Source: Gemmatimonadota bacterium (GTDB taxonomy: Bacteria; Gemmatimonadota; Gemmatimonadetes; Gemmatimonadales; Gemmatimonadaceae). Taken from it: a stretch of 64,000 nucleotides of DNA. The translations under genes and the position numbers were made by a program. Positions 1 to 64,000 of the stretch are shown piece by piece. Positions within the stretch are counted from its first letter, which is position 1, and every line of letters starts with the position of its first letter. Where the stretch lies: assembly GCA_003134685.1 (NCBI GenBank), contig PLCA01000002.1:335966-399965 (forward strand). Direction: 5' to 3'. The notes under the pieces were generated by a model. The model saw only the letters and a program-made list of their open reading frames with translations. It had not been told where the DNA came from and searched no databases.

Positions 1-1
1 T

Positions 2-421
2 TTGCCGGTGGCTTTCGGCCGGCGCGTCAAAAACGAGCTGCGATGGGGAAGAGCCGTGACGGTTTTGATCGCCATCGCGGCCGCAATCACCGCGCAGCGA
101 TCGGGGACGATGGTGGCATTCCTCGGGATTTTCGGATGGGGTTTGTTCGCCTCGACCCTGGTACCGGCGCTGGCGATTGGACTCAACTGGCAGGGCGCCA
201 CGCGTGCGGGAGCGATGGCGTCGATCGCAACGGGACTGATCGTTACGCTGGCGCTCGAAACCGTTGCTTACTGGAAGGTCTTCACATTCCCCGCGGGCGT
301 GACTGCGTCGGCGGTCGCAATGGTGTCTTCGTTTCTGGTGTTTTTCGTCGTGTCGTGGCTCACGCGACGCACCGCGCCGATGGAGATAGACCCCGATGTG
401 AGGCTAGTGATGGAGCTCTGA
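2..421 (+). CDS. Sodium:solute symporter, C-terminal part (5' end outside window)
   Basis: The last 139 residues of a membrane transporter whose beginning lies outside the window. Three long hydrophobic segments (about residues 17-37, 44-63 and 97-119) are separated by short polar turns. The stretch around FGWGLFASTLVPALAIGLNW followed by ATRAGAMAS matches the late helices of the SSS (solute:Na+ symporter) family, which co-transports sodium with a sugar, amino acid or carboxylate. The substrate cannot be told from this fragment. The reading frame is open to the left edge, so the apparent first codon is not a real start. It converges on the aldehyde dehydrogenase gene, with stop codons touching (421/422). 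Confidence 0.7.
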   Translation: MPVAFGRRVKNELRWGRAVTVLIAIAAAITAQRSGTMVAFLGIFGWGLFASTLVPALAIGLNWQGATRAGAMASIATGLIVTLALETVAYWKVFTFPAGVTASAVAMVSSFLVFFVVSWLTRRTAPMEIDPDVRLVMEL

Positions 422-1819
422 TCACTCCGTCGCGGACTTCTTCGCCTTTTGATTCTCCACCACACGGACGCTTTTGATGTTCACGAACTCGTGGATGCCG
501 AACTCGCCGAGCTCGCGACCGAATCCCGAGTTCTTGACGCCGCCAAAGGGAAGCCGCGCGTCAGATACAACCATGCCGTTGATGAAGAGAAGCCCCGACT
601 CGATCTCGGCGATGAGCTGATTGCGTTCGGCGTCGTCGCGGGTCCACGCCGCCGCGCCCAGTCCGAAGGTGGTGCCGTTGGCGATGCGGATCGCGTCGGC
701 GAGATCCTTCGCCTTGAAGACCGACGCAACCGGCCCGAATAGCTCTTCGCTCGCCGCGGGCGCGCCGGGTGGGATGTCGGTGAGAACGGTCGGCGCGTAG
801 AAGTATCCTTCGCGATCGAGTTTGTTTCCGCCCGTGGCAAGCTTTGCTCCTGCCGCGACAGATGCCTTCACTTGCTGATCGAGCTGGTCGCGGATCGCCG
901 CCGTCGCCTGTGGTCCGAGCTCGGTCCTTTCATCCATCGGGTCCCCGATCCGCATCGCGGAAACACCCGCGACGAATCTCTTGAGGAATTCGTCGTAGAC
1001 CTTCTCGTGGACTATGAATCTCTTGGCGGCGATGCACGACTGGCCGTTGTTGATCATCCGTGCCGCCACCGCCGTCGACACCGCGTTTTCCAGATCCGCG
1101 CTCGGCATCACCACGAACGGGTCGCTGCCGCCGAGCTCGATGACAGACTTCTTGAGATTCTTGCCGGCGGCACTGGCGACCGATCGACCAGCTCCTTCGC
1201 TGCCGGTGAGTGTGACGGCGGCGACGCGACGGTCGGCGATGACTCCCTCAACCAGGTCTGAACCGATGAGGAGAGTCTGAAAAACGCCATCGGCGAATCC
1301 AGCGCGGCGAAAAATGTCTTCGATGGCCAGGGCGCACTGTGGAACGTTCGACGCGTGCTTGAGGGCGCCGACATTACCAGCCATGAGCGCCGGAGCCGCA
1401 AAACGGAAAACCTGCCAGAATGGAAAATTCCACGGCATGATTGCAAGCACGACTCCGATAGGCTGAAATGCGACCCAGCTCTTGCCGCCTTCCATCTCGA
1501 CAGGCCGGTCGGCGAGAAACCGCTCCGCGTTGTCGGCGTAGTAGCGGCACGCGGTCGCACATTTCTCTGCTTCGGCGATGGCGGCCTTGAGGGGCTTCCC
1601 CATCTCGAGCGTCATGAGCTGTCCGAGCTGGCGCGATTCCGCCGTCAGGATTGCGGCGGCCTTGCGCATGTGGGTCGCGCGGTCGGCGAAGGATGTGCGG
1701 CGGTGCTGGCGATACGCTGCCACACCTCGATCCAATGCCTCGCTGACTTTCGCCGCTGAGTACGCCTCGAAAGTGCGAATGGTCTTTCCGGTCGCGGGAT
1801 TCGTAGTCGATATGCTCAT
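422..1819 (-). CDS. NAD(P)-dependent aldehyde dehydrogenase, succinate-semialdehyde type
   Basis: A 465-residue aldehyde dehydrogenase of full family length. It oxidises an aldehyde to the acid with NAD(P)+. Visible landmarks are the Rossmann motif LTGSEGAG, the general-base glutamate in VIELGGSDPF (around residue 230) and the nucleophilic cysteine in NNGQSCIAAK (around 260). The PWNFPFWQV segment and overall length resemble the Sad/GabD succinate-semialdehyde group, but substrate specificity is inferred. The ATG at 1819 is chosen over an in-frame TTG two codons upstream. It converges on the symporter with no gap and is divergent from the glycosidase-like gene. Residues downstream of the catalytic cysteine look intact. 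Confidence 0.88.
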   Translation of the reverse strand: MSISTTNPATGKTIRTFEAYSAAKVSEALDRGVAAYRQHRRTSFADRATHMRKAAAILTAESRQLGQLMTLEMGKPLKAAIAEAEKCATACRYYADNAERFLADRPVEMEGGKSWVAFQPIGVVLAIMPWNFPFWQVFRFAAPALMAGNVGALKHASNVPQCALAIEDIFRRAGFADGVFQTLLIGSDLVEGVIADRRVAAVTLTGSEGAGRSVASAAGKNLKKSVIELGGSDPFVVMPSADLENAVSTAVAARMINNGQSCIAAKRFIVHEKVYDEFLKRFVAGVSAMRIGDPMDERTELGPQATAAIRDQLDQQVKASVAAGAKLATGGNKLDREGYFYAPTVLTDIPPGAPAASEELFGPVASVFKAKDLADAIRIANGTTFGLGAAAWTRDDAERNQLIAEIESGLLFINGMVVSDARLPFGGVKNSGFGRELGEFGIHEFVNIKSVRVVENQKAKKSATE

Positions 1820-1943
1820 GATCAAACGCTTCGCTTCACTTAGCGTGCCCGGGAATCACGTTCTGCGCGGTGACCGCAGAGGGAAGAGAGAAACAAGACG
1901 GCGAAGAACCGTTTGAGGCTCTTCTGATTTACATTGTTGTCCT

Positions 1944-3488
1944 ATGCCCAAGAACAAAGTCTGCGCACTGGTCCTTTCACTTTTCATGCTCGCCGCTTTC
2001 GACGCGGAATGCGGACAATCGCAGGTAAGTTCCGTACAAAGCCTCACTGTGCCCCCGCCGATTCGTCGCGAGTTCAGGGGAGTGTGGATCGCGTCGGTGG
2101 AGAACATCGATTGGCCTTCGCAGCCCGGGCTTTCGACGCAGGAACAGAAGGACGAGCTGGTGGGAATGCTCGATCGGGCCGTAGCTCTCCGATTGAATGC
2201 CGTGATTCTGCAGGTGCGTCCAGCCGCTGACGCGATGTATGCGTCACCGTACGAGCCATGGTCTGAGTACTTGACCGGGCGAATGGGCAGAGCACCCAAC
2301 CCCTGGTACGATCCGCTCGAATTCGCGGTGACCGAAGCCCACAGGCGTGGGCTCGAGCTGCATGCGTGGTTCAATCCCTATCGGGCGCGTCATCCGTCGT
2401 CGAGGTCGGCGCCAGCGCCGAATCACATCAGCGTCACGCACCCCGAGCTGGTGAAGAAGTACGGAAGCATGCTATGGATGGATCCGGGGGAGCCGGAAGT
2501 TCGAGACGAGACTCTCCGCGTGGTGCTCGACGTTGTCCAGCGGTACGACATCGATGGCGTTCACATCGACGACTACTTCTATCCGTACAAGGAGAAGGAC
2601 CGGCGCGGAAGGACCATCGAGTTCCCGGACGGGAACAGCTGGCGGAAATATCTCAGATCTGGCGGAACACTTTCGAGGGATGATTGGCGCCGGACCAACG
2701 TCGACAGTCTCATTTACCAGGTTTACATCCGGATCAAGGCCGCAAAACCCTGGGTGAAATTCGGCATCAGCCCATTTGGAGTGTGGCGTCCGGGGAATCC
2801 TCCGCAGATCGGAGGCTTTGATTCCTACGCGGAGCTGTACGGCGACTCGAGAAAGTGGCTCCTGAATGGATGGGCGGACTACTTCACACCGCAGCTCTAT
2901 TGGCCGACCTTCCGCCCTGACCTGAGCTACTCCGTCCTGCTGCAATGGTGGGTCGAGCAGAATGCGAAGGGCAGGCATATCTGGCCAGGCAACTATCTCG
3001 ACAAAGTTACGGGCACCCAAACCGGATGGCCTGCGCAGGAGCTGCTCGATCAAATCTCGATCACGCGCGCGCAACGCGGAGCGACAGGGAATGTCTTCTT
3101 CAGCATGCGCTCGTTCATGTTCGGAAGAGACAGCCTCCCCGAGAAATTGGTGGCCGGTCCATACGCGAGCAGAACGCTGGTGCCGGCATCTACCTGGCTT
3201 GACAGCATTCCGCCTCTTTCACCGATCGTGCGCGTTGGTCGCGATGCCGTAACCGGCGCGAGCACTGTGTCGCTCCAACCTCAGGGCGCGGAAGCTACGT
3301 GGCTGTGGCTGATCAGGACGCGAATTGGAACGGACTGGACGACTGAAGTTCTGCCAGGACTCCAGCGCTTCTACATGATTCCGCGGGTTGCCGGCGGCGT
3401 GTCGGCGGATGAAGTCGCGGTGTCGGCCGTCGATCGAAACGGCAACGAAAGCGCGCCAGTCATGCTGGGGCTGGTGTCCTCTCCCTGA
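1944..3488 (+). CDS. Secreted GHL10/DUF187-type glycoside hydrolase-like protein (YngK-like)
   Basis: 514 residues. An N-terminal hydrophobic stretch (about residues 5-18) looks like a signal peptide, so the protein probably acts outside the cytoplasm. From residue 40 the sequence follows the GHL10 family (PF02638): REFRGVWIASVENIDWPS, then ILQVRPAADAMY, HAWFNPYRARH and DGVHIDDYFYPY, typical of a TIM barrel with acidic residues at strand ends. The last roughly 110 residues (after LVPASTWLDS) look like a fibronectin-III-like beta domain. Family members are thought to cleave cell-wall or other polysaccharides, but the substrate is unknown. There is no clear Shine-Dalgarno; TACATT lies only 8 nt before the ATG, so the message could be nearly leaderless. 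Confidence 0.8.
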   Translation: MPKNKVCALVLSLFMLAAFDAECGQSQVSSVQSLTVPPPIRREFRGVWIASVENIDWPSQPGLSTQEQKDELVGMLDRAVALRLNAVILQVRPAADAMYASPYEPWSEYLTGRMGRAPNPWYDPLEFAVTEAHRRGLELHAWFNPYRARHPSSRSAPAPNHISVTHPELVKKYGSMLWMDPGEPEVRDETLRVVLDVVQRYDIDGVHIDDYFYPYKEKDRRGRTIEFPDGNSWRKYLRSGGTLSRDDWRRTNVDSLIYQVYIRIKAAKPWVKFGISPFGVWRPGNPPQIGGFDSYAELYGDSRKWLLNGWADYFTPQLYWPTFRPDLSYSVLLQWWVEQNAKGRHIWPGNYLDKVTGTQTGWPAQELLDQISITRAQRGATGNVFFSMRSFMFGRDSLPEKLVAGPYASRTLVPASTWLDSIPPLSPIVRVGRDAVTGASTVSLQPQGAEATWLWLIRTRIGTDWTTEVLPGLQRFYMIPRVAGGVSADEVAVSAVDRNGNESAPVMLGLVSSP

Positions 3489-3489
3489 A

Positions 3490-3530
3490 AACAAAAACTC
3501 CGCGCTGAGCGTGATGCTCAGCGCGGAGAG
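3490..3530 (-). terminator. Intrinsic terminator of the double-cupredoxin gene
   Basis: A perfect 13-bp inverted repeat (arms 3500-3512 and 3518-3530, CTCCGCGCTGAGC type) with a 5-nt loop. Read on the minus strand it is followed by TTTTTGTTTT. It lies about 45 nt past the minus-strand gene ending at 3576. A partial third copy of the arm (CTCAGCGCGG) follows at about 3538-3547. Confidence 0.8.
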
Positions 3531-3575
3531 TGATACTCAGCGCGGCGTCGGATCACGACCTGATGAAGATACCGC

Positions 3576-4448
3576 CTAATTCACCGTGATCTGCTGCATC
3601 ATGCCGTGCACGAAGTGCGGCTTTCCGTCCTTTGCATCGGGCACGAAACAGATCAGTGCGTAATTGCCTGGAGCAAAATCCGCCGTGAAGTACCCGGACA
3701 TTCCGGCCTCGAGGCCGGCGACTCCGCCCAGCGGCTTTCCGGGTGGTGGACCTTCCATCTTCTCGATCCACTTCGTGAAGTCTCCAACACTGGCCCCAGG
3801 AGCCAGCTGCACCAGCTCGATTTCGTGTGGTTGCTGAGCGGCGTTGTAAACGCGAATGGTGCGCGTTCCGGCGCGAATCGGAGATGAGAGCTTGAAGGCA
3901 TAATCGACGAGTGTCGCAGTGACGTCTGTCCGAGGCTTGGTAGCAGCTGGACCGTTGTCACGCGCTACCCGTAGCGACCGCACCATTCCCTTCATGAAAT
4001 GCGGTGGTCCGCCGAGATCGACGAAGCAGATCAAGGCGTAGTTGCCCGGCTCGAGCATCACCGTCGCGTTCGACTCAAGACCTGGGGCGGGAGCATTCGG
4101 GCCACCCACTTGTTTCACCCAGGCGGGAGGCGGTCCCGGATTGGCCAGAGCAGCGCGCAGAGCATCTATCGTTTTTCCATCCGCCAGCTTCAGCAACTGC
4201 ATGTGATGAAGCGCCGGTCCCTTGTTCAGGAATCTGAACTCGGTGAGGCCGGCGGGGATGACGTCAGGAGCAGTGAACTTGAAATCCTCGCCCGTAACCC
4301 GAACGACGTGCGCCTTAACGGTTGGTGCTGAGACAGTTGCTGTCTTGACCGTGGCGTGCGATGGAGCCGCCGCGAAAGCGAGGCCGAATGTAAGTGTTGC
4401 GACTGCTACTGATCCCGCGATGAGACCGACGGTCTTCACAGATGCCAT
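3576..4448 (-). CDS. Exported protein with two tandem cupredoxin-like copper domains
   Basis: 290 residues with a clear signal peptide (hydrophobic residues 7-29, ending AFAAAPSHA), so it is periplasmic or secreted. The mature part is an internal duplication: domain 1 about residues 45-160, domain 2 about 170-290. Each copy has an early histidine (ALHHMQL; QPHEIEL) and a late C-Xn-H-X4-M run (CFVDLGGPPHFMKGM and CFVPDAKDGKPHFVHGM). This is the ligand order of a type-1 blue copper site. Copper binding is inferred from ligand spacing; an electron-transfer or copper-storage role is possible. A strong Shine-Dalgarno (GGAGAGG) precedes the ATG, and a strong terminator follows the gene. Confidence 0.72.
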   Translation of the reverse strand: MASVKTVGLIAGSVAVATLTFGLAFAAAPSHATVKTATVSAPTVKAHVVRVTGEDFKFTAPDVIPAGLTEFRFLNKGPALHHMQLLKLADGKTIDALRAALANPGPPPAWVKQVGGPNAPAPGLESNATVMLEPGNYALICFVDLGGPPHFMKGMVRSLRVARDNGPAATKPRTDVTATLVDYAFKLSSPIRAGTRTIRVYNAAQQPHEIELVQLAPGASVGDFTKWIEKMEGPPPGKPLGGVAGLEAGMSGYFTADFAPGNYALICFVPDAKDGKPHFVHGMMQQITVN

Positions 4449-4535
4449 GAACGAACCTCTCCGTTGATGAGTGCAGGCGATGAGCGAGCCACATTGTGCC
4501 GCTACTATCGTCGGCTGTCAACAGGAGACCGCGGC

Positions 4536-4931
4536 CTACTTGTCCTCGCGCTTGAGGGAGGCGGAGTTGATGCAATACCGCTGGTGCGTCGGCCCGGGAC
4601 CGTCGTCGAACACATGTCCCAGGTGGGCATCACATTTCGCGCAGAGAACTTCCGTACGCCGCATGAACAGGCTCTTGTCCGATTCAGTGCGGACGTTCTC
4701 GCCCGCGACCGGCTCGGTGAAGCTAGGCCAACCGGTGCCGGAATCAAACTTGGCGTCGGAATCGAAAAGAGGCGTTCCACAACAGGCGCAGGTGTAGGTC
4801 CCCGGTTTCTTGCTGTCGTGGTACTCGCCGGTAAACGCGCGCTCGGTGCCCTTCTGGCGCGCAATCCGGTACTGCTCCGGGGTGAGCTCCTTGCGCCATT
4901 CTTCGTCGCTCTTCTTAATCTTGTCGCTCAT
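4536..4931 (-). CDS. msrB: Peptide-methionine (R)-S-oxide reductase MsrB
   Basis: 131 residues from the ATG at 4931, which has AGAGAG 8 nt upstream; an in-frame TTG six codons earlier is less likely. MsrB reduces the R epimer of methionine sulfoxide in oxidised proteins. It shows the two zinc CxxC pairs (CACC, then CAKC), the SGTGWPSF signature, the GHVFDDGP turn and the catalytic cysteine in RYCINS near the C terminus. No signal peptide is present, so this is a cytoplasmic form. It is divergent from the retropepsin lipoprotein. It is one of several oxidative-damage genes in the window. Confidence 0.95.
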
Positions 4932-5067
4932 CGTGTCGCTCTCTGACAATCAAATAGGTGTGATTCACCGTCAACGCAGTGGTGATTTGTGCCGCCTAAG
5001 CGGTACCGACAAAATACACCGCGTGTGGAATATCGGTGTGCAGCATCCTAGCTTCTGCTTTAACCGT

Positions 5068-6357
5068 ATGGAACGCCGATCGAGAGCCGCGCGAAGCACG
5101 ATTGTACTCCTAGGGATAGCCATTGCGGGCTGCGTCCATGGCCCGGGCAGCCTCCGTCAGGAGCGCCGCGTCGGCTATTGGGAAGCGCTGGCCGAGCTGC
5201 TTCCGGCGGAGGCGATCGCATCCGCCCGCACGCCTTCGGAAAAGGAGTTTGCCGAAGCTCTGGGGAATCTCATGTCCGGCGATCTGGAAAAGGCGGAGCA
5301 GCGCTTCGGAACGCTGCGTCGCACGGCAACAGACTCCGTCATCCGCGTCGGCTCGAGGGTGATTTACACCGCGACGCTCCAGTATCAGGAGAAATGGGAG
5401 GCGCTGGCGGCGCTAAAGAACGAGCCATCGCAGCCAAGGGCGGATCGCACCGACAAGGCGAGTATTGAGCGGTGGGCCGAGGCGTTCAGGAACATTCCGC
5501 CGAAGACGTTCACCTTTCGTTCGGCATCGGCTCGTCTGCTCATGTCGGTGTCAACGGTGGGAACTCCACTCGTTCCCGTCAGAATCGGTGGCAAGGTCTA
5601 CAACTTCTGGCTGGATACGGGCTCGAGCCTGACCATGCTCGCCTCGGATGTCGCCCGCGATCTCAACATCGCTCCGATCGCGTCCGACAGCCTGGAGATC
5701 GTCACCAGCACAGGCAGGGTGAGGGCAAATCCGGCGCTGATTCCTCAGCTCGAGATCGGCCAACTGGTGGTTCGGAACGCGCCAGCGATGGTTGTCGAGG
5801 AAACGATGATGGAAATGAGCGAGCCAAGACCGATCGAGCCGACCAAGCACGTGAAGATCGACGGCATCATCGGCTTCGACATCATCCGACAGCTGGATCT
5901 CGAGGTGGACTACGGCGAGAACAGCCTGCGCCTTCGAAATCCGGCGACATCGAGACCGGATGCCGACCGCAACATGTTCTGGGTCGGTATTCCGATCGTA
6001 AGACTCACCAGCACCGATGGAATCCCACTGCACTTCGGCCTGGACACAGGGGCGCAGCTGACGTTCGTGACGGAGACGCTTCTCGACAAACTCGACCTTG
6101 TCGCGGCGCGGATAGAGAGCCGGCGAGTCGGCGGTCTTGGCGGCGAGATATCTGTTCGCGCTCCGGTGCTACCGGATCTACGGGTAGACGTGCGTGGATT
6201 CCCGATTCTGTTCAGGGGTGCGGTGGTCCGCGCCCCGGTCTATCAGGTGCTCGCCGCCCTCGACGGGGTGCTGGGAGGAGACGTCTGGAACAGCGGGATA
6301 GTGCGGATCGACATGACGAACGGCGTTTTCGCGATACGGAGACCCCGCCCCAACTAG
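5068..6357 (+). CDS. Lipoprotein with two retropepsin-like aspartyl protease halves
   Basis: 429 residues from the ATG at 5068. A lipobox (IAIAGC, Cys22) marks it as a lipoprotein. Residues 60-160 are helical and resemble a TPR-like stretch. Two retropepsin-type halves follow, each with its own active-site triplet: FWLDTGSSLTML (Asp183) and FGLDTGAQLTFV (Asp326). Each is followed by a hydrophobic-hydrophobic-Gly element (DGIIGFDI; DGVLGGDV), as in Asp_protease_2 domains. Clan AA proteases need two DTG halves; here both are in one chain, so it could be an internally dimeric protease. Substrate is unknown. It is followed after 26 bp by the ArsR-type gene, perhaps as an operon. Confidence 0.75.
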   Translation: MERRSRAARSTIVLLGIAIAGCVHGPGSLRQERRVGYWEALAELLPAEAIASARTPSEKEFAEALGNLMSGDLEKAEQRFGTLRRTATDSVIRVGSRVIYTATLQYQEKWEALAALKNEPSQPRADRTDKASIERWAEAFRNIPPKTFTFRSASARLLMSVSTVGTPLVPVRIGGKVYNFWLDTGSSLTMLASDVARDLNIAPIASDSLEIVTSTGRVRANPALIPQLEIGQLVVRNAPAMVVEETMMEMSEPRPIEPTKHVKIDGIIGFDIIRQLDLEVDYGENSLRLRNPATSRPDADRNMFWVGIPIVRLTSTDGIPLHFGLDTGAQLTFVTETLLDKLDLVAARIESRRVGGLGGEISVRAPVLPDLRVDVRGFPILFRGAVVRAPVYQVLAALDGVLGGDVWNSGIVRIDMTNGVFAIRRPRPN

Positions 6358-6363
6358 GAAAAA

Positions 6364-6385
6364 ATGTTAGCTTGCTAGCTAACAT
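6364..6385 (+). promoter_or_regulatory. Palindrome over the start of the ArsR-type gene (probable operator)
   Basis: Perfect 9-bp arms ATGTTAGCT and AGCTAACAT around a 4-bp spacer (TGCT). It lies in the 26-bp gap after the preceding gene and overlaps the ATG at 6384. Length and symmetry fit a binding site for a dimeric winged-helix regulator, so self-repression is the simplest reading. It could instead form an mRNA hairpin hiding the start. AGGA followed by ATG-TTA-GCT-TGC-TAG also makes a possible 4-codon leader. Confidence 0.5.
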
Positions 6386-7607
6386 GTCTCGATCCGGGTA
6401 TTTACCTATAGAATTCGCGGTCACACCGCGCTTCGATGTCTTCTACGCGCTGTACTCGCTCACGAGCAGCGTTCCAACTCAGATCGATCCCTGGAAGTCG
6501 AAAGCTCTCGCTCGCTTGCCGCGGGATTTTGAGCGCGTGGCAAAACGCGTCGCGCCGCTTCCAATTTTCTGGCCACTGTTGGCGGACGCCATCCAGAGCG
6601 TGCCGGGCGAGGTAACGTTCGAGGAAGTTTTTTCGAGCATTCGCGAAATGCCCGTGGAGGTTCTACAGAAGAACATTCTCTCGGGAATCTTCCACGACCA
6701 GACCACGGTAGACTTGCTCGTCACGCGCGAAATGAGTCTGAAGCAGGTGCTGACCGACCATGAGTTACCGGGCTCCGAGCTGCTCGGGCATTTCGGGCTG
6801 CGGCCGTATAGCCAGAGCTCGTCCTCAGCTAGCGCGATTACAATGCTGCTATCGAAGCCGAAGGCTTTCCGCGACGAGCTGGCGCTGGTGCTTCAGAAAT
6901 TCTGGCAGAGCGGATTCCGGCAAGACTGGTCAGCGCTCGAGACAGGCCTGCGCGCCGAATCGTTTCGCATGAGGGGTCTTCGTGAAGAGCGCTCCGCCGG
7001 GGATCTGGGACGCGAGCTGAATCTTCCGGTCGCGTTCGATGATGACGCCAGGGAGATTCGCCCGAAGACCGGTTTGGCTATCGGCTACGACCGCATCGAT
7101 CGATGCTACGTGATTCCGTCCGCATTCAATGCTCGGCGATGGTGGGCGAAATACGAGACGAAAGCGCAGCGGGTTACTCTATATCTCCCGATCACTACCG
7201 AGCCTCTGGCTCCCAACACGGTTGTGGAGGATGATCGTGAGGCCAGCGAACTGCCAGCCAAGAATCATCGCGCGATAGACGCCGAGCATCCCGCAATAAA
7301 CGCCGAATCGGTTTTTCGAGCCCTGGGGGACACGACGCGATACGCAATAGCGTCGATACTTGCGCGCACGCCCACGACTTCCGCTGACCTCGCCCGGAGT
7401 CTCAAGGTTTCCAAGCCGACGATAACCCATCATGTGCATGCGCTCCGATCAGCTGGGCTGATTGCGGAAACGCCGAGTGGGGGATCGACCAAGCTTACCC
7501 TGAACAGGGGTACAGTTGCGGCCCTGTCTGGCGCGGCGGTCGAGCAGTTGTTCTCGTCTACCGGCGATCTGCCGCTGGACACGACCCGGAAGCGGCGGCA
7601 CAGCTAG
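6384..7607 (+). CDS. ArsR-family transcriptional regulator with N-terminal DUF5937-like domain
   Basis: 407 residues. The last 100 form a winged helix of ArsR type: VFRALGDTTRYAIASILART (from about residue 310), then ADLARSLKVSKPTITHHVHA as the recognition region. The first 300 residues resemble the DUF5937 domain found in front of ArsR helices in some soil bacteria; it has no visible metal-binding cysteines and may sense a small molecule or protein. The start is uncertain: ATG at 6384 lies inside a palindrome and has no close Shine-Dalgarno, while TTG at 6372 lies 12 nt after AGGA. It is probably autoregulated through the palindrome. Confidence 0.75.
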   Translation: MSRSGYLPIEFAVTPRFDVFYALYSLTSSVPTQIDPWKSKALARLPRDFERVAKRVAPLPIFWPLLADAIQSVPGEVTFEEVFSSIREMPVEVLQKNILSGIFHDQTTVDLLVTREMSLKQVLTDHELPGSELLGHFGLRPYSQSSSSASAITMLLSKPKAFRDELALVLQKFWQSGFRQDWSALETGLRAESFRMRGLREERSAGDLGRELNLPVAFDDDAREIRPKTGLAIGYDRIDRCYVIPSAFNARRWWAKYETKAQRVTLYLPITTEPLAPNTVVEDDREASELPAKNHRAIDAEHPAINAESVFRALGDTTRYAIASILARTPTTSADLARSLKVSKPTITHHVHALRSAGLIAETPSGGSTKLTLNRGTVAALSGAAVEQLFSSTGDLPLDTTRKRRHS

Positions 7608-7611
7608 GGCT

Positions 7612-7705
7612 GCGACCGCCACCCACGACATCGCCCGCGACCACCCGCCCCCGCCCCCTACCTCGCCCGCGCCCCTACCCCTCGACGCCCTAGGCACCCG
7701 GCACA
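7612..7705 (+). terminator. C-rich, G-poor stretch after the ArsR gene (possible Rho-utilisation site)
   Basis: Directly after the stop at 7607 the plus strand is dominated by C with few G, in runs such as CCCGCCCCCGCCCCC and CCCTACCCCTCG. Unpaired C-rich RNA of this kind is what Rho loads on. No hairpin with a T tract lies close to the stop, so Rho-dependent termination is a reasonable guess only. Confidence 0.3.
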
Positions 7706-7782
7706 GGCGCCCGGGCGATTCGGACCCCCTGAATCAGGGGTTTGGCCAGGCAACCAAATCCAAAAGAATCTTTTAAACCCTT

Positions 7783-7811
7783 TTGCCGTATTGTGAGTCT
7801 AAGAAGATAAG
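7783..7811 (+). promoter_or_regulatory. Possible sigma-70 promoter of the candidate small RNA
   Basis: TTGCCG (7783-7788) and GATAAG (7806-7811), 17 bp apart, each matching 4 of 6 consensus positions. The predicted transcript would start near 7818 and end at the terminator at 7892-7925. Confidence 0.35.
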
Positions 7812-7817
7812 AGGCCA

Positions 7818-7926
7818 GACTGTTGTCTTTCCTGGCGCAGGATGAGTGCTACTGGTCGAGCTTGTAGGACGGGTGGGCCGCCAGTAGCCAGCCCCGTACC
7901 CCAAAAGGGTACGGGGTTTTTTCTTG
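7818..7926 (+). ncRNA. Candidate small RNA, about 108 nt, function unknown
   Basis: This stretch has no convincing open reading frame but three linked signals: a promoter-like pair upstream, an 8-bp perfect stem (GCTACTGG 7848-7855 with CCAGTAGC 7881-7888), and a textbook terminator pointing right. The neighbouring right-hand gene runs the other way, so the terminator cannot serve it. The alternative is that this is simply the 3' end of the ArsR message about 300 nt upstream. It does not show the conserved cores of SRP RNA, tmRNA or RNase P RNA. Confidence 0.4.
7892..7925 (+). terminator. Strong intrinsic terminator
   Basis: A perfect 10-bp stem (CCCCGTACCC / GGGTACGGGG) with loop CAAAA, followed by TTTTTTCTT. 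It ends 3 nt before the stop codon of the convergent lipoprotein gene. The T tract is on the plus strand only, so it stops rightward transcription. Confidence 0.85.
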
Positions 7927-7928
7927 GC

Positions 7929-8411
7929 CTATCGTGTAACCGGAGGGTCCGGATAACCGGTGTCCATGATCGCGAGCCATCGCCCGCCGTCGCGGCGCCA
8001 CATTGTGACGTACCGGCCGTGACCGCCTTCCTTTCCGGCATCGGCGCCCGTACGGTTCACGACCCAGTACCTCCCCGTGGTCGAGCCGATCTCGCCGCCG
8101 CGAAAGACGTAAGCATCGGTGGGCTCCCAATTGAGAGTCGTCGTAGTGTCGGAGACGCCCGGCAGATCGAACTTCCGGATCTCGTCGAATCCTTTGACCA
8201 TGTTGCCGCGGTAGCGAATGCGAATCGCGTCGGGCGCATAAAAAGACATCCACCCATCGATCCCCCGAGCGTGCGTCGCGACGGCAAAATCCCGGTCGGC
8301 CGCCATCAGTGAGCTCTCTGTGGCGCCGCTCGGGGAGTCGCCGGTGTTGACCGACACCGTGCACGCTGTCACCAGCGAACCAAGCGCGAGAATGACGAAC
8401 GGTCGCTTCAT
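7929..8411 (-). CDS. DUF4440 / SnoaL-like (NTF2-fold) lipoprotein
   Basis: 160 residues. The start has a lipobox (LGSLVTAC, Cys17), and a strong Shine-Dalgarno (GAGGAGGTG) precedes the ATG. The mature part has the NTF2-like pattern of DUF4440: an initial helix ending in DRDFAVATHARG, the segment MSFYAPDAIRIRY, and a late strand run GRYVTMWRRDGGRWLAIMD. The fold forms a cone-shaped pocket used in many small enzymes and binding proteins; no catalytic set is identifiable, so the role is unknown. It converges on the candidate small RNA. Confidence 0.78.
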   Translation of the reverse strand: MKRPFVILALGSLVTACTVSVNTGDSPSGATESSLMAADRDFAVATHARGIDGWMSFYAPDAIRIRYRGNMVKGFDEIRKFDLPGVSDTTTTLNWEPTDAYVFRGGEIGSTTGRYWVVNRTGADAGKEGGHGRYVTMWRRDGGRWLAIMDTGYPDPPVTR

Positions 8412-8597
8412 GGGTGCACCTCCTCTTGTTGTTTGCCGCGCTCGTACGTCGACGAGCGACGGGTCGTTTGACGAGCTCCCGACAAAACAGATAGCAGTGG
8501 TGCCGCGCGTCCGCCACCACTTTCACCACTTTGTCACCTTGTATAGGTTTGCGGTTCGCGGCGGAACAGTCGCGCGCCTCATTCTGCTGGAGCGCAA

Positions 8598-9410
8598 ATG
8601 GCGGAAGTGTTCGGGCAGGAGCTGCTCGCGGGAAAAAATGCAATCGTCACTGGGGGCGGGAGCGGCATCAACTTCGCGATCGCTCGTCGCTTCGCTACCC
8701 ACGGCGCCAAGGTCGCGCTGATAGGGCGAACGAAGGAAAAGCTCGATTCCGCTGCCGACGAGATACGCAATGCCGGTGGCACCGCTTCGGGCCACCCTGC
8801 CGATGTGCGCGACTACGACGCTCTTGCTGCGGCGATAAAATCGGCGCGCGAGACGCACGGAGAAATCGATCTCGTCGTGTGTGGGGCGGCGGGCAATTTT
8901 CCAGCGCCGGTGCTCGGGATGTCGGCGAACGGATTCAAGGCAGTCGTCGACATCGACCTGCTGGGTACTTTCAACACCTGCCGAGCGGTGTTCGAGCATC
9001 TCAGGCGGCCGGGCGCGTCGATCATCAACATCTCGGCCATGCAGGCGTTCACTCCGATGCCGATGCAGGCGCACGTCTGCGCGGCGAAAGCCGGTGTGGA
9101 CATGCTCACCAAATGCCTTGCGATCGAGTGGGGCCCGGGCGGCGTGCGCGTCAACTCGATCGCTCCCGGCGCGGTCGACGACACCGAAGGAATGAAGCGA
9201 CTAGCGCCGACGCCCGAAATAAAGAAACAGGTCGCGCGGGGCATTCCCCTAAAGCGGTTTGCCACGAAGGACGAGATCGCGGATCTCGCACTGTTCCTGT
9301 CCAGCGATGCGGCCAGCTTCATCACAGGCGCCGTAGTCGTCTGCGACGGCGGGCAATCGCTGGCCGGAATCGGCATCAGCATGATGGCCGCGATGCAGCC
9401 ACGCCCGTGA
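8598..9410 (+). CDS. Short-chain dehydrogenase, 2,4-dienoyl-CoA reductase-like
   Basis: 270 residues with a Rossmann start (VTGGGSGINFAIARRF) and the usual SDR length. The motif CGAAGNFPAPV and the helix AAKAGVDMLTKCLAIEWG match 2,4-dienoyl-CoA reductases, which use NADPH to remove double bonds during breakdown of unsaturated fatty acids. The normal SDR tyrosine of YxxxK is absent: four residues before the lysine there is a valine, as is usual in the dienoyl-CoA reductase branch. The LOG-family gene follows with a 4-bp GTGA overlap, so the two are probably co-translated. Confidence 0.82.
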   Translation: MAEVFGQELLAGKNAIVTGGGSGINFAIARRFATHGAKVALIGRTKEKLDSAADEIRNAGGTASGHPADVRDYDALAAAIKSARETHGEIDLVVCGAAGNFPAPVLGMSANGFKAVVDIDLLGTFNTCRAVFEHLRRPGASIINISAMQAFTPMPMQAHVCAAKAGVDMLTKCLAIEWGPGGVRVNSIAPGAVDDTEGMKRLAPTPEIKKQVARGIPLKRFATKDEIADLALFLSSDAASFITGAVVVCDGGQSLAGIGISMMAAMQPRP

Positions 9411-9997
9411 GCGAGATCCACCGTCTAGCGGTTTTTTGTGGATCAAATCCCGGCGCGCGTCCTGAATACGTGCAGGCAGCTCGCTCGCTCGGCAAGCTAT
9501 TGTGTGAGCGGGGGATTGGAGTTGTCTACGGAGGATCGAGCGTCGGACTGATGGCTGCTCTTGCGGACACCATGCTCGACGACCTCGGCGACATCATTGG
9601 CGTGATTCCCCGCATGCTCGTCGAGCGCGAGGTGGCGAACCGGGCGCTGACTGATCTGCGCGTTGTGGAATCAATGCATGAACGAAAAGCGTTGATGGCC
9701 GAGCTGGCCGACGGGTTTGTCGCGCTACCCGGCGGAATCGGAACGCTGGAGGAATTCTTCGAGATCTGGACGTGGGCCCAGCTCGGAATGCACGACAAGC
9801 CGTGCGGGCTGCTGAATGTCGCCGGCTACTTCGATCCGCTGCTCGAGTTTCTCGATCGCGCGGTCGAGGAGAAATTCGTGCGCGATGTGCATCGGAAGAT
9901 GGTGATCGTGGAAAGCGACCCCGCCCTGCTGTTGTCGCGGTTCGAGGCTTATGAGCCGCCGCGTGTAGTGAAATGGATCAACGCGGGGACGATCTAG
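9407..9997 (+). CDS. LOG-family protein (TIGR00730), nucleotide phosphoribohydrolase-like
   Basis: 196 residues from the GTG at 9407, which overlaps the stop of the SDR gene by 4 bp. The family signature PGGIGTLEEFFE is present around residue 105, with the upstream GGSSVGLM glycine-rich turn and the catalytic-region ESMHERKALM. LOG proteins remove ribose 5-phosphate from nucleoside monophosphates (cytokinin activation in plants; broader nucleotide cleavage in bacteria). The physiological substrate here is not known. The C-terminal length is normal for the short type-I group. Confidence 0.88.
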   Translation: MSEIHRLAVFCGSNPGARPEYVQAARSLGKLLCERGIGVVYGGSSVGLMAALADTMLDDLGDIIGVIPRMLVEREVANRALTDLRVVESMHERKALMAELADGFVALPGGIGTLEEFFEIWTWAQLGMHDKPCGLLNVAGYFDPLLEFLDRAVEEKFVRDVHRKMVIVESDPALLLSRFEAYEPPRVVKWINAGTI

Positions 9998-10035
9998 CAC
10001 CTTAATTCGCTTCGACTGGCATCTCTGTACGGGTC

Positions 10036-10314
10036 GGTGAGGGTGTCCTCTACGGCTCCAGGCTCTCGCTCGTGGCGCCACCGATCTGCAACGCGCGTCC
10101 GGGCGTCTCTCGCATCGCCAGGTCATACCGATCTCTCTGTCGCTCGTGGGTTGTCGCCTGCGAGGACACCCTCACCTCTCTGTACAGGGTCGTAAGTGCT
10201 CGGGAAGTGAGAGCTAGAGCGCCGGCGTTGATCCTTCGCAGTTGCAGCCACGAAAAACCGCGATGTCTCACGGGTAGTCGGAGCGGGTCCTCGCAGGCGA
10301 AACCCACGAGCGAC
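10036..10314. repeat. Three related 15-30-bp arms in alternating orientation (region 9998-10465 has no gene)
   Basis: The 468-bp gap between the LOG and Fpg genes has no convincing gene. It holds arm A (10036-10050, GGTGAGGGTGTCCTC), arm B (10139-10176), whose 3' end is the exact reverse complement of A, and arm C (10287-10314), which is the reverse complement of the 5' part of B over about 28 bp with one or two gaps. TCTCTGTAC(A)GGGTCG also flanks the A-B unit as a direct repeat (10023 and 10177). RNA from here could pair A:B or B:C but not both. It could be an alternating RNA switch or remains of a small mobile element. Confidence 0.55.
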
Positions 10315-10465
10315 GACGGAACCGCCGACATCTTCTCCAAGCGCACGATTCCCGGATTCCAAGTCACACCGTCCCGGAAGAACGAGCGAGAGCCTGAGCC
10401 GAAGAGGACCTGCTCCGACGGACCGGTGACACAATCTGGAATTAGTCAGGCTTGAAGAGCGAAGA

Positions 10466-11356
10466 TCAGCTCCAGGTGAGCTCGTCGATCGATCGCGGCC
10501 AATCCTGCTTTAGAAGGCGCGAGAGGGCGCGGTCTGCCAGGAGCTTGCCGTCGGTCTGGCAGCGCGGACAATAGTTCGTCTCGTTGTCGGCATAGCGAAT
10601 TCGCTGGACCGGAGTGCCGCAAACCGGACAGGGCTTTCTAAACTTTCCGTGAACCGCCATATCGTCGCGAAACGCGGTCACCTTCGCCGGGAAATCCCCT
10701 GCCGATTCTTTCCGAAGCCGCTCCGTCCACTCGATGAGCGTGGTGCGTGTCGCGTCGAACAGCCGCGAGATCTCCTCGTCGCTGAGACGCCGGGTGTGCT
10801 TGACGGGAGACAGCCTGGCTCGATGGAGTATCTCGTCCGAGTAGGCGTTGCCGATGCCGCTGAATAGCCTGGGATCAGTGAGAGATCTCTTTAGGGTGTG
10901 ATTCTCCTGAACCAGGCGCTCGGTAAAATGCGCGAGATCAGTGTCGAGTACCTCGAGGCCGCCTCTCTCGAATTGCTCGAGCGACTGGTCCCCACGAACC
11001 AGCCAGAGCGACGCGCGTCGCTTCGAGCCCGCTTCCGTAAGTATCAGAGTACCGTTCGGGAAATCGAACGCCGCGAGCCCGATCTTTCCCGGCACCTTCG
11101 CACCCGTGGGCACCCAGCGAAGACGGCCGGCAATCATGAGATGGATGACTAGAAAGAGATAGTCTTCGAGCTCGACAACAATGCGCTTTCCAATTCTTCG
11201 CACGCCGACGACCCGTTTTCCGTTTGCCGCGCTGATCGGCGGGTCGACTGAACGGAGCAGGAATGGCTTGGGGATGCGTGTTCGCTCCAGCGGCTGTCCC
11301 AATATTCGAGCGGCCAGCGCTTCTACGTAGACGGTTATGTCGGGCAGCTCAGGCAT
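10466..11356 (-). CDS. Formamidopyrimidine-DNA glycosylase family protein (Fpg/Nei)
   Basis: 296 residues. It begins MPELPD: the N-terminal proline after Met removal is the nucleophile, and the glutamate is the second catalytic residue. The H2TH region is visible as [20 protein letters not shown], and the C-terminal four-cysteine zinc finger as CPVCGTP followed by CPRCQ. The enzyme excises oxidised purines such as 8-oxoguanine and nicks the backbone. Whether it is Fpg or an Nei-like relative cannot be settled here. It lies 53 bp downstream of egtA on the same strand, so it may belong to the ergothioneine operon. Confidence 0.9.
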
Positions 11357-11409
11357 TTTCGTTAATGCGGTGTCAGCGTTGCCGATGGGGAATCCGAACA
11401 GTCATCGGT

Positions 11410-12615
11410 TCAAATGTCCCCGGCTCGGAGCGCGCGCGCAAAGTATTGGTAAGCGGCCTCGAGATGAGGGCGTCTTAGATAGTCCCCACCCAATCGGCGG
11501 CCACCCTCGAGCGCGAGCACTACCAGACGGGATGCAATTCGACGTATCTCGGGATCAGCCAATCCCAACCGGCCCGCGCGCTCGAGCAGCTTTTCACTGG
11601 GCGGTCCAATCAGCTCGGACGCTCGGCGAGCGCATTCATCGTCGTATACGAGACCCGTGACAAATACCACCGGCGCGGCCAGCGCATCGGGCTCGATCGT
11701 ATCGGCCGACCTCAACTCGAAAAACTCCTTGGGACGCACCTCGGGGAAGAGTGTGGATAAATGGAAGAGCCAGTCGCCCCTGTTTATTGCGGGCTCGCGA
11801 ATCCACTCACGAAACGCCCGATAGCTCGGTCCGCCGCCGCGCATGGCGATCGCGTCGAGTGCAAAGCGAAGATATCGCTCGACGTGGCTGGCTTCATCGT
11901 AAAGGATGCCTGTCCGCGAGGGATCGAGGGTCCTCCAAAGATGAGCGCGGTAGCTCGCCCATCCGGTTGGCTTGCGCGCGTATTGCCGCGAGTTTGCGAA
12001 CAGCGCGACCACAATTGGCGCGAGACTATTGAGCAGTCTCCACCTGGACTTGGGATCCTCTCCACGCTCGAGATTAATCTGGAGCGCCGCGGTCTGTCGC
12101 ATCATCTGCACGCCCGACGGTCCGATGGAATCGAAGTAGCGCGTCATACCGGCGTAGCGTTCGCGCTGAAGCTGGAGCGGTACGGCATCGATCGCGTTAA
12201 ACGGGTCGACTCCGCGCGCGAGCAGCTCGATTCCGGCAGTCAACATCGCATCGCGGAGCATCTTCACGAGACTCTGCGTCGAGTCGATACCCTCTGACGC
12301 CGTCGGCTTTGGTGCAGTGCTGATCTCTATCTGTCCGCCAGGCTCGAACGAGATGTAGGCTCCATCCGCGAGCTTCCAGGATGACGGGTCGCCGCCGTTC
12401 GACTGTTCATGCCAGCCTTCACGGCGTCCAATGAGCGACAACACCTCGGCCGTCGACGCGCGCGCGTCGTTTGTGGCGAGCGCGCGTGTGCGGGTTGTCT
12501 TGTGAACTGGAATCAGCTCCAGCTCGAGCCCGATCGCATGGGGGTTTGCGGATCTGATCGGAGCGAATAGTCGCTGCCGGACATCCTCCAACAGCTCCGC
12601 CTCTGAGAGGCTCAC
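11410..12615 (-). CDS. egtA: Glutamate-cysteine ligase for ergothioneine biosynthesis (EgtA)
   Basis: 401 residues of the GCS2 glutamate-cysteine ligase family. It joins glutamate to cysteine with ATP, giving the gamma-glutamylcysteine used by EgtB. Motifs include IGLELELIPV near the start, YISFEPGGQIEISTAP (around 85) and MRQTAALQINLERG (around 165), the acidic metal/ATP-binding strands of this family. It is the third gene of egtB-egtD-egtA, 9 bp after egtD. Its presence suggests the gamma-glutamyl route of mycobacteria; no EgtC amidohydrolase or EgtE lyase is seen in the window. Confidence 0.88.
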   Translation of the reverse strand: MSLSEAELLEDVRQRLFAPIRSANPHAIGLELELIPVHKTTRTRALATNDARASTAEVLSLIGRREGWHEQSNGGDPSSWKLADGAYISFEPGGQIEISTAPKPTASEGIDSTQSLVKMLRDAMLTAGIELLARGVDPFNAIDAVPLQLQRERYAGMTRYFDSIGPSGVQMMRQTAALQINLERGEDPKSRWRLLNSLAPIVVALFANSRQYARKPTGWASYRAHLWRTLDPSRTGILYDEASHVERYLRFALDAIAMRGGGPSYRAFREWIREPAINRGDWLFHLSTLFPEVRPKEFFELRSADTIEPDALAAPVVFVTGLVYDDECARRASELIGPPSEKLLERAGRLGLADPEIRRIASRLVVLALEGGRRLGGDYLRRPHLEAAYQYFARALRAGDI

Positions 12616-12624
12616 GAGGCTGGC

Positions 12625-13617
12625 TCAGCCCTCCGCGCGGGCAAGCGCCAGAGCGAAAGAGCCATCATCGGCCGGCATCCATTTCTCGATCGATAGGCCC
12701 GACGCCGAGAGGATGTCCTCCAGGATCGGCCGGTCGTACTTGTAACTCAGCTCCGTCCGGATGCTTTCACCCTTCTCGAACGAGATCTCGCCGATCTCCG
12801 GGATCGTCACGGTGTGCGTCCTGCGCGCGATCAAGTGCATCTCCACCCGGTGGTGCTCGCTACTATAGAATGCGTGGTGCTCGTAGTCGCTCACCGGGAA
12901 ATTCGCGTTGAGCTCGCGGTTGAGTCGCTCGAGAACATTGAGGTTGAAAGCAGCGGTCACACCTTGGGAATCGTTGTACGCCCGATTTATGATCGCTGGA
13001 TCCTTGATCAGATCCGCGCCCAGCAAAAAGCGGTCGGTCGGGCCCATCTCACCCGCGATGTGCGACAGCAGTCGGATTGCCTCCTCGCGCGAGAAATTGC
13101 CGATCGTGCTGCCGAGGAAAGCAACCAGCGTCGGACTTGCGACGGGTGGCAGCGCGAAGGGCTCGGTGATGTCGGAGACAACCGGCATGATCTGAACGTC
13201 CACATAGTCGGCGCGCAGCTGGGTGGCAGTGGCTTTTAGAAAGTCCTTGCTGACATCGATCGGGACGTAGCATTCCGCGCATCCACTCGAACGCATCTCG
13301 TCGAGAATTATGTGCGTCTTGGTCGCGCTGCCGGCTCCCAACTCGACGAGGGAGCACGGCCGCACCGCCGCGATGATCTCGGCGATCCGCTGCTCCAGCA
13401 GCGATCGCTCCGCGCGCGTCAGATAATACTCGGGGAGCTGAGTGATCTCCTCGAACAGCTCGGAGCCGCGCTCGTCGTAGAAGTACTTTGGCGAGAGCTG
13501 CTTCGGCGATCTTGCGAGTCCATGGCGCACGTCGCGCACCATCGGCTGGTGCGGGCGGTGTACCGTGTAGGCTGGAGTGCCACCGACGATGTCGGAAAGA
13601 CGATTGTCGTTCTTCAT
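12625..13617 (-). CDS. egtD: L-histidine N-alpha-methyltransferase (EgtD)
   Basis: 330 residues from the ATG at 13617, which overlaps the egtB stop as ATGA. An open frame continues upstream of this ATG but only as a shadow of egtB. EgtD adds three methyl groups from SAM to histidine, making hercynine. Visible are SPKYFYDERGSELFEEITQL, the SAM motif LVELGAGSATKT, FLGSTIGNF and the C-terminal SYKYDRP region of the DUF2260/EgtD family. It acts in the cytoplasm and is translationally coupled to egtB. Confidence 0.95.
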   Translation of the reverse strand: MKNDNRLSDIVGGTPAYTVHRPHQPMVRDVRHGLARSPKQLSPKYFYDERGSELFEEITQLPEYYLTRAERSLLEQRIAEIIAAVRPCSLVELGAGSATKTHIILDEMRSSGCAECYVPIDVSKDFLKATATQLRADYVDVQIMPVVSDITEPFALPPVASPTLVAFLGSTIGNFSREEAIRLLSHIAGEMGPTDRFLLGADLIKDPAIINRAYNDSQGVTAAFNLNVLERLNRELNANFPVSDYEHHAFYSSEHHRVEMHLIARRTHTVTIPEIGEISFEKGESIRTELSYKYDRPILEDILSASGLSIEKWMPADDGSFALALARAEG

Positions 13618-14945
13618 CCGTCCTGCGCGCAACGGAAGCCGCTGAAGATCTGCCGCCTGATCGGGTAGTCCCAGTTCCTGAAGGTGCTGCGGATGGCGCC
13701 CGGCCGCGTGGCCCACGAGCCGCCTCTCAGGACTTTGTAATCGGGACCGAAGAACTCTTCCGAGTATTCCTTGTACGGAAAGCTCTGAAAGCCGGGATAG
13801 CCGTTGAAGTCGCTCGATGTCCATTCCCACACGTCGCCGATCATTCCATAGCAGCCGAGCGGGGAAACATTGCGATCGTAGGTGCCTGGCGGTGCGGTGT
13901 CGAAGGCGAGCTGGTCGATGTTTGCGGATCGTGCATCGGCTGGGGAGTCACCCCATGGAAAATTCTGGGCGCGCTTCGTCGATGGATTCCAGGACGCCGC
14001 GGCTTCCCACTCGAATTCGCTCGGGAGCCGCTTGCCGGCCCAGGTCGCGAACGCTTCGGCTTCGTAGTAGCAGACGTGACAGACGGGACGCGTGGGATCG
14101 AGCGGGCGCTCGACGTCCATCGAGCGGGTGCTCCATCCATCGGCTGTTCTGCTCCAGTACTTCGGAGCCGCCGCGCCGGTCTCTGCCACCCACCGCTGGC
14201 CGCCGTTGGACCAGAATTCTGTTCGCTCGTACCCTTTTTCCTTGACGAACTCCAGGTATTGCGCGTTGGCGACGGGAAAGCGATCGATCAGAAACGGAGG
14301 CAGATCGATCAGATGCTGCGGCCGCTCGTTGTCGTAAGCCGCGCTCCTGTCATGTGTCCCGATCGAAACTTGTCCGCCGCCGAATGATACCATCTCGGGC
14401 CAGGCGGGCGAGCGCGCGGCGAACGAAATCTGTCTCGGAGCGCGATAAGGCTTCCCCTTCTTCAGTTGCAACGTCTGAAGAATCGTCTCGTTGTGCTGGT
14501 ACTCGTGCTGCAGAACCATGTTGTAGACATAACCATCCCGCAGCAGCGGATTCTCCTCATCGAACTCCACCGACTCGAGGCGATCAATAACGCGACCGCG
14601 AATCTCCCGGAGCCGCTTCGTCATCTCCACCAGAGTCGGAAGCGCGAGCGAGGCGCGAGTCGCACGGGGATGCTCGAACGGGTTGTACAAGCCCGGCATC
14701 TCGGAGAACTCGATCGGGCCGTCGAGATTCTGCGTGAGCCAGAGCTCCTCGAAGTGCGCGATGTGTCCGACGTCCCAGATGATGGGACTCATAAGCGGAT
14801 CGTGCTGCTGATGCAAATCCTCGTCCGACAGCACGGAGATGAGCAACAGCGTCCTTCCGCGCGCCTCGGTCAGGAGGTCCGCGATTTCCTGCTTTGAGGG
14901 AGGAGCAGAGGAGGGTGCGGGTATTGTTAGGTGGGATGCGGTCAT
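13614..14945 (-). CDS. egtB: Ergothioneine sulfoxide synthase (EgtB)
   Basis: 443 residues from the ATG at 14945. EgtB is a non-haem iron enzyme that joins hercynine with gamma-glutamylcysteine and O2, making the C-S bond. The N-terminal DinB-like helical domain carries the three iron histidines (one in WDVGHIAHF, two in QHEYQH). The C-terminal FGE-sulfatase domain shows RLPSEFEWEAA, GDVWEWTSSDF, VLRGGSWAT and FSGFRCA. It is first in the egtB-egtD-egtA cluster and divergent from an SDR gene. The 115-bp upstream gap must hold its promoter; no clear -35/-10 pair is obvious on this strand. Confidence 0.95.
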   Translation of the reverse strand: MTASHLTIPAPSSAPPSKQEIADLLTEARGRTLLLISVLSDEDLHQQHDPLMSPIIWDVGHIAHFEELWLTQNLDGPIEFSEMPGLYNPFEHPRATRASLALPTLVEMTKRLREIRGRVIDRLESVEFDEENPLLRDGYVYNMVLQHEYQHNETILQTLQLKKGKPYRAPRQISFAARSPAWPEMVSFGGGQVSIGTHDRSAAYDNERPQHLIDLPPFLIDRFPVANAQYLEFVKEKGYERTEFWSNGGQRWVAETGAAAPKYWSRTADGWSTRSMDVERPLDPTRPVCHVCYYEAEAFATWAGKRLPSEFEWEAAASWNPSTKRAQNFPWGDSPADARSANIDQLAFDTAPPGTYDRNVSPLGCYGMIGDVWEWTSSDFNGYPGFQSFPYKEYSEEFFGPDYKVLRGGSWATRPGAIRSTFRNWDYPIRRQIFSGFRCAQDG

Positions 14946-14999
14946 GGAAGGAGAAACGCGGTCCGGCAACAAATTCAATGATACTGCCGTCCCCGAAAC

Positions 15000-15029
15000 T
15001 TGCCAGCCGGGGTCGGGGCTGGCTACACT
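15000..15029 (+). promoter_or_regulatory. Probable sigma-70 promoter of the SDR gene
   Basis: TTGCCA (15000-15005) and TACACT (15024-15029) are 18 bp apart, giving a start near 15036 and a 5' leader of about 26 nt before the ATG at 15062. Confidence 0.4.
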
Positions 15030-15061
15030 CCTCGCAACGTCCTCATCCGGAACACACACGA

Positions 15062-15766
15062 ATGGCCGAGCAGAGAATTGCACTCGTTACCGGCGGCAAC
15101 CGCGGAATTGGGCTGGAGATAAGTCGCCAGCTCGCGGGGCTCGGCATCAAGGTAATTCTGGGATCACGCGATAGCGCGAAAGGGGTTGCCGCCGCGGGAG
15201 AGTTAACTGCCGCGGGATTGCCCGTCGAAGCACGTCAGCTCGACGTATCCAGCGCCAAGAGCATCAGCGAGTGCATGAGCTGGGTGCGCCGCGATGTGGG
15301 TCGTCTCGACATCCTGGTGAACAACGCCGGAATCATGATCGAGGAAGGCGATGCCGATCCACTGGAAGAGCTGGAGATGATTCGCGAGACAATGCAGACC
15401 AATGTCTATGGTCCCTTTCTGCTGTCGCGCCTTGCGACCCCGATCATGAAGAGCCGTCGCTACGGGCGAATCGTCAATCTCTCGAGCAGCATGGGCTCGC
15501 TCACTGAAATGGGCGCGGGATACATTGCGTACAGATTGTCGAAGGCCGGCATCAACGTAGTCACTCGAGTGATCGCAGCCGAAACGGAAGGAATGGGAAT
15601 TCTGGTGAATTCAGTTGACCCTGGATGGGTGCGGACAGCAATGGGCGGGCAAGGCGCCACTCGCAGTGTCGAGAAGGGCGCGGAGACGGTCGTATGGCTC
15701 GCAACCCTTCCAGACAACGGTCCAACGGGCTCGTTTTTCCGCGATCGCAAACCGATTGCGTGGTAG
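15062..15766 (+). CDS. Short-chain dehydrogenase, carbonyl reductase-like
   Basis: 234 residues with a complete classical SDR set: cofactor loop VTGGNRGIGLEIS, NNAGIM, the serine in NLSSSMGS, and YRLSK as the catalytic YxxxK. The order and the long insert between NNAG and the serine strand resemble carbonyl reductases (CBR1 type), which reduce ketones and quinones with NADPH. Substrate cannot be inferred. ATG 15062 is chosen because the Rossmann motif starts nine residues later; upstream sequence in frame overlaps the egtB start. Confidence 0.85.
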   Translation: MAEQRIALVTGGNRGIGLEISRQLAGLGIKVILGSRDSAKGVAAAGELTAAGLPVEARQLDVSSAKSISECMSWVRRDVGRLDILVNNAGIMIEEGDADPLEELEMIRETMQTNVYGPFLLSRLATPIMKSRRYGRIVNLSSSMGSLTEMGAGYIAYRLSKAGINVVTRVIAAETEGMGILVNSVDPGWVRTAMGGQGATRSVEKGAETVVWLATLPDNGPTGSFFRDRKPIAW

Positions 15767-15814
15767 AATTGCACTCGTCATTGCTCACGAATAGGTTTTC
15801 GGTCGACGCGTAAC

Positions 15815-17569
15815 ATGGCGAATCCCAGCGAAATTCCAGTCAGCCCATCGGGACGTCACAGCCCGATGATCGGCTTCTTCGAGCGGGTGCCCATCATAGC
15901 AGGTGGCGCTGTAGCCATCCTTGGCACAGCGGCGCTGGTGGGTTGGGCGTTGAATATTCCCGCCGTCATCACGCCCACGACGGGCGGCTATCCGATACTT
16001 CCGCTGATGGCGGTATGCTTCGTTCTGGCGGGTGGCGCGTTGACGATGGCGGCGCGTCGGCATCGAACTGCAACCATCGATGCGATTCAGCAAACTCTCG
16101 CCGCGCTAGTCGCCACGATCGCCGGGCTCACACTGTACGAATATCTTCGCGGCAGCGAATCCGGGTTTGACCTGTTGCTGTTCGGGGACAAAATCAGGCA
16201 GGTCTCGAATCATCCTCCCGGCCGCATCGCGATAAATAGCGCCGGCAGCCTCCTGCTCTTCGCACTCGCACTCCTGTCGATCCCCCACGATCAACGCAGG
16301 CAGGATCTCCGCTCGCAGATGTTTGCGACGCCGGCTCTTCTCATCGCGCTGCTGGCGATCCTCGGTTATCTCTTCGGTGTCAAAGGGATGTACAGCCTGT
16401 CACAACAGTCGGGCATGGCGTTGTGGACGGCGATCGGTCAGCTGATACTCGGCGTCGGAATTCTCGTGACGGTGAAAGATCGCGGCGTCACGGTGCTTCT
16501 CCTGGACGACGGCGCAGCGGGCGTGCTGACACGGAGACTTCTGCCGGCCGCTCTGCTCGCGCCCATTCTGCTTGGCGTCATCAGGATACTGGGCGAGCCC
16601 TCCGGCTTCTACGAGTCCGAATTCGGCGTGTCGCTATTCGCGGTCGCCAGCATCATGACGTTCGTCGGGCTGGTGCTCTGGTCGGCCAGGGTTCTTCGCA
16701 ATACCGACAAGGAGCGCGTCGATCTGCTCGCGCTCGAGCAGCAGGCGCGCGCCCACGCGGAGAAAGCGCGGAACGAAGCCGAAGCCGCGCGCGCCGAGGC
16801 CGAACGAGCGAACAACAGCAAGACGGATTTCCTCGCCGTGATGTCGCACGAGCTGCGCACTCCGCTCACCGCGATCATGGGGTATGAGGAGCTCCTGTCC
16901 GACGGCATCACGGGCCCGGTGACTGAGCTTCAACGACAGCAGCTCGGAAGAATCAACGCCAGCGCGCGTCACCTGCTCGGACTCATCGACGAGATTCTGA
17001 CATTCGCCCGCGTGGACGTCGGACGCGAGCGCGTACGGTGGGAGTCGATGTCGGTCAATCACACCATCGCCGATTCGGCCGCGCTCGTCGAACCAATGGC
17101 CGCGGCGAAGAGCATCGATTTCATCGTCGATTTGCTCGAAGAGGATCAAGCCATCCAGACTGACGGCACGAAGCTGCGGCAGATGCTCGTCAACCTTCTC
17201 TCCAACGGCATCAAGTTCACGGAAAACGGCGAAGTCAGGGTCAGCTGTGCCGTGAGCGATGGAGTTCTCGAGGTGAGCATCGCGGACACTGGTGTCGGCA
17301 TTCCAGCCGAGAACATCGAGGAAGTGTTCGAATTGTTCTGGCAAGCAGAGCAGACCGCCACGAGGAAAACGGGCGGCACCGGATTGGGACTGAGCGTGAC
17401 CCGCAAGCTCGCGCGCCTGCTTGGCGGCGACGTGACCGTCGCGAGCAGGGTGGGAATGGGTACGACGTTTCTGCTGACGCTACCGATGAAGGCACCGGCG
17501 GGCGCGACGATTCGCCGCCGCGACACGCCAACGACACCGACGGGCCCTGTTCGCGCGCTTCACATCTAG
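15815..17569 (+). CDS. Membrane sensor histidine kinase
   Basis: 584 residues. Residues 25-300 contain about seven to eight hydrophobic segments, so sensing is probably within or at the membrane; there is no large extracytoplasmic domain. A helical linker rich in Ala and Glu (about 305-335) leads to the HisKA domain with phospho-acceptor His345 in [14 protein letters not shown]. The ATPase domain has LVNLLSNGIKFTE (N box), ADTGVGIPAENIEE (G1) and GTGLGLSVTRKLA (G2). No receiver domain or partner response regulator is adjacent, so this is an orphan kinase. The ligand is unknown. Confidence 0.88.
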   Translation: MANPSEIPVSPSGRHSPMIGFFERVPIIAGGAVAILGTAALVGWALNIPAVITPTTGGYPILPLMAVCFVLAGGALTMAARRHRTATIDAIQQTLAALVATIAGLTLYEYLRGSESGFDLLLFGDKIRQVSNHPPGRIAINSAGSLLLFALALLSIPHDQRRQDLRSQMFATPALLIALLAILGYLFGVKGMYSLSQQSGMALWTAIGQLILGVGILVTVKDRGVTVLLLDDGAAGVLTRRLLPAALLAPILLGVIRILGEPSGFYESEFGVSLFAVASIMTFVGLVLWSARVLRNTDKERVDLLALEQQARAHAEKARNEAEAARAEAERANNSKTDFLAVMSHELRTPLTAIMGYEELLSDGITGPVTELQRQQLGRINASARHLLGLIDEILTFARVDVGRERVRWESMSVNHTIADSAALVEPMAAAKSIDFIVDLLEEDQAIQTDGTKLRQMLVNLLSNGIKFTENGEVRVSCAVSDGVLEVSIADTGVGIPAENIEEVFELFWQAEQTATRKTGGTGLGLSVTRKLARLLGGDVTVASRVGMGTTFLLTLPMKAPAGATIRRRDTPTTPTGPVRALHI

Positions 17570-17636
17570 GGCGACCGTTTTCGTCCGAGCGCGTTCAGCG
17601 GCGGAGTGATCTCGTCGGAACCGCTCTGACCGTTTG

Positions 17637-18491
17637 CTAGCGCGCTCCAATGAAAGCGTCAGGCTTTGATGTGATGGGAGCGCCCGCGTCCTCCAGAGGC
17701 GCAACGAAGTTGAAGAGCTTGAGACGAAGGTTGCCGCGCGGGCCAAGGGCCTCATCGTGCTCGTAGAGAGTCACGGAGCAGTTCGCGACCTCGGTCTTCC
17801 TGTCGATGGCGAGCAGCTCCGTTTCCGTGAGGTGCTCCAGGATATAGCGCATGCAGAGCACGACAACCGAGTGACAAACGATCAGGACTCGTTGGCCGCG
17901 GTACTCACGCGAGATCATCTCGGTTGCGCTACGCAGCCGGAGGATCACATCGCACCAGCTTTCTCCGCCGGGCGGCCGGTGGTAGAACTTACCGAGAAGC
18001 CGGCGGAACTCGGCCTGCTCGGGGAAGATCTCTTCGACTCCGACGGCAGTGAGGCGGTCGAGAATTCCAAATTCTTTTTCGCGGAGACGCTCATCGACAA
18101 CGAGCGAATACGAGTCCTCATGGAGTCCCGCGGCCTTGACGATGAGCCCGGCGGTGTGGCGCGCGCGCAGATAGGGGGAAGTAAGGACGACGTTGGGTCG
18201 ATCCTCTGCTGGAAGGAACCGGAACCAATTTCCGAGCGCGATTGCCTGACGTTGCCCCAGGTCGGAGAGCGGGACGTCGACGTCGCGGATGTCGAGGGCG
18301 ATCATCGGGTGGCCGGCCTCGAGCGCCGCATCGCGCGCGACATTCCCGGCGGATTCGCCGTGGCGAACGACGTAGAGCAGGTTCGGCCAGATCTGGTTTG
18401 GCTTCACGTGCGGAAACAGGTCAAGGAGCGTACCAATCACAATTTCGAGATCGCGCGGGCGTGGTGCGAACCTTGTAGCTCGGTGCTGCAT
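17637..18491 (-). CDS. Histidine phosphatase superfamily protein (phosphoglycerate mutase-like)
   Basis: 284 residues. The phosphohistidine loop is YVVRHGESAGN (about residue 42), with later partners LTSPYLRARHTA (arginine) and IVCHSVVVLCM (second histidine), the full acid-phosphatase set of branch 1. An insertion between the core strands (RLREKEFGILDRLT, then FYHRPPGGESWCD) is like broad-specificity phosphatases. Substrate unknown. The annotated ATG at 18491 overlaps, on the opposite strand, the ATG of the divergent DUF3293 gene; an internal GTG at 18440 would relieve the overlap and keep the whole domain. Confidence 0.85.
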   Translation of the reverse strand: MQHRATRFAPRPRDLEIVIGTLLDLFPHVKPNQIWPNLLYVVRHGESAGNVARDAALEAGHPMIALDIRDVDVPLSDLGQRQAIALGNWFRFLPAEDRPNVVLTSPYLRARHTAGLIVKAAGLHEDSYSLVVDERLREKEFGILDRLTAVGVEEIFPEQAEFRRLLGKFYHRPPGGESWCDVILRLRSATEMISREYRGQRVLIVCHSVVVLCMRYILEHLTETELLAIDRKTEVANCSVTLYEHDEALGPRGNLRLKLFNFVAPLEDAGAPITSKPDAFIGAR

Positions 18492-18951
18492 GAGATCAAC
18501 GCCCGATCAGCAGGATCCAGATTGGCCGCGGTACCCCGAAACGATTCTCAGTTTCTCGACCAAGCCTGTAGTGGAAATCGATCTTCGTGAAATACCATCC
18601 GAGCGCGCGATCGCGGACTTGAGCACGGTGGGGTTTGGACGACCGTTCGCGGTACTGACTGCGTTCGATCCCGGCGGGCGAGATCTCTCACGGGCGGAGA
18701 ACGAGAGACGGCGGCGCGAGCTCGATGCGCGGCTTACGGTCGAGGGATATGAGTTCGCGCCTGTGGACGCGTGCTCACCCGATCGCGCGCACTGCGAGCG
18801 CAGCGTCGCGGTGGTGATGCCGCAGAAGAAGGCGATCGAGCTGGCGCGGGAGCTGGAGCAGGTCGCGATTTTCTGGTTTGACGGGAAGCTGTTCTGGATC
18901 CTCGGCGTCATCGTGGAGGCGGATCCTCTCAAGTTGCCGCACAGCTCGTGA
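18490..18951 (+). CDS. DUF3293 domain protein
   Basis: 153 residues, no signal peptide. It matches the DUF3293 pattern: FAVLTAFDPGGRDLSRAENE near residue 60, then alternating strands and helices and the ending AIFWFDGKLFWILGV. No function is known for this family. Its start codon overlaps the divergent phosphatase start by 2 nt. It converges on the TPR protein gene across an 87-bp gap. Confidence 0.72.
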   Translation: MRSTPDQQDPDWPRYPETILSFSTKPVVEIDLREIPSERAIADLSTVGFGRPFAVLTAFDPGGRDLSRAENERRRRELDARLTVEGYEFAPVDACSPDRAHCERSVAVVMPQKKAIELARELEQVAIFWFDGKLFWILGVIVEADPLKLPHSS

Positions 18952-18967
18952 AAATCCTGATTGCAAA

Positions 18968-19041
18968 CTGCCCGGAGCCATCAGCTTACAGGCCGACAGC
19001 CCCGGGCAGGTAGTTCTTCAGTTGCAGCTAAGAAAGACTCA
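18968..19041 (-). repeat. 3'-end element A (shared with 60032-60093), with hairpin
   Basis: Immediately after the TPR gene stop (minus strand) comes GTCTTTCTTAGCTGCAAC, then, about 45 nt later, TAAGCTGATGGCTC. A near-identical arrangement follows the NDH-2 stop at 60034. This copy also folds as CTGCCCGG (18968-18975) with CCGGGCAG (19002-19009). It lies between two converging genes and may act as a 3' processing or termination element. Confidence 0.5.
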
Positions 19042-20529
19042 GATCAGGGGTTTGTACCTATATCCGAACACCCCGCCCTTCGCCGACGTGATCTTGAACG
19101 CCCCGGATTTTTTCGGCGCCACCGGCCCCACAGTCGCCGTCTCCGTCGAGATCACGGCCCCGCTCTTGTCGAGGAAGTCGATGTTCACGGTGTAAGTCTT
19201 CGGCGTTGTCCCGCGGTTCTCGATCGTTCCACCCAGCATCGTCTGGTCCGTCCTGCGCGTGAACTCCGTTACCGCAAACTTCACCAGCGCATTCTCCGAC
19301 TTGGCGTTGAAGTACACCAGCGAATCGGTGTAGATCTTTTGTAGCTTCTTGTCCTTCGTTCCCTTGTACAGGCCCTGGTACGCGAAGGCGTATAGCAGTG
19401 GATTGTCGGGGTTGCTCGGATCGATCGTCATCAGGCGATCGATCAGCGGAAACGCCTTTGGGAATTCGTTGTTCTGGATGTACGTTGCAGCCAGATTGTT
19501 GATCGCATCGCGCGAGTAGGGATTCTGCGTGAGCGCGGCATCGAAGAGCTTGATGGCGTCGGCCGGACGTATGTTGCGGGTCGCAACCACGCCAGCGTGC
19601 ACCAGAGAGATTTCTCCGTACTTGGATGGATTGGCGAGCATCGGCGCGTAAATCGTCGGTACGGCTGCGCTGTCGCCAGCCTCCATGTACATGCGCGCCG
19701 CATTGTCAATCGCGTCGGCGAGGAGAAGATCATTGCTCGCCACCACGATGTAGTCCTGCCACGGCTTGATCGCATCCTTCGCGACGGCGCGCTTGGCGGC
19801 GCCGGTTGCGGCATCTACCCTATCGGAACTGGCCGATGCGATCTCGTACATCGTCTTCGTGCGAACATCCGCGTAGGTGGTGTCCGTCCCCGCGGCGGCG
19901 AGCGCCTGCTTCCAGTAGTCGTTCGCTGCTGCCCAGTTCTTCCGGCTTTGCGCAACCGAGCCGAGGACCGAATAGGCGTACGGCGCGTGACGGTCCAGCA
20001 CCAGAGATCTCTTGGCCAGTGCTTCCGCCGAATCCAGCTGTCCCGCGTTCATCGCGTTGATTGCGCCGTTGAGCGCGTTGAGCCACGGCTTCTGCTGACG
20101 CCACGTTGTGATGGTCGCCACACATTCGGGCGAGGCCTTCTCGACGATCGAAAATGCGGAATCGGCGGCCACGTAGAGGTCGATCGTGCCCGTGGGGTTC
20201 GTCGTCAGTCCGAGGGTGCTACGTGGCACGACGCTGGCAGCGTTCGGCTGCATCAGAAAAATGATGTACGCCTCGCCGCGCAGATAATTGCGCGCGGTCG
20301 GGTTGTCGTTGCCGTTGTCGGCGAGCCTCAGCACGTCCTGCAGGTCCTTCGTCGGATTTCCCTTGTCCAGGATCGAGAGGGCGCGCGTCATCGAGAACTG
20401 GGCCTTGGCGATGTCACCCTTCGTATTGGCGGTGGGATCGCAAGGCGACACAACCTGCGCCAAGAGCGGGGATGCGGCGGCGATGCCGATCGAAAAAGCG
20501 GCCGCAGTTCTGGTCACAAAAACTCTCAT
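19039..20529 (-). CDS. Exported TPR-repeat protein
   Basis: 496 residues from the ATG at 20529, which has GGGAG 8-9 nt upstream. A signal peptide covers residues 1-25 (ending ASPLLAQ). The middle (about 120-370) is built of helix pairs with TPR spacing, for example AEALAKRSLVLDRHAPYAYS and AIKLFDAALTQNPYSRDAIN. The last 90 residues form a beta-rich domain. TPR proteins hold other proteins together; partner unknown. An AT-rich stretch (TATATTAT on this strand, at about 20583-20590) may be its -10 element. Confidence 0.75.
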   Translation of the reverse strand: MRVFVTRTAAAFSIGIAAASPLLAQVVSPCDPTANTKGDIAKAQFSMTRALSILDKGNPTKDLQDVLRLADNGNDNPTARNYLRGEAYIIFLMQPNAASVVPRSTLGLTTNPTGTIDLYVAADSAFSIVEKASPECVATITTWRQQKPWLNALNGAINAMNAGQLDSAEALAKRSLVLDRHAPYAYSVLGSVAQSRKNWAAANDYWKQALAAAGTDTTYADVRTKTMYEIASASSDRVDAATGAAKRAVAKDAIKPWQDYIVVASNDLLLADAIDNAARMYMEAGDSAAVPTIYAPMLANPSKYGEISLVHAGVVATRNIRPADAIKLFDAALTQNPYSRDAINNLAATYIQNNEFPKAFPLIDRLMTIDPSNPDNPLLYAFAYQGLYKGTKDKKLQKIYTDSLVYFNAKSENALVKFAVTEFTRRTDQTMLGGTIENRGTTPKTYTVNIDFLDKSGAVISTETATVGPVAPKKSGAFKITSAKGGVFGYRYKPLI

Positions 20530-20713
20530 CAAGGATCTCCCTGATTTATGAATGAAAAGACGGGGGGCTGAAAATACGTTCGATAATATACCGATCCGGC
20601 GCTATCGTTCCTCTCTCGGCTCGGGTACCGATCGGCAGGCAACGTTCCTCGCCTTGGGGCCGCTGCGGTCCTATCGTTCCTCCAGGGACTCGAGGCCCAC
20701 CGCCCCGGACGCC

Positions 20714-22174
20714 TTAGCCGTCTTTCCCGGCGGCTTCCTTTACCAATTCCAACGCCCGCTGGACGTGCGCCTCGGTCGTATGAATGTTGCCGATCGCGAT
20801 CCGGAGGGCATAACTCCCACGCACCCGGGTGTGCGATAGGTAGACTTCGCGGCCTTCGACGACTTTGGCCAGCGTTCGGGAATTATGGTCGTCCAGCGCT
20901 CGCCCGCCAATGCCGGGCGGGCGGTGACGGAACACCACAGTCGAAAAGGTTACCTCCGCCATTCGCTCGAGCTCCGGATCGTTGTCGATCCACTCGCCGA
21001 GCTGGCGAGCGATGCGAATGTGCTCCCTGATCAGCGAGCGCAGGCCATCCACGCCAAAGTTCCTGATCACGAACCAGAGCTTGAGCGCGCGGAAGCGGCG
21101 GCCCAGGGCGACTCCGTAATCCATCAGGTTAGCGACTCCTTCGCCTTCGCTCACTACGAGGTAGTCGGGAATGTGCTGGAACGCGCGCTTCAACAAGTCA
21201 GGCCGCCGCGTGTACATCACCGAGCAGTCCATCGGGGTGAACAGCCACTTGTGGGGATTCACCACCAGCGAGTCGGCCCGGTCGCATCCGTCCAGCACGT
21301 GCCGCATCTCGGGAAGAATCGCCGCGGTGCCTCCATACGATGCATCGACATGCAGCCAGATCCCATGCTCCTCACAAATCTCCGCAATAGCTGGAACGGG
21401 ATCGATGGCGGTAGTCGAAGTGGTCCCCACCGTCGCGACGACGGCGAGCGGCACGCGTCCGGCGCGGCGATCGTTCTCGACGGCCGCGGCGAGCGCGGTC
21501 GCATCCATCCTCAGCGCCGAGTCGGTAGGAATTTTTCTCAGCGCCTCTAGGCCGAGCCCGAGCGTCATCACCGCCTTGTCGACGCTCGAGTGCGCCTCCT
21601 CGGAGCAGTAGACCACCACCTTCGGCAGATCCGCCCGCCCCGACATCCCCTCCTCGCGGATGCGGAGCTCGGGGCGCATCTCCCGCGCGGCCGCGAGCGC
21701 GTAGAGCGTGTTCGACGATGCGGTGTCGGCGATCTCCCCGAACAATCCCTCCGGCAGCCCGAGCATCTGCCGCAGCCAATCGAGTGTCAGGAACTCGAGC
21801 TCGGTCGCCGCCGGACTCGTCCTCCAGAGCATGGCGTTAACGTTGAGGGCCGCGGTCAGGGCCTCGCCCAGCACTCCGGCGGCGGTGGAGGAATTCGCGA
21901 AGTACGCCATGAACGCGGGATGATTCCAATGCGTCGTCGCGGGAACGATAAGCCTCTGGAAATCGCCGAGTATTTCACCCATCGACTCCCCCCGCTCGGG
22001 CGGGGCTGGTGGGAGGGCGCGCCGCAAATCGCCCGGCCGGACCGCCGACAGCACGGGCCACTTTTCAGGCGCGTCGAGGTAGTCCGCTATCCAGTCGATC
22101 ACGGCATAACCGTGCTTCCGGAATTCGGCCGGGGACATGTCGGAGACCAGCGGCGCCGGGGACGTCGGTTTCAT
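20714..22174 (-). CDS. PLP-dependent aromatic-amino-acid decarboxylase family (group II)
   Basis: 486 residues from the ATG at 22174; the longer upstream frame overlaps the divergent lipase gene. It is a group-II pyridoxal-phosphate decarboxylase like tyrosine/DOPA/tryptophan decarboxylases. Seen are PATTHWNHPAFMAYFANSS, WLHVDASYGGTA (PLP-ring Asp) and the Schiff-base lysine in VNPHKWLFTPMD. Active-site motifs are complete. Product would be an amine such as tyramine or tryptamine; the true substrate needs an assay. TATATTTG lies 5 nt upstream of the ATG, suggesting a nearly leaderless message. Confidence 0.88.
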   Translation of the reverse strand: MKPTSPAPLVSDMSPAEFRKHGYAVIDWIADYLDAPEKWPVLSAVRPGDLRRALPPAPPERGESMGEILGDFQRLIVPATTHWNHPAFMAYFANSSTAAGVLGEALTAALNVNAMLWRTSPAATELEFLTLDWLRQMLGLPEGLFGEIADTASSNTLYALAAAREMRPELRIREEGMSGRADLPKVVVYCSEEAHSSVDKAVMTLGLGLEALRKIPTDSALRMDATALAAAVENDRRAGRVPLAVVATVGTTSTTAIDPVPAIAEICEEHGIWLHVDASYGGTAAILPEMRHVLDGCDRADSLVVNPHKWLFTPMDCSVMYTRRPDLLKRAFQHIPDYLVVSEGEGVANLMDYGVALGRRFRALKLWFVIRNFGVDGLRSLIREHIRIARQLGEWIDNDPELERMAEVTFSTVVFRHRPPGIGGRALDDHNSRTLAKVVEGREVYLSHTRVRGSYALRIAIGNIHTTEAHVQRALELVKEAAGKDG

Positions 22175-22238
22175 CGTCACAAATATAGAGTTTCCACGCG
22201 CGCGGGACGGGGTCGCCCAGGGCCCGTATATTTGCGAA
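22175..22238. promoter_or_regulatory. Divergent promoter region with TATATTTG next to both start codons
   Basis: The 64-bp gap between the decarboxylase and lipase genes has TATATTTG on both strands: plus 22227-22234, 4 nt before the ATG at 22239; minus 22187-22180, 5 nt before the ATG at 22174. If these are -10 elements both messages would be leaderless or nearly so. TATATTTG fits the TAnnTTTG shape described for Bacteroidetes promoters. No matching -33/-35 elements are clear. Confidence 0.35.
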
Positions 22239-23591
22239 ATGCCCCGCAATCCGATCGTGCTCGTCCACGGGTATTCCGACGATGGCGCCGCGTTCAAGGT
22301 TTGGGAGCGCATCCTAGAGCAGCGCGGCTACGACGTCGCGATGATCCACGCCTGCAGCTACCGGTCGCTCACCAACGAAGTCACGATCAAGGACATCGCG
22401 GAAGGGTTCGACCGCGCGCTGCAGATCAATTCCGGACTCGGCGCCGACGAGCCGTTCGATGCGATCGTGCATTCGACGGGAATGCTCGTGATACGCGCGT
22501 GGCTCACCGCCTACGCGGGTCGACGCGATCGCCTCAAGCATCTCATCGGCCTCGCTCCTGCCACGTTCGGCTCGCCACTGGCGCACAAGGGCCGCAGCTG
22601 GCTCGGCGCCCTCTTCAAAGGAGACCGTCACCTCGGCCCCGATTTTCTCGAGGCGGGAGACAGAATTCTCGACGCGTTGGAGCTCGGCAGTCGCTTCACC
22701 TGGGATCTCGCCCACCTCGATCTCCTCGGCGACGAGACCTTTTACGGCCCCACGCGACGAACGCCCTACGTTTTCATCTTCTGCGGAAACCAGAGCTACG
22801 GCGGATTGCGCTCGCTGTTCAACGAGCCGGGGTCGGACGGCACCGTGCGATGGGCTTCATGTCCCCTCAATACGAGGAAGATCATCCTCGACCTCACGGT
22901 CGATCCGGCGCGCGAGGGATCCGAGAAGCGGATGTCGGTTGCCGACTGGAAAAACATGGACATCCCGCTCATCCCGATCGAAGGCAAGAATCACGGGACG
23001 ATTCTATCCGATCCGGGAGACGACCTGGCTGATCTCGTTGACAGCGCGCTCCAGGTCTCCAGTGCGCCGACCTTCACGCAGTGGATCGACGACGCTACGA
23101 AAAAAACCTGGGGCGCCCGCGCAAAAATCGACGAATGGCAGCAGTTCGTGGTGCGTGTGGTCGATGAGCGCGGTGACCCGGTGCCGGACTACAACCTTCA
23201 GCTGTTCAAGCGCGCCAGCGGCGCCGGGGCGGACAACAGCATAAAGCAGTTCAATCTCGACGTTCATACCTATAAGGGTGACTCGAGCCTCCGCTGCTTC
23301 CACGTCCGTCTCGCCGACCTCGACTACAAAAAGCTTCCCAACCTCTGGGTCCGGGTGATTGCGTCGTCCGGATCGCAGCTCGTTGGCTATCTGGGGTTTG
23401 GCAGCGAGAAACCGGCGGATGCACCCGCGCTTGACCGCGAGGCAAAATGGGATGGGACGCTCGACATATCCTCCCTCCCCTCCGACACGGGAATAAAATT
23501 CTTTTATCCGTTCACCACGACGTTGATCGAGCTGCGGCTCAATCGCGAACCGTTACCACTTACGGGCAAGAATGAAATCTGCTGGTTCTAG
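22239..23591 (+). CDS. Alpha/beta-hydrolase, lipase-like, with C-terminal beta domain
   Basis: 450 residues from the ATG at 22239. The hydrolase begins IVLVHGYSDDGAAF (oxyanion region). The nucleophile elbow appears as IVHSTGM, and a late histidine in EGKNHGTIL may complete the triad. Residues 300-450 are beta-rich, with no recognised family (FVVRVVDERGDPVPDYNLQL), perhaps a lipid- or protein-binding module. There is no signal peptide. Substrate is unknown; esterase or lipase activity is inferred. Its 3' end overlaps the DNA glycosylase gene by 20 bp. Confidence 0.72.
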   Translation: MPRNPIVLVHGYSDDGAAFKVWERILEQRGYDVAMIHACSYRSLTNEVTIKDIAEGFDRALQINSGLGADEPFDAIVHSTGMLVIRAWLTAYAGRRDRLKHLIGLAPATFGSPLAHKGRSWLGALFKGDRHLGPDFLEAGDRILDALELGSRFTWDLAHLDLLGDETFYGPTRRTPYVFIFCGNQSYGGLRSLFNEPGSDGTVRWASCPLNTRKIILDLTVDPAREGSEKRMSVADWKNMDIPLIPIEGKNHGTILSDPGDDLADLVDSALQVSSAPTFTQWIDDATKKTWGARAKIDEWQQFVVRVVDERGDPVPDYNLQLFKRASGAGADNSIKQFNLDVHTYKGDSSLRCFHVRLADLDYKKLPNLWVRVIASSGSQLVGYLGFGSEKPADAPALDREAKWDGTLDISSLPSDTGIKFFYPFTTTLIELRLNREPLPLTGKNEICWF

Positions 23592-24225
23592 CGCGTTCGG
23601 CCGGAAGGCCGTCGCGCATCTCAGAAAGGTCGATCCTGCAATGCGCCAGGTTATCGACAAGGTCGGCAGCTACAAGGGGTGGCCGGCGAGCGCCGGCACT
23701 CATTTCGATGCAGTGTGCCGATCGATCGTTTTTCAGCAGCTCTCGGGCAAGGCCGCGGGAACGATTCACGGACGCTTCCAGGGACTCTACGGCGGAAGAA
23801 CGCCCTTGCCGGCCGAGCTGGTATCCACAACCGACGAACAGCTGCGCTCGATCGGATTGTCGCGACAGAAATCCGCGTACCTGAAAGATCTTGGCGCTCG
23901 TGTTGCATTGGGAGAACTGCCGATCGAGACGCTTCACGAGCTGACCGACGAGGAAATCATCTCGGCGCTCACAGCAGTCAAAGGCATCGGCCGGTGGACG
24001 GCGCAGATGTTCCTGATGTTCAGGCTCGGCCGGCCCGACGTGTTACCCGACCTGGACCTGGGCGTGCAGAAAGGCATTCAGAGGGCGTATCGCTTGCGTA
24101 AGCTTCCGACTCCGGAACGAGTAAAGAAAATCGGCGCAAAGTGGGCGCCATATCGGACCGTTGGGTCGTGGTACATGTGGCGGCTTCTCGATACACCGAA
24201 GCCAGTTTCTCGCTCGGGAGGTTGA
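23572..24225 (+). CDS. DNA-3-methyladenine glycosylase II-like (HhH-GPD, AlkA family)
   Basis: 217 residues. The HhH-GPD core is clear: SIVFQQLSGKAA at about residue 50, the helix-hairpin-helix LTAVKGIGRWTAQMFL, and the catalytic aspartate in LPDLDLGVQKG. It removes alkylated bases such as 3-methyladenine, leaving an abasic site. There is no Fe-S cysteine set, which separates it from EndoIII/MutY. It overlaps the lipase gene by 20 bp and is directly followed, with no gap, by the Cfa-like gene, so the three form one transcription unit. Confidence 0.88.
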   Translation: MKSAGSSAFGRKAVAHLRKVDPAMRQVIDKVGSYKGWPASAGTHFDAVCRSIVFQQLSGKAAGTIHGRFQGLYGGRTPLPAELVSTTDEQLRSIGLSRQKSAYLKDLGARVALGELPIETLHELTDEEIISALTAVKGIGRWTAQMFLMFRLGRPDVLPDLDLGVQKGIQRAYRLRKLPTPERVKKIGAKWAPYRTVGSWYMWRLLDTPKPVSRSGG

Positions 24226-25599
24226 GTGCCGGACGCGCTTGCTTCAATCGCCGAGGAGACCGCGCAATCGCGGTCGTATGACGATGCGCTGTCGCGCTGT
24301 CGTGTTGTCCTCGCGGCGCTGTTCGGTGAGCCGCGCGGACGTCCGTTCGATGTGAAATTCTGGGACGGCTCGATCGATCGCGGCAGCAACCCCCGCCCGC
24401 CGTTTACGATGGTGCTCAATCGTCCGGCATCGCTCCGCCAAATGCTCCTTCCCCCGACCGAGCTCTCTATCGTCGAATCCTACATCAGCGGAGACGTAGA
24501 GATCGAGGGAAACATGGAAGCTGGTTCCAACCTGGGTGAAATGATCGGCGACAGGCTTCGCTCGCCGCTCGCGATCGCTCGCCTGGTCGGTCTCGTGCTG
24601 CGGCTCCCGGGCACTGCCGACGATGATCTGGCCAATGCGCGTTTTCCCGAGCGGGCGAAAAAGCTCGGACCCCGGCACACTCCGGTACGCGACGCCGCGG
24701 CGGTAACCTTTCACTACGACGTTGGAAACAGCTTCTACAAGCTCTGGCTCGACCGACGGATGGTTTATTCGTGCGCGTACTTCCGCTCGCAGGAAGATTC
24801 GCTCGATGTCGCGCAGGTGGCGAAGCTCGATCTGATCTGCCGGAAGCTTCGTCTCAAGCCCGGTGAGCGGCTCCTCGACATAGGTAGCGGCTGGGGCGGT
24901 CTCATCATGCATGCCGCCGAGCACTATGGAGTGGATGCGACTGGCATCACGCTCAGTCCGAATCAGGCGGCCTTCGCAAAGGAGCGCATCGCGGAGGCGG
25001 GGCTCGCCGACCGGTGCCGCGTCGCGATTCGCGACTATCGCACGCTCACGACCGGAGACGCCTTCGACAAAATCGCCAGCGTCGGGATGATCGAGCACGT
25101 TGGACTCACTCACCTGAGCGTGTACTTCGACTCCGCCTTCCGTGCGCTCAAGCCCGGAGGACTGTTCTTGAATCATGGCATTGTCAGTCTCAGCGAACCG
25201 CGCCCGAGACCGACGAGTGAGAGGATTTTCCGGAAGTTCTGGAGGGCCGATGCGTTCATCGACACCTACGTCTTTCCGGACGGGAAGCTCACCGCGACCG
25301 ACGATGTCATCGCCGCGGCCGAAGCCGCGGGCTTCGAAGTTCGTGATGTCGAGAGCCTGCGCGAGCACTACGCGATGACTCTGAGGCACTGGGTGCGATC
25401 GCTCGAGGAGAAGAGCGACGAGGCGATTGCGCTCGTCGGAAATCACACTTTCCGCGTCTGGAGGCTCTACATGGCCGCCTCCGCGAACGCGTTCACCAAG
25501 GCGGCCATCAACATCATCCAGACGCTGCTGGCGAAGCCTGATGCGCAGGGGCATTCGAACATTCCCCTCACGCGTGACGACCTCTACGCCGACGGCTAA
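24226..25599 (+). CDS. Cyclopropane-fatty-acyl-phospholipid synthase family protein
   Basis: 457 residues starting at a GTG adjacent to the preceding stop. It belongs to the Cfa/mycolic-acid cyclopropane synthase family, which uses SAM to methylate or cyclopropanate double bonds in membrane phospholipids. Motifs are FHYDVGNSFYKLWLD, YSCAYF, the SAM loop LLDIGSGWGG, GITLSPNQ and SVGMIEHVGL. The N-terminal 150 residues form the lipid-binding region normal for bacterial Cfa. Whether the product is a cyclopropane or a methyl-branched acid is open. Confidence 0.9.
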   Translation: MPDALASIAEETAQSRSYDDALSRCRVVLAALFGEPRGRPFDVKFWDGSIDRGSNPRPPFTMVLNRPASLRQMLLPPTELSIVESYISGDVEIEGNMEAGSNLGEMIGDRLRSPLAIARLVGLVLRLPGTADDDLANARFPERAKKLGPRHTPVRDAAAVTFHYDVGNSFYKLWLDRRMVYSCAYFRSQEDSLDVAQVAKLDLICRKLRLKPGERLLDIGSGWGGLIMHAAEHYGVDATGITLSPNQAAFAKERIAEAGLADRCRVAIRDYRTLTTGDAFDKIASVGMIEHVGLTHLSVYFDSAFRALKPGGLFLNHGIVSLSEPRPRPTSERIFRKFWRADAFIDTYVFPDGKLTATDDVIAAAEAAGFEVRDVESLREHYAMTLRHWVRSLEEKSDEAIALVGNHTFRVWRLYMAASANAFTKAAINIIQTLLAKPDAQGHSNIPLTRDDLYADG

Positions 25600-25656
25600 G
25601 TCACGCGAAGCGCTACTGGTGTAGATTGAAGGAGACATTCGCGCTGGAGAGAAGGG

Positions 25657-26031
25657 ATGGCGGTCAAGGTTGTAGTCAAGCCGGACAGCAGGTACTTGCA
25701 GGAGCGCAGCGGTGCGTTCCGTCCGATCGAGAACCTCAGCATCACCGCGAGCACGCCGGCCTACCCCGCAGTTCTGCACCGAACCAGGCGCACGATGATC
25801 CTCGCCGACGACCATACCCACGCTGTCATCGCTCTCGACAAGGAGATGCTCGTCAGTCGAAACGACCACCTGTCCGTCGTGCTGATCGCCTACGCGGAGC
25901 CAACCGAGGCAACGTGGAAGGCGCTCGAGCAGCACATGGAGAGCGAGCGTTCCACAGCCGAGGCTGCTAGGGAAGCGAAGGGTCGGGCTCTGCTGGAGCG
26001 AAAGAGAGTAAAGGCCGAACAAATTCAGTAA
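25657..26031 (+). CDS. Hypothetical protein, 124 residues
   Basis: A small soluble protein that I do not recognise. GGAGAG lies just before the ATG, and the gene is followed 3 bp later by the SGNH-like lipoprotein, so it is likely expressed. Residues 1-85 are predicted mixed alpha/beta (RRTMILADDHTHAVIALDKE is a strand-like core); residues 86-124 are a charged helix rich in Glu, Ala, Lys and Arg. No signal peptide or cysteine. Confidence 0.6.
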   Translation: MAVKVVVKPDSRYLQERSGAFRPIENLSITASTPAYPAVLHRTRRTMILADDHTHAVIALDKEMLVSRNDHLSVVLIAYAEPTEATWKALEQHMESERSTAEAAREAKGRALLERKRVKAEQIQ

Positions 26032-26034
26032 GTA

Positions 26035-27138
26035 ATGCGGGCCAGACATCGCACGCTGGTTGGTCTCGCGTTCGCGAGCGCGCTGATCGGGTGCGCTGCG
26101 CCTCCGCCACCGCCTCCGCCACCGCCGAAACCAGTAGTCGTCGGACCCCCGACCGATACCGTAAGGATTCCGTTGACGGATCTGCTCGCGCGGACGTACT
26201 ACGGAAACGCCGGCGGCATATATCCCGGTGGAATCAACCAGCCGCCCGCTGACCACGATTCCGCCGCGCGTGCCCGGCGAAACTCGATCAAGCCCCTCGA
26301 TGTGAATGGCGACGAGAGTCCGTTCGGGAAGTACGTGCTGCTCTCGATCGGGATGTCGAACGCGACACAGGAATGGTGCTCGCAGAGCTCGGGTCCGCCG
26401 TGCGCGCCGTGGACGTTCATGGGGAAAGCGGCGACCGATCCGAGCGTGAACCATTACACGATGGTGATCGTGAATGGTGCGGCGGACGGTCAGGACGCTC
26501 CGGCGTGGGCATCGCCCACCTCTCCCAGCTACGATCGCATCAAAGTTGCGCGTCTCGCGCCGCTCGGGTTGAGCGAGAATCAGGTGCAGGTGGTTTGGGT
26601 CAAGCTGGACGATCAGAAACCTTCGGTATCGCTCGCTACAAAGGCGGACAGCGCTCATCGCGCCCCCGCCGACAGCGCCGATTCGAATGTCCTCCTTGCA
26701 AGTCTGGGCATGGTTTTACGCGCGCTTCGAGTCCGCTATCCGAATCTCCGCCTCGTGTTTCTATCGAGCCGCATCTATGGCGGGTATGCGACGACTGATC
26801 TGAATCCCGAGCCGTACGCGTACGAAAGCGGCTTCTCGGTGAAGTGGGTGATCGAATCACAGATCAACGAGATGCGGGGGCTGCCGCCCAACCCGCGAGT
26901 GGGAACTCTCAACTACACGAAAAAGGCAGCGCCGTTGATATTGTGGGGACCATACATGTGGGCGGATGGTGCGACACCGCGCTCCGACGGGCTCGGGTGG
27001 GCGCGGGGTGACTTCGAGGAAGACGGCATGCATCCTTCACAGAGTGGTGAGACCAAGGTCAGTGAAAGGCTGCTCGATTTCTTCAAGAACTCGCCCTATA
27101 CCCGTTGCTGGTTTGTGACGAATGGGTATTGTCTTTGA
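26035..27138 (+). CDS. SGNH-hydrolase-like lipoprotein with polyproline linker
   Basis: 367 residues. A lipobox (SALIGC, Cys20) is followed by ten prolines in an eleven-residue run, a rigid spacer off the membrane. The catalytic-like serine is in LLSIGMSNATQEW (about residue 107) and the Asp-His pair in EEDGMHPSQSGETK near the C terminus, the usual SGNH placing, with VIVNGAADGQ as a possible Gly block. Full SGNH assignment is inferred. There are four cysteines, likely disulfides. The substrate may be an ester or a cell-wall group. Confidence 0.6.
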   Translation: MRARHRTLVGLAFASALIGCAAPPPPPPPPPKPVVVGPPTDTVRIPLTDLLARTYYGNAGGIYPGGINQPPADHDSAARARRNSIKPLDVNGDESPFGKYVLLSIGMSNATQEWCSQSSGPPCAPWTFMGKAATDPSVNHYTMVIVNGAADGQDAPAWASPTSPSYDRIKVARLAPLGLSENQVQVVWVKLDDQKPSVSLATKADSAHRAPADSADSNVLLASLGMVLRALRVRYPNLRLVFLSSRIYGGYATTDLNPEPYAYESGFSVKWVIESQINEMRGLPPNPRVGTLNYTKKAAPLILWGPYMWADGATPRSDGLGWARGDFEEDGMHPSQSGETKVSERLLDFFKNSPYTRCWFVTNGYCL

Positions 27139-27241
27139 TCTATGACAGAAATGGATTGGTGACCTGATCGAGTTGTTGACGTCCGTGGGTGCGGGAATAT
27201 TCCCCGATCGATCAGAAAACGCACGCAAGCAGGAGAATGAG

Positions 27242-27757
27242 ATGTTACACATGCCGTTAGTTAAAATCGAAGACCTTCCGGACAGCGCTCGCACGTGGGT
27301 ATTCGGCGCAGATCACGATCTCGATGAATCAGCCGCCGATCTTCTTCTGCGCGATGTCGATCGCTTTCTCGCCCAATGGCACGCGCACGGCGCGCCCCTC
27401 ACCGCCGCTCGAGATTGGAAGTACGGCCGCTTTCTCACCATCGGGGTCGATCAGTCCACGGCTGGCGCATCTGGCTGTTCGATCGATGGACTCTTTCGTT
27501 CGCTCAAAGCGCTGGAGCCGAGATTGGGAGCGAGTCTTGTTACGAGCGGATTGATTTTCTATCGTGATGGGAAAGGTCGTATTCAAGCGGTCAATCGCGA
27601 CCGGTTCACGGAACTGAGCGCCGAAGGAAAGATCGGCCCCGAGACTCAGGTCTTCGATCCGACCGTCACGACGCTGGGCGAATGGAGAGAGCGCTTCGAG
27701 CTCAATGCCGGTGATTCGTGGCACGCGAAGCTGCTCGGGAAGAATCAGCCGGCGTGA
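27242..27757 (+). CDS. Conserved protein of unknown function (sometimes misnamed ABC-transporter ATPase)
   Basis: 171 residues from the ATG at 27242, which has AGGAG 6 nt upstream. The core FLAQWHAHGAPLTAARDWKYG, then LTIGVDQSTAGASGCSIDGL, matches a family seen mostly in Bacteroidetes and often labelled ABC transporter ATPase. No Walker motif, signature or Q loop is present, so that name has no support. A conserved Cys within ASGCSID and several acidic residues could form a site. The stop overlaps the next gene as GTGA. Confidence 0.7.
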   Translation: MLHMPLVKIEDLPDSARTWVFGADHDLDESAADLLLRDVDRFLAQWHAHGAPLTAARDWKYGRFLTIGVDQSTAGASGCSIDGLFRSLKALEPRLGASLVTSGLIFYRDGKGRIQAVNRDRFTELSAEGKIGPETQVFDPTVTTLGEWRERFELNAGDSWHAKLLGKNQPA

Positions 27758-28176
27758 ACACTCACACGACGTACCTGACCTTCAACACGGAGAAGCGGCA
27801 GGAGATAATCGACATCACCGAAGAAGTCGAGAAGTGTCGGGCCGCGGCGGGCGTCACCGAAGGGATGGTTCTGGTGTCGGCGATGCATATCTCGGCGTCG
27901 GTGTTCGTGAACGATCACGAGCCCGGTTTGTGGAAGGACATTTTGGATTGGCTCGAGAACAGAATCGCGCCCTGGTCACCCGACGACTACCGTCACAACA
28001 CCGGCACCGGCGAGGACAACGCGGCCGCGCATCTTCGCTCGCTGACGGTCGGTCACGAGGTGATAGTGCCCGTCACGAATGGAAAACTCGATTTTGGTCC
28101 GTGGCAGCGCGTGTTTTATGGTGAGTGGGACGGCCAGCGTCCCAAGCGCGTGCTGATCAAGGCAATGGGGGAGTAG
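27754..28176 (+). CDS. YjbQ/UPF0047 family protein
   Basis: 140 residues from a GTG that overlaps the preceding stop by 4 bp. The family core is present: VLVSAMHISASVFVNDHEPG, then DDYRHNTGTGEDNAAAH and a C-terminal WQRVFYGEWDGQRPKRVLIK. Some members can stand in for thiamine-phosphate synthase in vivo, but the normal role is unresolved. It converges on the CDGSH gene with a 20-bp overlap of the 3' ends. Confidence 0.9.
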   Translation: MNTHTTYLTFNTEKRQEIIDITEEVEKCRAAAGVTEGMVLVSAMHISASVFVNDHEPGLWKDILDWLENRIAPWSPDDYRHNTGTGEDNAAAHLRSLTVGHEVIVPVTNGKLDFGPWQRVFYGEWDGQRPKRVLIKAMGE

Positions 28177-28420
28177 CGTCGATCTTCAGGACAGCCTCTT
28201 CGGCGCCGATGAATCCGATGCGGCTGTGGGTCCCGTCGCAGAACGGTTTCATCACTGAGCCGCCACACCGACAGAGCGAGATCCACGTTTTGCCTTCCGG
28301 CGAGCTTTTTCTTTTGCCCTCCGGAACGGAGATCGGATTGCCTTCGTGATCGATGAGATTCACGTCGCCGTACACTCTGTACGAGCCATTCTTGCGAACT
28401 TCAATCGTGATGTCTGCCAT
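28157..28420 (-). CDS. CDGSH iron-sulfur domain protein
   Basis: 87 residues. The 2Fe-2S CDGSH motif is complete: CRCGGSVMKPFCDGTH, three Cys plus one His as ligands. This is the single-domain soluble type. CDGSH proteins bind a labile redox cluster and are linked to iron and redox balance. Its 3' end overlaps yjbQ by 20 bp on the other strand. Confidence 0.92.
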   Translation of the reverse strand: MADITIEVRKNGSYRVYGDVNLIDHEGNPISVPEGKRKSSPEGKTWISLCRCGGSVMKPFCDGTHSRIGFIGAEEAVLKIDATPPLP

Positions 28421-28547
28421 TCTTCTTCCTCATAAATGAGCGCTTAGTTCGATTTCGATTACGTTACCACTGTGCGGCGCGCTGTAAACCACTTGCGCCC
28501 CTCCCTTCCAACATACACCATCCACAAGACCCGTACGAAGAGCCGGC

Positions 28548-30362
28548 ATGTCCTGTTACACCGACGCCTCGAATCCAAAGAACTACCATAAGGTTGTGGA
28601 CTGCCAGTACGCATGTCCGGCTCACACCAATGTGCCGGAATACCTGCGACTGATAGCTCAAGGCCGCTACACCGAGTCCTACCTGCTCAACCGGGAATCC
28701 AACGTCTTCCCAGGCATCCTCGGCCGCACTTGCGACCGACCGTGCGAGCCGGCTTGCCGGCGCGGGAGAATAGACGGAAAGCCTGTCGCCATTTGCCGCC
28801 TGAAAAGAGTGGCGGCGGATCTGCGGGACGATATCCAGGAATACCTTCCGAAGGCGCCGGCAATCAGGAATGGCAAGCGCGTCGCGCTCATCGGCGCCGG
28901 CCCGGCGTCGCTCACGGTCGCCAACGACCTCCTCCCGCTCGGCTACGAGGTCGTGATCTACGAGAAGTATGCGCGCGCCGGTGGCCTGATGCGCTTCAAC
29001 ATCCCGGCCTTTCGCCTTCCCGAGAGCGTGCTCGACGAAGAGACGGGCTACATCATCGACATGGGCGCCGAGGTTAGGTACGAAACGCCGGTCTCGAGCC
29101 TCAAGGAGTTGCTGAGCGTCAGCAACAACTTCGACGCGATCTTCGTCGGCAGCGGTGCACCAAAGGGGAAAGAGCTCGATATCCCGGGCCGCTGGGATGA
29201 GGGTGCGCGCGAGCGCATCCACATCGGCATCGAGTGGCTCGGCTCGGTCCACTTCGGCCACATCGACAAGATCTCGCCGCGCGTCCTGATTATCGGCGTC
29301 GGCAACACCGCCATGGACTGCTGCCGCACCTCACGCCGGCTGGGCGGTATCGATACGAAAGTCGTGGCGAGACGCTCGCGTCCGTACTTCAAGGCCTCGC
29401 CTTGGGAGCTGGAAGACGCCGACGAGGAGGGAATCCGTATCGTCGAGAATCACGCGCCGAAGCGTTTCGTCATTGAAAACGGCAAGCTCGTCGGCATGGA
29501 ATTCGAACGGCTTCGCTGGACCAACGACAACAGCCGTCAGACGAGCACCGTGATCGACAAAGTCATCATTCCCTGCGACGAGGTCATCCTCGCCATCGGG
29601 CAGGACAACGCGTTTCCCTGGATCGAGCGCAACATCGGCATCACGTTCGACGAGCGCGACATGCCAATCATCGACAAGAAGACTTTCGAGTCCACTCGAC
29701 GCGGCGTGTTCTTCGGCGGCGACGCCGCATGGGGCCCGCAGAACATCATCTGGGCAGTCGAGCACGGCCATCAGGCGGCGATCTCGATACACCGGCATTG
29801 CCAGGGCCTGCCGGTCGAGGAGCGCCCGCCAGAGGGAATGCATCTCGAGAGTACGAAGATGGGGCTACACTCGTGGGCGTACTCCAACGACTTCAACCCG
29901 TCGGAGCGCTCGAAGATGAAGCACGCCGAGTTGGTCGAGCGCTTTTCGGCGATCGGCGTCGAAGTGGAGCTGGGCTTCACGCCCGAGCAGACGGCGACCG
30001 AAGTCGAGCGCTGCCTGAACTGCGACATCGAAACGCACTTCGAGAACACTCTCTGCATCGAGTGCGACGCCTGCGTCGACGTCTGTCCTGTGAGCTGTCT
30101 CACGATCACGCCAAACGCGGCGAGCGAGATGGATCTCCGGACGATGCTATCCGCCCCCGCGCAGAACATGACCCAGGACCTCTACGTGTCCGATGCGCTG
30201 CCGCAGACGAAGCGCGTGATGGTCAAGGATGAGGATATCTGTCTCCACTGTGGGCTGTGCGCCGAGCGTTGTCCGACGGCGGCGTGGGACATGAAGAAGT
30301 TCGCGCTGGTGCTTCCGTATGCGTTCGCGCCGGCGGAACCGGCTTCGGTGGCGGCCGTATGA
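28548..30362 (+). CDS. FAD/NAD(P)-dependent oxidoreductase with Fe-S domains, KGOR-associated subunit
   Basis: 604 residues, related to the GltD/NfnB family. N-terminal cysteines (CQYACPAHTN, CDRPCEPACRRG) bind a 4Fe-4S cluster. FAD binds at ALIGAGPASLTVANDL (about 110) and NAD(P) at LIIGVGNTAMDCC (about 250). Two further 4Fe-4S motifs are at the end: CIECDACVDVCP and CLHCGLCAERCP. It is first in a three-gene operon with korA and korB (ATGA overlap) and likely moves electrons between the ferredoxin-level clusters of KorAB and NAD(P). Thauera KGOR has a comparable third subunit, to my knowledge. Confidence 0.85.
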   Translation: MSCYTDASNPKNYHKVVDCQYACPAHTNVPEYLRLIAQGRYTESYLLNRESNVFPGILGRTCDRPCEPACRRGRIDGKPVAICRLKRVAADLRDDIQEYLPKAPAIRNGKRVALIGAGPASLTVANDLLPLGYEVVIYEKYARAGGLMRFNIPAFRLPESVLDEETGYIIDMGAEVRYETPVSSLKELLSVSNNFDAIFVGSGAPKGKELDIPGRWDEGARERIHIGIEWLGSVHFGHIDKISPRVLIIGVGNTAMDCCRTSRRLGGIDTKVVARRSRPYFKASPWELEDADEEGIRIVENHAPKRFVIENGKLVGMEFERLRWTNDNSRQTSTVIDKVIIPCDEVILAIGQDNAFPWIERNIGITFDERDMPIIDKKTFESTRRGVFFGGDAAWGPQNIIWAVEHGHQAAISIHRHCQGLPVEERPPEGMHLESTKMGLHSWAYSNDFNPSERSKMKHAELVERFSAIGVEVELGFTPEQTATEVERCLNCDIETHFENTLCIECDACVDVCPVSCLTITPNAASEMDLRTMLSAPAQNMTQDLYVSDALPQTKRVMVKDEDICLHCGLCAERCPTAAWDMKKFALVLPYAFAPAEPASVAAV

Positions 30363-32194
30363 GCGGCGTCAACGACTTCGCATTCAGGATGGCCACCGTA
30401 AACGGCACGGGCTCGGCCAGCTCCAACAGTCTGTTGATGCAGGCGATCTTTCGCATGGGCATTCCGGTCACGGGAAAGAACATCTTCCCGTCGAACATCC
30501 AGGGGCTGCCGACGTTCTACGACATTCGGGTCAGCAAAGACGGATACACGGCGCGGCCCCAGGAGATGGATCTGGTCGTCACGCTCAACCCGAGCACGTA
30601 CGCCAAGGACGTCGCATCGGTGAGGAAGGGCGGGTATCTCCTCTACGATTCGTCGTGGCCGCTCGAGCCCGACCTGGTGCGGGAAGGCATCACGATCCTC
30701 GGCATCCCCTTCGGGAAGATGTGCGTCGAGAACTTCGAGGGCGATCGGAATCGCACGCTGCTTCGCAATATCGTGTATTCAGGCGCGCTGGCCGCGTTTC
30801 TGAGCATGGACATGGAGGTCGTCGGTCAGATGTTGACCGAGAAGTTCTCGAAGAAGAAGGGGCTGCTCGACGCGAATCGTCGCGCCATCCAGCTGGGTTT
30901 CGACTACGCCAAGTCGCACTTCGAGTGCCCGCTGCCGTTTCATCTAGATCACATGGATGCCACCGGCGACTCGATCATCATCGATGGCAACTCCGCGGCC
31001 GCGCTCGGCGCCGTCTATGCCGGTGCAACGGTTGGCGCGTGGTATCCGATCACGCCATCGACCTCGCTGATGGAAGCGTTCACGTCGTTCTGCAAGAAGT
31101 TCAGAACCGAGCCGGAAACCGGGCTGGCCAGATACTGCATCATCCAGGCGGAAGACGAGCTATCGGCGGCGGGCATCGCGATCGGGGCAGGGTGGGCGGG
31201 CGTGCGCGCCTTCACGAACACATCGGGCCCGGGCATCTCGCTGATGCAGGAGTTCGTCGGGCTCGCGTACTACACGGAAATCCCGGCTGTCTTCTTCGAC
31301 ATTCAGCGCACCGGACCATCGACCGGCATGCCGACGCGCACCCAGCAGGCAGATCTGATGTCGCTGGCGTACGCGTCGCACGGCGACACGAAACACATCG
31401 TGCTCTTTCCGTGCAACCCGGAAGAGTGTTTCTACATGAGCGTGAAGGCGTTCGATCTCGCCGATCGCTTTCAGACGCCGGTGTTCGTCGCGAGCGATCT
31501 CGACATCGGGATGAACGACTGGATGTGCAAGCGATTGCAGTGGGACGACAGCTTTCGCCCGGACCGCGGCAAGTGTCTGACCGCCGACGAGCTCGAGTCC
31601 GTGATGAAGTTCTCGCGCTATCTCGACGCCGAAGGCGACGGCATTGCAGCGCGATCGCTGCCTGGTGTCCACGGCCACGGCGCGTACTTCGTGCGTGGCT
31701 CGGGTCACGACAAGCATGGCACGTACACCGAGGATGCCGACGCATATCAGGAGGTCGTTGACCGGTTGGCGCGCAAGTTCCGGCTTGCAGCCACTGCTGT
31801 CCCGGCGCCAGAGATTCACACTGTTCCGGGCGCCGAGGTCGGGATTGTGTCGCTTGGTGGCTGTCATGCCGCGGTGCTGGAGGCGATCGATCGCCTGCGC
31901 GACATGGGAATAGTCGCCGACTATATGCGCATCAGGGCGTTCCCATTCGACGCGCCGGTGCGCGCATTCCTCGATTCACACGCGGTGACTTTCGTCGTCG
32001 AGCAGAACCGGGATGCGCAGCTCCGGTCGCTGCTGGCGATCGAGACCGGTAAGCCACGCGACGAGATGATTCCGGTGCTGGACTACGGCGGGATGCCGCT
32101 CACGGCGATGAGCGTCGTCAGTGCGGTATCCGGTCACCTCCCACGGCCCGATACCAAGCGTTCGCCGCGCAAAAAAAGAAAGGTCCCGGCATGA
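30359..32194 (+). CDS. korA: 2-oxoacid:ferredoxin oxidoreductase, alpha (gamma-alpha fused) subunit, KorA-like
   Basis: 611 residues from the ATG overlapping the preceding stop; an open frame continues upstream but overlaps that gene. Residues 10-190 are the gamma domain (NGTGSASSNSLLMQ), and 215-610 the alpha domain with YPITPSTSLMEAF, NTSGPGISLMQEF and GPSTGMPTRTQQADL. This fused gamma-alpha layout with a separate beta subunit is that of 2-oxoglutarate:ferredoxin oxidoreductase. It decarboxylates 2-oxoglutarate to succinyl-CoA. 2-Oxoglutarate rather than pyruvate is inferred from closest remembered relatives. The tail is lysine/arginine-rich (SPRKKRKVPA). Confidence 0.88.
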   Translation: MSGVNDFAFRMATVNGTGSASSNSLLMQAIFRMGIPVTGKNIFPSNIQGLPTFYDIRVSKDGYTARPQEMDLVVTLNPSTYAKDVASVRKGGYLLYDSSWPLEPDLVREGITILGIPFGKMCVENFEGDRNRTLLRNIVYSGALAAFLSMDMEVVGQMLTEKFSKKKGLLDANRRAIQLGFDYAKSHFECPLPFHLDHMDATGDSIIIDGNSAAALGAVYAGATVGAWYPITPSTSLMEAFTSFCKKFRTEPETGLARYCIIQAEDELSAAGIAIGAGWAGVRAFTNTSGPGISLMQEFVGLAYYTEIPAVFFDIQRTGPSTGMPTRTQQADLMSLAYASHGDTKHIVLFPCNPEECFYMSVKAFDLADRFQTPVFVASDLDIGMNDWMCKRLQWDDSFRPDRGKCLTADELESVMKFSRYLDAEGDGIAARSLPGVHGHGAYFVRGSGHDKHGTYTEDADAYQEVVDRLARKFRLAATAVPAPEIHTVPGAEVGIVSLGGCHAAVLEAIDRLRDMGIVADYMRIRAFPFDAPVRAFLDSHAVTFVVEQNRDAQLRSLLAIETGKPRDEMIPVLDYGGMPLTAMSVVSAVSGHLPRPDTKRSPRKKRKVPA

Positions 32195-33246
32195 CTTCAA
32201 TCACGAAGCCACAGGTTCGACACCCGGGCCTCAAGAAAAACGCGCTGGGCTTCACTCAGCGCGATTATGAAGGCGCGATGTCCACGTTGTGCGCCGGTTG
32301 CGGACACGACTCGGTGACAGCGGCCTTGGTTCAGGCCTGTTTCGAGCTCGCGCTGCCGCCGCATCGCGCGGCGAAGATGAGCGGCATCGGCTGCTCGTCC
32401 AAGACGACCGCGTACTTCATGCGGGACTCGCACGGATTCAACTCCGTTCATGGGCGCATGCCATCGGTGACCACGGGCGCCAACGCCGCGAATCGCGATC
32501 TCACCTATATCGGCATCTCCGGTGATGGCGATTCTCTGTCGATCGGACTCGGGCAGTTCTGTCACGCCATTCGGCGCAACGTGCGGATGCTGTACCTGAT
32601 CGAGAACAACGGCGTGTACGGGCTGACGAAGGGCCAGTTTTCAGCGTCAGCGGACGTCGGCTCGACATCCAAGAAGGGCGAAACGAACGTCCAGCCGCCG
32701 ATCGATCCCGTGCTCCTCGCACTCACGCTCGGCGCCACATTCGTCGCGCGCGGCTTTTCCGGAGACAAGGCGCAGCTCATACCCATCCTCAAGGCGGGGT
32801 TGTCCCACAATGGCCTCGCGATGGTGGACATAATCTCGCCCTGCGTGACGTTCAACGATCACGAGGGTTCGACGAAGAGCTATAAGTTCACACGTGAACA
32901 CGATGTGGAGATCTCGGCGGCGGATTTCGTCCCGCTGCGCCGGGAGATCAAGGCGCCGGGGACGAACGAGGCCATCTCGACGGTGACCATGCACGACGGA
33001 AGCGTCGTCCGCTTCAGGAAGACCCACGAAGGCTACGATCCGACGAATCGCGAGGCAGCGTATGCGCATGTGCGCGCGTGCCAGCAGCGGGATGAAGTGG
33101 CGACGGGACTGCTGTTCATCGACGAGCATGGTGCGGATATGCACGCTGTCTGGAAGACAGTCGCGACGCCGCTCGTCGATTTGACGTATGAGCAGTTGTG
33201 CCCGGGGGATGCGGCGCTACAGGCGTTGATGGAGAAATACCGGTAG
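32191..33246 (+). CDS. korB: 2-oxoacid:ferredoxin oxidoreductase, beta (TPP) subunit, KorB-like
   Basis: 351 residues, ATGA overlap with korA. Thiamine diphosphate binding is visible in GDGDSLSIGLGQFCHA followed by IENNGVYGLTKGQ. Cysteines of the 4Fe-4S cluster lie in CAGCGHDS, GIGCSSK and SPCVTFNDHEG. With KorA it forms the catalytic enzyme; CO2 release and succinyl-CoA formation take place here. No free ferredoxin gene is seen near, so the flavoprotein may accept electrons directly. Confidence 0.92.
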   Translation: MTSITKPQVRHPGLKKNALGFTQRDYEGAMSTLCAGCGHDSVTAALVQACFELALPPHRAAKMSGIGCSSKTTAYFMRDSHGFNSVHGRMPSVTTGANAANRDLTYIGISGDGDSLSIGLGQFCHAIRRNVRMLYLIENNGVYGLTKGQFSASADVGSTSKKGETNVQPPIDPVLLALTLGATFVARGFSGDKAQLIPILKAGLSHNGLAMVDIISPCVTFNDHEGSTKSYKFTREHDVEISAADFVPLRREIKAPGTNEAISTVTMHDGSVVRFRKTHEGYDPTNREAAYAHVRACQQRDEVATGLLFIDEHGADMHAVWKTVATPLVDLTYEQLCPGDAALQALMEKYR

Positions 33247-33274
33247 CATACGGCCTGGCCGCGACGCGGTTACC

Positions 33275-33781
33275 CTACATCTTGATGTCACTCAGCAGCA
33301 GGTCGTGCGCCCACTGATCGGCGAACCCGTTCTGTCGCAGTACCGTCGCGATCTGGCCCCAATGACGAATGTCGTGCAGGAAGATGTTCGACGCGATTTT
33401 GTGCTTGCTGGCTGAGACCGTGCCGGCCGTGAGAGTCTGAAACGTCAGAACCCGATCGAGCTCCTTCTCCGGCGCCGTCGTGAGAAAGTGAACCAGCTGG
33501 CCACGAGCATGATCGCCGAGCTCGAACACTTCTTCTATCGAAGTCTGCCGGAACTCCTCCCAGGTCGTCACATCCTGATCCAGCAATCGCTGCGTGTAGC
33601 GCAGCCCCACCGCGAAAATGTGCAGTACCACTCCGCCGACCGTCGCCATCCGCCCGGTGGCAAATGGAACCGCCCACGCGTTTGGATGCTCGACGAACCA
33701 GTCGCGCCAGTGCCGGTGTTCCGCCGATGTCAGCTCGAGGAGCGTTTTGTAGCTGAGCGCACAGCGGGCGATGGCCGTCAC
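33275..33781 (-). CDS. DinB family protein
   Basis: 168 residues, four-helix-bundle DinB type. Probable metal histidines: LHIFAVG (helix 2) and HDIRHWGQIA (last helix, two). DinB relatives are metal-dependent thiol transferases or have unknown roles. It starts with a GTG overlapping the DUF6526 stop, so it is the second gene of a two-gene unit. Confidence 0.88.
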   Translation of the reverse strand: MTAIARCALSYKTLLELTSAEHRHWRDWFVEHPNAWAVPFATGRMATVGGVVLHIFAVGLRYTQRLLDQDVTTWEEFRQTSIEEVFELGDHARGQLVHFLTTAPEKELDRVLTFQTLTAGTVSASKHKIASNIFLHDIRHWGQIATVLRQNGFADQWAHDLLLSDIKM

Positions 33782-34215
33782 ACTCTCAGGTGGTCCGGGC
33801 GCCAGCTCCGAATGGCGCGCTTGATGTCGGCCCGAGTCTTGAGCTCCCCACCAAGCACCCGTCGTGTCAGCTCGGATACTTCATCGTCGGGCGCGAATCG
33901 GAGGCCAATGAACTGATCGGCCGTCAATTCGCCAATGCGACCGCGCAAATCGGCTGGCAGAAGGCGCTCGAAGCGGACCCGCTCTTCGAGACGAATGATG
34001 CGATCCTGCGCGCGGAGTGGCATGTTCCGCGAGAGGACGATTCCAATGAGCAGTGCGAGCGCCACCAGAATCGCCCACCCACTGGCGAGTCTCGGGTCGC
34101 GGACGAAATTCACCACAACGAGGACCACGTTGATGAGCAATACGGGAAGCGTGAAGAAATGGAACGCTGGAATCCACCGACGGTGAGTGCCGAGCGTTTG
34201 CGTCTGATCTGCCAT
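33778..34215 (-). CDS. DUF6526 membrane protein
   Basis: 145 residues with two transmembrane helices (about 16-37 and 45-62) near the start. A soluble helical tail follows: RLEERVRFERLLPADLRGRI and LTADQFIGLRFAPDDEV. This matches DUF6526, no known function. It is coupled by GTGA to dinB. Confidence 0.78.
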   Translation of the reverse strand: MADQTQTLGTHRRWIPAFHFFTLPVLLINVVLVVVNFVRDPRLASGWAILVALALLIGIVLSRNMPLRAQDRIIRLEERVRFERLLPADLRGRIGELTADQFIGLRFAPDDEVSELTRRVLGGELKTRADIKRAIRSWRPDHLRV

Positions 34216-34325
34216 CGTGGCTCCTTGTTGTGTGATCCAGCTTCAACCCGCGGAAACTTAGCGGTCGCCCGGAATTGCGCGAGCATGACATCTCGCTCTC
34301 GATCGAGGAAACCGTCCCGCCGCTC

Positions 34326-34787
34326 CTATCCCTTGGCAACCTGCGCTTCGGCGTCGCGAGCGTATCGCTTGAGCCTCGCAATCATCGCGTTCAGGCCCGG
34401 CTCCCGCGCCGCCAATCCAATGCTTTCCATCAATATGCTGACAAAGTCACCGGGAATCCCCAGCGTGGTCGAGGGCGGCTGACCGTTCACCGCTCCGAAG
34501 ACGATGGCGAGAACGGCCGCGATCGTGGGCGACTGACGGACATTGAGATCGGCGTAGAAGTACATCCGACCATCACGCACTTCCGGAATGATGTCGACGC
34601 GCGTCTGGCATTCCGGAACGGTGAACGATCCAAGGTCGAGGTCCTTGAAGCGATCCGGCAGCGGCTCGAGCTTCTTAGAGTACTGGATGAGCGCCTGCAT
34701 CTTCTCCTCGCGTCCCATCGACCGGAACAACCTCAACACACGATCGATTGACGGCGGAATGCCCGAGCTGGCCGGAGCGCTCTCCAT
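34326..34787 (-). CDS. SufE-family iron-sulfur assembly protein
   Basis: 153 residues. The sulfur-accepting cysteine sits in FTVPECQTRVDI (about residue 60), with LIQYSKKLEPLP upstream and a helical C-terminal half. SufE takes persulfide sulfur from the desulfurase SufS and hands it to the scaffold. No other suf genes are nearby. It is divergent from the OsmC gene; TTACATT lies about 10 nt before the ATG. Confidence 0.85.
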   Translation of the reverse strand: MESAPASSGIPPSIDRVLRLFRSMGREEKMQALIQYSKKLEPLPDRFKDLDLGSFTVPECQTRVDIIPEVRDGRMYFYADLNVRQSPTIAAVLAIVFGAVNGQPPSTTLGIPGDFVSILMESIGLAAREPGLNAMIARLKRYARDAEAQVAKG

Positions 34788-34844
34788 ACGCTGGAATGTA
34801 ATTAGCTTTCGCCAGTCAAATCTTCAAACGCAACGGAGAACCGG

Positions 34845-35273
34845 ATGCCAACGAGAAAAGCGACTGCGGTGTGGGAAGGCGGACTCAAGAACGGTAAAGG
34901 AAGCTTCAAGGGCGAGAGTGGCGCGGTCAGCGGTCAATACAACTTCAGCTCGCGGTTCGAGAGCGGAGCAGGATCGAATCCTGAAGAGCTGCTCGCCGCG
35001 GCAGAGGCCGCCTGCTTCAGTATGGCGCTGGGCGCAGGTCTGGAGAAGAACGGTACGCCCGCCACGAAGATCGAGACGACCGCGGCGTGCACGGTTCAGG
35101 CGGTTCCGGGCGGATTCGGCATCACTACGATGAAGCTCAACGTCCAGGCTACGGTGCCGAAAATCGACAAGGTGAAATTCGACCAGATCGCACAGGAAAC
35201 CAAAGAGGGGTGCCCGGTCTCGAAGGCTTTGAAGGGCAACGTCGACCTCCAGCTCGAGGCGCGACTGGTCTAG
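34845..35273 (+). CDS. OsmC-family peroxiredoxin
   Basis: 142 residues. The two redox cysteines are seen in AAEAACFSMALG (about 61) and EGCPVSKAL (about 125), with the arginine partner in the early strand region (SSRFES). OsmC reduces organic hydroperoxides in the cytoplasm. GGAG lies 6-7 nt before the ATG. It converges on the short MscS gene; the gap holds a T-rich stretch (35332-35339). Confidence 0.92.
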   Translation: MPTRKATAVWEGGLKNGKGSFKGESGAVSGQYNFSSRFESGAGSNPEELLAAAEAACFSMALGAGLEKNGTPATKIETTAACTVQAVPGGFGITTMKLNVQATVPKIDKVKFDQIAQETKEGCPVSKALKGNVDLQLEARLV

Positions 35274-35340
35274 AAGCGAAACTTCCAGTCCGATTCACCG
35301 ACCAGGCGTCGGGCGCGAGAGCGCGGACCTCCTTTTTTTC

Positions 35341-35925
35341 TTATCGCGAGTAGTTCCTGATCTTGCTCTTGAGCAGCTCGCCGTTGGAGAAGATGATCAG
35401 CTCCCCTGACTCGCTCCGCACGCGAGTGGTCTTGAGGCCGATGTGTTCCACTTTTCCGCGATAATTTTCGACCGAGATCGAGTCGCCGACCACGAACGGC
35501 TTGTCGATGACGATCGAGATGGCCGCGAACAGATCGCCGAGGATGTTTTGAACGGCGAGCGCGATCGCAAGTCCGCCGATCCCGAGGCCGGTGAGCAGCG
35601 GCCTGATCTCGACATTGTGTACCGAGAGCGCAACCAGGCCGAGAACGATCCAAATGGTGAGACGCGCGACGGCGCCGATGGCCTTGAACGTCGTGATGCT
35701 GCTGCCATCGGTGGCGTGGCCCTGAACATTCCGCTGGACGTAATGGCTGATGATGATGTTCGTCCAAATCACACCCTGCATGAACAGAGCGAGCGTGGTC
35801 GCGATATTCGCCTTGTCCTGGGTGCTGGCGGGGAGGCCGAGCAGTCTTGGCACGAACGAGGCGATGAGGGCGAGAACCAGGAATCCCGAGCCCCGGAGGA
35901 TCTTGACGGCAAGACTGTTCTGCAT
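35341..35925 (-). CDS. Short MscS-type channel protein, cut after the beta domain
   Basis: 194 residues from the ATG at 35925. Three hydrophobic segments precede the MscS pore/beta region: ALAVQNILGDLFAAISIVID, then PFVVGDSISVENYRGKVEHI. The usual protein continues past IRNYSR with a C-terminal alpha/beta cage, but here the frame stops at once (TAA, then AAAAAAA). I see no cage-like sequence in any frame downstream. It is either a natural short form or a truncation. Function as a channel is uncertain. Confidence 0.75.
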   Translation of the reverse strand: MQNSLAVKILRGSGFLVLALIASFVPRLLGLPASTQDKANIATTLALFMQGVIWTNIIISHYVQRNVQGHATDGSSITTFKAIGAVARLTIWIVLGLVALSVHNVEIRPLLTGLGIGGLAIALAVQNILGDLFAAISIVIDKPFVVGDSISVENYRGKVEHIGLKTTRVRSESGELIIFSNGELLKSKIRNYSR

Positions 35926-35945
35926 GGCCAATAATGTAGCTTTTG

Positions 35946-37526
35946 TCAGCCTGTAGCTAACATCTCGTTCGGTTGCAGTTTCGGTTGCTCCCCTCGCGAT
36001 GAGTGCCGCGCTTCCATGTCGTCGCAAGCATCGCAGTTGCGGCAACTCCACTCGGCAACGATCTCCTCGCCGAAGTGCTCGAGGATGTAGCGGGTGCGGC
36101 ACTGCGTCGTCTGGCAGAACTGGATCATGGTGCGGAGCTTCTCCTGATCCATCGCGCGCCGCTCCTCATAGTCCTGCAGATCCGCGCTCAGATCCACCGC
36201 GCAGAGATTGTCGCCGAGCCTCTCCCACTTCCCTCCGCGGTGCTCACGCACGAGGCCATGACGCTTGAGCAGCGCGAAAACGATCTTGGCCTTGCGGGAA
36301 GGAATTCCCGTTAGCTCGACGATGTCGTCGAGCAGCACCGGCGTCTTGAGCGGATACTTTTCCAGTGCCAGCGCGACCTGCGCCGCCTCCTGCACTTCCG
36401 GATACTTGCCGCCCAGAAAGTACGACTGTATCCGCTTGTCCTCGACGCGGTACAGCACTCTACAGATTGCGGGCTGGCCGTCCCGTCCTGCTCGGCCGGC
36501 TTCCTGATAGTACGCCTCAATCGACCCGGGAAAATGGTAGTGGATCACCCAGCGCAGATCCTGCTTGTCGATGCCGAGCCCGAAGGCGTTGGTGGCGATG
36601 ATCGCCTTGAGCTCGCCCGCCATGAAGCGGTCCTGAACATCCTTCCGATCGGCCGCCGGCCGTTTGCCGTGGTAGATCCCGACGCTGAACTCCTCCGACA
36701 GCGCCGCGTTCAGACGCTCGGCCTCTTTCACGGTCGCGACGTAAATCACCCCCGAGCCCTCGAATTCCTGGAGAGCATGGCGAAGGATCGCGTCCTTGAT
36801 CTGATCGTTGACGGTGCGAACCACCTCGAAGCGGAGATTCGGGCGGGCGAATCCTGTGATCGTGATGTGCGGATCGATCATGCCGAGCTGTCGGATGATG
36901 TCGGCCTGAACGTGCGCGGTCGCAGTGGCGGTGAGCGCGAGCACCGGCGGGCGGCCGAGGCGCTTGGAGATCGCTCCGAGCGAGAGGTAGTCGGGGCGGA
37001 AATCGTGTCCCCACTGGCTGACGCAGTGCGCCTCGTCGACGACGAAGAGACTGATAGGACGCGAGAGCAGATGCTCGAAGAAGGCGCGGTCCTTGAACCG
37101 CTCGGGAGTGAGATAGAGAATTTCTCCTTCGCCGTCGGCGATCTGGCGGTGCGCCTCCCGCGACTCGGCGCGGGAGAGGTGCGAATGCATCGCGACGGAG
37201 CTCACTCCCTGGGCGGAGAGCTTGTCGTGCTGGTCCTTCATCAGGGCGATCAGCGGACTGACGACAACTGTGAGTCCGGGCATCAACACGGCGGGCAGCT
37301 GGTAAATCAGCGACTTCCCGCTTCCGGTCGGCATCACGACCAGGGCGTCCTTGCCGGAGAGAACGGCGTCAATCGGCGCCCACTGGCCAAGCCTGAAATC
37401 GTGATGCCCAAAGCGATCGCGGAGCAGCTGTCGAGCCACTTCCCTCGTTATTCGTTTCGACACTCGAGCTAGTACAGGCACAAAGTATTCCGCCCACCCA
37501 GTCAGATCAGGAACTGCGATGGCCAT
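35946..37526 (-). CDS. RecQ-family ATP-dependent DNA helicase
   Basis: 526 residues; ATG at 37526 follows an in-frame GTG. Walker A is MPTGSGKSLIYQ, the DEAH box VVDEAHCVSQWGHDFRPDY, motif III LALTATATAHVQ, motif VI QEAGRAGRDGQP. After the helicase come the RQC zinc cysteines (CQTTQCRTRYILEHFGEE, then CRNCDACDD). There is no HRDC domain. It unwinds recombination and repair intermediates 3'-5'. The first 30 residues before REVARQLLRDRFGHH are not conserved. Confidence 0.93.
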   Translation of the reverse strand: MAIAVPDLTGWAEYFVPVLARVSKRITREVARQLLRDRFGHHDFRLGQWAPIDAVLSGKDALVVMPTGSGKSLIYQLPAVLMPGLTVVVSPLIALMKDQHDKLSAQGVSSVAMHSHLSRAESREAHRQIADGEGEILYLTPERFKDRAFFEHLLSRPISLFVVDEAHCVSQWGHDFRPDYLSLGAISKRLGRPPVLALTATATAHVQADIIRQLGMIDPHITITGFARPNLRFEVVRTVNDQIKDAILRHALQEFEGSGVIYVATVKEAERLNAALSEEFSVGIYHGKRPAADRKDVQDRFMAGELKAIIATNAFGLGIDKQDLRWVIHYHFPGSIEAYYQEAGRAGRDGQPAICRVLYRVEDKRIQSYFLGGKYPEVQEAAQVALALEKYPLKTPVLLDDIVELTGIPSRKAKIVFALLKRHGLVREHRGGKWERLGDNLCAVDLSADLQDYEERRAMDQEKLRTMIQFCQTTQCRTRYILEHFGEEIVAEWSCRNCDACDDMEARHSSRGEQPKLQPNEMLATG

Positions 37527-37569
37527 CACCGCTCGACACGAAGAAGCCTACATGGTAAGCTGAGCGACC

Positions 37570-38823
37570 ATGCCACTTACCTCCTCTCGGTCCGCTTCCC
37601 CCTCATCGCGATTCCAGATCTTCGCGCCAACCGCGCCGGGACTGGAGTCGATCGCCGCGGGCGAGCTCAAGTCGCTCGGCGTGAGAGGACGGCAGGAAAT
37701 CGGCGGAGTCGCATTCGACGGAGATCTGGATCGCATCTACCAGGCGAATCTCTGGCTTCGCACCGCCAGCCGCGTGGTGGTCAGACTCGGGCAATTTCAC
37801 GCCAGCACTTTTTACGAGCTCGAGCGGAGGTCGAAAAAATTGCCGTGGCAGGATTTTCTTCCGGAGAATGGCTCGGTCGAGGTGCGCGTCACATGCAGAA
37901 AGTCGAAGCTGTATCACTCCGACGCCGTGGCGGAGCGCCTGCTGTCCGTTATCGCGGGAGTGGCGCCGAGCGGCACCGAAATGAAAGTTGGGAATCTCCC
38001 CGATGAGGAACAGGAGGAATACCAAGAAAGAGGAAGTTCTCGGCAGCTCTTTATCGTGCGAATCGTGCACGACCAGTGTGAGATCAGCGCCGACAGCTCG
38101 GGTGAGCTGTTGCACCGGCGCGGATACCGGAAGGAGGTGGCAAAGGCGCCACTTCGGGAAACATTGGCAGCGGCGATGCTGTTGGCGAGCGGATGGGATG
38201 GGCGGCGGGGAGAGCCGTCGCTCGATCCGATGTGCGGGTCGGGGACGATTCCGATCGAGGCGGCGCTGATCGCGCGTGGGATTGCGCCGGGTCTCGAGCG
38301 GGACTTTCAATTCATGCACTGGCCCACTTTCAATCGCGGTCTCTGGAACGACATTATCGAAAAGGCGCGCGCCTCCGTGACGAACCCGACCCTCGACATC
38401 GTGGGCGCCGACCGCGACGCCGGCGCAATCCGGGCCGCGATGCACAACGCGGAGAGGGCGGGAGTCGGTCGAGACGTTCGGTTTTCGGCGGAGTCGCTCT
38501 CGGGGTCCATCGCAAAGCTCGAAAATGTCGCAGATGGTCAGGGTTGGATTCTCACCAACCCGCCGTACGGAGTGCGGGTCGGCGAGAGCGAAGACCTGCG
38601 CGACCTGTACGCGACTCTGGGAAATGCCTTGAAAACGAAGCGAGGATGGAGGATCGGGATACTGACGTCGGACGCGGTGCTGGCGGCGCAGATGCGGCTT
38701 CCGCTCCGGCCGAGGTTCAGCACGAGCAACGGAGGAATTCCGGTGAGCTTCCTGGTCAGTGAAAAAGCGGTCAGGCCCGGTGCGCGTTCGCCCAAATCGG
38801 GTGTAGGAGGGAGTGTTCAGTGA
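37570..38823 (+). CDS. THUMP-domain 23S rRNA methyltransferase, RlmL N-terminal type
   Basis: 417 residues. A THUMP RNA-binding domain covers about residues 15-190 and a UPF0020 methyltransferase about 190-390. Motif I is LDPMCGSGTIPIEAAL; motif IV is ILTNPPYGVRV, typical of N2-guanine methylation. E. coli RlmL carries this unit plus a second methyltransferase; the single-unit form is common (YpsC type). Target is inferred to be 23S rRNA. The next gene overlaps as GTGA. Confidence 0.88.
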   Translation: MPLTSSRSASPSSRFQIFAPTAPGLESIAAGELKSLGVRGRQEIGGVAFDGDLDRIYQANLWLRTASRVVVRLGQFHASTFYELERRSKKLPWQDFLPENGSVEVRVTCRKSKLYHSDAVAERLLSVIAGVAPSGTEMKVGNLPDEEQEEYQERGSSRQLFIVRIVHDQCEISADSSGELLHRRGYRKEVAKAPLRETLAAAMLLASGWDGRRGEPSLDPMCGSGTIPIEAALIARGIAPGLERDFQFMHWPTFNRGLWNDIIEKARASVTNPTLDIVGADRDAGAIRAAMHNAERAGVGRDVRFSAESLSGSIAKLENVADGQGWILTNPPYGVRVGESEDLRDLYATLGNALKTKRGWRIGILTSDAVLAAQMRLPLRPRFSTSNGGIPVSFLVSEKAVRPGARSPKSGVGGSVQ

Positions 38824-39332
38824 AAACTGACGGGTCAGCGAACCGATTAGATAGCCGTCTAATCGGGACGGTCGTCTCGATCAACGTGTCTGGCGGAGGA
38901 GTGCCAAAAAGCCGCGTTAGTGGCGTCCAAGTGTCTCGATCGGGGCTTCAAAACGACGCTCAGAACGACACGATGCACCACGGTGGACCCGACCGAGCGG
39001 TGTGCGTGTATTCCCTGGAACGCATCCGCTCGCTTCAAGCGGAAGGTCACCCGATCGACGTTGGAACCGCCGGTGAGAACGTGACCCTCGAGGGAGTCGA
39101 TTGGGATCTGGTCGTCCCCGGAGCGCGCCTGCGACTTGGAGACCGCGTTCTTCTCGAGGTTGTGTCGTTCACAAACCCGTGCAAGACGATCAAGGCGTCG
39201 TTCATCGACGGAAAATTCATCCGCATCGCGCAAAAGCTTCACCCGGGATGGAGCCGAGTGTACGCGCGAGTGCTGTCCGAGGGGCAGATCCACTTCGGCG
39301 ACCCCGTCGAAGTCAACCCAGGGACCGAATAA
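38820..39332 (+). CDS. MOSC-domain protein
   Basis: 170 residues, GTG start overlapping the methyltransferase stop. It has HHGGPDRAVCVYSLE near residue 53, GTAGENVTLEG and a conserved cysteine in FTNPCKTIKASF, the usual MOSC pattern (YiiM type). MOSC domains are linked to handling sulfur from the molybdenum cofactor and, in YiiM/YcbX, to detoxifying N-hydroxylated bases. Exact role here unknown. Confidence 0.88.
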   Translation: MKTDGSANRLDSRLIGTVVSINVSGGGVPKSRVSGVQVSRSGLQNDAQNDTMHHGGPDRAVCVYSLERIRSLQAEGHPIDVGTAGENVTLEGVDWDLVVPGARLRLGDRVLLEVVSFTNPCKTIKASFIDGKFIRIAQKLHPGWSRVYARVLSEGQIHFGDPVEVNPGTE

Positions 39333-39473
39333 CAAGGGTCGGACTGGCCCCAGAACGGCCCCGCTTTTGAATAGTAGAACTGATCCCCACCGGCCCCGCG
39401 CCGGCAAACCAGGGGATTCAAGGACCCCGCGAGCGGCCGGGCCTTAAGAGAAGTCATATCAAGGAGTAAAGTC

Positions 39474-42400
39474 GTGGAGATCGGTGATACAATCGAGGAA
39501 GAGACGAGTGCGGAGGAAAGCTCCGAGCGCTCTTCCAATGCGAGCTCGCGCCGGAGAAACGGCGGCAAGGGACGCGACGGGAAAGGAAACGGCAACGGTG
39601 CCGGCACCAAACGCGGTGAAGAAGGAGCGGGAGGACTCGCCCCAGACGGAAAACTGAAGGACGCGAATCTCCGACGCCTCCTGCACGCCATGCGCGACCT
39701 GAGAGACGGTGAATTCGAGGTCCGGCTCGCCATGTCCGAAGATCCGCTGCTCTCAGAGATCGCGGACGCGTTCAACGGAATCGCCAAGCTCAACGAGCGG
39801 TTGTCCGAGGAGATGCTGCGCGTCAGCACCACCATCGGACGCCAGGGCCAGATGAACGATCGCGCTTCCATTGGTCCCGTCATCGGTGGCTGGCGCTCCA
39901 CCGTCGAGTCAGTCAATACGCTCATCACCGACCTCGCTTCGCCCACGACCGAAGTAGCTCGCGTGCTGACCGCGGTAGCCGAGGGGGATCTCGGTCAGAA
40001 GATGGTGCTGGAGATCGATGGCAAGCCGGTGCAGGGCGAGTTCCTTCGAATCGGCACCACCGTCAACACGATGGTCGATCAGCTCGGCTCCTTCGCCAAC
40101 GAAGTCACGCGCGTCGCGCGCGAAGTGGGAACCGAGGGCAAGCTGGGTGGACAGGCAGAGGTGCCGGGCGTCGCCGGCACGTGGAAGGACCTGACCGACA
40201 ACGTCAACACGCTCGCTGGAAATCTCACCAGCCAGGTGAGAAACATTGCCGCGGTGACCACGGCGGTCGCCAAGGGAGACCTTTCCCAGAAGATCACGGT
40301 CGAAGCGCGCGGCGAGACGCTGGCGCTCAAGAACACCATCAACACGATGGTCGATCAGCTGAGCGCGTTCGCATCGGAAGTCACTCGCGTGGCGAGAGAG
40401 GTCGGAACCGAAGGGAAGCTGGGCGGACAGGCAGCGGTGCCGGGTATCGCAGGCACGTGGAAGGACCTGACAGACAACGTCAACACCCTCGCTGGAAACC
40501 TCACCGGTCAGATCAGAAACATCGCCGACGTGACGACTGCGGTCGCGCAGGGCGACCTGTCGCGGAAGATCACTGTCGACGTCAAGGGCGAGATTCTCGA
40601 GCTGAAGAACACCGTCAACACGATGGTGGATCAGCTGAGCACGTTCGCGGAGGAAGTGACGCGCGTCGCGCGCGAGGTGGGAACCGAGGGACGACTGGGG
40701 GGACAGGCGCAGGTGCCGCAGGTCGCCGGCACGTGGAAGGATCTCACCGACAACGTGAACTTCATGGCGTCGAACCTCACCGGTCAGGTGAGAAACATTG
40801 CCGACGTCACGACCGCAGTCGCGCGCGGCGACCTGTCGCGCAAGATCACGGCTGACGCGCGCGGAGAGATTCTCGAGCTCAAGAACACCATCAACATCAT
40901 GGTGGACCAGCTCAGCTCCTTTGCATCGGAAGTAACGCGTGTCGCGCGCGAGGTCGGTACCGAGGGCAAGCTGGGCGGCCAGGCGGAAGTGCCGGGCGTC
41001 GGCGGAACGTGGAAGGGTCTCACCGACAACGTGAACACGCTAGCCGGAAATCTCACGAGCCAGGTGCGAAACATTGCGGCCGTCACTACCGCGGTCGCGA
41101 AGGGAGACCTGTCACAGAAAATCACTGTCGAAGCGAAGGGCGAAACAGCGGAGCTCAAGAACACGATCAATACGATGGTCGATCAGCTGAGCACGTTTGC
41201 TTCCGAAGTCACGCGTGTCGCGCGCGAAGTAGGGGCAGAGGGACGCCTCGGTGGACAAGCGGCCGTGCCTGGCGTCGGTGGCACATGGAAAGATCTGACG
41301 GACAATGTGAACGCCATGGCATCGAGCCTCACTGGACAGATCCGAAACATCGCAGACGTTACGACGGCGGTCGCCAGGGGCGATCTGTCGAGAAAGATCA
41401 CAGCGGAAGCCAAGGGCGAGATCCTCGAGCTGAAGAGCACGATCAACATCATGGTCGATCAGCTGAGCGCGTTCGCTTCCGAAGTCACTCGTGTGGCCAA
41501 AGAAGTTGGAACCGAAGGAAAACTCGGCGGACAGGCGGAAGTGTTGGGCGTCGCGGGAACGTGGAAGGATCTGACCGACAACGTGAACTTCATGGCGTCG
41601 AACCTCACCGGACAGGTGAGAAACATCGCGGACGTCACGACGGCGGTGGCAAAGGGAGATCTGTCGAGAAAGATCACGACGGAGGCGAAGGGAGAGATTC
41701 TGGAGCTGAAGGAGACCATCAACATCATGGTCGACCAGCTCAGCGCATTCGCGGCCGAAGTGACGCGCGTGGCGCGCGAAGTTGGCACCGAAGGAAAACT
41801 CGGCGGCCAGGCGAGCGCTCCCGGAGTGGCGGGAACGTGGAAGGACCTCACCGACAACGTGAACACTCTTGCCGGAAACCTTACCGGCCAGGTACGAAAC
41901 ATCGCCGCGGTGACTACGGCGATCGCGCGCGGAGATCTCTCACAGAAGATCACCGTCGAAGCGAAGGGTGAGACGGCGGAGCTCAAGGACACGATCAACA
42001 CCATGGTCGATCAGCTCAGCTCGTTCGCCGACGAAGTAACCCGCGTCGCCAAGGAAGTGGGTACGGAAGGGAAGCTCGGCGGACAAGCGAGTGTCCCCGG
42101 TGTCGGTGGCACCTGGAAGGACCTTACCGACAACGTGAACGCGATGGCGTCCAACCTCACGGGCCAGATCAGAAACATTGCCGACGTGACGACCGCGGTG
42201 GCAAAGGGAGATCTGTCGCGGAAGATCACGGTCGACGTGAAGGGAGAGATCCTCGAGCTGAAGCAAACCATCAACACAATGGTGGACAGCCTCAGTGTCT
42301 TCGCGGGCGAAGTAACGCGCGTCGCGCGCGAGGTGGGAACCGAGGGCCGGCTGGGCGGACAGGCGAACGTGCCTGGCGTCGCCGGCACGTGGAAGGATCT

Positions 42401-45400
42401 CACCGACAACGTGAATTTCATGGCGTCGAACCTTACCGGTCAGGTGAGAAACATCGCCGACGTCACGACCGCGGTCGCGAAGGGAGACCTCTCGCGCAAG
42501 ATGACGGTCGACGTGAAGGGCGAGATCCTCGAGCTGAAGAACACCATCAACACAATGGTCGATCAGCTGAGCGGCTTCTCGTCCGAAGTGACGCGAGTCG
42601 CTCGCGACGTGGGCACGGAAGGGAAGCTGGGCGGGCAGGCGAACGTGCCCGGAGTCGCGGGCACGTGGAAGGATCTCACCGACAATGTGAATACGCTCGC
42701 CGGAAATCTGACGAGTCAGATCAGAAACATCGCCCTCGTCACGACGGCGGTGGCGAAGGGAGATTTGTCGCAGAAGATCACCGTCGAGGTGCGCGGCGAG
42801 ATTCTCGAGCTGAAAAACACTGTCAACGCGATGGTGGACTCGCTCCGTGTCTTCGCGGATGAAGTGACCCGCGTCGCCAAGGAAGTGGGCACCGAAGGAA
42901 AGCTCGGAGGCCAGGCGGAAGTGCCCGGCGCGGCCGGCACGTGGAGAGCGCTCACCGACAACGTGAACGCGATGGCGAACAGCCTGACGCTGCAGGTGCG
43001 CGCGATCGCGGACGTCGCAACCGCGGTGACGCGCGGCGACTTGAGCAGGCAGATCGCGGTAGAGGCTCAGGGCGAGCTGGACGAGCTGAAGAACAACCTG
43101 AACCAGATGATCGTGAACCTGAAGTCCACGACCGAGAAGAATTCGGAGCAGGACTGGTTGAAGACGAACCTCGCGAAGTTCTCGCGGATGATGCAGGGGC
43201 AGAAGGATCTGGAAGCGGTCTCGAAGCTCATCATGTCGGAGCTGACTCCGCTCGTGTCGGCTCACCATGGCGCGTTCTACATCATGGACGACGACAACAA
43301 CACGCCGGTGCTCAAGCTCATTGCCAGCTACGCGTACAAGGAGCGCAAGCACGTCGGCAACCGCTTCTACCTTGGCGAAGGACTAGTCGGCCAGGCGGCG
43401 CTGGAAAAAAAGGCGATTTTGCTGACGAACGTCCCCGCGGATTACATCCGAATCTCGTCGGGCCTGGGAGAGGCGCCGCCGCGCAACGTCATCGTGCTAC
43501 CCGTGCTGTTCGAGGGAGAAGTGAAGGCCGTGATCGAGCTCGCTTCGTTCCTGCCCTTCAGTCAGATCCACCAGCTCTTCCTCGACCAGTTCGCGGAAAG
43601 TGTGGGAGTCGTGATCAACATGATCGCGGCCAACATGCGGACCGCCGAGCTGCTTGAACAATCGCAAAGTCTAACTCTGGAATTGCAGAGCCAGTCCGAA
43701 GAGCTGCGCACGCAGCAGGAAGAGCTGAAGAAATCCAACGCCGAGCTCGAGGCGCAGGCGACAACGCTTCGCACGTCGGAAGAGCTGCTCAAGGACCAGC
43801 AGGAGGAGCTCCAACAGGTCAACGAGGAGCTCGAGGAAAAGGCGTCGCTGCTGGCGGAACAGAACCGGAAGGTCGAATCGAAGAACGAAGAAGTGGAAGG
43901 AGCGAGAGTCGCTCTCGAGGAGAAAGCGGAACAGCTCGCGTTAAGCTCCAAGTACAAGTCGGAGTTCCTCGCCAACATGTCGCACGAGCTGAGGACGCCG
44001 CTCAACAGCCTCCTCATCCTGGCGCGGCTGCTGAGCGAGAACAAGGACGGCAATCTCACGCCGAAGCAGGTCGAGTTTGCGCAGACGATTCTCACGTCGG
44101 GCAGCGACCTGCTCAATCTCATCAACGACGTGCTCGATCTCTCGAAGGTCGAAGCCGGCAAGATGGATGTGAATCCGACGGAGATTCGCCTGGCGGACAT
44201 CAAGGAGTTCGTGGAGCGCAGCTTCAATCAGCTCGCCGACCAGAAGGGGCTTGGCTTCCACGTGGACGTGGCCTCGGATCTTCCGCAGGCGCTCTTCACC
44301 GATGGCGGACGGCTGCAGCAGGTTCTCAAGAACCTCCTGTCCAATGCGTTCAAATTCACGGAGCAGGGAGACGTCACGCTCACCGTTCGTCGCGCGGAAA
44401 AAGGACGCCGATTCCTGAATCCGACGCTCGAAGCCGCGTCAGACGTGCTCGCCTTCTCCGTCTCCGATACGGGCGTGGGGATTCCGAAGGACAAGCAGCG
44501 ACTGATCTTCGAGGCGTTCCAGCAGGCGGACGGGACGACGAGCCGCAAGTACGGTGGAACGGGTCTCGGACTTTCGATCAGCCGCGAGATCGCGCGTCTG
44601 CTCGGCGGCGAGATCAGGGTCGAGAGCGCAGAGAATCAGGGCAGCACCTTTACGTTGTTCCTCCCGCCACGGTACATCCCGCGGCAGGAGGGGCCCGACC
44701 GCGATCCCATCCGCGTGAGGAACTACCCGCCCCCCCGCAACACGGTGGCAGCGCCGCGGCGGACTACCCCGGTCAGGCCACAACCAGCGAGTCGAGACCA
44801 GCGGCGTAAGTCCACTGGCGACGCGCTGCAGTATCGGCCCGAGCGTCGGACAGTTCCACAAACGGTGATCAACGATGACAGGGAGCGGATCGAAGAAGGC
44901 GATCGCACCGTGCTCGTCATCGAGAACGATCAGAACTTCGCGAGAGTCTTGCTGGACATGGCGCGCGAAAAGGGCTTCAAGGCCGTGGTCGAGCTGGATG
45001 GAGAGGCTGGTCTAGCGGCCGCGCGCGAGATTCGCCCGGACGCGATCACTCTCGATATCGACATGCCTGGAATGGATGGACTCGAGGTGCTCGATCGCCT
45101 CAAGCGAGACCCCGATACGAGGCACGTTCCTGTACACATCATTTCCGGCGTGGAGGAGAAACGCGAAGGCCTCAAGGCGGGTGCGATCGCCTTCCTGGCC
45201 AAGCCGGTGAGCAAGGAAGGGCTCGATGCGGCATTCGCCCGGATCTCCTCTTTCATCGACACCGTGCCGAAAAACCTGCTGGTCGTCGAGGACAACGAAA
45301 CACAGCGGCAAAGCATCGTCGAGCTGATCGCGCACGACGATGTCGATATTATCGCGGTTGGCTCCGCGGAAGAGGCGCTGGGCAAGCTCCAGGGAAAGCA

Positions 45401-46079
45401 CTTCGACTGCATGGTCCTCGACCTCGGGCTCCGTTCTGGCGACATGAGCGGCTTTGATCTGCTCGAGAAGGTGAAGTCGGATCCGGACAACCACGACCTT
45501 CCGATCATCATCTACACCGGCAGGGAGCTGAGTCCGGAGGACGAGACCAAGATCAAGAAGTACGCGGAGACGATCATTGTGAAGGACGTAAAGTCCCCCG
45601 AACGCCTGCTCGACGAGACGGCACTCTTCCTCCACCGCATCGAAGCGAAGCTACCAGAGCAGAAGCGGAAGATGCTGGAGCATCTGCACGACGCCGACTC
45701 CGTGGTCGCCGGAAAGAACATCCTGGTGGTGGACGACGATGTGCGCAACATCTTCTCGCTCACCAGCATGCTGGAGGACCACGGCATGGTCGTGCGATTC
45801 GCCGAGAACGGAAAGCAGGCGATCGACGAGCTGAAGAAAGATGCGAACGTGGACGCGGTGCTGATGGACGTCATGATGCCGGAAATGGATGGCTACGAGA
45901 CAACGAGAGCGATCCGCGCAATGAACCAGTTCAAATCGCTGCCGATCATCGCGCTGACGGCGAAGGCAATGAAGGGTGATCGCGAGAAGTGCATCGCCGC
46001 GGGAGCGTCCGACTACATCACGAAGCCCGTCGATACCGAGCAGCTGTTGTCACTGCTGCGAGTATGGCTGTACAGATAG
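39474..46079 (+). CDS. Giant soluble poly-HAMP hybrid histidine kinase with three receiver domains
   Basis: 2201 residues, GTG start with AAGGAG 9 nt upstream. There is no transmembrane segment, so it is cytoplasmic. In order: low-complexity charged leader (1-70), a divergent HAMP-like region (about 75-195), eleven tandem 92-residue HAMP-pair units (196-1207), GAF (about 1245-1387), coiled coil (1390-1490), HisKA with His1504 in [13 protein letters not shown], ATPase ([27 protein letters not shown]), then receivers with Asp1861 ([10 protein letters not shown]), Asp1983 ([11 protein letters not shown]) and Asp2132 ([11 protein letters not shown]). The HAMP layout recalls fungal group-III (Nik1) osmosensing kinases. 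Its 3' end overlaps cheR by 16 bp. Confidence 0.95.
40059..43094 (+). repeat. Eleven tandem 276-bp coding repeats (HAMP pairs), with a period-3 super-repeat
   Basis: Eleven units of exactly 92 codons with no indels, each TxNxMVDxL...LTDNVN...GDLSxK. Diagnostic positions cycle every third unit. GDLSQKIT occurs in units 1, 4, 7, 10 and GDLSRKI or GDLSRQI elsewhere. After TDNVN, TLAG is in 1, 4, 7, 10 (and 2), AMAS/AMAN in 5, 8, 11, FMAS in 3, 6, 9. This points to growth by copying an 828-bp triplet of units. Confidence 0.93.
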
Positions 46080-46942
46080 CGGAGGTACCCGACACTGGCG
46101 CGGAGCCCGACCGGCAGGCGTTCAAGCCCGACTTGGAAAGAATCGAGATCGAGCTGCTGCTGGAGGGGATCTTCCGTCATTACGGGTTTGATTTCCGGGC
46201 CTACGCCTATGCGTCGATTCGCCGTCGCCTTTGGAAGCGCATCGAAGAGGAAAAGCTGCCGAGCATGAGCGCGCTCCAGGAGCGGGTACTTCACGAGCCC
46301 GCAATGATGGAGAAACTGCTGCTGGATCTCTCCATCAACGTGACGGCGATGTTCCGGGATCCCTCCTTCTACATCACGTTCCGCCAGCACGTCGTGCCGT
46401 TGCTCCGGACCTACCCATTCATTCGCATCTGGCACGCCGGCTGCTCGACGGGCGAAGAAGTCTATTCGATGGCTATGTTGCTCCGCGAAGAAGGGCTGTA
46501 CGACCGGTCGCGCATCTACGCGACGGACATCAACGAAGTGGTGCTCCAGAGAGCGAAGGCGGGAATCTTTCCGCTCGAGCGGATGCAGGAGTACACCGAC
46601 AACTACATGCGGGCCGGAGGCAAGAGATCGTTTTCCGAGTACTACACGGCGAAATACGGGGGAGCGCTGTTCGATCAGTCGCTGACGAAGAACGTGGTAT
46701 TCTCGCAGCACAACCTGGTCACGGACCGCTCGTTCAGCGAGTTCAACGTCATCCTCTGCCGCAACGTGCTCATCTACTTCGACAAGACGCTCCAATCGAA
46801 GGTCCACAGCCTGTTCTACGACAGCCTCGCCATGTTCGGAGTGCTGGTGCTGGGCAGTAAGGAGACACTGCGGTTCATGTCGCACGAGGAATGCTATCAG
46901 CAGATGGCGCCCCCGGAAAAAATTTTCCGAAAGGTGAGATAG
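46064..46942 (+). CDS. cheR: CheR-type glutamate methyltransferase
   Basis: 292 residues from the ATG at 46064 inside the end of the kinase gene. The N-terminal helical CheR_N part ([20 protein letters not shown]) leads to the SAM domain: [30 protein letters not shown] and [14 protein letters not shown]. CheR methylates glutamates on receptor signalling helices; no receptor gene is seen here. There is no pentapeptide-binding insertion for tethering to receptors that I can recognise. The substrate may be something other than a classic chemoreceptor. Confidence 0.93.
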
Positions 46943-46944
46943 CG

Positions 46945-47538
46945 ATGCCGTACTCGATCGTCGCAATAGGGACATCGTGGGGCGGGTTGTCCGCGCTGAC
47001 GAATCTGCTCGGCGGGCTGCCGGAAGAATTCCCGATTCCGATCGTGGTGGTGCAGCATCGGAGCAAGGATTCCGATCGGCTGCTGGCACAGCTTCTCGGG
47101 GACGCGACGCCTCTCAAAGTCTGCGAGGTCGAGGACAAGGACGCGCTGTGCGCGGGAACCGTGCACGTCGCCCCCGCGAACTATCACATCCTGGTTGAAT
47201 CGGGACACCTGTCGCTCACCACCGAGGAGCCGGTCAGATTCAGCCGCCCGTCGATCGATGTGATGTTCACATCGGCCGCCGATACTTACCGATCGGAGAC
47301 AATCGGAATCATCCTCACCGGCGCGAACGAGGATGGAGCGAGCGGCCTCGCGCACATCGTGAAGCGTGGTGGACGCGCCCTAATTCAGGATCCGAAGACA
47401 GCAGAGATTCCGATCATGCCGGAGGCCGCCGTCCAGGCGGTGCCGACGGCCGAGGTGCTTGGGCTCGACGATCTCGCGCCACGGCTGCTCGAGCTCAGTC
47501 GGGGAGCGGCGAAAGTGGACCGGAGAACGGCAGTATGA
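46945..47538 (+). CDS. cheB: CheB-type methylesterase domain without receiver
   Basis: 197 residues, ATG at 46945 just after cheR. It is a stand-alone CheB esterase: catalytic Ser11 (IGTSWGGL), His38 (VVQHRS) and Asp in TGANEDGASG, plus PIMPEAAV near the end. The usual N-terminal receiver that activates CheB is absent, so activity is either constitutive or controlled by the neighbours. The stop overlaps the next gene (ATGA). Confidence 0.92.
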   Translation: MPYSIVAIGTSWGGLSALTNLLGGLPEEFPIPIVVVQHRSKDSDRLLAQLLGDATPLKVCEVEDKDALCAGTVHVAPANYHILVESGHLSLTTEEPVRFSRPSIDVMFTSAADTYRSETIGIILTGANEDGASGLAHIVKRGGRALIQDPKTAEIPIMPEAAVQAVPTAEVLGLDDLAPRLLELSRGAAKVDRRTAV

Positions 47539-48815
47539 CGGACGATCTCGTCAGCATCCTCCTCGTCGACGACCGCCGGGAGAACCTTCTCGCGCTCGAG
47601 GCGATTCTGGAGCCGCTTGGGCAGACCCTGATTCGCGCCAGCACCGGCCCCGAGGCGCTGAAACAGGTGCTGGTGCTCGACCCCGCGGTGATTCTTCTCG
47701 ACGTGCAGATGCCGGGCATGAACGGCTTCGAGGTGGCCGAGATCATCAAGTCGCGCGAAAGATCGCGCACGATCCCGATCATCTTCCTGAGTGCGATCAG
47801 CAAAGAAGATGCGTATGTCTTCAAGGGCTACTCGATGGGGGCCGTCGACTACGTATTCAAGCCGTTCAACCCCGATGTGCTGAGATCGAAGGTCGCGGTC
47901 TTCGTGGACCTCTACGTCAAGCAGCGCGAGCTGGGGCGCCAGGGCGAGCTGTTGCGTGAATCACAGAAGCGCGAGCTCGAGCTCGAGCACCGCACCTCGC
48001 TGCTGGAAGCGGAGGCGCGCTCGGCGGCCAAGCTGTCGCAGATGAACGACGAGCTGCATCGCCGCCAGGTTGCCCTCGAGCAGGCGATGGGCGCGCGCAA
48101 TCGCTTCTACGCATCGATGAGCCACGAGCTGCGGACTCCGATCAACGCGGTGATCGGCTACAGCACCATCATGCTCGACAACATCTATGGCCCCCTCAAC
48201 GTCAAGCAGAAGGAAGGTCTGCAGCGGTCGCTCAAGGCGGCGCGCCATCTGCTCGAATTGGTGAACGACGTTCTCGACCTTTCCAAGATCGAAGCGGGTA
48301 AGATCGAGCTCACGCTGCAGCCGGTGATGTTCCCGTCGCTGATCGAGGATCTGTTCGTCACGGTGCGGCCGCTGGCGGACGAATATGGCTCGACTCTGAG
48401 CCTGGACACAGAGGGAGCGCGCTTCAACATCGTGAGCGATCCGCGCCGGGTGCGGCAGATCCTGCTCAACCTGCTCTCGAACGCGATCAAGTTCGGCGAA
48501 GGAAAGCCCATTCGCGTGCTGTGCAAGCAGTGCGAGAACAAGAGCGCGGAGATCGAGGTAATCGATCAGGGCGTAGGAATCGCGCAGGACGATATCGCGC
48601 GCATCTTCGAGGAGTTCGTCCAGGTCTCTGAATCCAAGCAGCCGGGGACCGGTCTGGGGCTCCCGATTTCGAGGCGGCTAGCTCAGCTGCTGGACGGGAC
48701 TTTGACCGTCTGTTCGAAGCCAGGCGAGGGGAGCGCGTTCCGTCTCACTCTGCCGGCCACTATAGAGGACGAATTGGCGGCGGCAGAGGTGTTATCCGGC
48801 GCTACAGTGGCCTAA
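47535..48815 (+). CDS. Receiver-histidine kinase hybrid (REC-HisKA-HATPase)
   Basis: 426 residues. The receiver is N-terminal (1-125) with Asp56 in LLDVQMPGMNGFE and the lysine in VFKPFNPD. A coiled coil (about 130-185) leads to His197 in [13 protein letters not shown] and an ATPase with LLNLLSNAIKFGE, VIDQGVGIAQDD and GTGLGLPISRRLA. It has no sensor or membrane part, so it is driven through its receiver, most simply by the giant kinase upstream. It is coupled to cheB by ATGA. Output target unknown. Confidence 0.93.
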   Translation: MTDDLVSILLVDDRRENLLALEAILEPLGQTLIRASTGPEALKQVLVLDPAVILLDVQMPGMNGFEVAEIIKSRERSRTIPIIFLSAISKEDAYVFKGYSMGAVDYVFKPFNPDVLRSKVAVFVDLYVKQRELGRQGELLRESQKRELELEHRTSLLEAEARSAAKLSQMNDELHRRQVALEQAMGARNRFYASMSHELRTPINAVIGYSTIMLDNIYGPLNVKQKEGLQRSLKAARHLLELVNDVLDLSKIEAGKIELTLQPVMFPSLIEDLFVTVRPLADEYGSTLSLDTEGARFNIVSDPRRVRQILLNLLSNAIKFGEGKPIRVLCKQCENKSAEIEVIDQGVGIAQDDIARIFEEFVQVSESKQPGTGLGLPISRRLAQLLDGTLTVCSKPGEGSAFRLTLPATIEDELAAAEVLSGATVA

Positions 48816-48829
48816 CTATACTCCTTTAT

Positions 48830-48844
48830 TGGCACAATCTCTGC
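48830..48844 (+). promoter_or_regulatory. Sigma-54-like -24/-12 promoter
   Basis: TGGCACAATCTCTGC has GG and GC in the right register for sigma-54 (TGGCAC-N5-YTGC), 54 nt before the ATG at 48897. A sigma-70-like TATACT (48817-48822) lies close by as an alternative with a poor -35. Confidence 0.35.
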
Positions 48845-48896
48845 CTTTCTAATGAGTACCGTCGCGTTGAGCGGGGGTCATTATTGGAGGCTTTAA

Positions 48897-49358
48897 ATGT
48901 TCAAAAAGATACTAATCCTGCCTGCCGCGCTCTTCGCTTTCGCATGTGGTGGCGACAAGAAGGTCGATGATGCTTTGAATTCCGACCTTTCCACGGCCGC
49001 GCAGGCGCAGCCGTATACGCCGCTGGACAGCATCACCGCGGCTGAGCGCGCAGGGGTCGCAACAGCCCCCGCGTCGAACTCGCTGAGAAGCACGTCAACG
49101 GCGCCGCGGACTACGGTTCGCAGGTCGACCACGACGACGCGCCGTTCATCCGGCACGTACTCCTCGGCTCCGGTATACAGCGCACCGGCACCGGTGGAAG
49201 TCAAGCACACCAAGCGTGATGCCGCGATCGGCGCAGGCGCCGGCGCAGTGATCGGCGCAGTCGCCGGCCACAGCGTGAAGGGCGCGATCATCGGTGGCGC
49301 AGCCGGAGCGATTCTCGGCGGCGTCATCGGCAACAACGTCGACAAGACGAAGAAGTAG
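48897..49358 (+). CDS. Glycine-zipper lipoprotein
   Basis: 153 residues. Lipobox ALFAFAC (Cys17), then a Ser/Thr/Arg-rich linker (residues 60-98), then a glycine-zipper helix pair (AIGAGAGAVIGAVAG, then AIIGGAAGAILGGVIG, about 110-145). This is the glycine-zipper 2TM/YMGG type, which packs in the outer membrane or periplasm. TGGAGG lies 6-7 nt before the ATG. A strong terminator follows, so it is transcribed alone. Confidence 0.82.
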   Translation: MFKKILILPAALFAFACGGDKKVDDALNSDLSTAAQAQPYTPLDSITAAERAGVATAPASNSLRSTSTAPRTTVRRSTTTTRRSSGTYSSAPVYSAPAPVEVKHTKRDAAIGAGAGAVIGAVAGHSVKGAIIGGAAGAILGGVIGNNVDKTKK

Positions 49359-49380
49359 GGCTGTCCGCTCAAGCTTCTGG

Positions 49381-49420
49381 GCGCTTCGCACTAGATACCA
49401 GTGCGGGGCGCTTTTTTTTT
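49381..49420 (+). terminator. Strong intrinsic terminator after the glycine-zipper gene
   Basis: A 12-bp stem GCGCTTCGCACT with AGTGCGGGGCGC (two G-U pairs) around a 7-nt loop, followed by nine T (49412-49420). Confidence 0.9.
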
Positions 49421-49441
49421 GCTGCGACCGAACCAGTCTGT

Positions 49442-49637
49442 CAACTGCGAACTGAACGGGATCCGAGTTGTCAGAGGCATAGATCTCAGTATGTAGTCAC
49501 CGCGCTCTGACCGTATCCTGCGCTCATCCGAGTACATCCGACCGCCTGTGCCACACGCCACTCAGATACGTCGCAGCGTAGTTACTAAACCTGATATCTA
49601 CGCTTCTGAGATCTCGGATCCCGTTCAGTTGCAGTTG
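49442..49637. repeat. Long inverted repeat, about 196 nt, before sucA (gap 49359-49703)
   Basis: The left arm 49442-49467 and right arm 49613-49637 are reverse complements over 25 bp with a single extra G (CAACTGCGAACTGAACGG vs CAACTGCAACTGAACGG and on). A second pair lies inside: AGATCTCAG 49481-49489 with CTGAGATCT 49606-49614, extended by GTAG/CTAC. RNA would fold into one long rod with a loop of about 100 nt. No reading frame inside looks coding. It may be a structured RNA, an mRNA leader, or a miniature transposon. Confidence 0.6.
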
Positions 49638-49656
49638 CCTGGGCCGATATGCTCCG

Positions 49657-49685
49657 TTAGTCCGCGCGTCCAAGGACGGTATACC
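49657..49685 (+). promoter_or_regulatory. Probable sigma-70 promoter of sucA
   Basis: TTAGTC (49657-49662) and TATACC (49680-49685), spaced 17 bp, end 18 nt before the ATG at 49704. Start would be near 49692, placing the long inverted repeat upstream of the message. Confidence 0.4.
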
Positions 49686-49703
49686 GCAGTTAAATTTAGA
49701 GGC

Positions 49704-52502
49704 ATGAGTTCCGATCCAATCACGGGCGTATTCAACGACGGGTACATAAGCGAGTCCTACGAAGCCTACCGGCGCGATCCTGCGTCGGTGGACGAATCGT
49801 GGCGCCAGTTCTTCCGATTTGCCGAAAGTTTGGGTGGAGCGCCACCGCCACCGCGGACGCCGGGCGAAGCTCCTTCAGCGGGACAACTCGATCCCGCTTT
49901 TCTTCGCGATGTCGCCGCGGCGGGTGAGCTTGTAGACGCAATTCGCCACTACGGCCACATGGCCGTACCGCTCGATCCGCTGGGCACTCTGCCCGGAGGA
50001 ACTCCGGAGCTGACCCCGGAATTTCACGGGCTGAGCGAGGAGCAGCTCGCGAGCATTCCCGGCATCGCACTCGGCGCTTCGGGTGGCAGCGCCGCCGACG
50101 TGATCGCGCGCCTCCGCGAGCTGTATTCGTCGAGGATCGGATTCGAGATCCTGCACCTCGGCAGATTCGAAGAGCGCGAGTGGCTTCGCGTGCAGATTGA
50201 GAGCGGACGACTGCACGCGTCACTGAGTGGGGAAGAAAAGAAATCGATACTTCAGCGACTCACGGACGTCGACGGGCTCGAACGGTTCCTCGGACGCGCC
50301 TATCAGGGCTACAAGCGCTTCTCGATCGAGGGCAGCGACATCCTGGTTCCGATGCTGGATGTCGCGATCGAATCGGCCGCCGCCCACGGCGCCCGCGAAG
50401 TCGACTTGGCAATGGCGCATCGGGGCCGCATCAATGTTCTGGCGCACACGCTCAGCAAGCCGTACTCGACGATCTTCGAGGAATTCGAGGGAAAGCACGC
50501 GACGACGAATGCGGTCAGTGAAACCGGCGACGTGAAGTATCATCTCGGCGCAACTGGAAAAAGGAAGGTCGCGAGCGGCGATGAATTCGAGATCGTGCTG
50601 ATTCCGAATCCGAGCCATCTCGAAATCGTGAATCCCGTGCTCGAGGGGGTTGCGAGAGCGCGGCAGGTGCTGGCCGGAAATGGCGAGCGTGATGAAGCCT
50701 CGGTGCTTCCGATTTGCATCCACGGCGACGCCGCCTTTCCAGGCGAGGGAGTTGTGGCCGAGACGCTCAATCTCTCCGGACTCAGCGCTTATCGGACGGG
50801 CGGAACGCTGCACATCATCGTCAACAATCAGGTCGGATTCACGACCGATCCCATCGATGCCAGATCAACGCACTATGCCAGCGATCTTGCCAAAGGGTTC
50901 GAGGTTCCGATCGTTCACGTCAACGCAGACGATGCGGAGTCGTGCGTGCACGTCGTGCGTTTGGCGGTCGACTACCGAGCGAAGTTCGGCAAGGACTTTC
51001 TAATCGACGTCGTGGGGTACCGCCGGCACGGACACAACGAGACGGACGAGCCTGCATTCACGCAGCCGATCCTTTATAAGAGAATCCGGGCGCATCCTTC
51101 TCCCCGGGAAGTGTGGGCTAGCCGGCTGGTGGCCGAAGGAGTTGTCACGGAGGAAGAAGTGAAGAAGCTCGACGTCGACGCGGCGGCGAACTTCGACCGG
51201 ATTCAGACGGCGATGAAAGCCGGCGAGATTCATTTGCCCGAGTACAATCCCGCCAAGGGGGCGGACGCGGACCAGTCGGGCGCTTGTACCGGCGATACGG
51301 CTGTCGACGCGGATCGCCTGCGGACGCTGAACGACCGGCTCCTCAAGTGGCCATCGACCCTCAACGTGAATCCGAGGCTCGCCAAGAACCTGGCTCGCCG
51401 CGGCGAGGCGATGGGGGATGCTGGTGGAATCGACTGGGGTCATGCAGAAACCCTGGCATTTGCGTCGCTGCTCACCGAGGGCAAATCGGTGCGGCTCACC
51501 GGCCAGGATTCCGAGCGCGCGACATTTTCGCACAGGCAAGCGGTGCTTCACGACACGGAGTCGGGAGAAATTTACGTTCCGCTCGAGCACATCGGTGATG
51601 GCGAGTCTCATGGACGCATGGAGATCTACAACAGTCCGCTCTCCGAGATGGCGGTGCTCGGGTTCGAGTACGGCTACAGCACTGCGGCCGAGGACACTCT
51701 GGTGCTGTGGGAAGCCCAGTACGGTGATTTCGTGAACGTGGCGCAACCGATCATCGACCAGTTCATCACCGCGGATCGCGCGAAATGGGGACAGGACTCC
51801 GGGATCGTGCTGCTGCTTCCACACGGGTACGAGGGACAGGGGCCTGAGCACTCGAGCGCGCGTCTCGAGAGATTCCTGCAGCTGTGCGCCGAGGGCAACC
51901 AGCGTGTGGCTTATCCGTCGACGCCGGCGCAGTACTTCCACATTCTGCGGCGACAGGCACAGCTGTGCGAGCGGCGTCCGTTGATCCTGATGCAGCCGAA
52001 GAGTCTGCTGCGTCTGCCGGAGGCCGCGTCACACCTGCGCGATCTCACGAGCGGAAGCTTTCGGCCGGTGATTGACGATCCGGTCGCGTCGCAAGCTCGC
52101 CCGGAAATCGCGCGACTCGTCTTCTGCACGGGAAAGATCTACTACGATCTCGCGCCGAGACGCGCGCCGCACGTGGCGCTGGTCAGGGTCGAGGAGCTTT
52201 ATCCGTGGCCCGGCAACCAGATCGCGCAGATCGTGGATCTTTATCCGGCGATCGAGGAAGTCGTGTGGGCGCAGGAGGAGCCGAAGAATCAGGGTGCGTG
52301 GGCGCATGTGGCGCCGCGCCTCCGGATGTCTACCGGCAACGCGCTTCTTACCCGCTACATCGGTCGTCCCGATCGCTCGAGCCCGGCGGAGGGCTACGCC
52401 GAGGTGCACAAGATCGAGCAGGAGCGCATCATCGCCGAGGTGAACGCGCCGATGCAGCAGCCGGCGGGAGCGAAGCGCCGCGGCATGGCGCTCAAAACCT
52501 GA
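49704..52502 (+). CDS. sucA: 2-oxoglutarate dehydrogenase E1 component (SucA/OdhA)
   Basis: 932 residues from the ATG at 49704, the normal E1o length. The start FNDGYISESYEAYRRDPASV is the short N-terminal E1o motif that docks E2. Core motifs: DLAMAHRGRINVLAH, VKYHLGATGK (about 278), ICIHGDAAFPGEGVVAETLN (TPP/Mg), NNQVGFTTDP, and late LLLPHGYEGQGPEHSSARLE. It decarboxylates 2-oxoglutarate for the E2/E3 complex, making succinyl-CoA and NADH. The E2 (SucB) and E3 genes are not next to it. It duplicates the reaction of the KorAB operon. Confidence 0.96.
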   Translation: MSSDPITGVFNDGYISESYEAYRRDPASVDESWRQFFRFAESLGGAPPPPRTPGEAPSAGQLDPAFLRDVAAAGELVDAIRHYGHMAVPLDPLGTLPGGTPELTPEFHGLSEEQLASIPGIALGASGGSAADVIARLRELYSSRIGFEILHLGRFEEREWLRVQIESGRLHASLSGEEKKSILQRLTDVDGLERFLGRAYQGYKRFSIEGSDILVPMLDVAIESAAAHGAREVDLAMAHRGRINVLAHTLSKPYSTIFEEFEGKHATTNAVSETGDVKYHLGATGKRKVASGDEFEIVLIPNPSHLEIVNPVLEGVARARQVLAGNGERDEASVLPICIHGDAAFPGEGVVAETLNLSGLSAYRTGGTLHIIVNNQVGFTTDPIDARSTHYASDLAKGFEVPIVHVNADDAESCVHVVRLAVDYRAKFGKDFLIDVVGYRRHGHNETDEPAFTQPILYKRIRAHPSPREVWASRLVAEGVVTEEEVKKLDVDAAANFDRIQTAMKAGEIHLPEYNPAKGADADQSGACTGDTAVDADRLRTLNDRLLKWPSTLNVNPRLAKNLARRGEAMGDAGGIDWGHAETLAFASLLTEGKSVRLTGQDSERATFSHRQAVLHDTESGEIYVPLEHIGDGESHGRMEIYNSPLSEMAVLGFEYGYSTAAEDTLVLWEAQYGDFVNVAQPIIDQFITADRAKWGQDSGIVLLLPHGYEGQGPEHSSARLERFLQLCAEGNQRVAYPSTPAQYFHILRRQAQLCERRPLILMQPKSLLRLPEAASHLRDLTSGSFRPVIDDPVASQARPEIARLVFCTGKIYYDLAPRRAPHVALVRVEELYPWPGNQIAQIVDLYPAIEEVVWAQEEPKNQGAWAHVAPRLRMSTGNALLTRYIGRPDRSSPAEGYAEVHKIEQERIIAEVNAPMQQPAGAKRRGMALKT

Positions 52503-52522
52503 GCATCGATCTCCCGGTAACG

Positions 52523-54868
52523 GTGAAGAAAGCGCGACGTCACCGTTCTACGGCGAGCCATATTGTCGTAGCAACACTCGCTGTGCTCTGTGCGGCCGCG
52601 GTGATGCCGCATCGCGGCATTGCTCAGGGGATACCTCCTGCAACGGCCGGCATTCGTGCGCGGAATGCGCCGGAGCGTATGCGAGTGCTCTGGATCGCGG
52701 CGCACCCTGATGACGAAGACACGCAGCTGATCGCCTGGCTGGCTCGAGGGCGTCGCGTCGAGACGGCGTACATGTCGCTGACGCGCGGTGACGGTGGCCA
52801 GAATTTGATCGGCAACGAGCTCGGGGAAGCGCTCGGCGTCATTCGCACGGAGGAGTTGTTAGCTGCGAGACGCATCGATGGCGCGCACCAGTACTTCGCG
52901 CGCGGGTACGATTTCGGTTTTTCAAAGACGGCTGACGAGACGCGGAAGCACTGGCCGCAGGATTCCCTGCTGAACGATGTGATGACGGTGATGCGTGCGT
53001 TCAAGCCGCACATCGTGATCACGACATTTTCGGGGACGCCGCGCGATGGACACGGGCACCATCAGGTCTCGGCGATCGTGGCCAGACAGGCATACGATCA
53101 GGCCGCGGACACGGTGCGCTTTCCGGTAAAGAACTTCGGCGCCGCGTGGACACCGCTGAAATTTTATCGGCTCGCCCGGTTCTCGCCGCAGGACCGGACG
53201 ATCGCGATCAATGTCGGCGAGTATGATCCGTATCTCGGATTGTCATATCAGGAGATTGCGGCCGACAGCCGCTCACAGCACAAATCGCAGGGGCAAGGAA
53301 CGCTTCGGCGAAAGGGCATTGTGTGGGACTATCTCACGCGTGAGGACTCCCGCGTTCCCGCGCCGCCGGCCAAGGACGAGAAATCGATCTTCGCGGGTCT
53401 CGACACGACCCAGCTGCTGGTGCAGGACGGTCGCGTGACTCCGCCCGAACGTCCACCGCCGATCACGCTCGAGGCGGTCGCGGATAGACAAGCGATCAGA
53501 CCCGGCGAGACAGTGAACGTGACAGTGACGCTCTACAATCGGGGACGCGTACCGATCAACCTGGACTTCGGCGACATCATTCTCAATCCGATTGCGCCAG
53601 ACTCGAGTTACAAATGGACCCAGCCCTACGTAGGAGGCCAGATCACGCAACCCTGGTGGCTGGCTGAACCACGGAATGGTGACCTGTTCACTCCTCGCAT
53701 CACGGGAGTCTCAGAGGACGAGAGAGAGCGGCAGAATTGGATGCATGTGAGAGCTCGAATGTCCGGGCAAACCGAATGGCTCGACGTTGCTTCTCCGATC
53801 GTGTATCACTACGTGGATCGCGTGCGCGGCGATGTGCAGCGCCCGCTCATTGTTGCTCCGGGAATCTCGATCACTCTCGATCAGGCGACCGAGATGGTTC
53901 GCGCAAATGCCCCTTCCACCCAGCTCGTGAAAGTGACGCTACGCTCCGCGCTGAGTGAATCTTCTCCCGCTACAGTCACGCTCGGCCTGCCGCGCGGACT
54001 CTCCGCCGATTCACTGGCTCGCACCATTCTCATGGCGCCAGGCGCGACGCGAACGCTCATCTTCAGAGTGAAGGGAAAGCTCCCCGGGGGAGCGCACCAG
54101 ATCACCGCGACGGCTACCGCGCAGGGAAAGTCGTACCAGACAGGATACATCCCGATCGAGTATCCGCACATCAACCCACAGCGGATGTATCGACCTTCGA
54201 CGATCAGCATCAACGCCGTCGCCGTCGCGCTCCCCGCGCGGCTCAATGTCGCATACGTTCCAGGAGTCGGCGACAATGTTGCGCCGGTGCTCCAGCAGCT
54301 GGGTGTCCCGCTCACCATCGTAAATGCGGACGATCTTCCGCAGACCGACCTCAGTCGCTTCACCACGGTGGTCGTGGGACCGCGCGCGTACCAGGCAAGT
54401 CAGACGCTTCAAGGCAACAACGACTACCTGCTCTCATACGTGCGCAATGGGGGTCGCCTCGTCGTTCAGTACGGCCAAAACGAGATGCAGCAGCCCAGCA
54501 TCATGCCTTATCCGATTACTCTGAAGCAGCCGGCGGAGCGCGTCACCGACGAAAACGCGCCGGTGACTTTCACTGATCCGCAGTCGCCGCTGCTCAATGC
54601 GCCGAACAAGATCACGCAGGACGATTTCAACGGCTGGGTGCAAGAGCGGGCGTCATACATGCCTTCGACGTTCGATTCGCACTATCGCACCATGCTGGCG
54701 ATGAGCGATCCTGGCGAGCAGCCCAACCGCGCCGCCATTCTCGCCGCGCCCTACGGGCGCGGGACTTACATCTACGTCTCGCTCGCACTCTTTCGCCAGC
54801 TGCCCGCTGGAGTCCCCGGCGGCGCGCGCATCTTCGCCAACCTCCTCGGCGGCAACACCATTAAATGA
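52523..54868 (+). CDS. Exported PIG-L/LmbE-family deacetylase with large C-terminal region
   Basis: 781 residues from the GTG at 52523, which gives a proper signal peptide (KKARRHR, then VVATLAVLCAAAV, ending GIAQ). The PIG-L metal site is present: AAHPDDEDTQ and the downstream GHGHHQVS. PIG-L enzymes remove acetyl from N-acetylglucosamine-type sugars. Residues 290-560 are beta-rich, NEW3-like (VNVTVTLYNRGRVPIN), and 600-780 look like a flavodoxin/GATase-like fold (VVVGPRAYQASQTL, GGRLVVQYGQ). The substrate is likely an extracellular glycan (inference). It lies 20 bp after sucA. Confidence 0.85.
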   Translation: MKKARRHRSTASHIVVATLAVLCAAAVMPHRGIAQGIPPATAGIRARNAPERMRVLWIAAHPDDEDTQLIAWLARGRRVETAYMSLTRGDGGQNLIGNELGEALGVIRTEELLAARRIDGAHQYFARGYDFGFSKTADETRKHWPQDSLLNDVMTVMRAFKPHIVITTFSGTPRDGHGHHQVSAIVARQAYDQAADTVRFPVKNFGAAWTPLKFYRLARFSPQDRTIAINVGEYDPYLGLSYQEIAADSRSQHKSQGQGTLRRKGIVWDYLTREDSRVPAPPAKDEKSIFAGLDTTQLLVQDGRVTPPERPPPITLEAVADRQAIRPGETVNVTVTLYNRGRVPINLDFGDIILNPIAPDSSYKWTQPYVGGQITQPWWLAEPRNGDLFTPRITGVSEDERERQNWMHVRARMSGQTEWLDVASPIVYHYVDRVRGDVQRPLIVAPGISITLDQATEMVRANAPSTQLVKVTLRSALSESSPATVTLGLPRGLSADSLARTILMAPGATRTLIFRVKGKLPGGAHQITATATAQGKSYQTGYIPIEYPHINPQRMYRPSTISINAVAVALPARLNVAYVPGVGDNVAPVLQQLGVPLTIVNADDLPQTDLSRFTTVVVGPRAYQASQTLQGNNDYLLSYVRNGGRLVVQYGQNEMQQPSIMPYPITLKQPAERVTDENAPVTFTDPQSPLLNAPNKITQDDFNGWVQERASYMPSTFDSHYRTMLAMSDPGEQPNRAAILAAPYGRGTYIYVSLALFRQLPAGVPGGARIFANLLGGNTIK

Positions 54869-54954
54869 AGCTCCGCCCGGCAGTAACGTATTCTGTGGTG
54901 TTCATACTGAAGCTGCGCCCAGTATCAACGTTTTCTGTGGCATTCATATCATGA
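54865..54954 (+). CDS. Candidate 29-residue small protein of two 14-residue repeats
   Basis: An ATG at 54865 overlaps the deacetylase stop (ATGA), and the stop at 54952 overlaps the next gene start (ATGA), so it would be translationally coupled at both ends. The product is two imperfect copies of KLRP..T.SV.FI (KLRPAVTYSVVFI and KLRPVSTFSVAFI), a short basic then hydrophobic repeat. DNA repeat unit 42 bp (54867-54908, 54909-54950). The following protein begins MRLRGAAW, like a third, diverged copy. It may be a real leader peptide or just a duplicated gene start. Confidence 0.35.
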   Translation: MKLRPAVTYSVVFILKLRPVSTFSVAFIS

Positions 54955-55991
54955 GGCTGCGCGGCGCCGCGTGGCTCGCCACGATTGGAGCGCTTGCGCT
55001 TTTGGCGTGCAGCTCGGACAATCGCAAAGTTCTCATCGTCTATTCTCCACACGGGAAAGAGCTGCTCGAGTACCTGGAAAAGGGATTCGAGAAAGCGCAT
55101 CCCGACATCGATGTCCAGTGGGTGGACATGGGCTCGCAGGAAGTCCTCGAGCGCGTGCGGGCCGAGCAGCCGAATCCGCAGGCTGACGTCTGGTTCGGCG
55201 CGCCGGCGGAGGCGTTCGATCGGGCGACCAAGGAAGATCTGCTGCAGCCCTACAAGCCGACCTGGGCGGCGGCGATCGATCCCGATGCCCGAGAAGCGCG
55301 TGACAACTGGTACGGAACGTATCTCACCCCCGAGGTAATCGGCTACAACCGCGACGCGGTGAAGGACGCCGACGCGCCGAAGGACTGGGACGATCTTCTC
55401 GATCCGAAATGGAAGGGGAAGATCCTGGTTCGCGATCCGATCGCGTCGGGCACGATGCGGGCGATCTTCGGCGCGATCATGGCGCGCTCGATTGCGCAAA
55501 CTGGCAAGCCCGATGCAGGCTATGAATGGCTCCGAAAGCTGGATGCGAACACGAGAGACTACGTTCTGAATCCGACGATCCTCTATCAGAAGCTCGGTCG
55601 GCAGGAGGGTGTCGTCACGATGTGGGACATGCCCGACTTCGCCACGCTCGAGCAGCGCACCCGCATCCCCATCAAGTACGTCATTCCCACGAGTGGAACT
55701 CCGCTGCTGGTGGATGGAATCGCGATCGTCCGCGGCAGCAAGCATCCGAAGGAGGCCGAGGAGTACTACGAGTACGTGACGACGCCCGAGGCGATGATCG
55801 CGGCCGCCGATTCGTTTCTACGCATTCCCGCGCGAAAGGACATTCCGGTGTCGAAGCTTCCATCGTGGATCCGCGATGCGATGGCGCAGATCAAGCCAAT
55901 GCCGGTCGATCGCGAACTGATGGCCGCGCATCTCGACGAGTGGATGAAGTACTGGGACGCGAACATCAGGAACCGCGGACAGAGACAATGA
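54951..55991 (+). CDS. ABC transporter substrate-binding lipoprotein, Fe3+ (AfuA/FbpA-like) type
   Basis: 346 residues; lipobox ALALLAC (Cys20). Periplasmic binding fold, two lobes: LIVYSPHGKELLEYLEKGFE, ADVWFGAPAEAFDRA, then SGTMRAIFGAIMARS and PTSGTPLLVDGIAIVRGSKH. The family (COG1840) binds iron or other small solutes such as phosphonates. The tyrosine-rich segment AEEYYEYVTTPEAM is not enough to prove iron. It overlaps the ATPase start as ATGA. Confidence 0.87.
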   Translation: MRLRGAAWLATIGALALLACSSDNRKVLIVYSPHGKELLEYLEKGFEKAHPDIDVQWVDMGSQEVLERVRAEQPNPQADVWFGAPAEAFDRATKEDLLQPYKPTWAAAIDPDAREARDNWYGTYLTPEVIGYNRDAVKDADAPKDWDDLLDPKWKGKILVRDPIASGTMRAIFGAIMARSIAQTGKPDAGYEWLRKLDANTRDYVLNPTILYQKLGRQEGVVTMWDMPDFATLEQRTRIPIKYVIPTSGTPLLVDGIAIVRGSKHPKEAEEYYEYVTTPEAMIAAADSFLRIPARKDIPVSKLPSWIRDAMAQIKPMPVDRELMAAHLDEWMKYWDANIRNRGQRQ

Positions 55992-57097
55992 CCGGCGCGC
56001 CGGATGGGTTGGCGCGCAGTGAAAACAGGGACGACAAGGGTGGGCGGGGACCTCTCGCTCTCAATGGGGTGACACGCCGCTTCGGCGAGTTTACAGCGGT
56101 CGACAACGTCTCGTTCGAGGTTGGTCCGGGCGAGCTGCTGGCGCTGGTGGGAGCATCGGGCTCGGGCAAGACGACTACTCTCCGCATGGCGGCCGGCTAC
56201 GAGGCTCCCGACTCGGGGACCGTCACGCTCGGCGGAAAGGACATCACGAGAGTCCCACCCGAGCGCCGCGGCTTCGGAATGGTGTTTCAGCACTACGCGC
56301 TCTTTCCCCACATGCCGGTGGAGGACAACGTCGCGTTCGGGCTCGAGGCGCGAGGCGTGAGCAAGGTGGATCGACTGGTGAAAGCACGGGCCGCACTCGC
56401 GAGCGTCGGCCTCGAGGGCGCAGGGGGCCGGCCGATTCAGTCTCTGTCGGGTGGTGAGCAGCAGCGCGTTGCGCTCGCGCGCGCCTTGGTGATCGAGCCT
56501 CAGGCACTGTTGCTCGACGAGCCGCTCTCCAATCTCGATCCCACGTTGCGTCATGCGATGCGTGACGACCTGCGGGCGATGCTGCGCAGGGTCGGCGTGC
56601 CGGCGCTCTTCGTCACGCACGATCAGGAAGATGCATTCGCGGTCGCGGACCGCATCGCGCTCCTGAAAAAGGGCAAGCTCCTTCAGGTCGGCACGCCGGA
56701 GGAGCTATACAACGCTCCGCTCTCTCGCGAAGTGGCGGCGTTCATCGGACGAGGGAGCATCGTGCCCGCCATCGACAAGGGGAGCACGGCGACGGTGACA
56801 ATCGGCGGTGTCGCGCGCGATCTCAATGTCACGCGTCCGAAGGGAGTGGCGCCGCACCTGGAGACTGCGTTCGTCGTGTTGCGGCCCGATGCGCTGGAGC
56901 TGTCGAGAAGCGCCGGAGTTCTCGCCTGGCGCGGACGCATTGCCAACCGGCGATTTGCGGGCGGCGTGATCGTGTACCGCGTCCAGCTCGCCGACGGCAT
57001 CAGCGTCGATGTCGAATCGCTATCGGGAGAGGCGCACGAAGACGACAACGTTTCGATCTCGCCGCTCAAGGGGCCGTTTCCGCTGGTGCCCGCGTGA
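55988..57097 (+). CDS. ABC transporter ATP-binding protein, FbpC/PotA-like
   Basis: 369 residues from the ATG at 55988. Walker A GASGSGKTTTLR, Q-loop VFQHYALFPHMP, signature LSGGEQQRVALARAL, Walker B ALLLDEPLSNLD, H-loop FVTHDQEDAF. C-terminal about 120 residues are a TOBE-type regulatory domain. It powers the adjoining importer. It overlaps the permease (GTGA). Confidence 0.95.
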   Translation: MTGAPDGLARSENRDDKGGRGPLALNGVTRRFGEFTAVDNVSFEVGPGELLALVGASGSGKTTTLRMAAGYEAPDSGTVTLGGKDITRVPPERRGFGMVFQHYALFPHMPVEDNVAFGLEARGVSKVDRLVKARAALASVGLEGAGGRPIQSLSGGEQQRVALARALVIEPQALLLDEPLSNLDPTLRHAMRDDLRAMLRRVGVPALFVTHDQEDAFAVADRIALLKKGKLLQVGTPEELYNAPLSREVAAFIGRGSIVPAIDKGSTATVTIGGVARDLNVTRPKGVAPHLETAFVVLRPDALELSRSAGVLAWRGRIANRRFAGGVIVYRVQLADGISVDVESLSGEAHEDDNVSISPLKGPFPLVPA

Positions 57098-58746
57098 AAG
57101 CGGCATCACGCCGCCAGAGCTGGCTCATCGCGCTGCCCGTGATGGCGCTTCTGCTCTGGACGGTGGTGTACCCGAACGTGGCGGTAATCGCGGGAAGCTT
57201 CGAGAACGGCCTTGGCCATTGGCGCGAGTTCGCCGCCAGCCCCGCCGACCGTGAAGCGCTCTGGACCAGCCTGGTCATTTCGGTTGCATCGGTGTTCGCT
57301 TCGCTGGCGATCGGAGTTCCGCTGGCCTTCTTGCTCGGACGATTCGAGTTTCCCGGCCGCAGGCTCCTGCGCGCGGTGGCGACGCTTCCCGCGGCGCTGC
57401 CACCGTTGGTTGGGGTGATCGCTTTTCTTTTCCTTTACGGCGAGAGCGGTCTCGTCACGCGAGTGGTGCAGCGCGCGCTCGGAATGGCGGAAGCTCCGTG
57501 GCGGCTCAAGGGAGTGGGTGCGATCGTGTTCGTCCATGCGTACACGATGTACGTCTACGTTTTCCTGTTCGTCTCGGCCGGACTCGAGAGGTTCGATGCG
57601 ACGCTCGACGAGGCAGCGTCGGGGCTTGGCGCGAATACGTGGCAGAGGCTGCGGCGGGTTACGCTGCCGCTATTGATGCCGGCGGTCGCCGGATCGGCGC
57701 TCCTCGTCTTCATGAATGCGCTCGGATCGTTCTCAGCGCCTTACGTCTTTGGCGGCGGGCTGCGAGTTCTCTCGACGCAGATCCTGGCCTCGAAAATAAA
57801 CGGGGCGATGGGACTCGCGTACGTCGAGACAACCGTGCTGGCGTTGAGCGCCGTCGCAGGGCTCGTGTTGTTTCGATGGCTCGACAGAAAGCGGAGGTAC
57901 ACGCTCGCCAGCAAGGGTGGACGCTCACGTCGGACGATTCGCTCCCGGCGCATTCAGATTCTGACCACTGTCGCGTCGGCGGTGATAGTGGTGGCATTGG
58001 TGCTTCCGCATCTGATGGTCATTCTCGTCTCTTTTGCGCGGGACGGAGCCTGGACCACGCAGGTGTTGCCGCCGGAATACACCTTCGAGAACTATCGGCG
58101 GCTCTTCACCGAGGCCGAGTTGTGGAAGCCAATTACCAATAGTGTTTCAATGGCACTGATCGCAACGGCGGCGAATCTCGTCGTGTGTTTCATCGCGGGA
58201 TATCTCATCGTGCTCCGCAAGTTCGGGGGGCGGGGGCTGCTCGAGCTTCTCGTCGCTCTTCCGTGGGCGATACCCGCGACCGCAATCGCGCTCGGTCTCG
58301 CCGCGACTTTCAACCGGAACGATTTGCTGTCCGGCCGAGTTCTGCTGGTGGGGACGTTCTGGATACTGCCGCTGGCTTATTTCATCCGCGACATTCCGCT
58401 CGTTGCTTCAGCGGTGGAATCTTCCCTACGACAGATGGATGCGTCGCTCGAGGACGCCGCGCGCGGGCTCGGCGCTTCCTGGATGATGACCTTGAGACGT
58501 GTAGTCCTGCCCGCGGCGAGGCCGGGGCTGGTGGCGGGTGGGTTGCTCGCTGCCGTAACGGCGGTGGGCGAGTTCGTCGCGAGCGTCGTCCTCTACACTC
58601 ATTCCAATCGTCCGATCTCGATGGAGATTCTGGCGCAGCTGCGCGCTCTCGCTTTCGGAACCGCGGCGGCATACAGTGTTCTGTTGATATTTCTGGTGCT
58701 GCTCATGACTCTCGCCGCCAGATCGTTCGAGGAGAGACTTGCCTGA
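57094..58746 (+). CDS. ABC transporter permease, two fused halves (FbpB-like)
   Basis: 550 residues, GTG start. About twelve transmembrane helices in two similar halves (residues 1-260 and 285-550). Each half carries an EAA-like loop: LDEAASGLGANTWQRLRRVT and LEDAARGLGASWMMTLRRVV, which contact the ATPase dimer. One chain thus supplies the whole pore, as in Fe3+ importers. Confidence 0.94.
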   Translation: MKAASRRQSWLIALPVMALLLWTVVYPNVAVIAGSFENGLGHWREFAASPADREALWTSLVISVASVFASLAIGVPLAFLLGRFEFPGRRLLRAVATLPAALPPLVGVIAFLFLYGESGLVTRVVQRALGMAEAPWRLKGVGAIVFVHAYTMYVYVFLFVSAGLERFDATLDEAASGLGANTWQRLRRVTLPLLMPAVAGSALLVFMNALGSFSAPYVFGGGLRVLSTQILASKINGAMGLAYVETTVLALSAVAGLVLFRWLDRKRRYTLASKGGRSRRTIRSRRIQILTTVASAVIVVALVLPHLMVILVSFARDGAWTTQVLPPEYTFENYRRLFTEAELWKPITNSVSMALIATAANLVVCFIAGYLIVLRKFGGRGLLELLVALPWAIPATAIALGLAATFNRNDLLSGRVLLVGTFWILPLAYFIRDIPLVASAVESSLRQMDASLEDAARGLGASWMMTLRRVVLPAARPGLVAGGLLAAVTAVGEFVASVVLYTHSNRPISMEILAQLRALAFGTAAAYSVLLIFLVLLMTLAARSFEERLA

Positions 58747-60034
58747 CCCGTCGGCTCGGCCCGCGCGCCCGCGCGTCGTAATCATCGGTGGCGGATTCGG
58801 TGGGATTGCCGCCGCGCGCGCGCTCAGGCGCGCGAAGGTCGATATCACGCTCATCGACAGGACGAATCACTTCATCTTCCAGCCACTGCTTTATCAGGTT
58901 GCGACCGCGGCGCTGGCGCCGAGCGACATTACGGCCCCGATCCGCTGGATCCTGAGGAGCCAGAGGAATACCGAAATTCTCCTGGCCGAAGCCCGCGACA
59001 TCGACACGGCGCGGCGCGTCGTGCGCGTCGACGACGATCTACGCGAGCTTCCGTACGATTATCTCATCGTGGCCCCGGGAGCGCGTCATCACTATTTCGG
59101 TCGCGACGACTGGGAGCCGTACGCACCAGGACTGAAGGCGATCGAAGACGCATCCGAGATTCGACGGCGCTTTCTGCTGGCATATGAGAAGGCGGAGAAG
59201 ACTGAGGATGCGATAGAACGTGACGAGCTACTCACTTTCGTCATCGTGGGCGGAGGGCCGACCGGGGTCGAGCTGTCGGGGGCGATTCCTTTCATCGCCA
59301 GGAAAGCCCTCCATTCCGAGTTTCGCCGAGTGGATACGCGTCGCACCCGGGTGGTTCTGGTGGAGGCGGGCCCAAGGCTTCTGCCCTCGTTTCCGGAGGA
59401 TCTCGCGCAGCACGCGGCGCGCGATCTGACCGATCTTGGCGTCGAGGTTCGTGTCAACTCGATGGTAACAGGGCTGGATTCGGACGGGATCAGCATCGGA
59501 ACGCAGAAAATTCGCGCGCGTACAGTATTCTGGGCCGCCGGCAACAAGGCATCGCCGCTCGGGAAGCTTCTCGGCGCTCCGCTGGACAACGCGGGCAGAG
59601 TGAAGGTCAACGATGACTTATCGGTACCGGGTCATCCCGAGATTTTTGCGATCGGCGATCTGGCGACGCTCCCTCAGGATGGGCGGCAGGTTCCGTGGGT
59701 GTGTCCGGCCGCGAATCAGGAAGGCGCTTTCGCGGCGAAGTCGATCATCCGTGATACGCGCGGTCAGCCCAGAAGGAAGTTTCACTACTTCAATAAGGGC
59801 GATCTAGCGACGATCGGTCGATCGCGGGCGATCGCCGACTTCGGCCGAGTGAAGTTCACGGGGCGGCTGGCGTGGTTTCTCTGGCTGTTCGTCCACATCA
59901 TGTATCTCGTCGGATTCCGCAACCGGCTGGTGGTGTTCATCGAGTGGGCGTACTCGTACTTCACGTATCAGGCTGGAGTGCGGTTGATTACGGATGTCGA
60001 GCGGTACAAGCCGCCGGCATCTGTGAGCATCTAG
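58739..60034 (+). CDS. Type II NADH:quinone oxidoreductase (NDH-2-like)
   Basis: 431 residues, TTG start overlapping the permease end by 8 bp. FAD site IIGGGFGGIAAARAL; NADH site VIVGGGPTGVELSGA; AIGDLATLP and the quinone-region motif PAANQEGAFAAKSI. The C-terminal 70 residues are amphipathic/hydrophobic (FLWLFVHIMYLVGFRNRL), anchoring it to the inner membrane face. It passes electrons from NADH to quinone without pumping protons. Sharing a message with an iron importer is notable. Confidence 0.92.
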   Translation: MPDPSARPARPRVVIIGGGFGGIAAARALRRAKVDITLIDRTNHFIFQPLLYQVATAALAPSDITAPIRWILRSQRNTEILLAEARDIDTARRVVRVDDDLRELPYDYLIVAPGARHHYFGRDDWEPYAPGLKAIEDASEIRRRFLLAYEKAEKTEDAIERDELLTFVIVGGGPTGVELSGAIPFIARKALHSEFRRVDTRRTRVVLVEAGPRLLPSFPEDLAQHAARDLTDLGVEVRVNSMVTGLDSDGISIGTQKIRARTVFWAAGNKASPLGKLLGAPLDNAGRVKVNDDLSVPGHPEIFAIGDLATLPQDGRQVPWVCPAANQEGAFAAKSIIRDTRGQPRRKFHYFNKGDLATIGRSRAIADFGRVKFTGRLAWFLWLFVHIMYLVGFRNRLVVFIEWAYSYFTYQAGVRLITDVERYKPPASVSI

Positions 60035-60093
60035 AGTCTTTCTTAACTGCAACAGAACGAGAGGGGAGCTCACAGCTTATTAGCTGATGGCTC
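60032..60093 (+). repeat. 3'-end element B (shared with 18968-19041)
   Basis: Right after the NDH-2 stop comes GAGTCTTTCTTAACTGCAAC, matching 19 of 20 bases of the minus-strand element after the TPR gene stop. The copy then ends in TTAGCTGATGGCTC at 60080-60093. It forms a hairpin of its own (GAGC..CAGCT..AGCTG..GCTC). The rest of the 201-bp gap to 60235 shows no gene. Confidence 0.5.
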
Positions 60094-60235
60094 TTCGGCT
60101 TTACTGCACCGGGACGCTACGGCGTTAACTGATCGGGACAGGGTCAGTCTGATGGCATGTCGGTTCCTGGTGGTGGGGGCGGGAAAGTGGTACTAATGTT
60201 GTCCGACCAGTTTCTTCTACCACGAGGATGAGTCA

Positions 60236-60976
60236 ATGGGCAGTAACGCCGATTCAGTCAAGGAAGTAGATCCCTCGCCCGCGAAGGTCGGACTTTGGGA
60301 AGACTTCGTGGACATTTTCTACACGCCGTCGTCCGTTTTCGCTCGGAGGAGTGACGGAAAGTTCGGCCTGGCTCTGCTCTTCCTGGCGATCATCATCCTC
60401 GTGCTCATCTTCCTGACCAAGAACGCGATGCAGCCGGTCATGGACGCCGAGTTTACGAGGCAAACCGCGGCGGCAATGCGGAAGAATCCGAACATCACCG
60501 CGGAACAGATGGCATCTAGCCGCGGGTTCTTCGAGATGCTCGGCCCTATCATCTTCACCGTAATCATCACGATCAGCGTGTTCGGCACCGGCCTGGTGCT
60601 GTGGTTGGTCGGAAAACTTTTCGACGCGAAGGAGTCGTTCGCGGCCGCGGTGATGATCGCGACTTACTCGGAAGTTCCGCGGGTCGTTCAGATCCTGACG
60701 AACGCGGCGCAGGGGCTTGTCATGAGTCCGGAGAAGCTCAATTCCATGAACGCCGTCGGCTTCTCGCTCGCGCGATTCATGGATCCCGATGGCTCGCCGG
60801 TGATGCTCGCGCTGGCGGGTCGCGTGGATCTCTTCACGATCTGGGTGACGGTGCTGCTGGCGATCGGGCTGCATGTGGTCGGGAAGATTCCTAAGCAGCA
60901 GGCCGCGATCGCGGGGGCGATCACCTGGGTGGTGGGAGCGTTGCTGCCGCTGTTTGGGGCGCTGAGAGCGAGCTGA
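60236..60976 (+). CDS. YIP1-family membrane protein
   Basis: 246 residues. A soluble N-terminal 40 residues (WEDFVDIFYTPSSVFARR is typical of bacterial YIP1 proteins) is followed by five transmembrane helices (about 43-60, 100-125, 135-155, 195-215, 222-242). The family has no settled function in bacteria. GAGGATG lies just before the ATG. It is separate from the upstream NDH-2 unit. Confidence 0.75.
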   Translation: MGSNADSVKEVDPSPAKVGLWEDFVDIFYTPSSVFARRSDGKFGLALLFLAIIILVLIFLTKNAMQPVMDAEFTRQTAAAMRKNPNITAEQMASSRGFFEMLGPIIFTVIITISVFGTGLVLWLVGKLFDAKESFAAAVMIATYSEVPRVVQILTNAAQGLVMSPEKLNSMNAVGFSLARFMDPDGSPVMLALAGRVDLFTIWVTVLLAIGLHVVGKIPKQQAAIAGAITWVVGALLPLFGALRAS

Positions 60977-61029
60977 CTTCACCAGGTTTTGGGAGTTTCA
61001 ATTTGCGGAAGTGATAGGCGGTCGCGATT

Positions 61030-61515
61030 ATGGGAGCTCCTATGCCAATCGTCGACCGCCGCGCCCTCTGGATTGCAACCGCCCTGTTCCTGGCCAGGGC
61101 CGTGCTCGGTCTCATTTTCTTGATGGCCGGAATCTACAAAGTTTTTTCGCTTGGCCCGGTCGGTCACGTGCGGCGCTTCTTCCTGCCGTATCAGGACACC
61201 TTCCTGCCAACGTGGTCGCTCTGGGCGGTCGGTCTTGTCATTCCATTCATCGAGCTGGGTGCGGGCGCACTCGTATTCATGGGCTGGCTTCGGACCGAAG
61301 CGTATCTGGCTCTCGGTGCAGTTCTCGTCGTCGTGACGTTCGGTCATCTCCTTCACGAGCCGCTCTACGCCTTTCACGAGCACGTGATACCGCGGCTGGC
61401 TCTGCTCCTGCTCCTGTTGCTCATGCCTCCGCAGGCTGATCGGTTCTCGATCGACGAGTTGCTCCACCGCGGTCACGACAGGGCCGCAACGTCATCGGAG
61501 AAGTCATCTGACTAG
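61030..61515 (+). CDS. DoxX/MauE-like small membrane protein
   Basis: 161 residues, four transmembrane helices (about 14-36, 60-80, 86-107, 118-135). The first helix RAVLGLIFLMAGIYKVF and the second-half pattern PFIELGAGALVFMGWLR fit the DoxX-like family. Some members support thiol or quinone redox steps. A second ATG at 61042 has GGGAG 5 nt upstream and may be the true start. Confidence 0.7.
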   Translation: MGAPMPIVDRRALWIATALFLARAVLGLIFLMAGIYKVFSLGPVGHVRRFFLPYQDTFLPTWSLWAVGLVIPFIELGAGALVFMGWLRTEAYLALGAVLVVVTFGHLLHEPLYAFHEHVIPRLALLLLLLLMPPQADRFSIDELLHRGHDRAATSSEKSSD

Positions 61516-61697
61516 GCCGGTGGTGGAGTCCGGCAGATTTTGTCGCGCTGCAAAACGACCCGAGCATGCTGTTCTGCCTCCGCTCGCGCGGCTCCGCTCG
61601 TTTGAGGGCGAGATCGATTCAGTCCCACGGTCTTCACGCTGGGTGCGACCCGCGAGCCGGCGTTGAGGGTACACTGGCTGAAGAGGGGCTAAGCAAG

Positions 61698-62150
61698 ATG
61701 TTGCCGCAGAGCACTTTGTGGATTGTGACTAAACGCGCGCTGACGTTCGCGCTTCTCGGAGCCATTGTCGGCAATATTACGGGCTGGCTGATGTACGGCG
61801 AGTGGGGAATTATCATGGCTCCGGCATTTACCTTGATCGGAGCAATTATGGGTGTGCTAAACGCCTTCCTGATCTCTGCCTTCATCGCGTTGCGGAATCT
61901 TACAGTGAATCGACCCCGCCTTGTCCTGACGCCCGCGGGCGAGATGAATGACGCTGAGTGGGCGAACGCGGGAAATTGGATCGGAGCGCTGATCTACCAC
62001 AGCCGTGTCGATAGAAGGATCATTGTTCCCAAGCGAGTCTCCCGTTTTGGCTATACGATCAATCTCGGGCGGCCGATAGGCTTGGCCATTGCGATGGTGC
62101 TTGTTGCGGTGATTTTGGGAATCATCATTACCAGTGTATTTGGCCACTAG
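61698..62150 (+). CDS. Small membrane protein, unknown function
   Basis: 150 residues from the ATG at 61698. Three transmembrane helices: about 13-30 and 36-58 (a GxxxG-type pair, ALLGAIVGNITGW and TLIGAIMGVLNAF), and 128-147 at the end. The middle (60-125) is soluble. I do not recognise the family. The 182 bp upstream has no other gene. Confidence 0.6.
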   Translation: MLPQSTLWIVTKRALTFALLGAIVGNITGWLMYGEWGIIMAPAFTLIGAIMGVLNAFLISAFIALRNLTVNRPRLVLTPAGEMNDAEWANAGNWIGALIYHSRVDRRIIVPKRVSRFGYTINLGRPIGLAIAMVLVAVILGIIITSVFGH

Positions 62151-62174
62151 AAAGAACTATTGCGGAGTGTAGCC

Positions 62175-62645
62175 ATGATCCGTGAAGGCGAACAGGCACC
62201 CAATTTCTCGCTTGAGGCGGACGACGGAACCACCGTAACCCGCGATTCCCTGGCGGGAAAGAACGTCGTCCTCTTCTTCTATCCGAAGGACAACACGACC
62301 GGCTGCACGCAGGAAGCGTGCGATTTTCGCGACGCGTTTCCGCGATTCGGGAAGATCGATGCCGTGGTGATCGGAGTGAGCCCGGATGGTCTCGAGTCGC
62401 ACCGGAAATTCAAGAAGAAGTTCCAGCTCCCCTACCTGCTCCTGGCAGACGAGAAGCACGAGCTCGCCGACAACTTCGGCATCTGGAAGGAGAAATCCAT
62501 GTATGGGCGCAAGTACATGGGCTTCGAGCGCACCACGGTGATCGTCGATCGCAAAGGGCGGGTCGCGCGCATCTTTCCAAAGGTCAAGATTCCCGGGCAC
62601 ATCCAGGAAGTGGAAAAGACTGTGCGTGGGCTGCATAATACCTGA
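62175..62645 (+). CDS. bcp: Thioredoxin-dependent peroxiredoxin Bcp
   Basis: 156 residues from the ATG at 62175 (GGAG 8 nt upstream). The peroxidatic cysteine is in KDNTTGCTQEACDF (Cys44) and the alpha-helical resolving cysteine four residues later (CTQEAC). FKKKFQLPYLLLAD and YGRKYMGFERTTVI follow. It reduces peroxides with thioredoxin, in the cytoplasm. Confidence 0.94.
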   Translation: MIREGEQAPNFSLEADDGTTVTRDSLAGKNVVLFFYPKDNTTGCTQEACDFRDAFPRFGKIDAVVIGVSPDGLESHRKFKKKFQLPYLLLADEKHELADNFGIWKEKSMYGRKYMGFERTTVIVDRKGRVARIFPKVKIPGHIQEVEKTVRGLHNT

Positions 62646-62672
62646 CTTCGGAACCTACAAAGGGGACAAGAC

Positions 62673-62855
62673 ATGGCAGGGGCGACACTCAGGAACCAAG
62701 TGAGGATCATCGCAAACGAAAAGAGAATACTCCGGAACCAGAGACAGCACGCGGCGATAATCCGCAATCAACGCAACATAATTCGGAACCAGCAGGCGAT
62801 TATCAAGAATCAGAAGAAGATCCTGGCGACTCTGGGCAGAAAGCTCGCGAAATAA
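62673..62855 (+). CDS. 60-residue coiled-coil protein with Asn in every d position
   Basis: AAGGGG lies 8 nt upstream, so it is well translated. The protein is almost all coiled coil: asparagines at 8, 15, 22 and 32, 39, 46 (seven apart, one three-residue insert) with isoleucines four residues after each, giving heptads of the form IxRNQxx. In trimeric autotransporter stalks such Asn-at-d layers bind anions in the core. It is very basic (about 15 Lys/Arg), with no signal peptide, so it may bind nucleic acid instead. I do not know the family. Confidence 0.6.
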   Translation: MAGATLRNQVRIIANEKRILRNQRQHAAIIRNQRNIIRNQQAIIKNQKKILATLGRKLAK

Positions 62856-62883
62856 CCTGCCGGGCGGAAAGGCCGCGTAGTTC

Positions 62884-63213
62884 CTAGCGCGCGTCGATTA
62901 CCAGGTCGATTGCGCTGGTGTAGAATCGCCAATCTGCGATCTCCTTGTCGACCGCTCCCCTTCCCGCGGTCGTAAGCTCATAAATCCTCGCGATCCGATT
63001 ATTCGTGGTCGTTCGCCAGTAGGAGTTCAACCAACCACGATTCTCGAGTCGATGGAGGGCGGGGTAGAGAGATCCCTGCCCGATGCTGAACGCGCCCTGC
63101 GACATTTGTCGAATGCGCTCGCTGATACCCCAACCATGCACGGGTTCGAGCGCCAGCGCCTTTAGAATCAGCAGATCCAGCGTGCCCTGCATGACATCTA
63201 CGGTTTGTGGCAA
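62884..63213 (-). CDS. PadR-family transcriptional regulator
   Basis: 109 residues from a TTG at 63213 with AGGAG 9 nt upstream; ATG at 63192 (MQGTLDLL) is the alternative. The winged helix is clear: GTLDLLILKALALEPVHGW, then GSLYPALHRLENRGWL and the wing. The short C terminus gives the PadR-s1 subfamily size. PadR proteins repress detoxification or transport genes. Its target is not adjacent, unless it controls the barrel protein to the right. Confidence 0.92.
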   Translation of the reverse strand: MPQTVDVMQGTLDLLILKALALEPVHGWGISERIRQMSQGAFSIGQGSLYPALHRLENRGWLNSYWRTTTNNRIARIYELTTAGRGAVDKEIADWRFYTSAIDLVIDAR

Positions 63214-63382
63214 TTCCTGTCTCTCCTGTCGAAGTGAAAGGGGAGTATGGCTGTTTGTTCATCATTGCGCAAGGAAAATCCCACCACTACATTGGCGCAC
63301 TCTGTCGGCCGCCAGCAGGCGGCGGCCGTTTGCAGCAACCCCTGATCGGGTCCTTCCGATCCCAACCTCATGCCGTCCAGCC

Positions 63383-64000
63383 ATGATGCCCAAAAGAGCA
63401 ATGCGATGGTTGATTCTCGTCGCGATCTGCGCCTCGTCCGCGAGCGCTCAGACGATCGACGACGGAATCATGATGCCGAAGCGAACGCTGAGCGTGGGCG
63501 TTCTCTACGCCCACGACAGTTGGGATCATTATTGGGAAGGATCTCTGAAGCGAACGAACGGGAACATCGGCACGCTGACGACCGAGAGCATTACGTGGGT
63601 CGGGGGATACGCCATCACCGACAGGCTCGGCCTCATTGCGAGTCTGCCCTACATCCGGACCCACGCCAGCCAGGGCGTGCTGCACGACCTGAGCGGCCGT
63701 CAGGATCTGACACTCGCCGCGAAGTTCAAGCTTCTCAGCACCGGCCCCGGCAGGTATGGCACGTTCAGCGCGTTGGCCGAGGCCACGGGCGCTATTCCGA
63801 CGAGTGACTACACTCCGGACTTTTACCCGCTGTCCATTGGGACCGCGGGCCGTCGCGCGACCGGACATCTCATGATGAACTTCCACTCCAACTCGGCGTG
63901 GTTCGCCAACGCATCCGCTGCCTACATGTGGTGCGCCAATGTGAGGCTCAATCGGAACTCGTACTACACCGACGGTCAGTTGTACCTGACGAATCAAGTC
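63383..64000 (+). CDS. Outer-membrane barrel protein, N-terminal part (3' end outside window)
   Basis: An open frame runs 206 codons from the ATG at 63383 to the window edge with no stop. Its start is a signal peptide (MRWLILVAICASSASAQ). After it come alternating strands: TLSVGVLYAHDSWDHYW, ITWVGGYAITDRLGLIASLP and YGTFSALAEATGAIPTSDYT, the pattern of the transporter/MetA-type porin family. It is divergent from the PadR gene. Substrate unknown. Confidence 0.6.
   Translation, partial: MMPKRAMRWLILVAICASSASAQTIDDGIMMPKRTLSVGVLYAHDSWDHYWEGSLKRTNGNIGTLTTESITWVGGYAITDRLGLIASLPYIRTHASQGVLHDLSGRQDLTLAAKFKLLSTGPGRYGTFSALAEATGAIPTSDYTPDFYPLSIGTAGRRATGHLMMNFHSNSAWFANASAAYMWCANVRLNRNSYYTDGQLYLTNQV

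Follow-up and report, generated by a model that had tools for sequence, protein, structure and literature searches.

A family of small predicted coiled-coil proteins with asparagine core layers, linked to one PadR subfamily in Gemmatimonadales

What kind of protein consists of one asparagine-layered coiled coil and nothing else? The question is raised by an open reading frame at 62673..62855 (+) of the window, the whole 64,000-nt stretch of Gemmatimonadota DNA that we analyzed. Its translation is MAGATLRNQVRIIANEKRILRNQRQHAAIIRNQRNIIRNQQAIIKNQKKILATLGRKLAK, with coordinates exact in the ORF listing, and its assignment as a 60-aa all-Asn-layer coiled-coil protein draws on this translation, a family alignment and an AlphaFold2-predicted helix. 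The chain carries Asn8, 15, 22, 32, 39 and 46 at spacings of 7, 7, 10, 7 and 7, which implies a single 3-residue insert between Asn22 and Asn32. The insert creates a decad, a 10-residue unit (residues 22-31, NQRQHAAIIR; 62736..62765, +) that amounts to a 3-residue stammer; its extra core position is occupied by His26, and the family alignment revealed the same feature in most relatives. An earlier note on this DNA had described six IxxNQxx heptads with one 3-residue insert. The six asparagines and the insert stand, but IxxN and NQ each occur only five times: Thr5 replaces Ile at -3 of the first Asn, and one motif has NE. The note's description of a very basic, free-standing chain was borne out by a computed net charge of +14 in 60 aa and by the lack of any further domain in Pfam and NCBIfam. 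Profiles from both collections, followed up to E 10, gave no match except a chance Pfam glycosylase (E 4.4), and visual inspection of the N-terminus (MAGATLRNQ) showed no hydrophobic stretch of the signal type. Among 200,000 composition-preserving shuffles, a six-Asn chain with gaps of 7 or 10 arose in 14, five IxxN motifs in 136 and five NQ in 14. Conservation of the pattern among relatives is stronger evidence than any such shuffle test.

Several features mark 62673-62855 as a real gene. A ribosome-binding-like site, AAGGGG (62660..62665, +, read from the sequence), lies 7 nt ahead of the ATG, and such sites precede many family members. The 27 nt upstream of the ATG are identical in the orthologue of genome G014 (comparison with L015). 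Between the window gene and this orthologue, which is 95% identical, we counted synonymous changes at 5 of 40.2 sites and amino-acid changes at 4 of 139.8 sites. The window genome (G000) also encodes a 50-aa paralogue (contig C5:358050-358196; L002, L071), made entirely of heptads without the decad and with no PadR gene adjoining; the G000/G014 paralogue pair differs at 7 of 29.0 synonymous and 4 of 121.0 amino-acid sites. Together with relatives in three phyla, the ribosome-binding-like site, the synonymous bias and the paralogue argue for a gene.

The earlier note had treated the protein as a lone oddity and proposed a profile search for relatives. Relatives were indeed found, and they form a family, so far unnamed, that spans Gemmatimonadota, Myxococcota/Deltaproteobacteria and Planctomycetota, with lengths of 43 to 197 aa. 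The coiled-coil gene was present in 11 of 99 related genomes and in 13 of a sample of 395 from the phylum. Our genome collection held 18 loci, of which 12 were from Gemmatimonadetes, five from Deltaproteobacteria/Myxococcales and one from Planctomycetota. In the phylum of G408, matches occurred in 9 of 377 genomes (seven real, two DNA-repeat artefacts); in the phylum of G410, they occurred in 4 of 392, with L050 and L059 real, L061 another protein and L060 unclassified. Candidates L055 and L056 were dropped as tandem DNA repeats, L060 showed no repeat-like frame in a follow-up scan, and L061 was dropped because its protein looks secreted and has an IATN-type repeat. The L061 protein (G1007, Planctomycetota) carries this long repeat behind an apparent N-terminal hydrophobic stretch; its Asn repeat resembles that of adhesin stalks and belongs to a different family. 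One true member, in G1199, was detected only via its PadR. A 58-aa protein from G037 is a short chain bearing the decad of the long family, NQKKLDxI. Common ancestry and convergence are both compatible with the short and long families, and the similarity across phyla could be convergent. A phage origin was considered and rejected, as tblastn of phage records with the L031 homologue found no relatives; a plasmid origin fared the same way in tblastn of plasmid records with L031 and with the window protein. Viral contigs contained no relatives of either the short or the long form. A literature search, not exhaustive, returned no description of a small all-Asn-layer coiled-coil family.

We analyzed the spacing in 29 proteins, comprising the window protein and 28 relatives (L055, L056, L060, L061 and the near-identical orthologue L003 were left out). 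Asn-to-Asn gaps were 7 in 163 cases, 10 in 61, 14 in ten, 17 in four, 5 in two and 11 in one; because the proteins were selected via search matches, these counts describe the family and are no blind test. Four residues after Asn, heptads have Ile (155 of 163) and decads have Leu (59 of 61, or 59 of 63 with a slightly wider motif); at +7, decads had Val or Ile in 58 of 61. The earlier assignment of Ile to a and Asn to d thus holds for the window protein, with Ile at -3 for five of its six Asn, and for the family, with Ile at a in the same 155 heptads. Length differences between aligned members were mostly whole heptads. Long members mostly alternate gaps of 7 and 10, giving a 17-residue unit. 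Successive units inside some proteins share DNA identities of 0.80-1.00, which indicates that unit duplication contributes to the repeats. At L063 (7756-8157, -), decads stand back-to-back (10+10), the second with NG for NQ, in one of the most overwound stretches of the family.

The periodicity of the long members points to a buried stripe. In the four tested, Asn and hydrophobic residues peak at one period, 3.395-3.425 residues per turn, and the Asn signal at 3.5 residues per turn is almost nil. A single period common to both is what a buried stripe requires, and it counts for a coiled coil. If the helix has 3.63 residues per turn, ideal geometry would give a 17/5 repeat a supercoil pitch of ~80 A, versus 147 A for heptads. 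The long members' period of 3.40-3.43 is near 10/3 residues per turn, the presumed lower periodicity limit for coiled coils according to passages of the OMP100 stalk report (PMC4786415). A predictor that assumes heptads only would tend to miss the 17-residue repeat.

We utilized AlphaFold2 to predict single-chain structures from family alignments. The window protein was predicted as one helix spanning residues 2-59 (mean pLDDT 95.3), and the 144-aa L028 homologue as one helix spanning residues 2-143 (pLDDT 94.8). On a straight helix, the Asn/hydrophobic stripe of the long members would wind around the axis; a flat membrane-surface helix is therefore unlikely for them, and the stripe is most naturally read as a supercoil. 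There is good support for the helix and the coil, and the sequence pattern argues strongly for a coiled coil in which Ile occupies a and Asn occupies d. With moderate confidence we predict a parallel trimer, by analogy with characterized Asn-layered trimers; anion binding within the Asn rings is putative, and the same analogy supports it moderately to weakly. Passages of one report describe Asn-d layers of the [I/V]xxNxxx type in trimers as holding chloride, with each extra layer reducing stability, and a GCN4 trimer with two such layers as forming under crystallization conditions only and not in solution (PMC12933892). In the OMP100 stalk structure, a 3-residue insert beside Asn-d layers is described as forming a decad that includes a short 3-10 segment, and a construct holding five Asn-d layers between GCN4 adaptors melted at 91 C (PMC4786415). 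Metastability of Asn-d rods is thus not certain, because this construct is very stable.

One of the closest known likenesses lies in adhesin stalks of the OMP100 type, which share with our family [I/V]xxN heptads, consecutive Asn-d runs and a decad beside them (PMC4786415). The family differs from such stalks in its Gln after Asn, in an Asn pattern that covers nearly the whole chain and in the many decads of its long members. Unlike trimeric autotransporter adhesins, the 60-aa ORF has no membrane anchor, head or signal, and it does not qualify as a secreted fibre. A profile search of solved structures gave no significant match to any trimeric adhesin stalk or other homologue. LINE-1 ORF1p offers a further parallel: passages of PMC5940361 describe a trimer that contains a stammer, binds chloride at an Asn-d layer and shows functional metastability. 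It differs in being a larger, mammalian RNA-binding protein with one Asn-d layer in 14 heptads, so that the comparison concerns only how such a protein might work (PMC5940361). The N-terminal coiled coil of YbgF/CpoB (2wz7, 2xdj) likewise forms a helix rich in Asn and Gln, in which NQYQLNQVVERQ resembles a decad; the profile match (E 0.046) is not significant as homology. YbgF/CpoB is a periplasmic trimer joined to a TPR domain, and the window chain has no TPR. In the profile library, the best match was phrog_24169, a 45-position phage profile of unknown function (E 8.7e-8 for the L030 homologue and 0.0021 for the window protein), with just ~20 residues aligning, within the repeats.

Downstream of the coiled-coil gene, in a tail-to-tail arrangement 28 nt from its stop, lies a PadR-family regulator with a TTG start (62884..63213, -; Pfam PF03551, E 2.5e-19); the pairing and a tree assign it to the PadR subfamily that accompanies the coiled-coil gene. 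A tail-to-tail PadR occurred in 14 of 19 Gemmatimonadota loci, at stop-to-stop distances between -35 and +28 nt; no PadR adjoined the gene in the other five (L026 and L071, both the paralogue, and L076, L078 and L079). Within the genus, a PadR at E<=1e-30 was found in 6 of 19 genomes, exactly the six that carry the coiled-coil gene. Across the order (288 genomes searched), the best 15 PadR places all had the gene tail-to-tail (15/15), and the next 16 loci examined had it in none (0/16), with L096, L100 and L101 cut short by nearby contig ends. In the tree, the linked PadRs all lie to the same side of a branch supported at 100/98. Position 42 was Phe in 15 of 15 linked proteins versus Leu in 16 of 16 others, and position 74 was Ile in 13 and Leu in 2 of the 15 linked proteins versus Arg in 9 and Glu in 4 of the 16 others. 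These results demonstrate that the coiled-coil gene is strictly linked to one PadR subfamily in Gemmatimonadales.

Other neighbours in Gemmatimonadota were less constant. A peroxiredoxin gene (AhpC/TSA; 62175..62645, +; Pfam PF00578, E 1.1e-37) lies 27 nt upstream; it is probably incidental, because among the loci checked by blastp it was common only to the very close relative G014. Divergent from the PadR is the start of an exported, outer-membrane-like protein (63383..64000, +), recognized from its ORF and from L111 matches, where visual inspection gave the start codon and the outer-membrane character; it had no Pfam match to E 1. On this far side of the PadR, an outer-membrane-like gene is followed by a PAP2/haloperoxidase-like gene in the window's own genome (L111), beyond the window, and in L015, L016, L025 and L112; in L019, L022 and L023, a protein matching Alginate_exp or its relatives is found instead. 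The PAP2-family protein (~541 aa; L111:4202-5824, L015:7563-9188, L112, L016, L025) carries the signature K-x6-RP...SGH...SRxxxxxHxxxD, which is common to haloperoxidases and acid phosphatases, and it matched VCPO_2nd only at E 0.25. Upstream of the coiled-coil gene, L016, L017, L022:4259-5974, L023:1109-2659 and L112 encode an FAD protein. Its bearers are genus relatives plus one family relative, and both proteins tested matched Pfam Trp_halogenase. The one checked for WxWxIP, the motif expected of Trp_halogenase-type proteins, did not have it. The PAP2 and FAD proteins may hint at a halide theme among the neighbours, which we treat as a lead only.

A 198-aa His-rich membrane protein with no Pfam or NCBIfam match is encoded at L023:4674-5267, L078, L079, L016 and L025, and in some loci it is among the genes beyond PadR. 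Its gene comes immediately after the coiled-coil gene, on the same strand, in L078 and L079, both of which lack PadR. As a universal partner it was rejected: the order yielded it in 24 of 287 genomes, and the window genome was not among them. The link is loose, because in 25 places examined the coiled-coil gene lay within ~1.5 kb at just five distinct loci (L116, L131, L132, L136/L139 and L138).

In Myxococcota/Deltaproteobacteria, the neighbour was a transporter. An NTT-HEAT-type transporter gene lies downstream on the same strand in eight of nine loci (L027, L029, L030, L031 and L062-L065; not L028). Six of the nine encode a small cNBD-like protein, related to that of L029, between the coiled-coil and transporter genes, and in L064 and L065 the genes of the coiled coil and the transporter group abut or nearly do so. 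Scans of the transporter proteins from L029, L030, L031, L062 and L064 detected HEAT or cNMP-binding domains; the N-terminal part, where no NTT profile reached threshold, was named NTT from the domain order and the published NTT-HEAT-cNBD architecture. In the conserved gene group of these eight loci, a TonB-receptor gene lies divergently upstream in four. In the planctomycetal locus L032, a TLC/NTT gene lies divergently next door (TIGR00769, E 6.7e-12, below cut-off; Pfam TLC, E 3e-10, above cut-off), and L070, also from Planctomycetota, had none among the neighbours probed. NTT-HEAT was rejected as a universal partner, since the query had no match in six of six Gemmatimonadota genomes, the window genome included; hence no single partner is common to all phyla. 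NTT-HEAT-cNBD nucleotide-transporter fusions, the neighbours of our long homologues, have been described, as have adjacent cNBD genes (PMC5381601). The word 'coiled' is absent from the main text of that report, so a coiled-coil partner gene is not described there (PMC5381601). The PadR and NTT gene links are both new.

From these observations we propose, with moderate confidence, that the protein is a conditionally folded homo-oligomer, most likely a parallel trimer with anion-binding Asn layers, working as an accessory either to a PadR regulator or to a transporter. The single amphipathic helix would fold only on self-association or with a partner, giving a left-handed coiled coil whose core alternates Ile and Asn layers, a parallel trimer being the likeliest form. 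Small anions such as chloride or nitrate may be coordinated by the Asn rings at d and would offset the charge of +14 per chain. Since a trimer loses stability both from Asn-d layers and from stammers, the rod should be metastable and would assemble as the anion level changes or a partner binds. In Gemmatimonadales, the protein would be a dedicated tail-to-tail partner, probably modulating its PadR or the adjoining outer-membrane/PAP2-type genes. In Myxococcota and relatives, the long version, first in an operon-like group, would probably be a cytoplasmic accessory rod of the NTT-HEAT(-cNBD) transporter. These neighbourhoods suggest, weakly to moderately, that the protein acts as an accessory of a regulator in one phylum and of a transporter in the other.

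The composition of the helix face could also fit a higher-order assembly, in which the wide face (Asn at d, Ile at a, Gln at e and Leu/Ile at b) packs at least five helices, or filaments, around a polar lumen. Gln occupies e in 156 of 163 heptads, b is Leu, Ile, Val, Met or Ala in most, and the pairs a+b (Ile-Ile/Ile-Leu) and d+e (Asn-Gln) are conserved. Adhesin stalks have Thr at e; Gln at this position and a mostly hydrophobic b count against an adhesin-like trimer core and fit a larger assembly. For the short family, the top PDB profile hit was the 36-residue peptide entry 6wl1, which points the same way but is not significant (E 0.048). In long members, however, b is often Ala, and the equivalent decad residue is Asp in 45 of 61. 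Because of these Ala and Asp residues, b is not a consistent core position, and a alone is strictly hydrophobic; we regard such an assembly as unlikely, though worth weighing against the trimer.

It is also conceivable, though rather doubtful, that the helix does not self-assemble and instead docks on a partner, either PadR (Gemmatimonadota) or the HEAT repeats of the NTT protein (Myxococcota). The strict PadR pairing, the subfamily residues F42 and I74 and the NTT-HEAT neighbour in eight of nine loci would all suit a hetero-complex, but one uniform rule for chains of 43 to 197 aa suits self-packing better than docking on different folds. A basic binder of polyanions (DNA, RNA or polyphosphate), of the small nucleoid-protein type, seems improbable. 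The window protein's charge would favour it, as would the net charges of +9 to +15 across all 29 proteins. However, conservation resides in the core Asn, Ile and Gln, whereas the charged f and g positions vary. The earlier note had also raised a known nucleoid-protein family as an alternative, and neither a named nucleoid family nor a defence family was matched in Pfam, NCBIfam or PADLOC. Least credible by far is that the frame is not a gene, or is a decaying selfish repeat without function: occurrence is patchy across the related genomes and the phylum and some long members have near-identical DNA units, but per-site synonymous change exceeds amino-acid change in both the orthologue and paralogue pairs, many members have ribosome-binding-like sites, and the gene is linked to PadR.

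The window protein, then, is probably no random reading frame but an assembly partner sensitive to ions. More tentatively, the family may represent a new class of soluble anion stacks: free-standing rods with an Asn ring per repeat, built from Ile-heptads and Leu-decads, the long ones overwound near 3.40 over >100 residues, whose anion- or partner-driven assembly would tune PadR in Gemmatimonadota and NTT-HEAT in Myxococcota. Asn-d layers and stammers have each been reported to destabilize trimers, and these natural chains combine both almost throughout, under a clean rule of Ile in heptads and Leu in decads. The proteins are small, soluble-looking targets for asking how far a coiled coil overwinds and whether stacked Asn rings give an anion-switched protein, and the strict pairing with one PadR subfamily offers a direct genetic handle on function.
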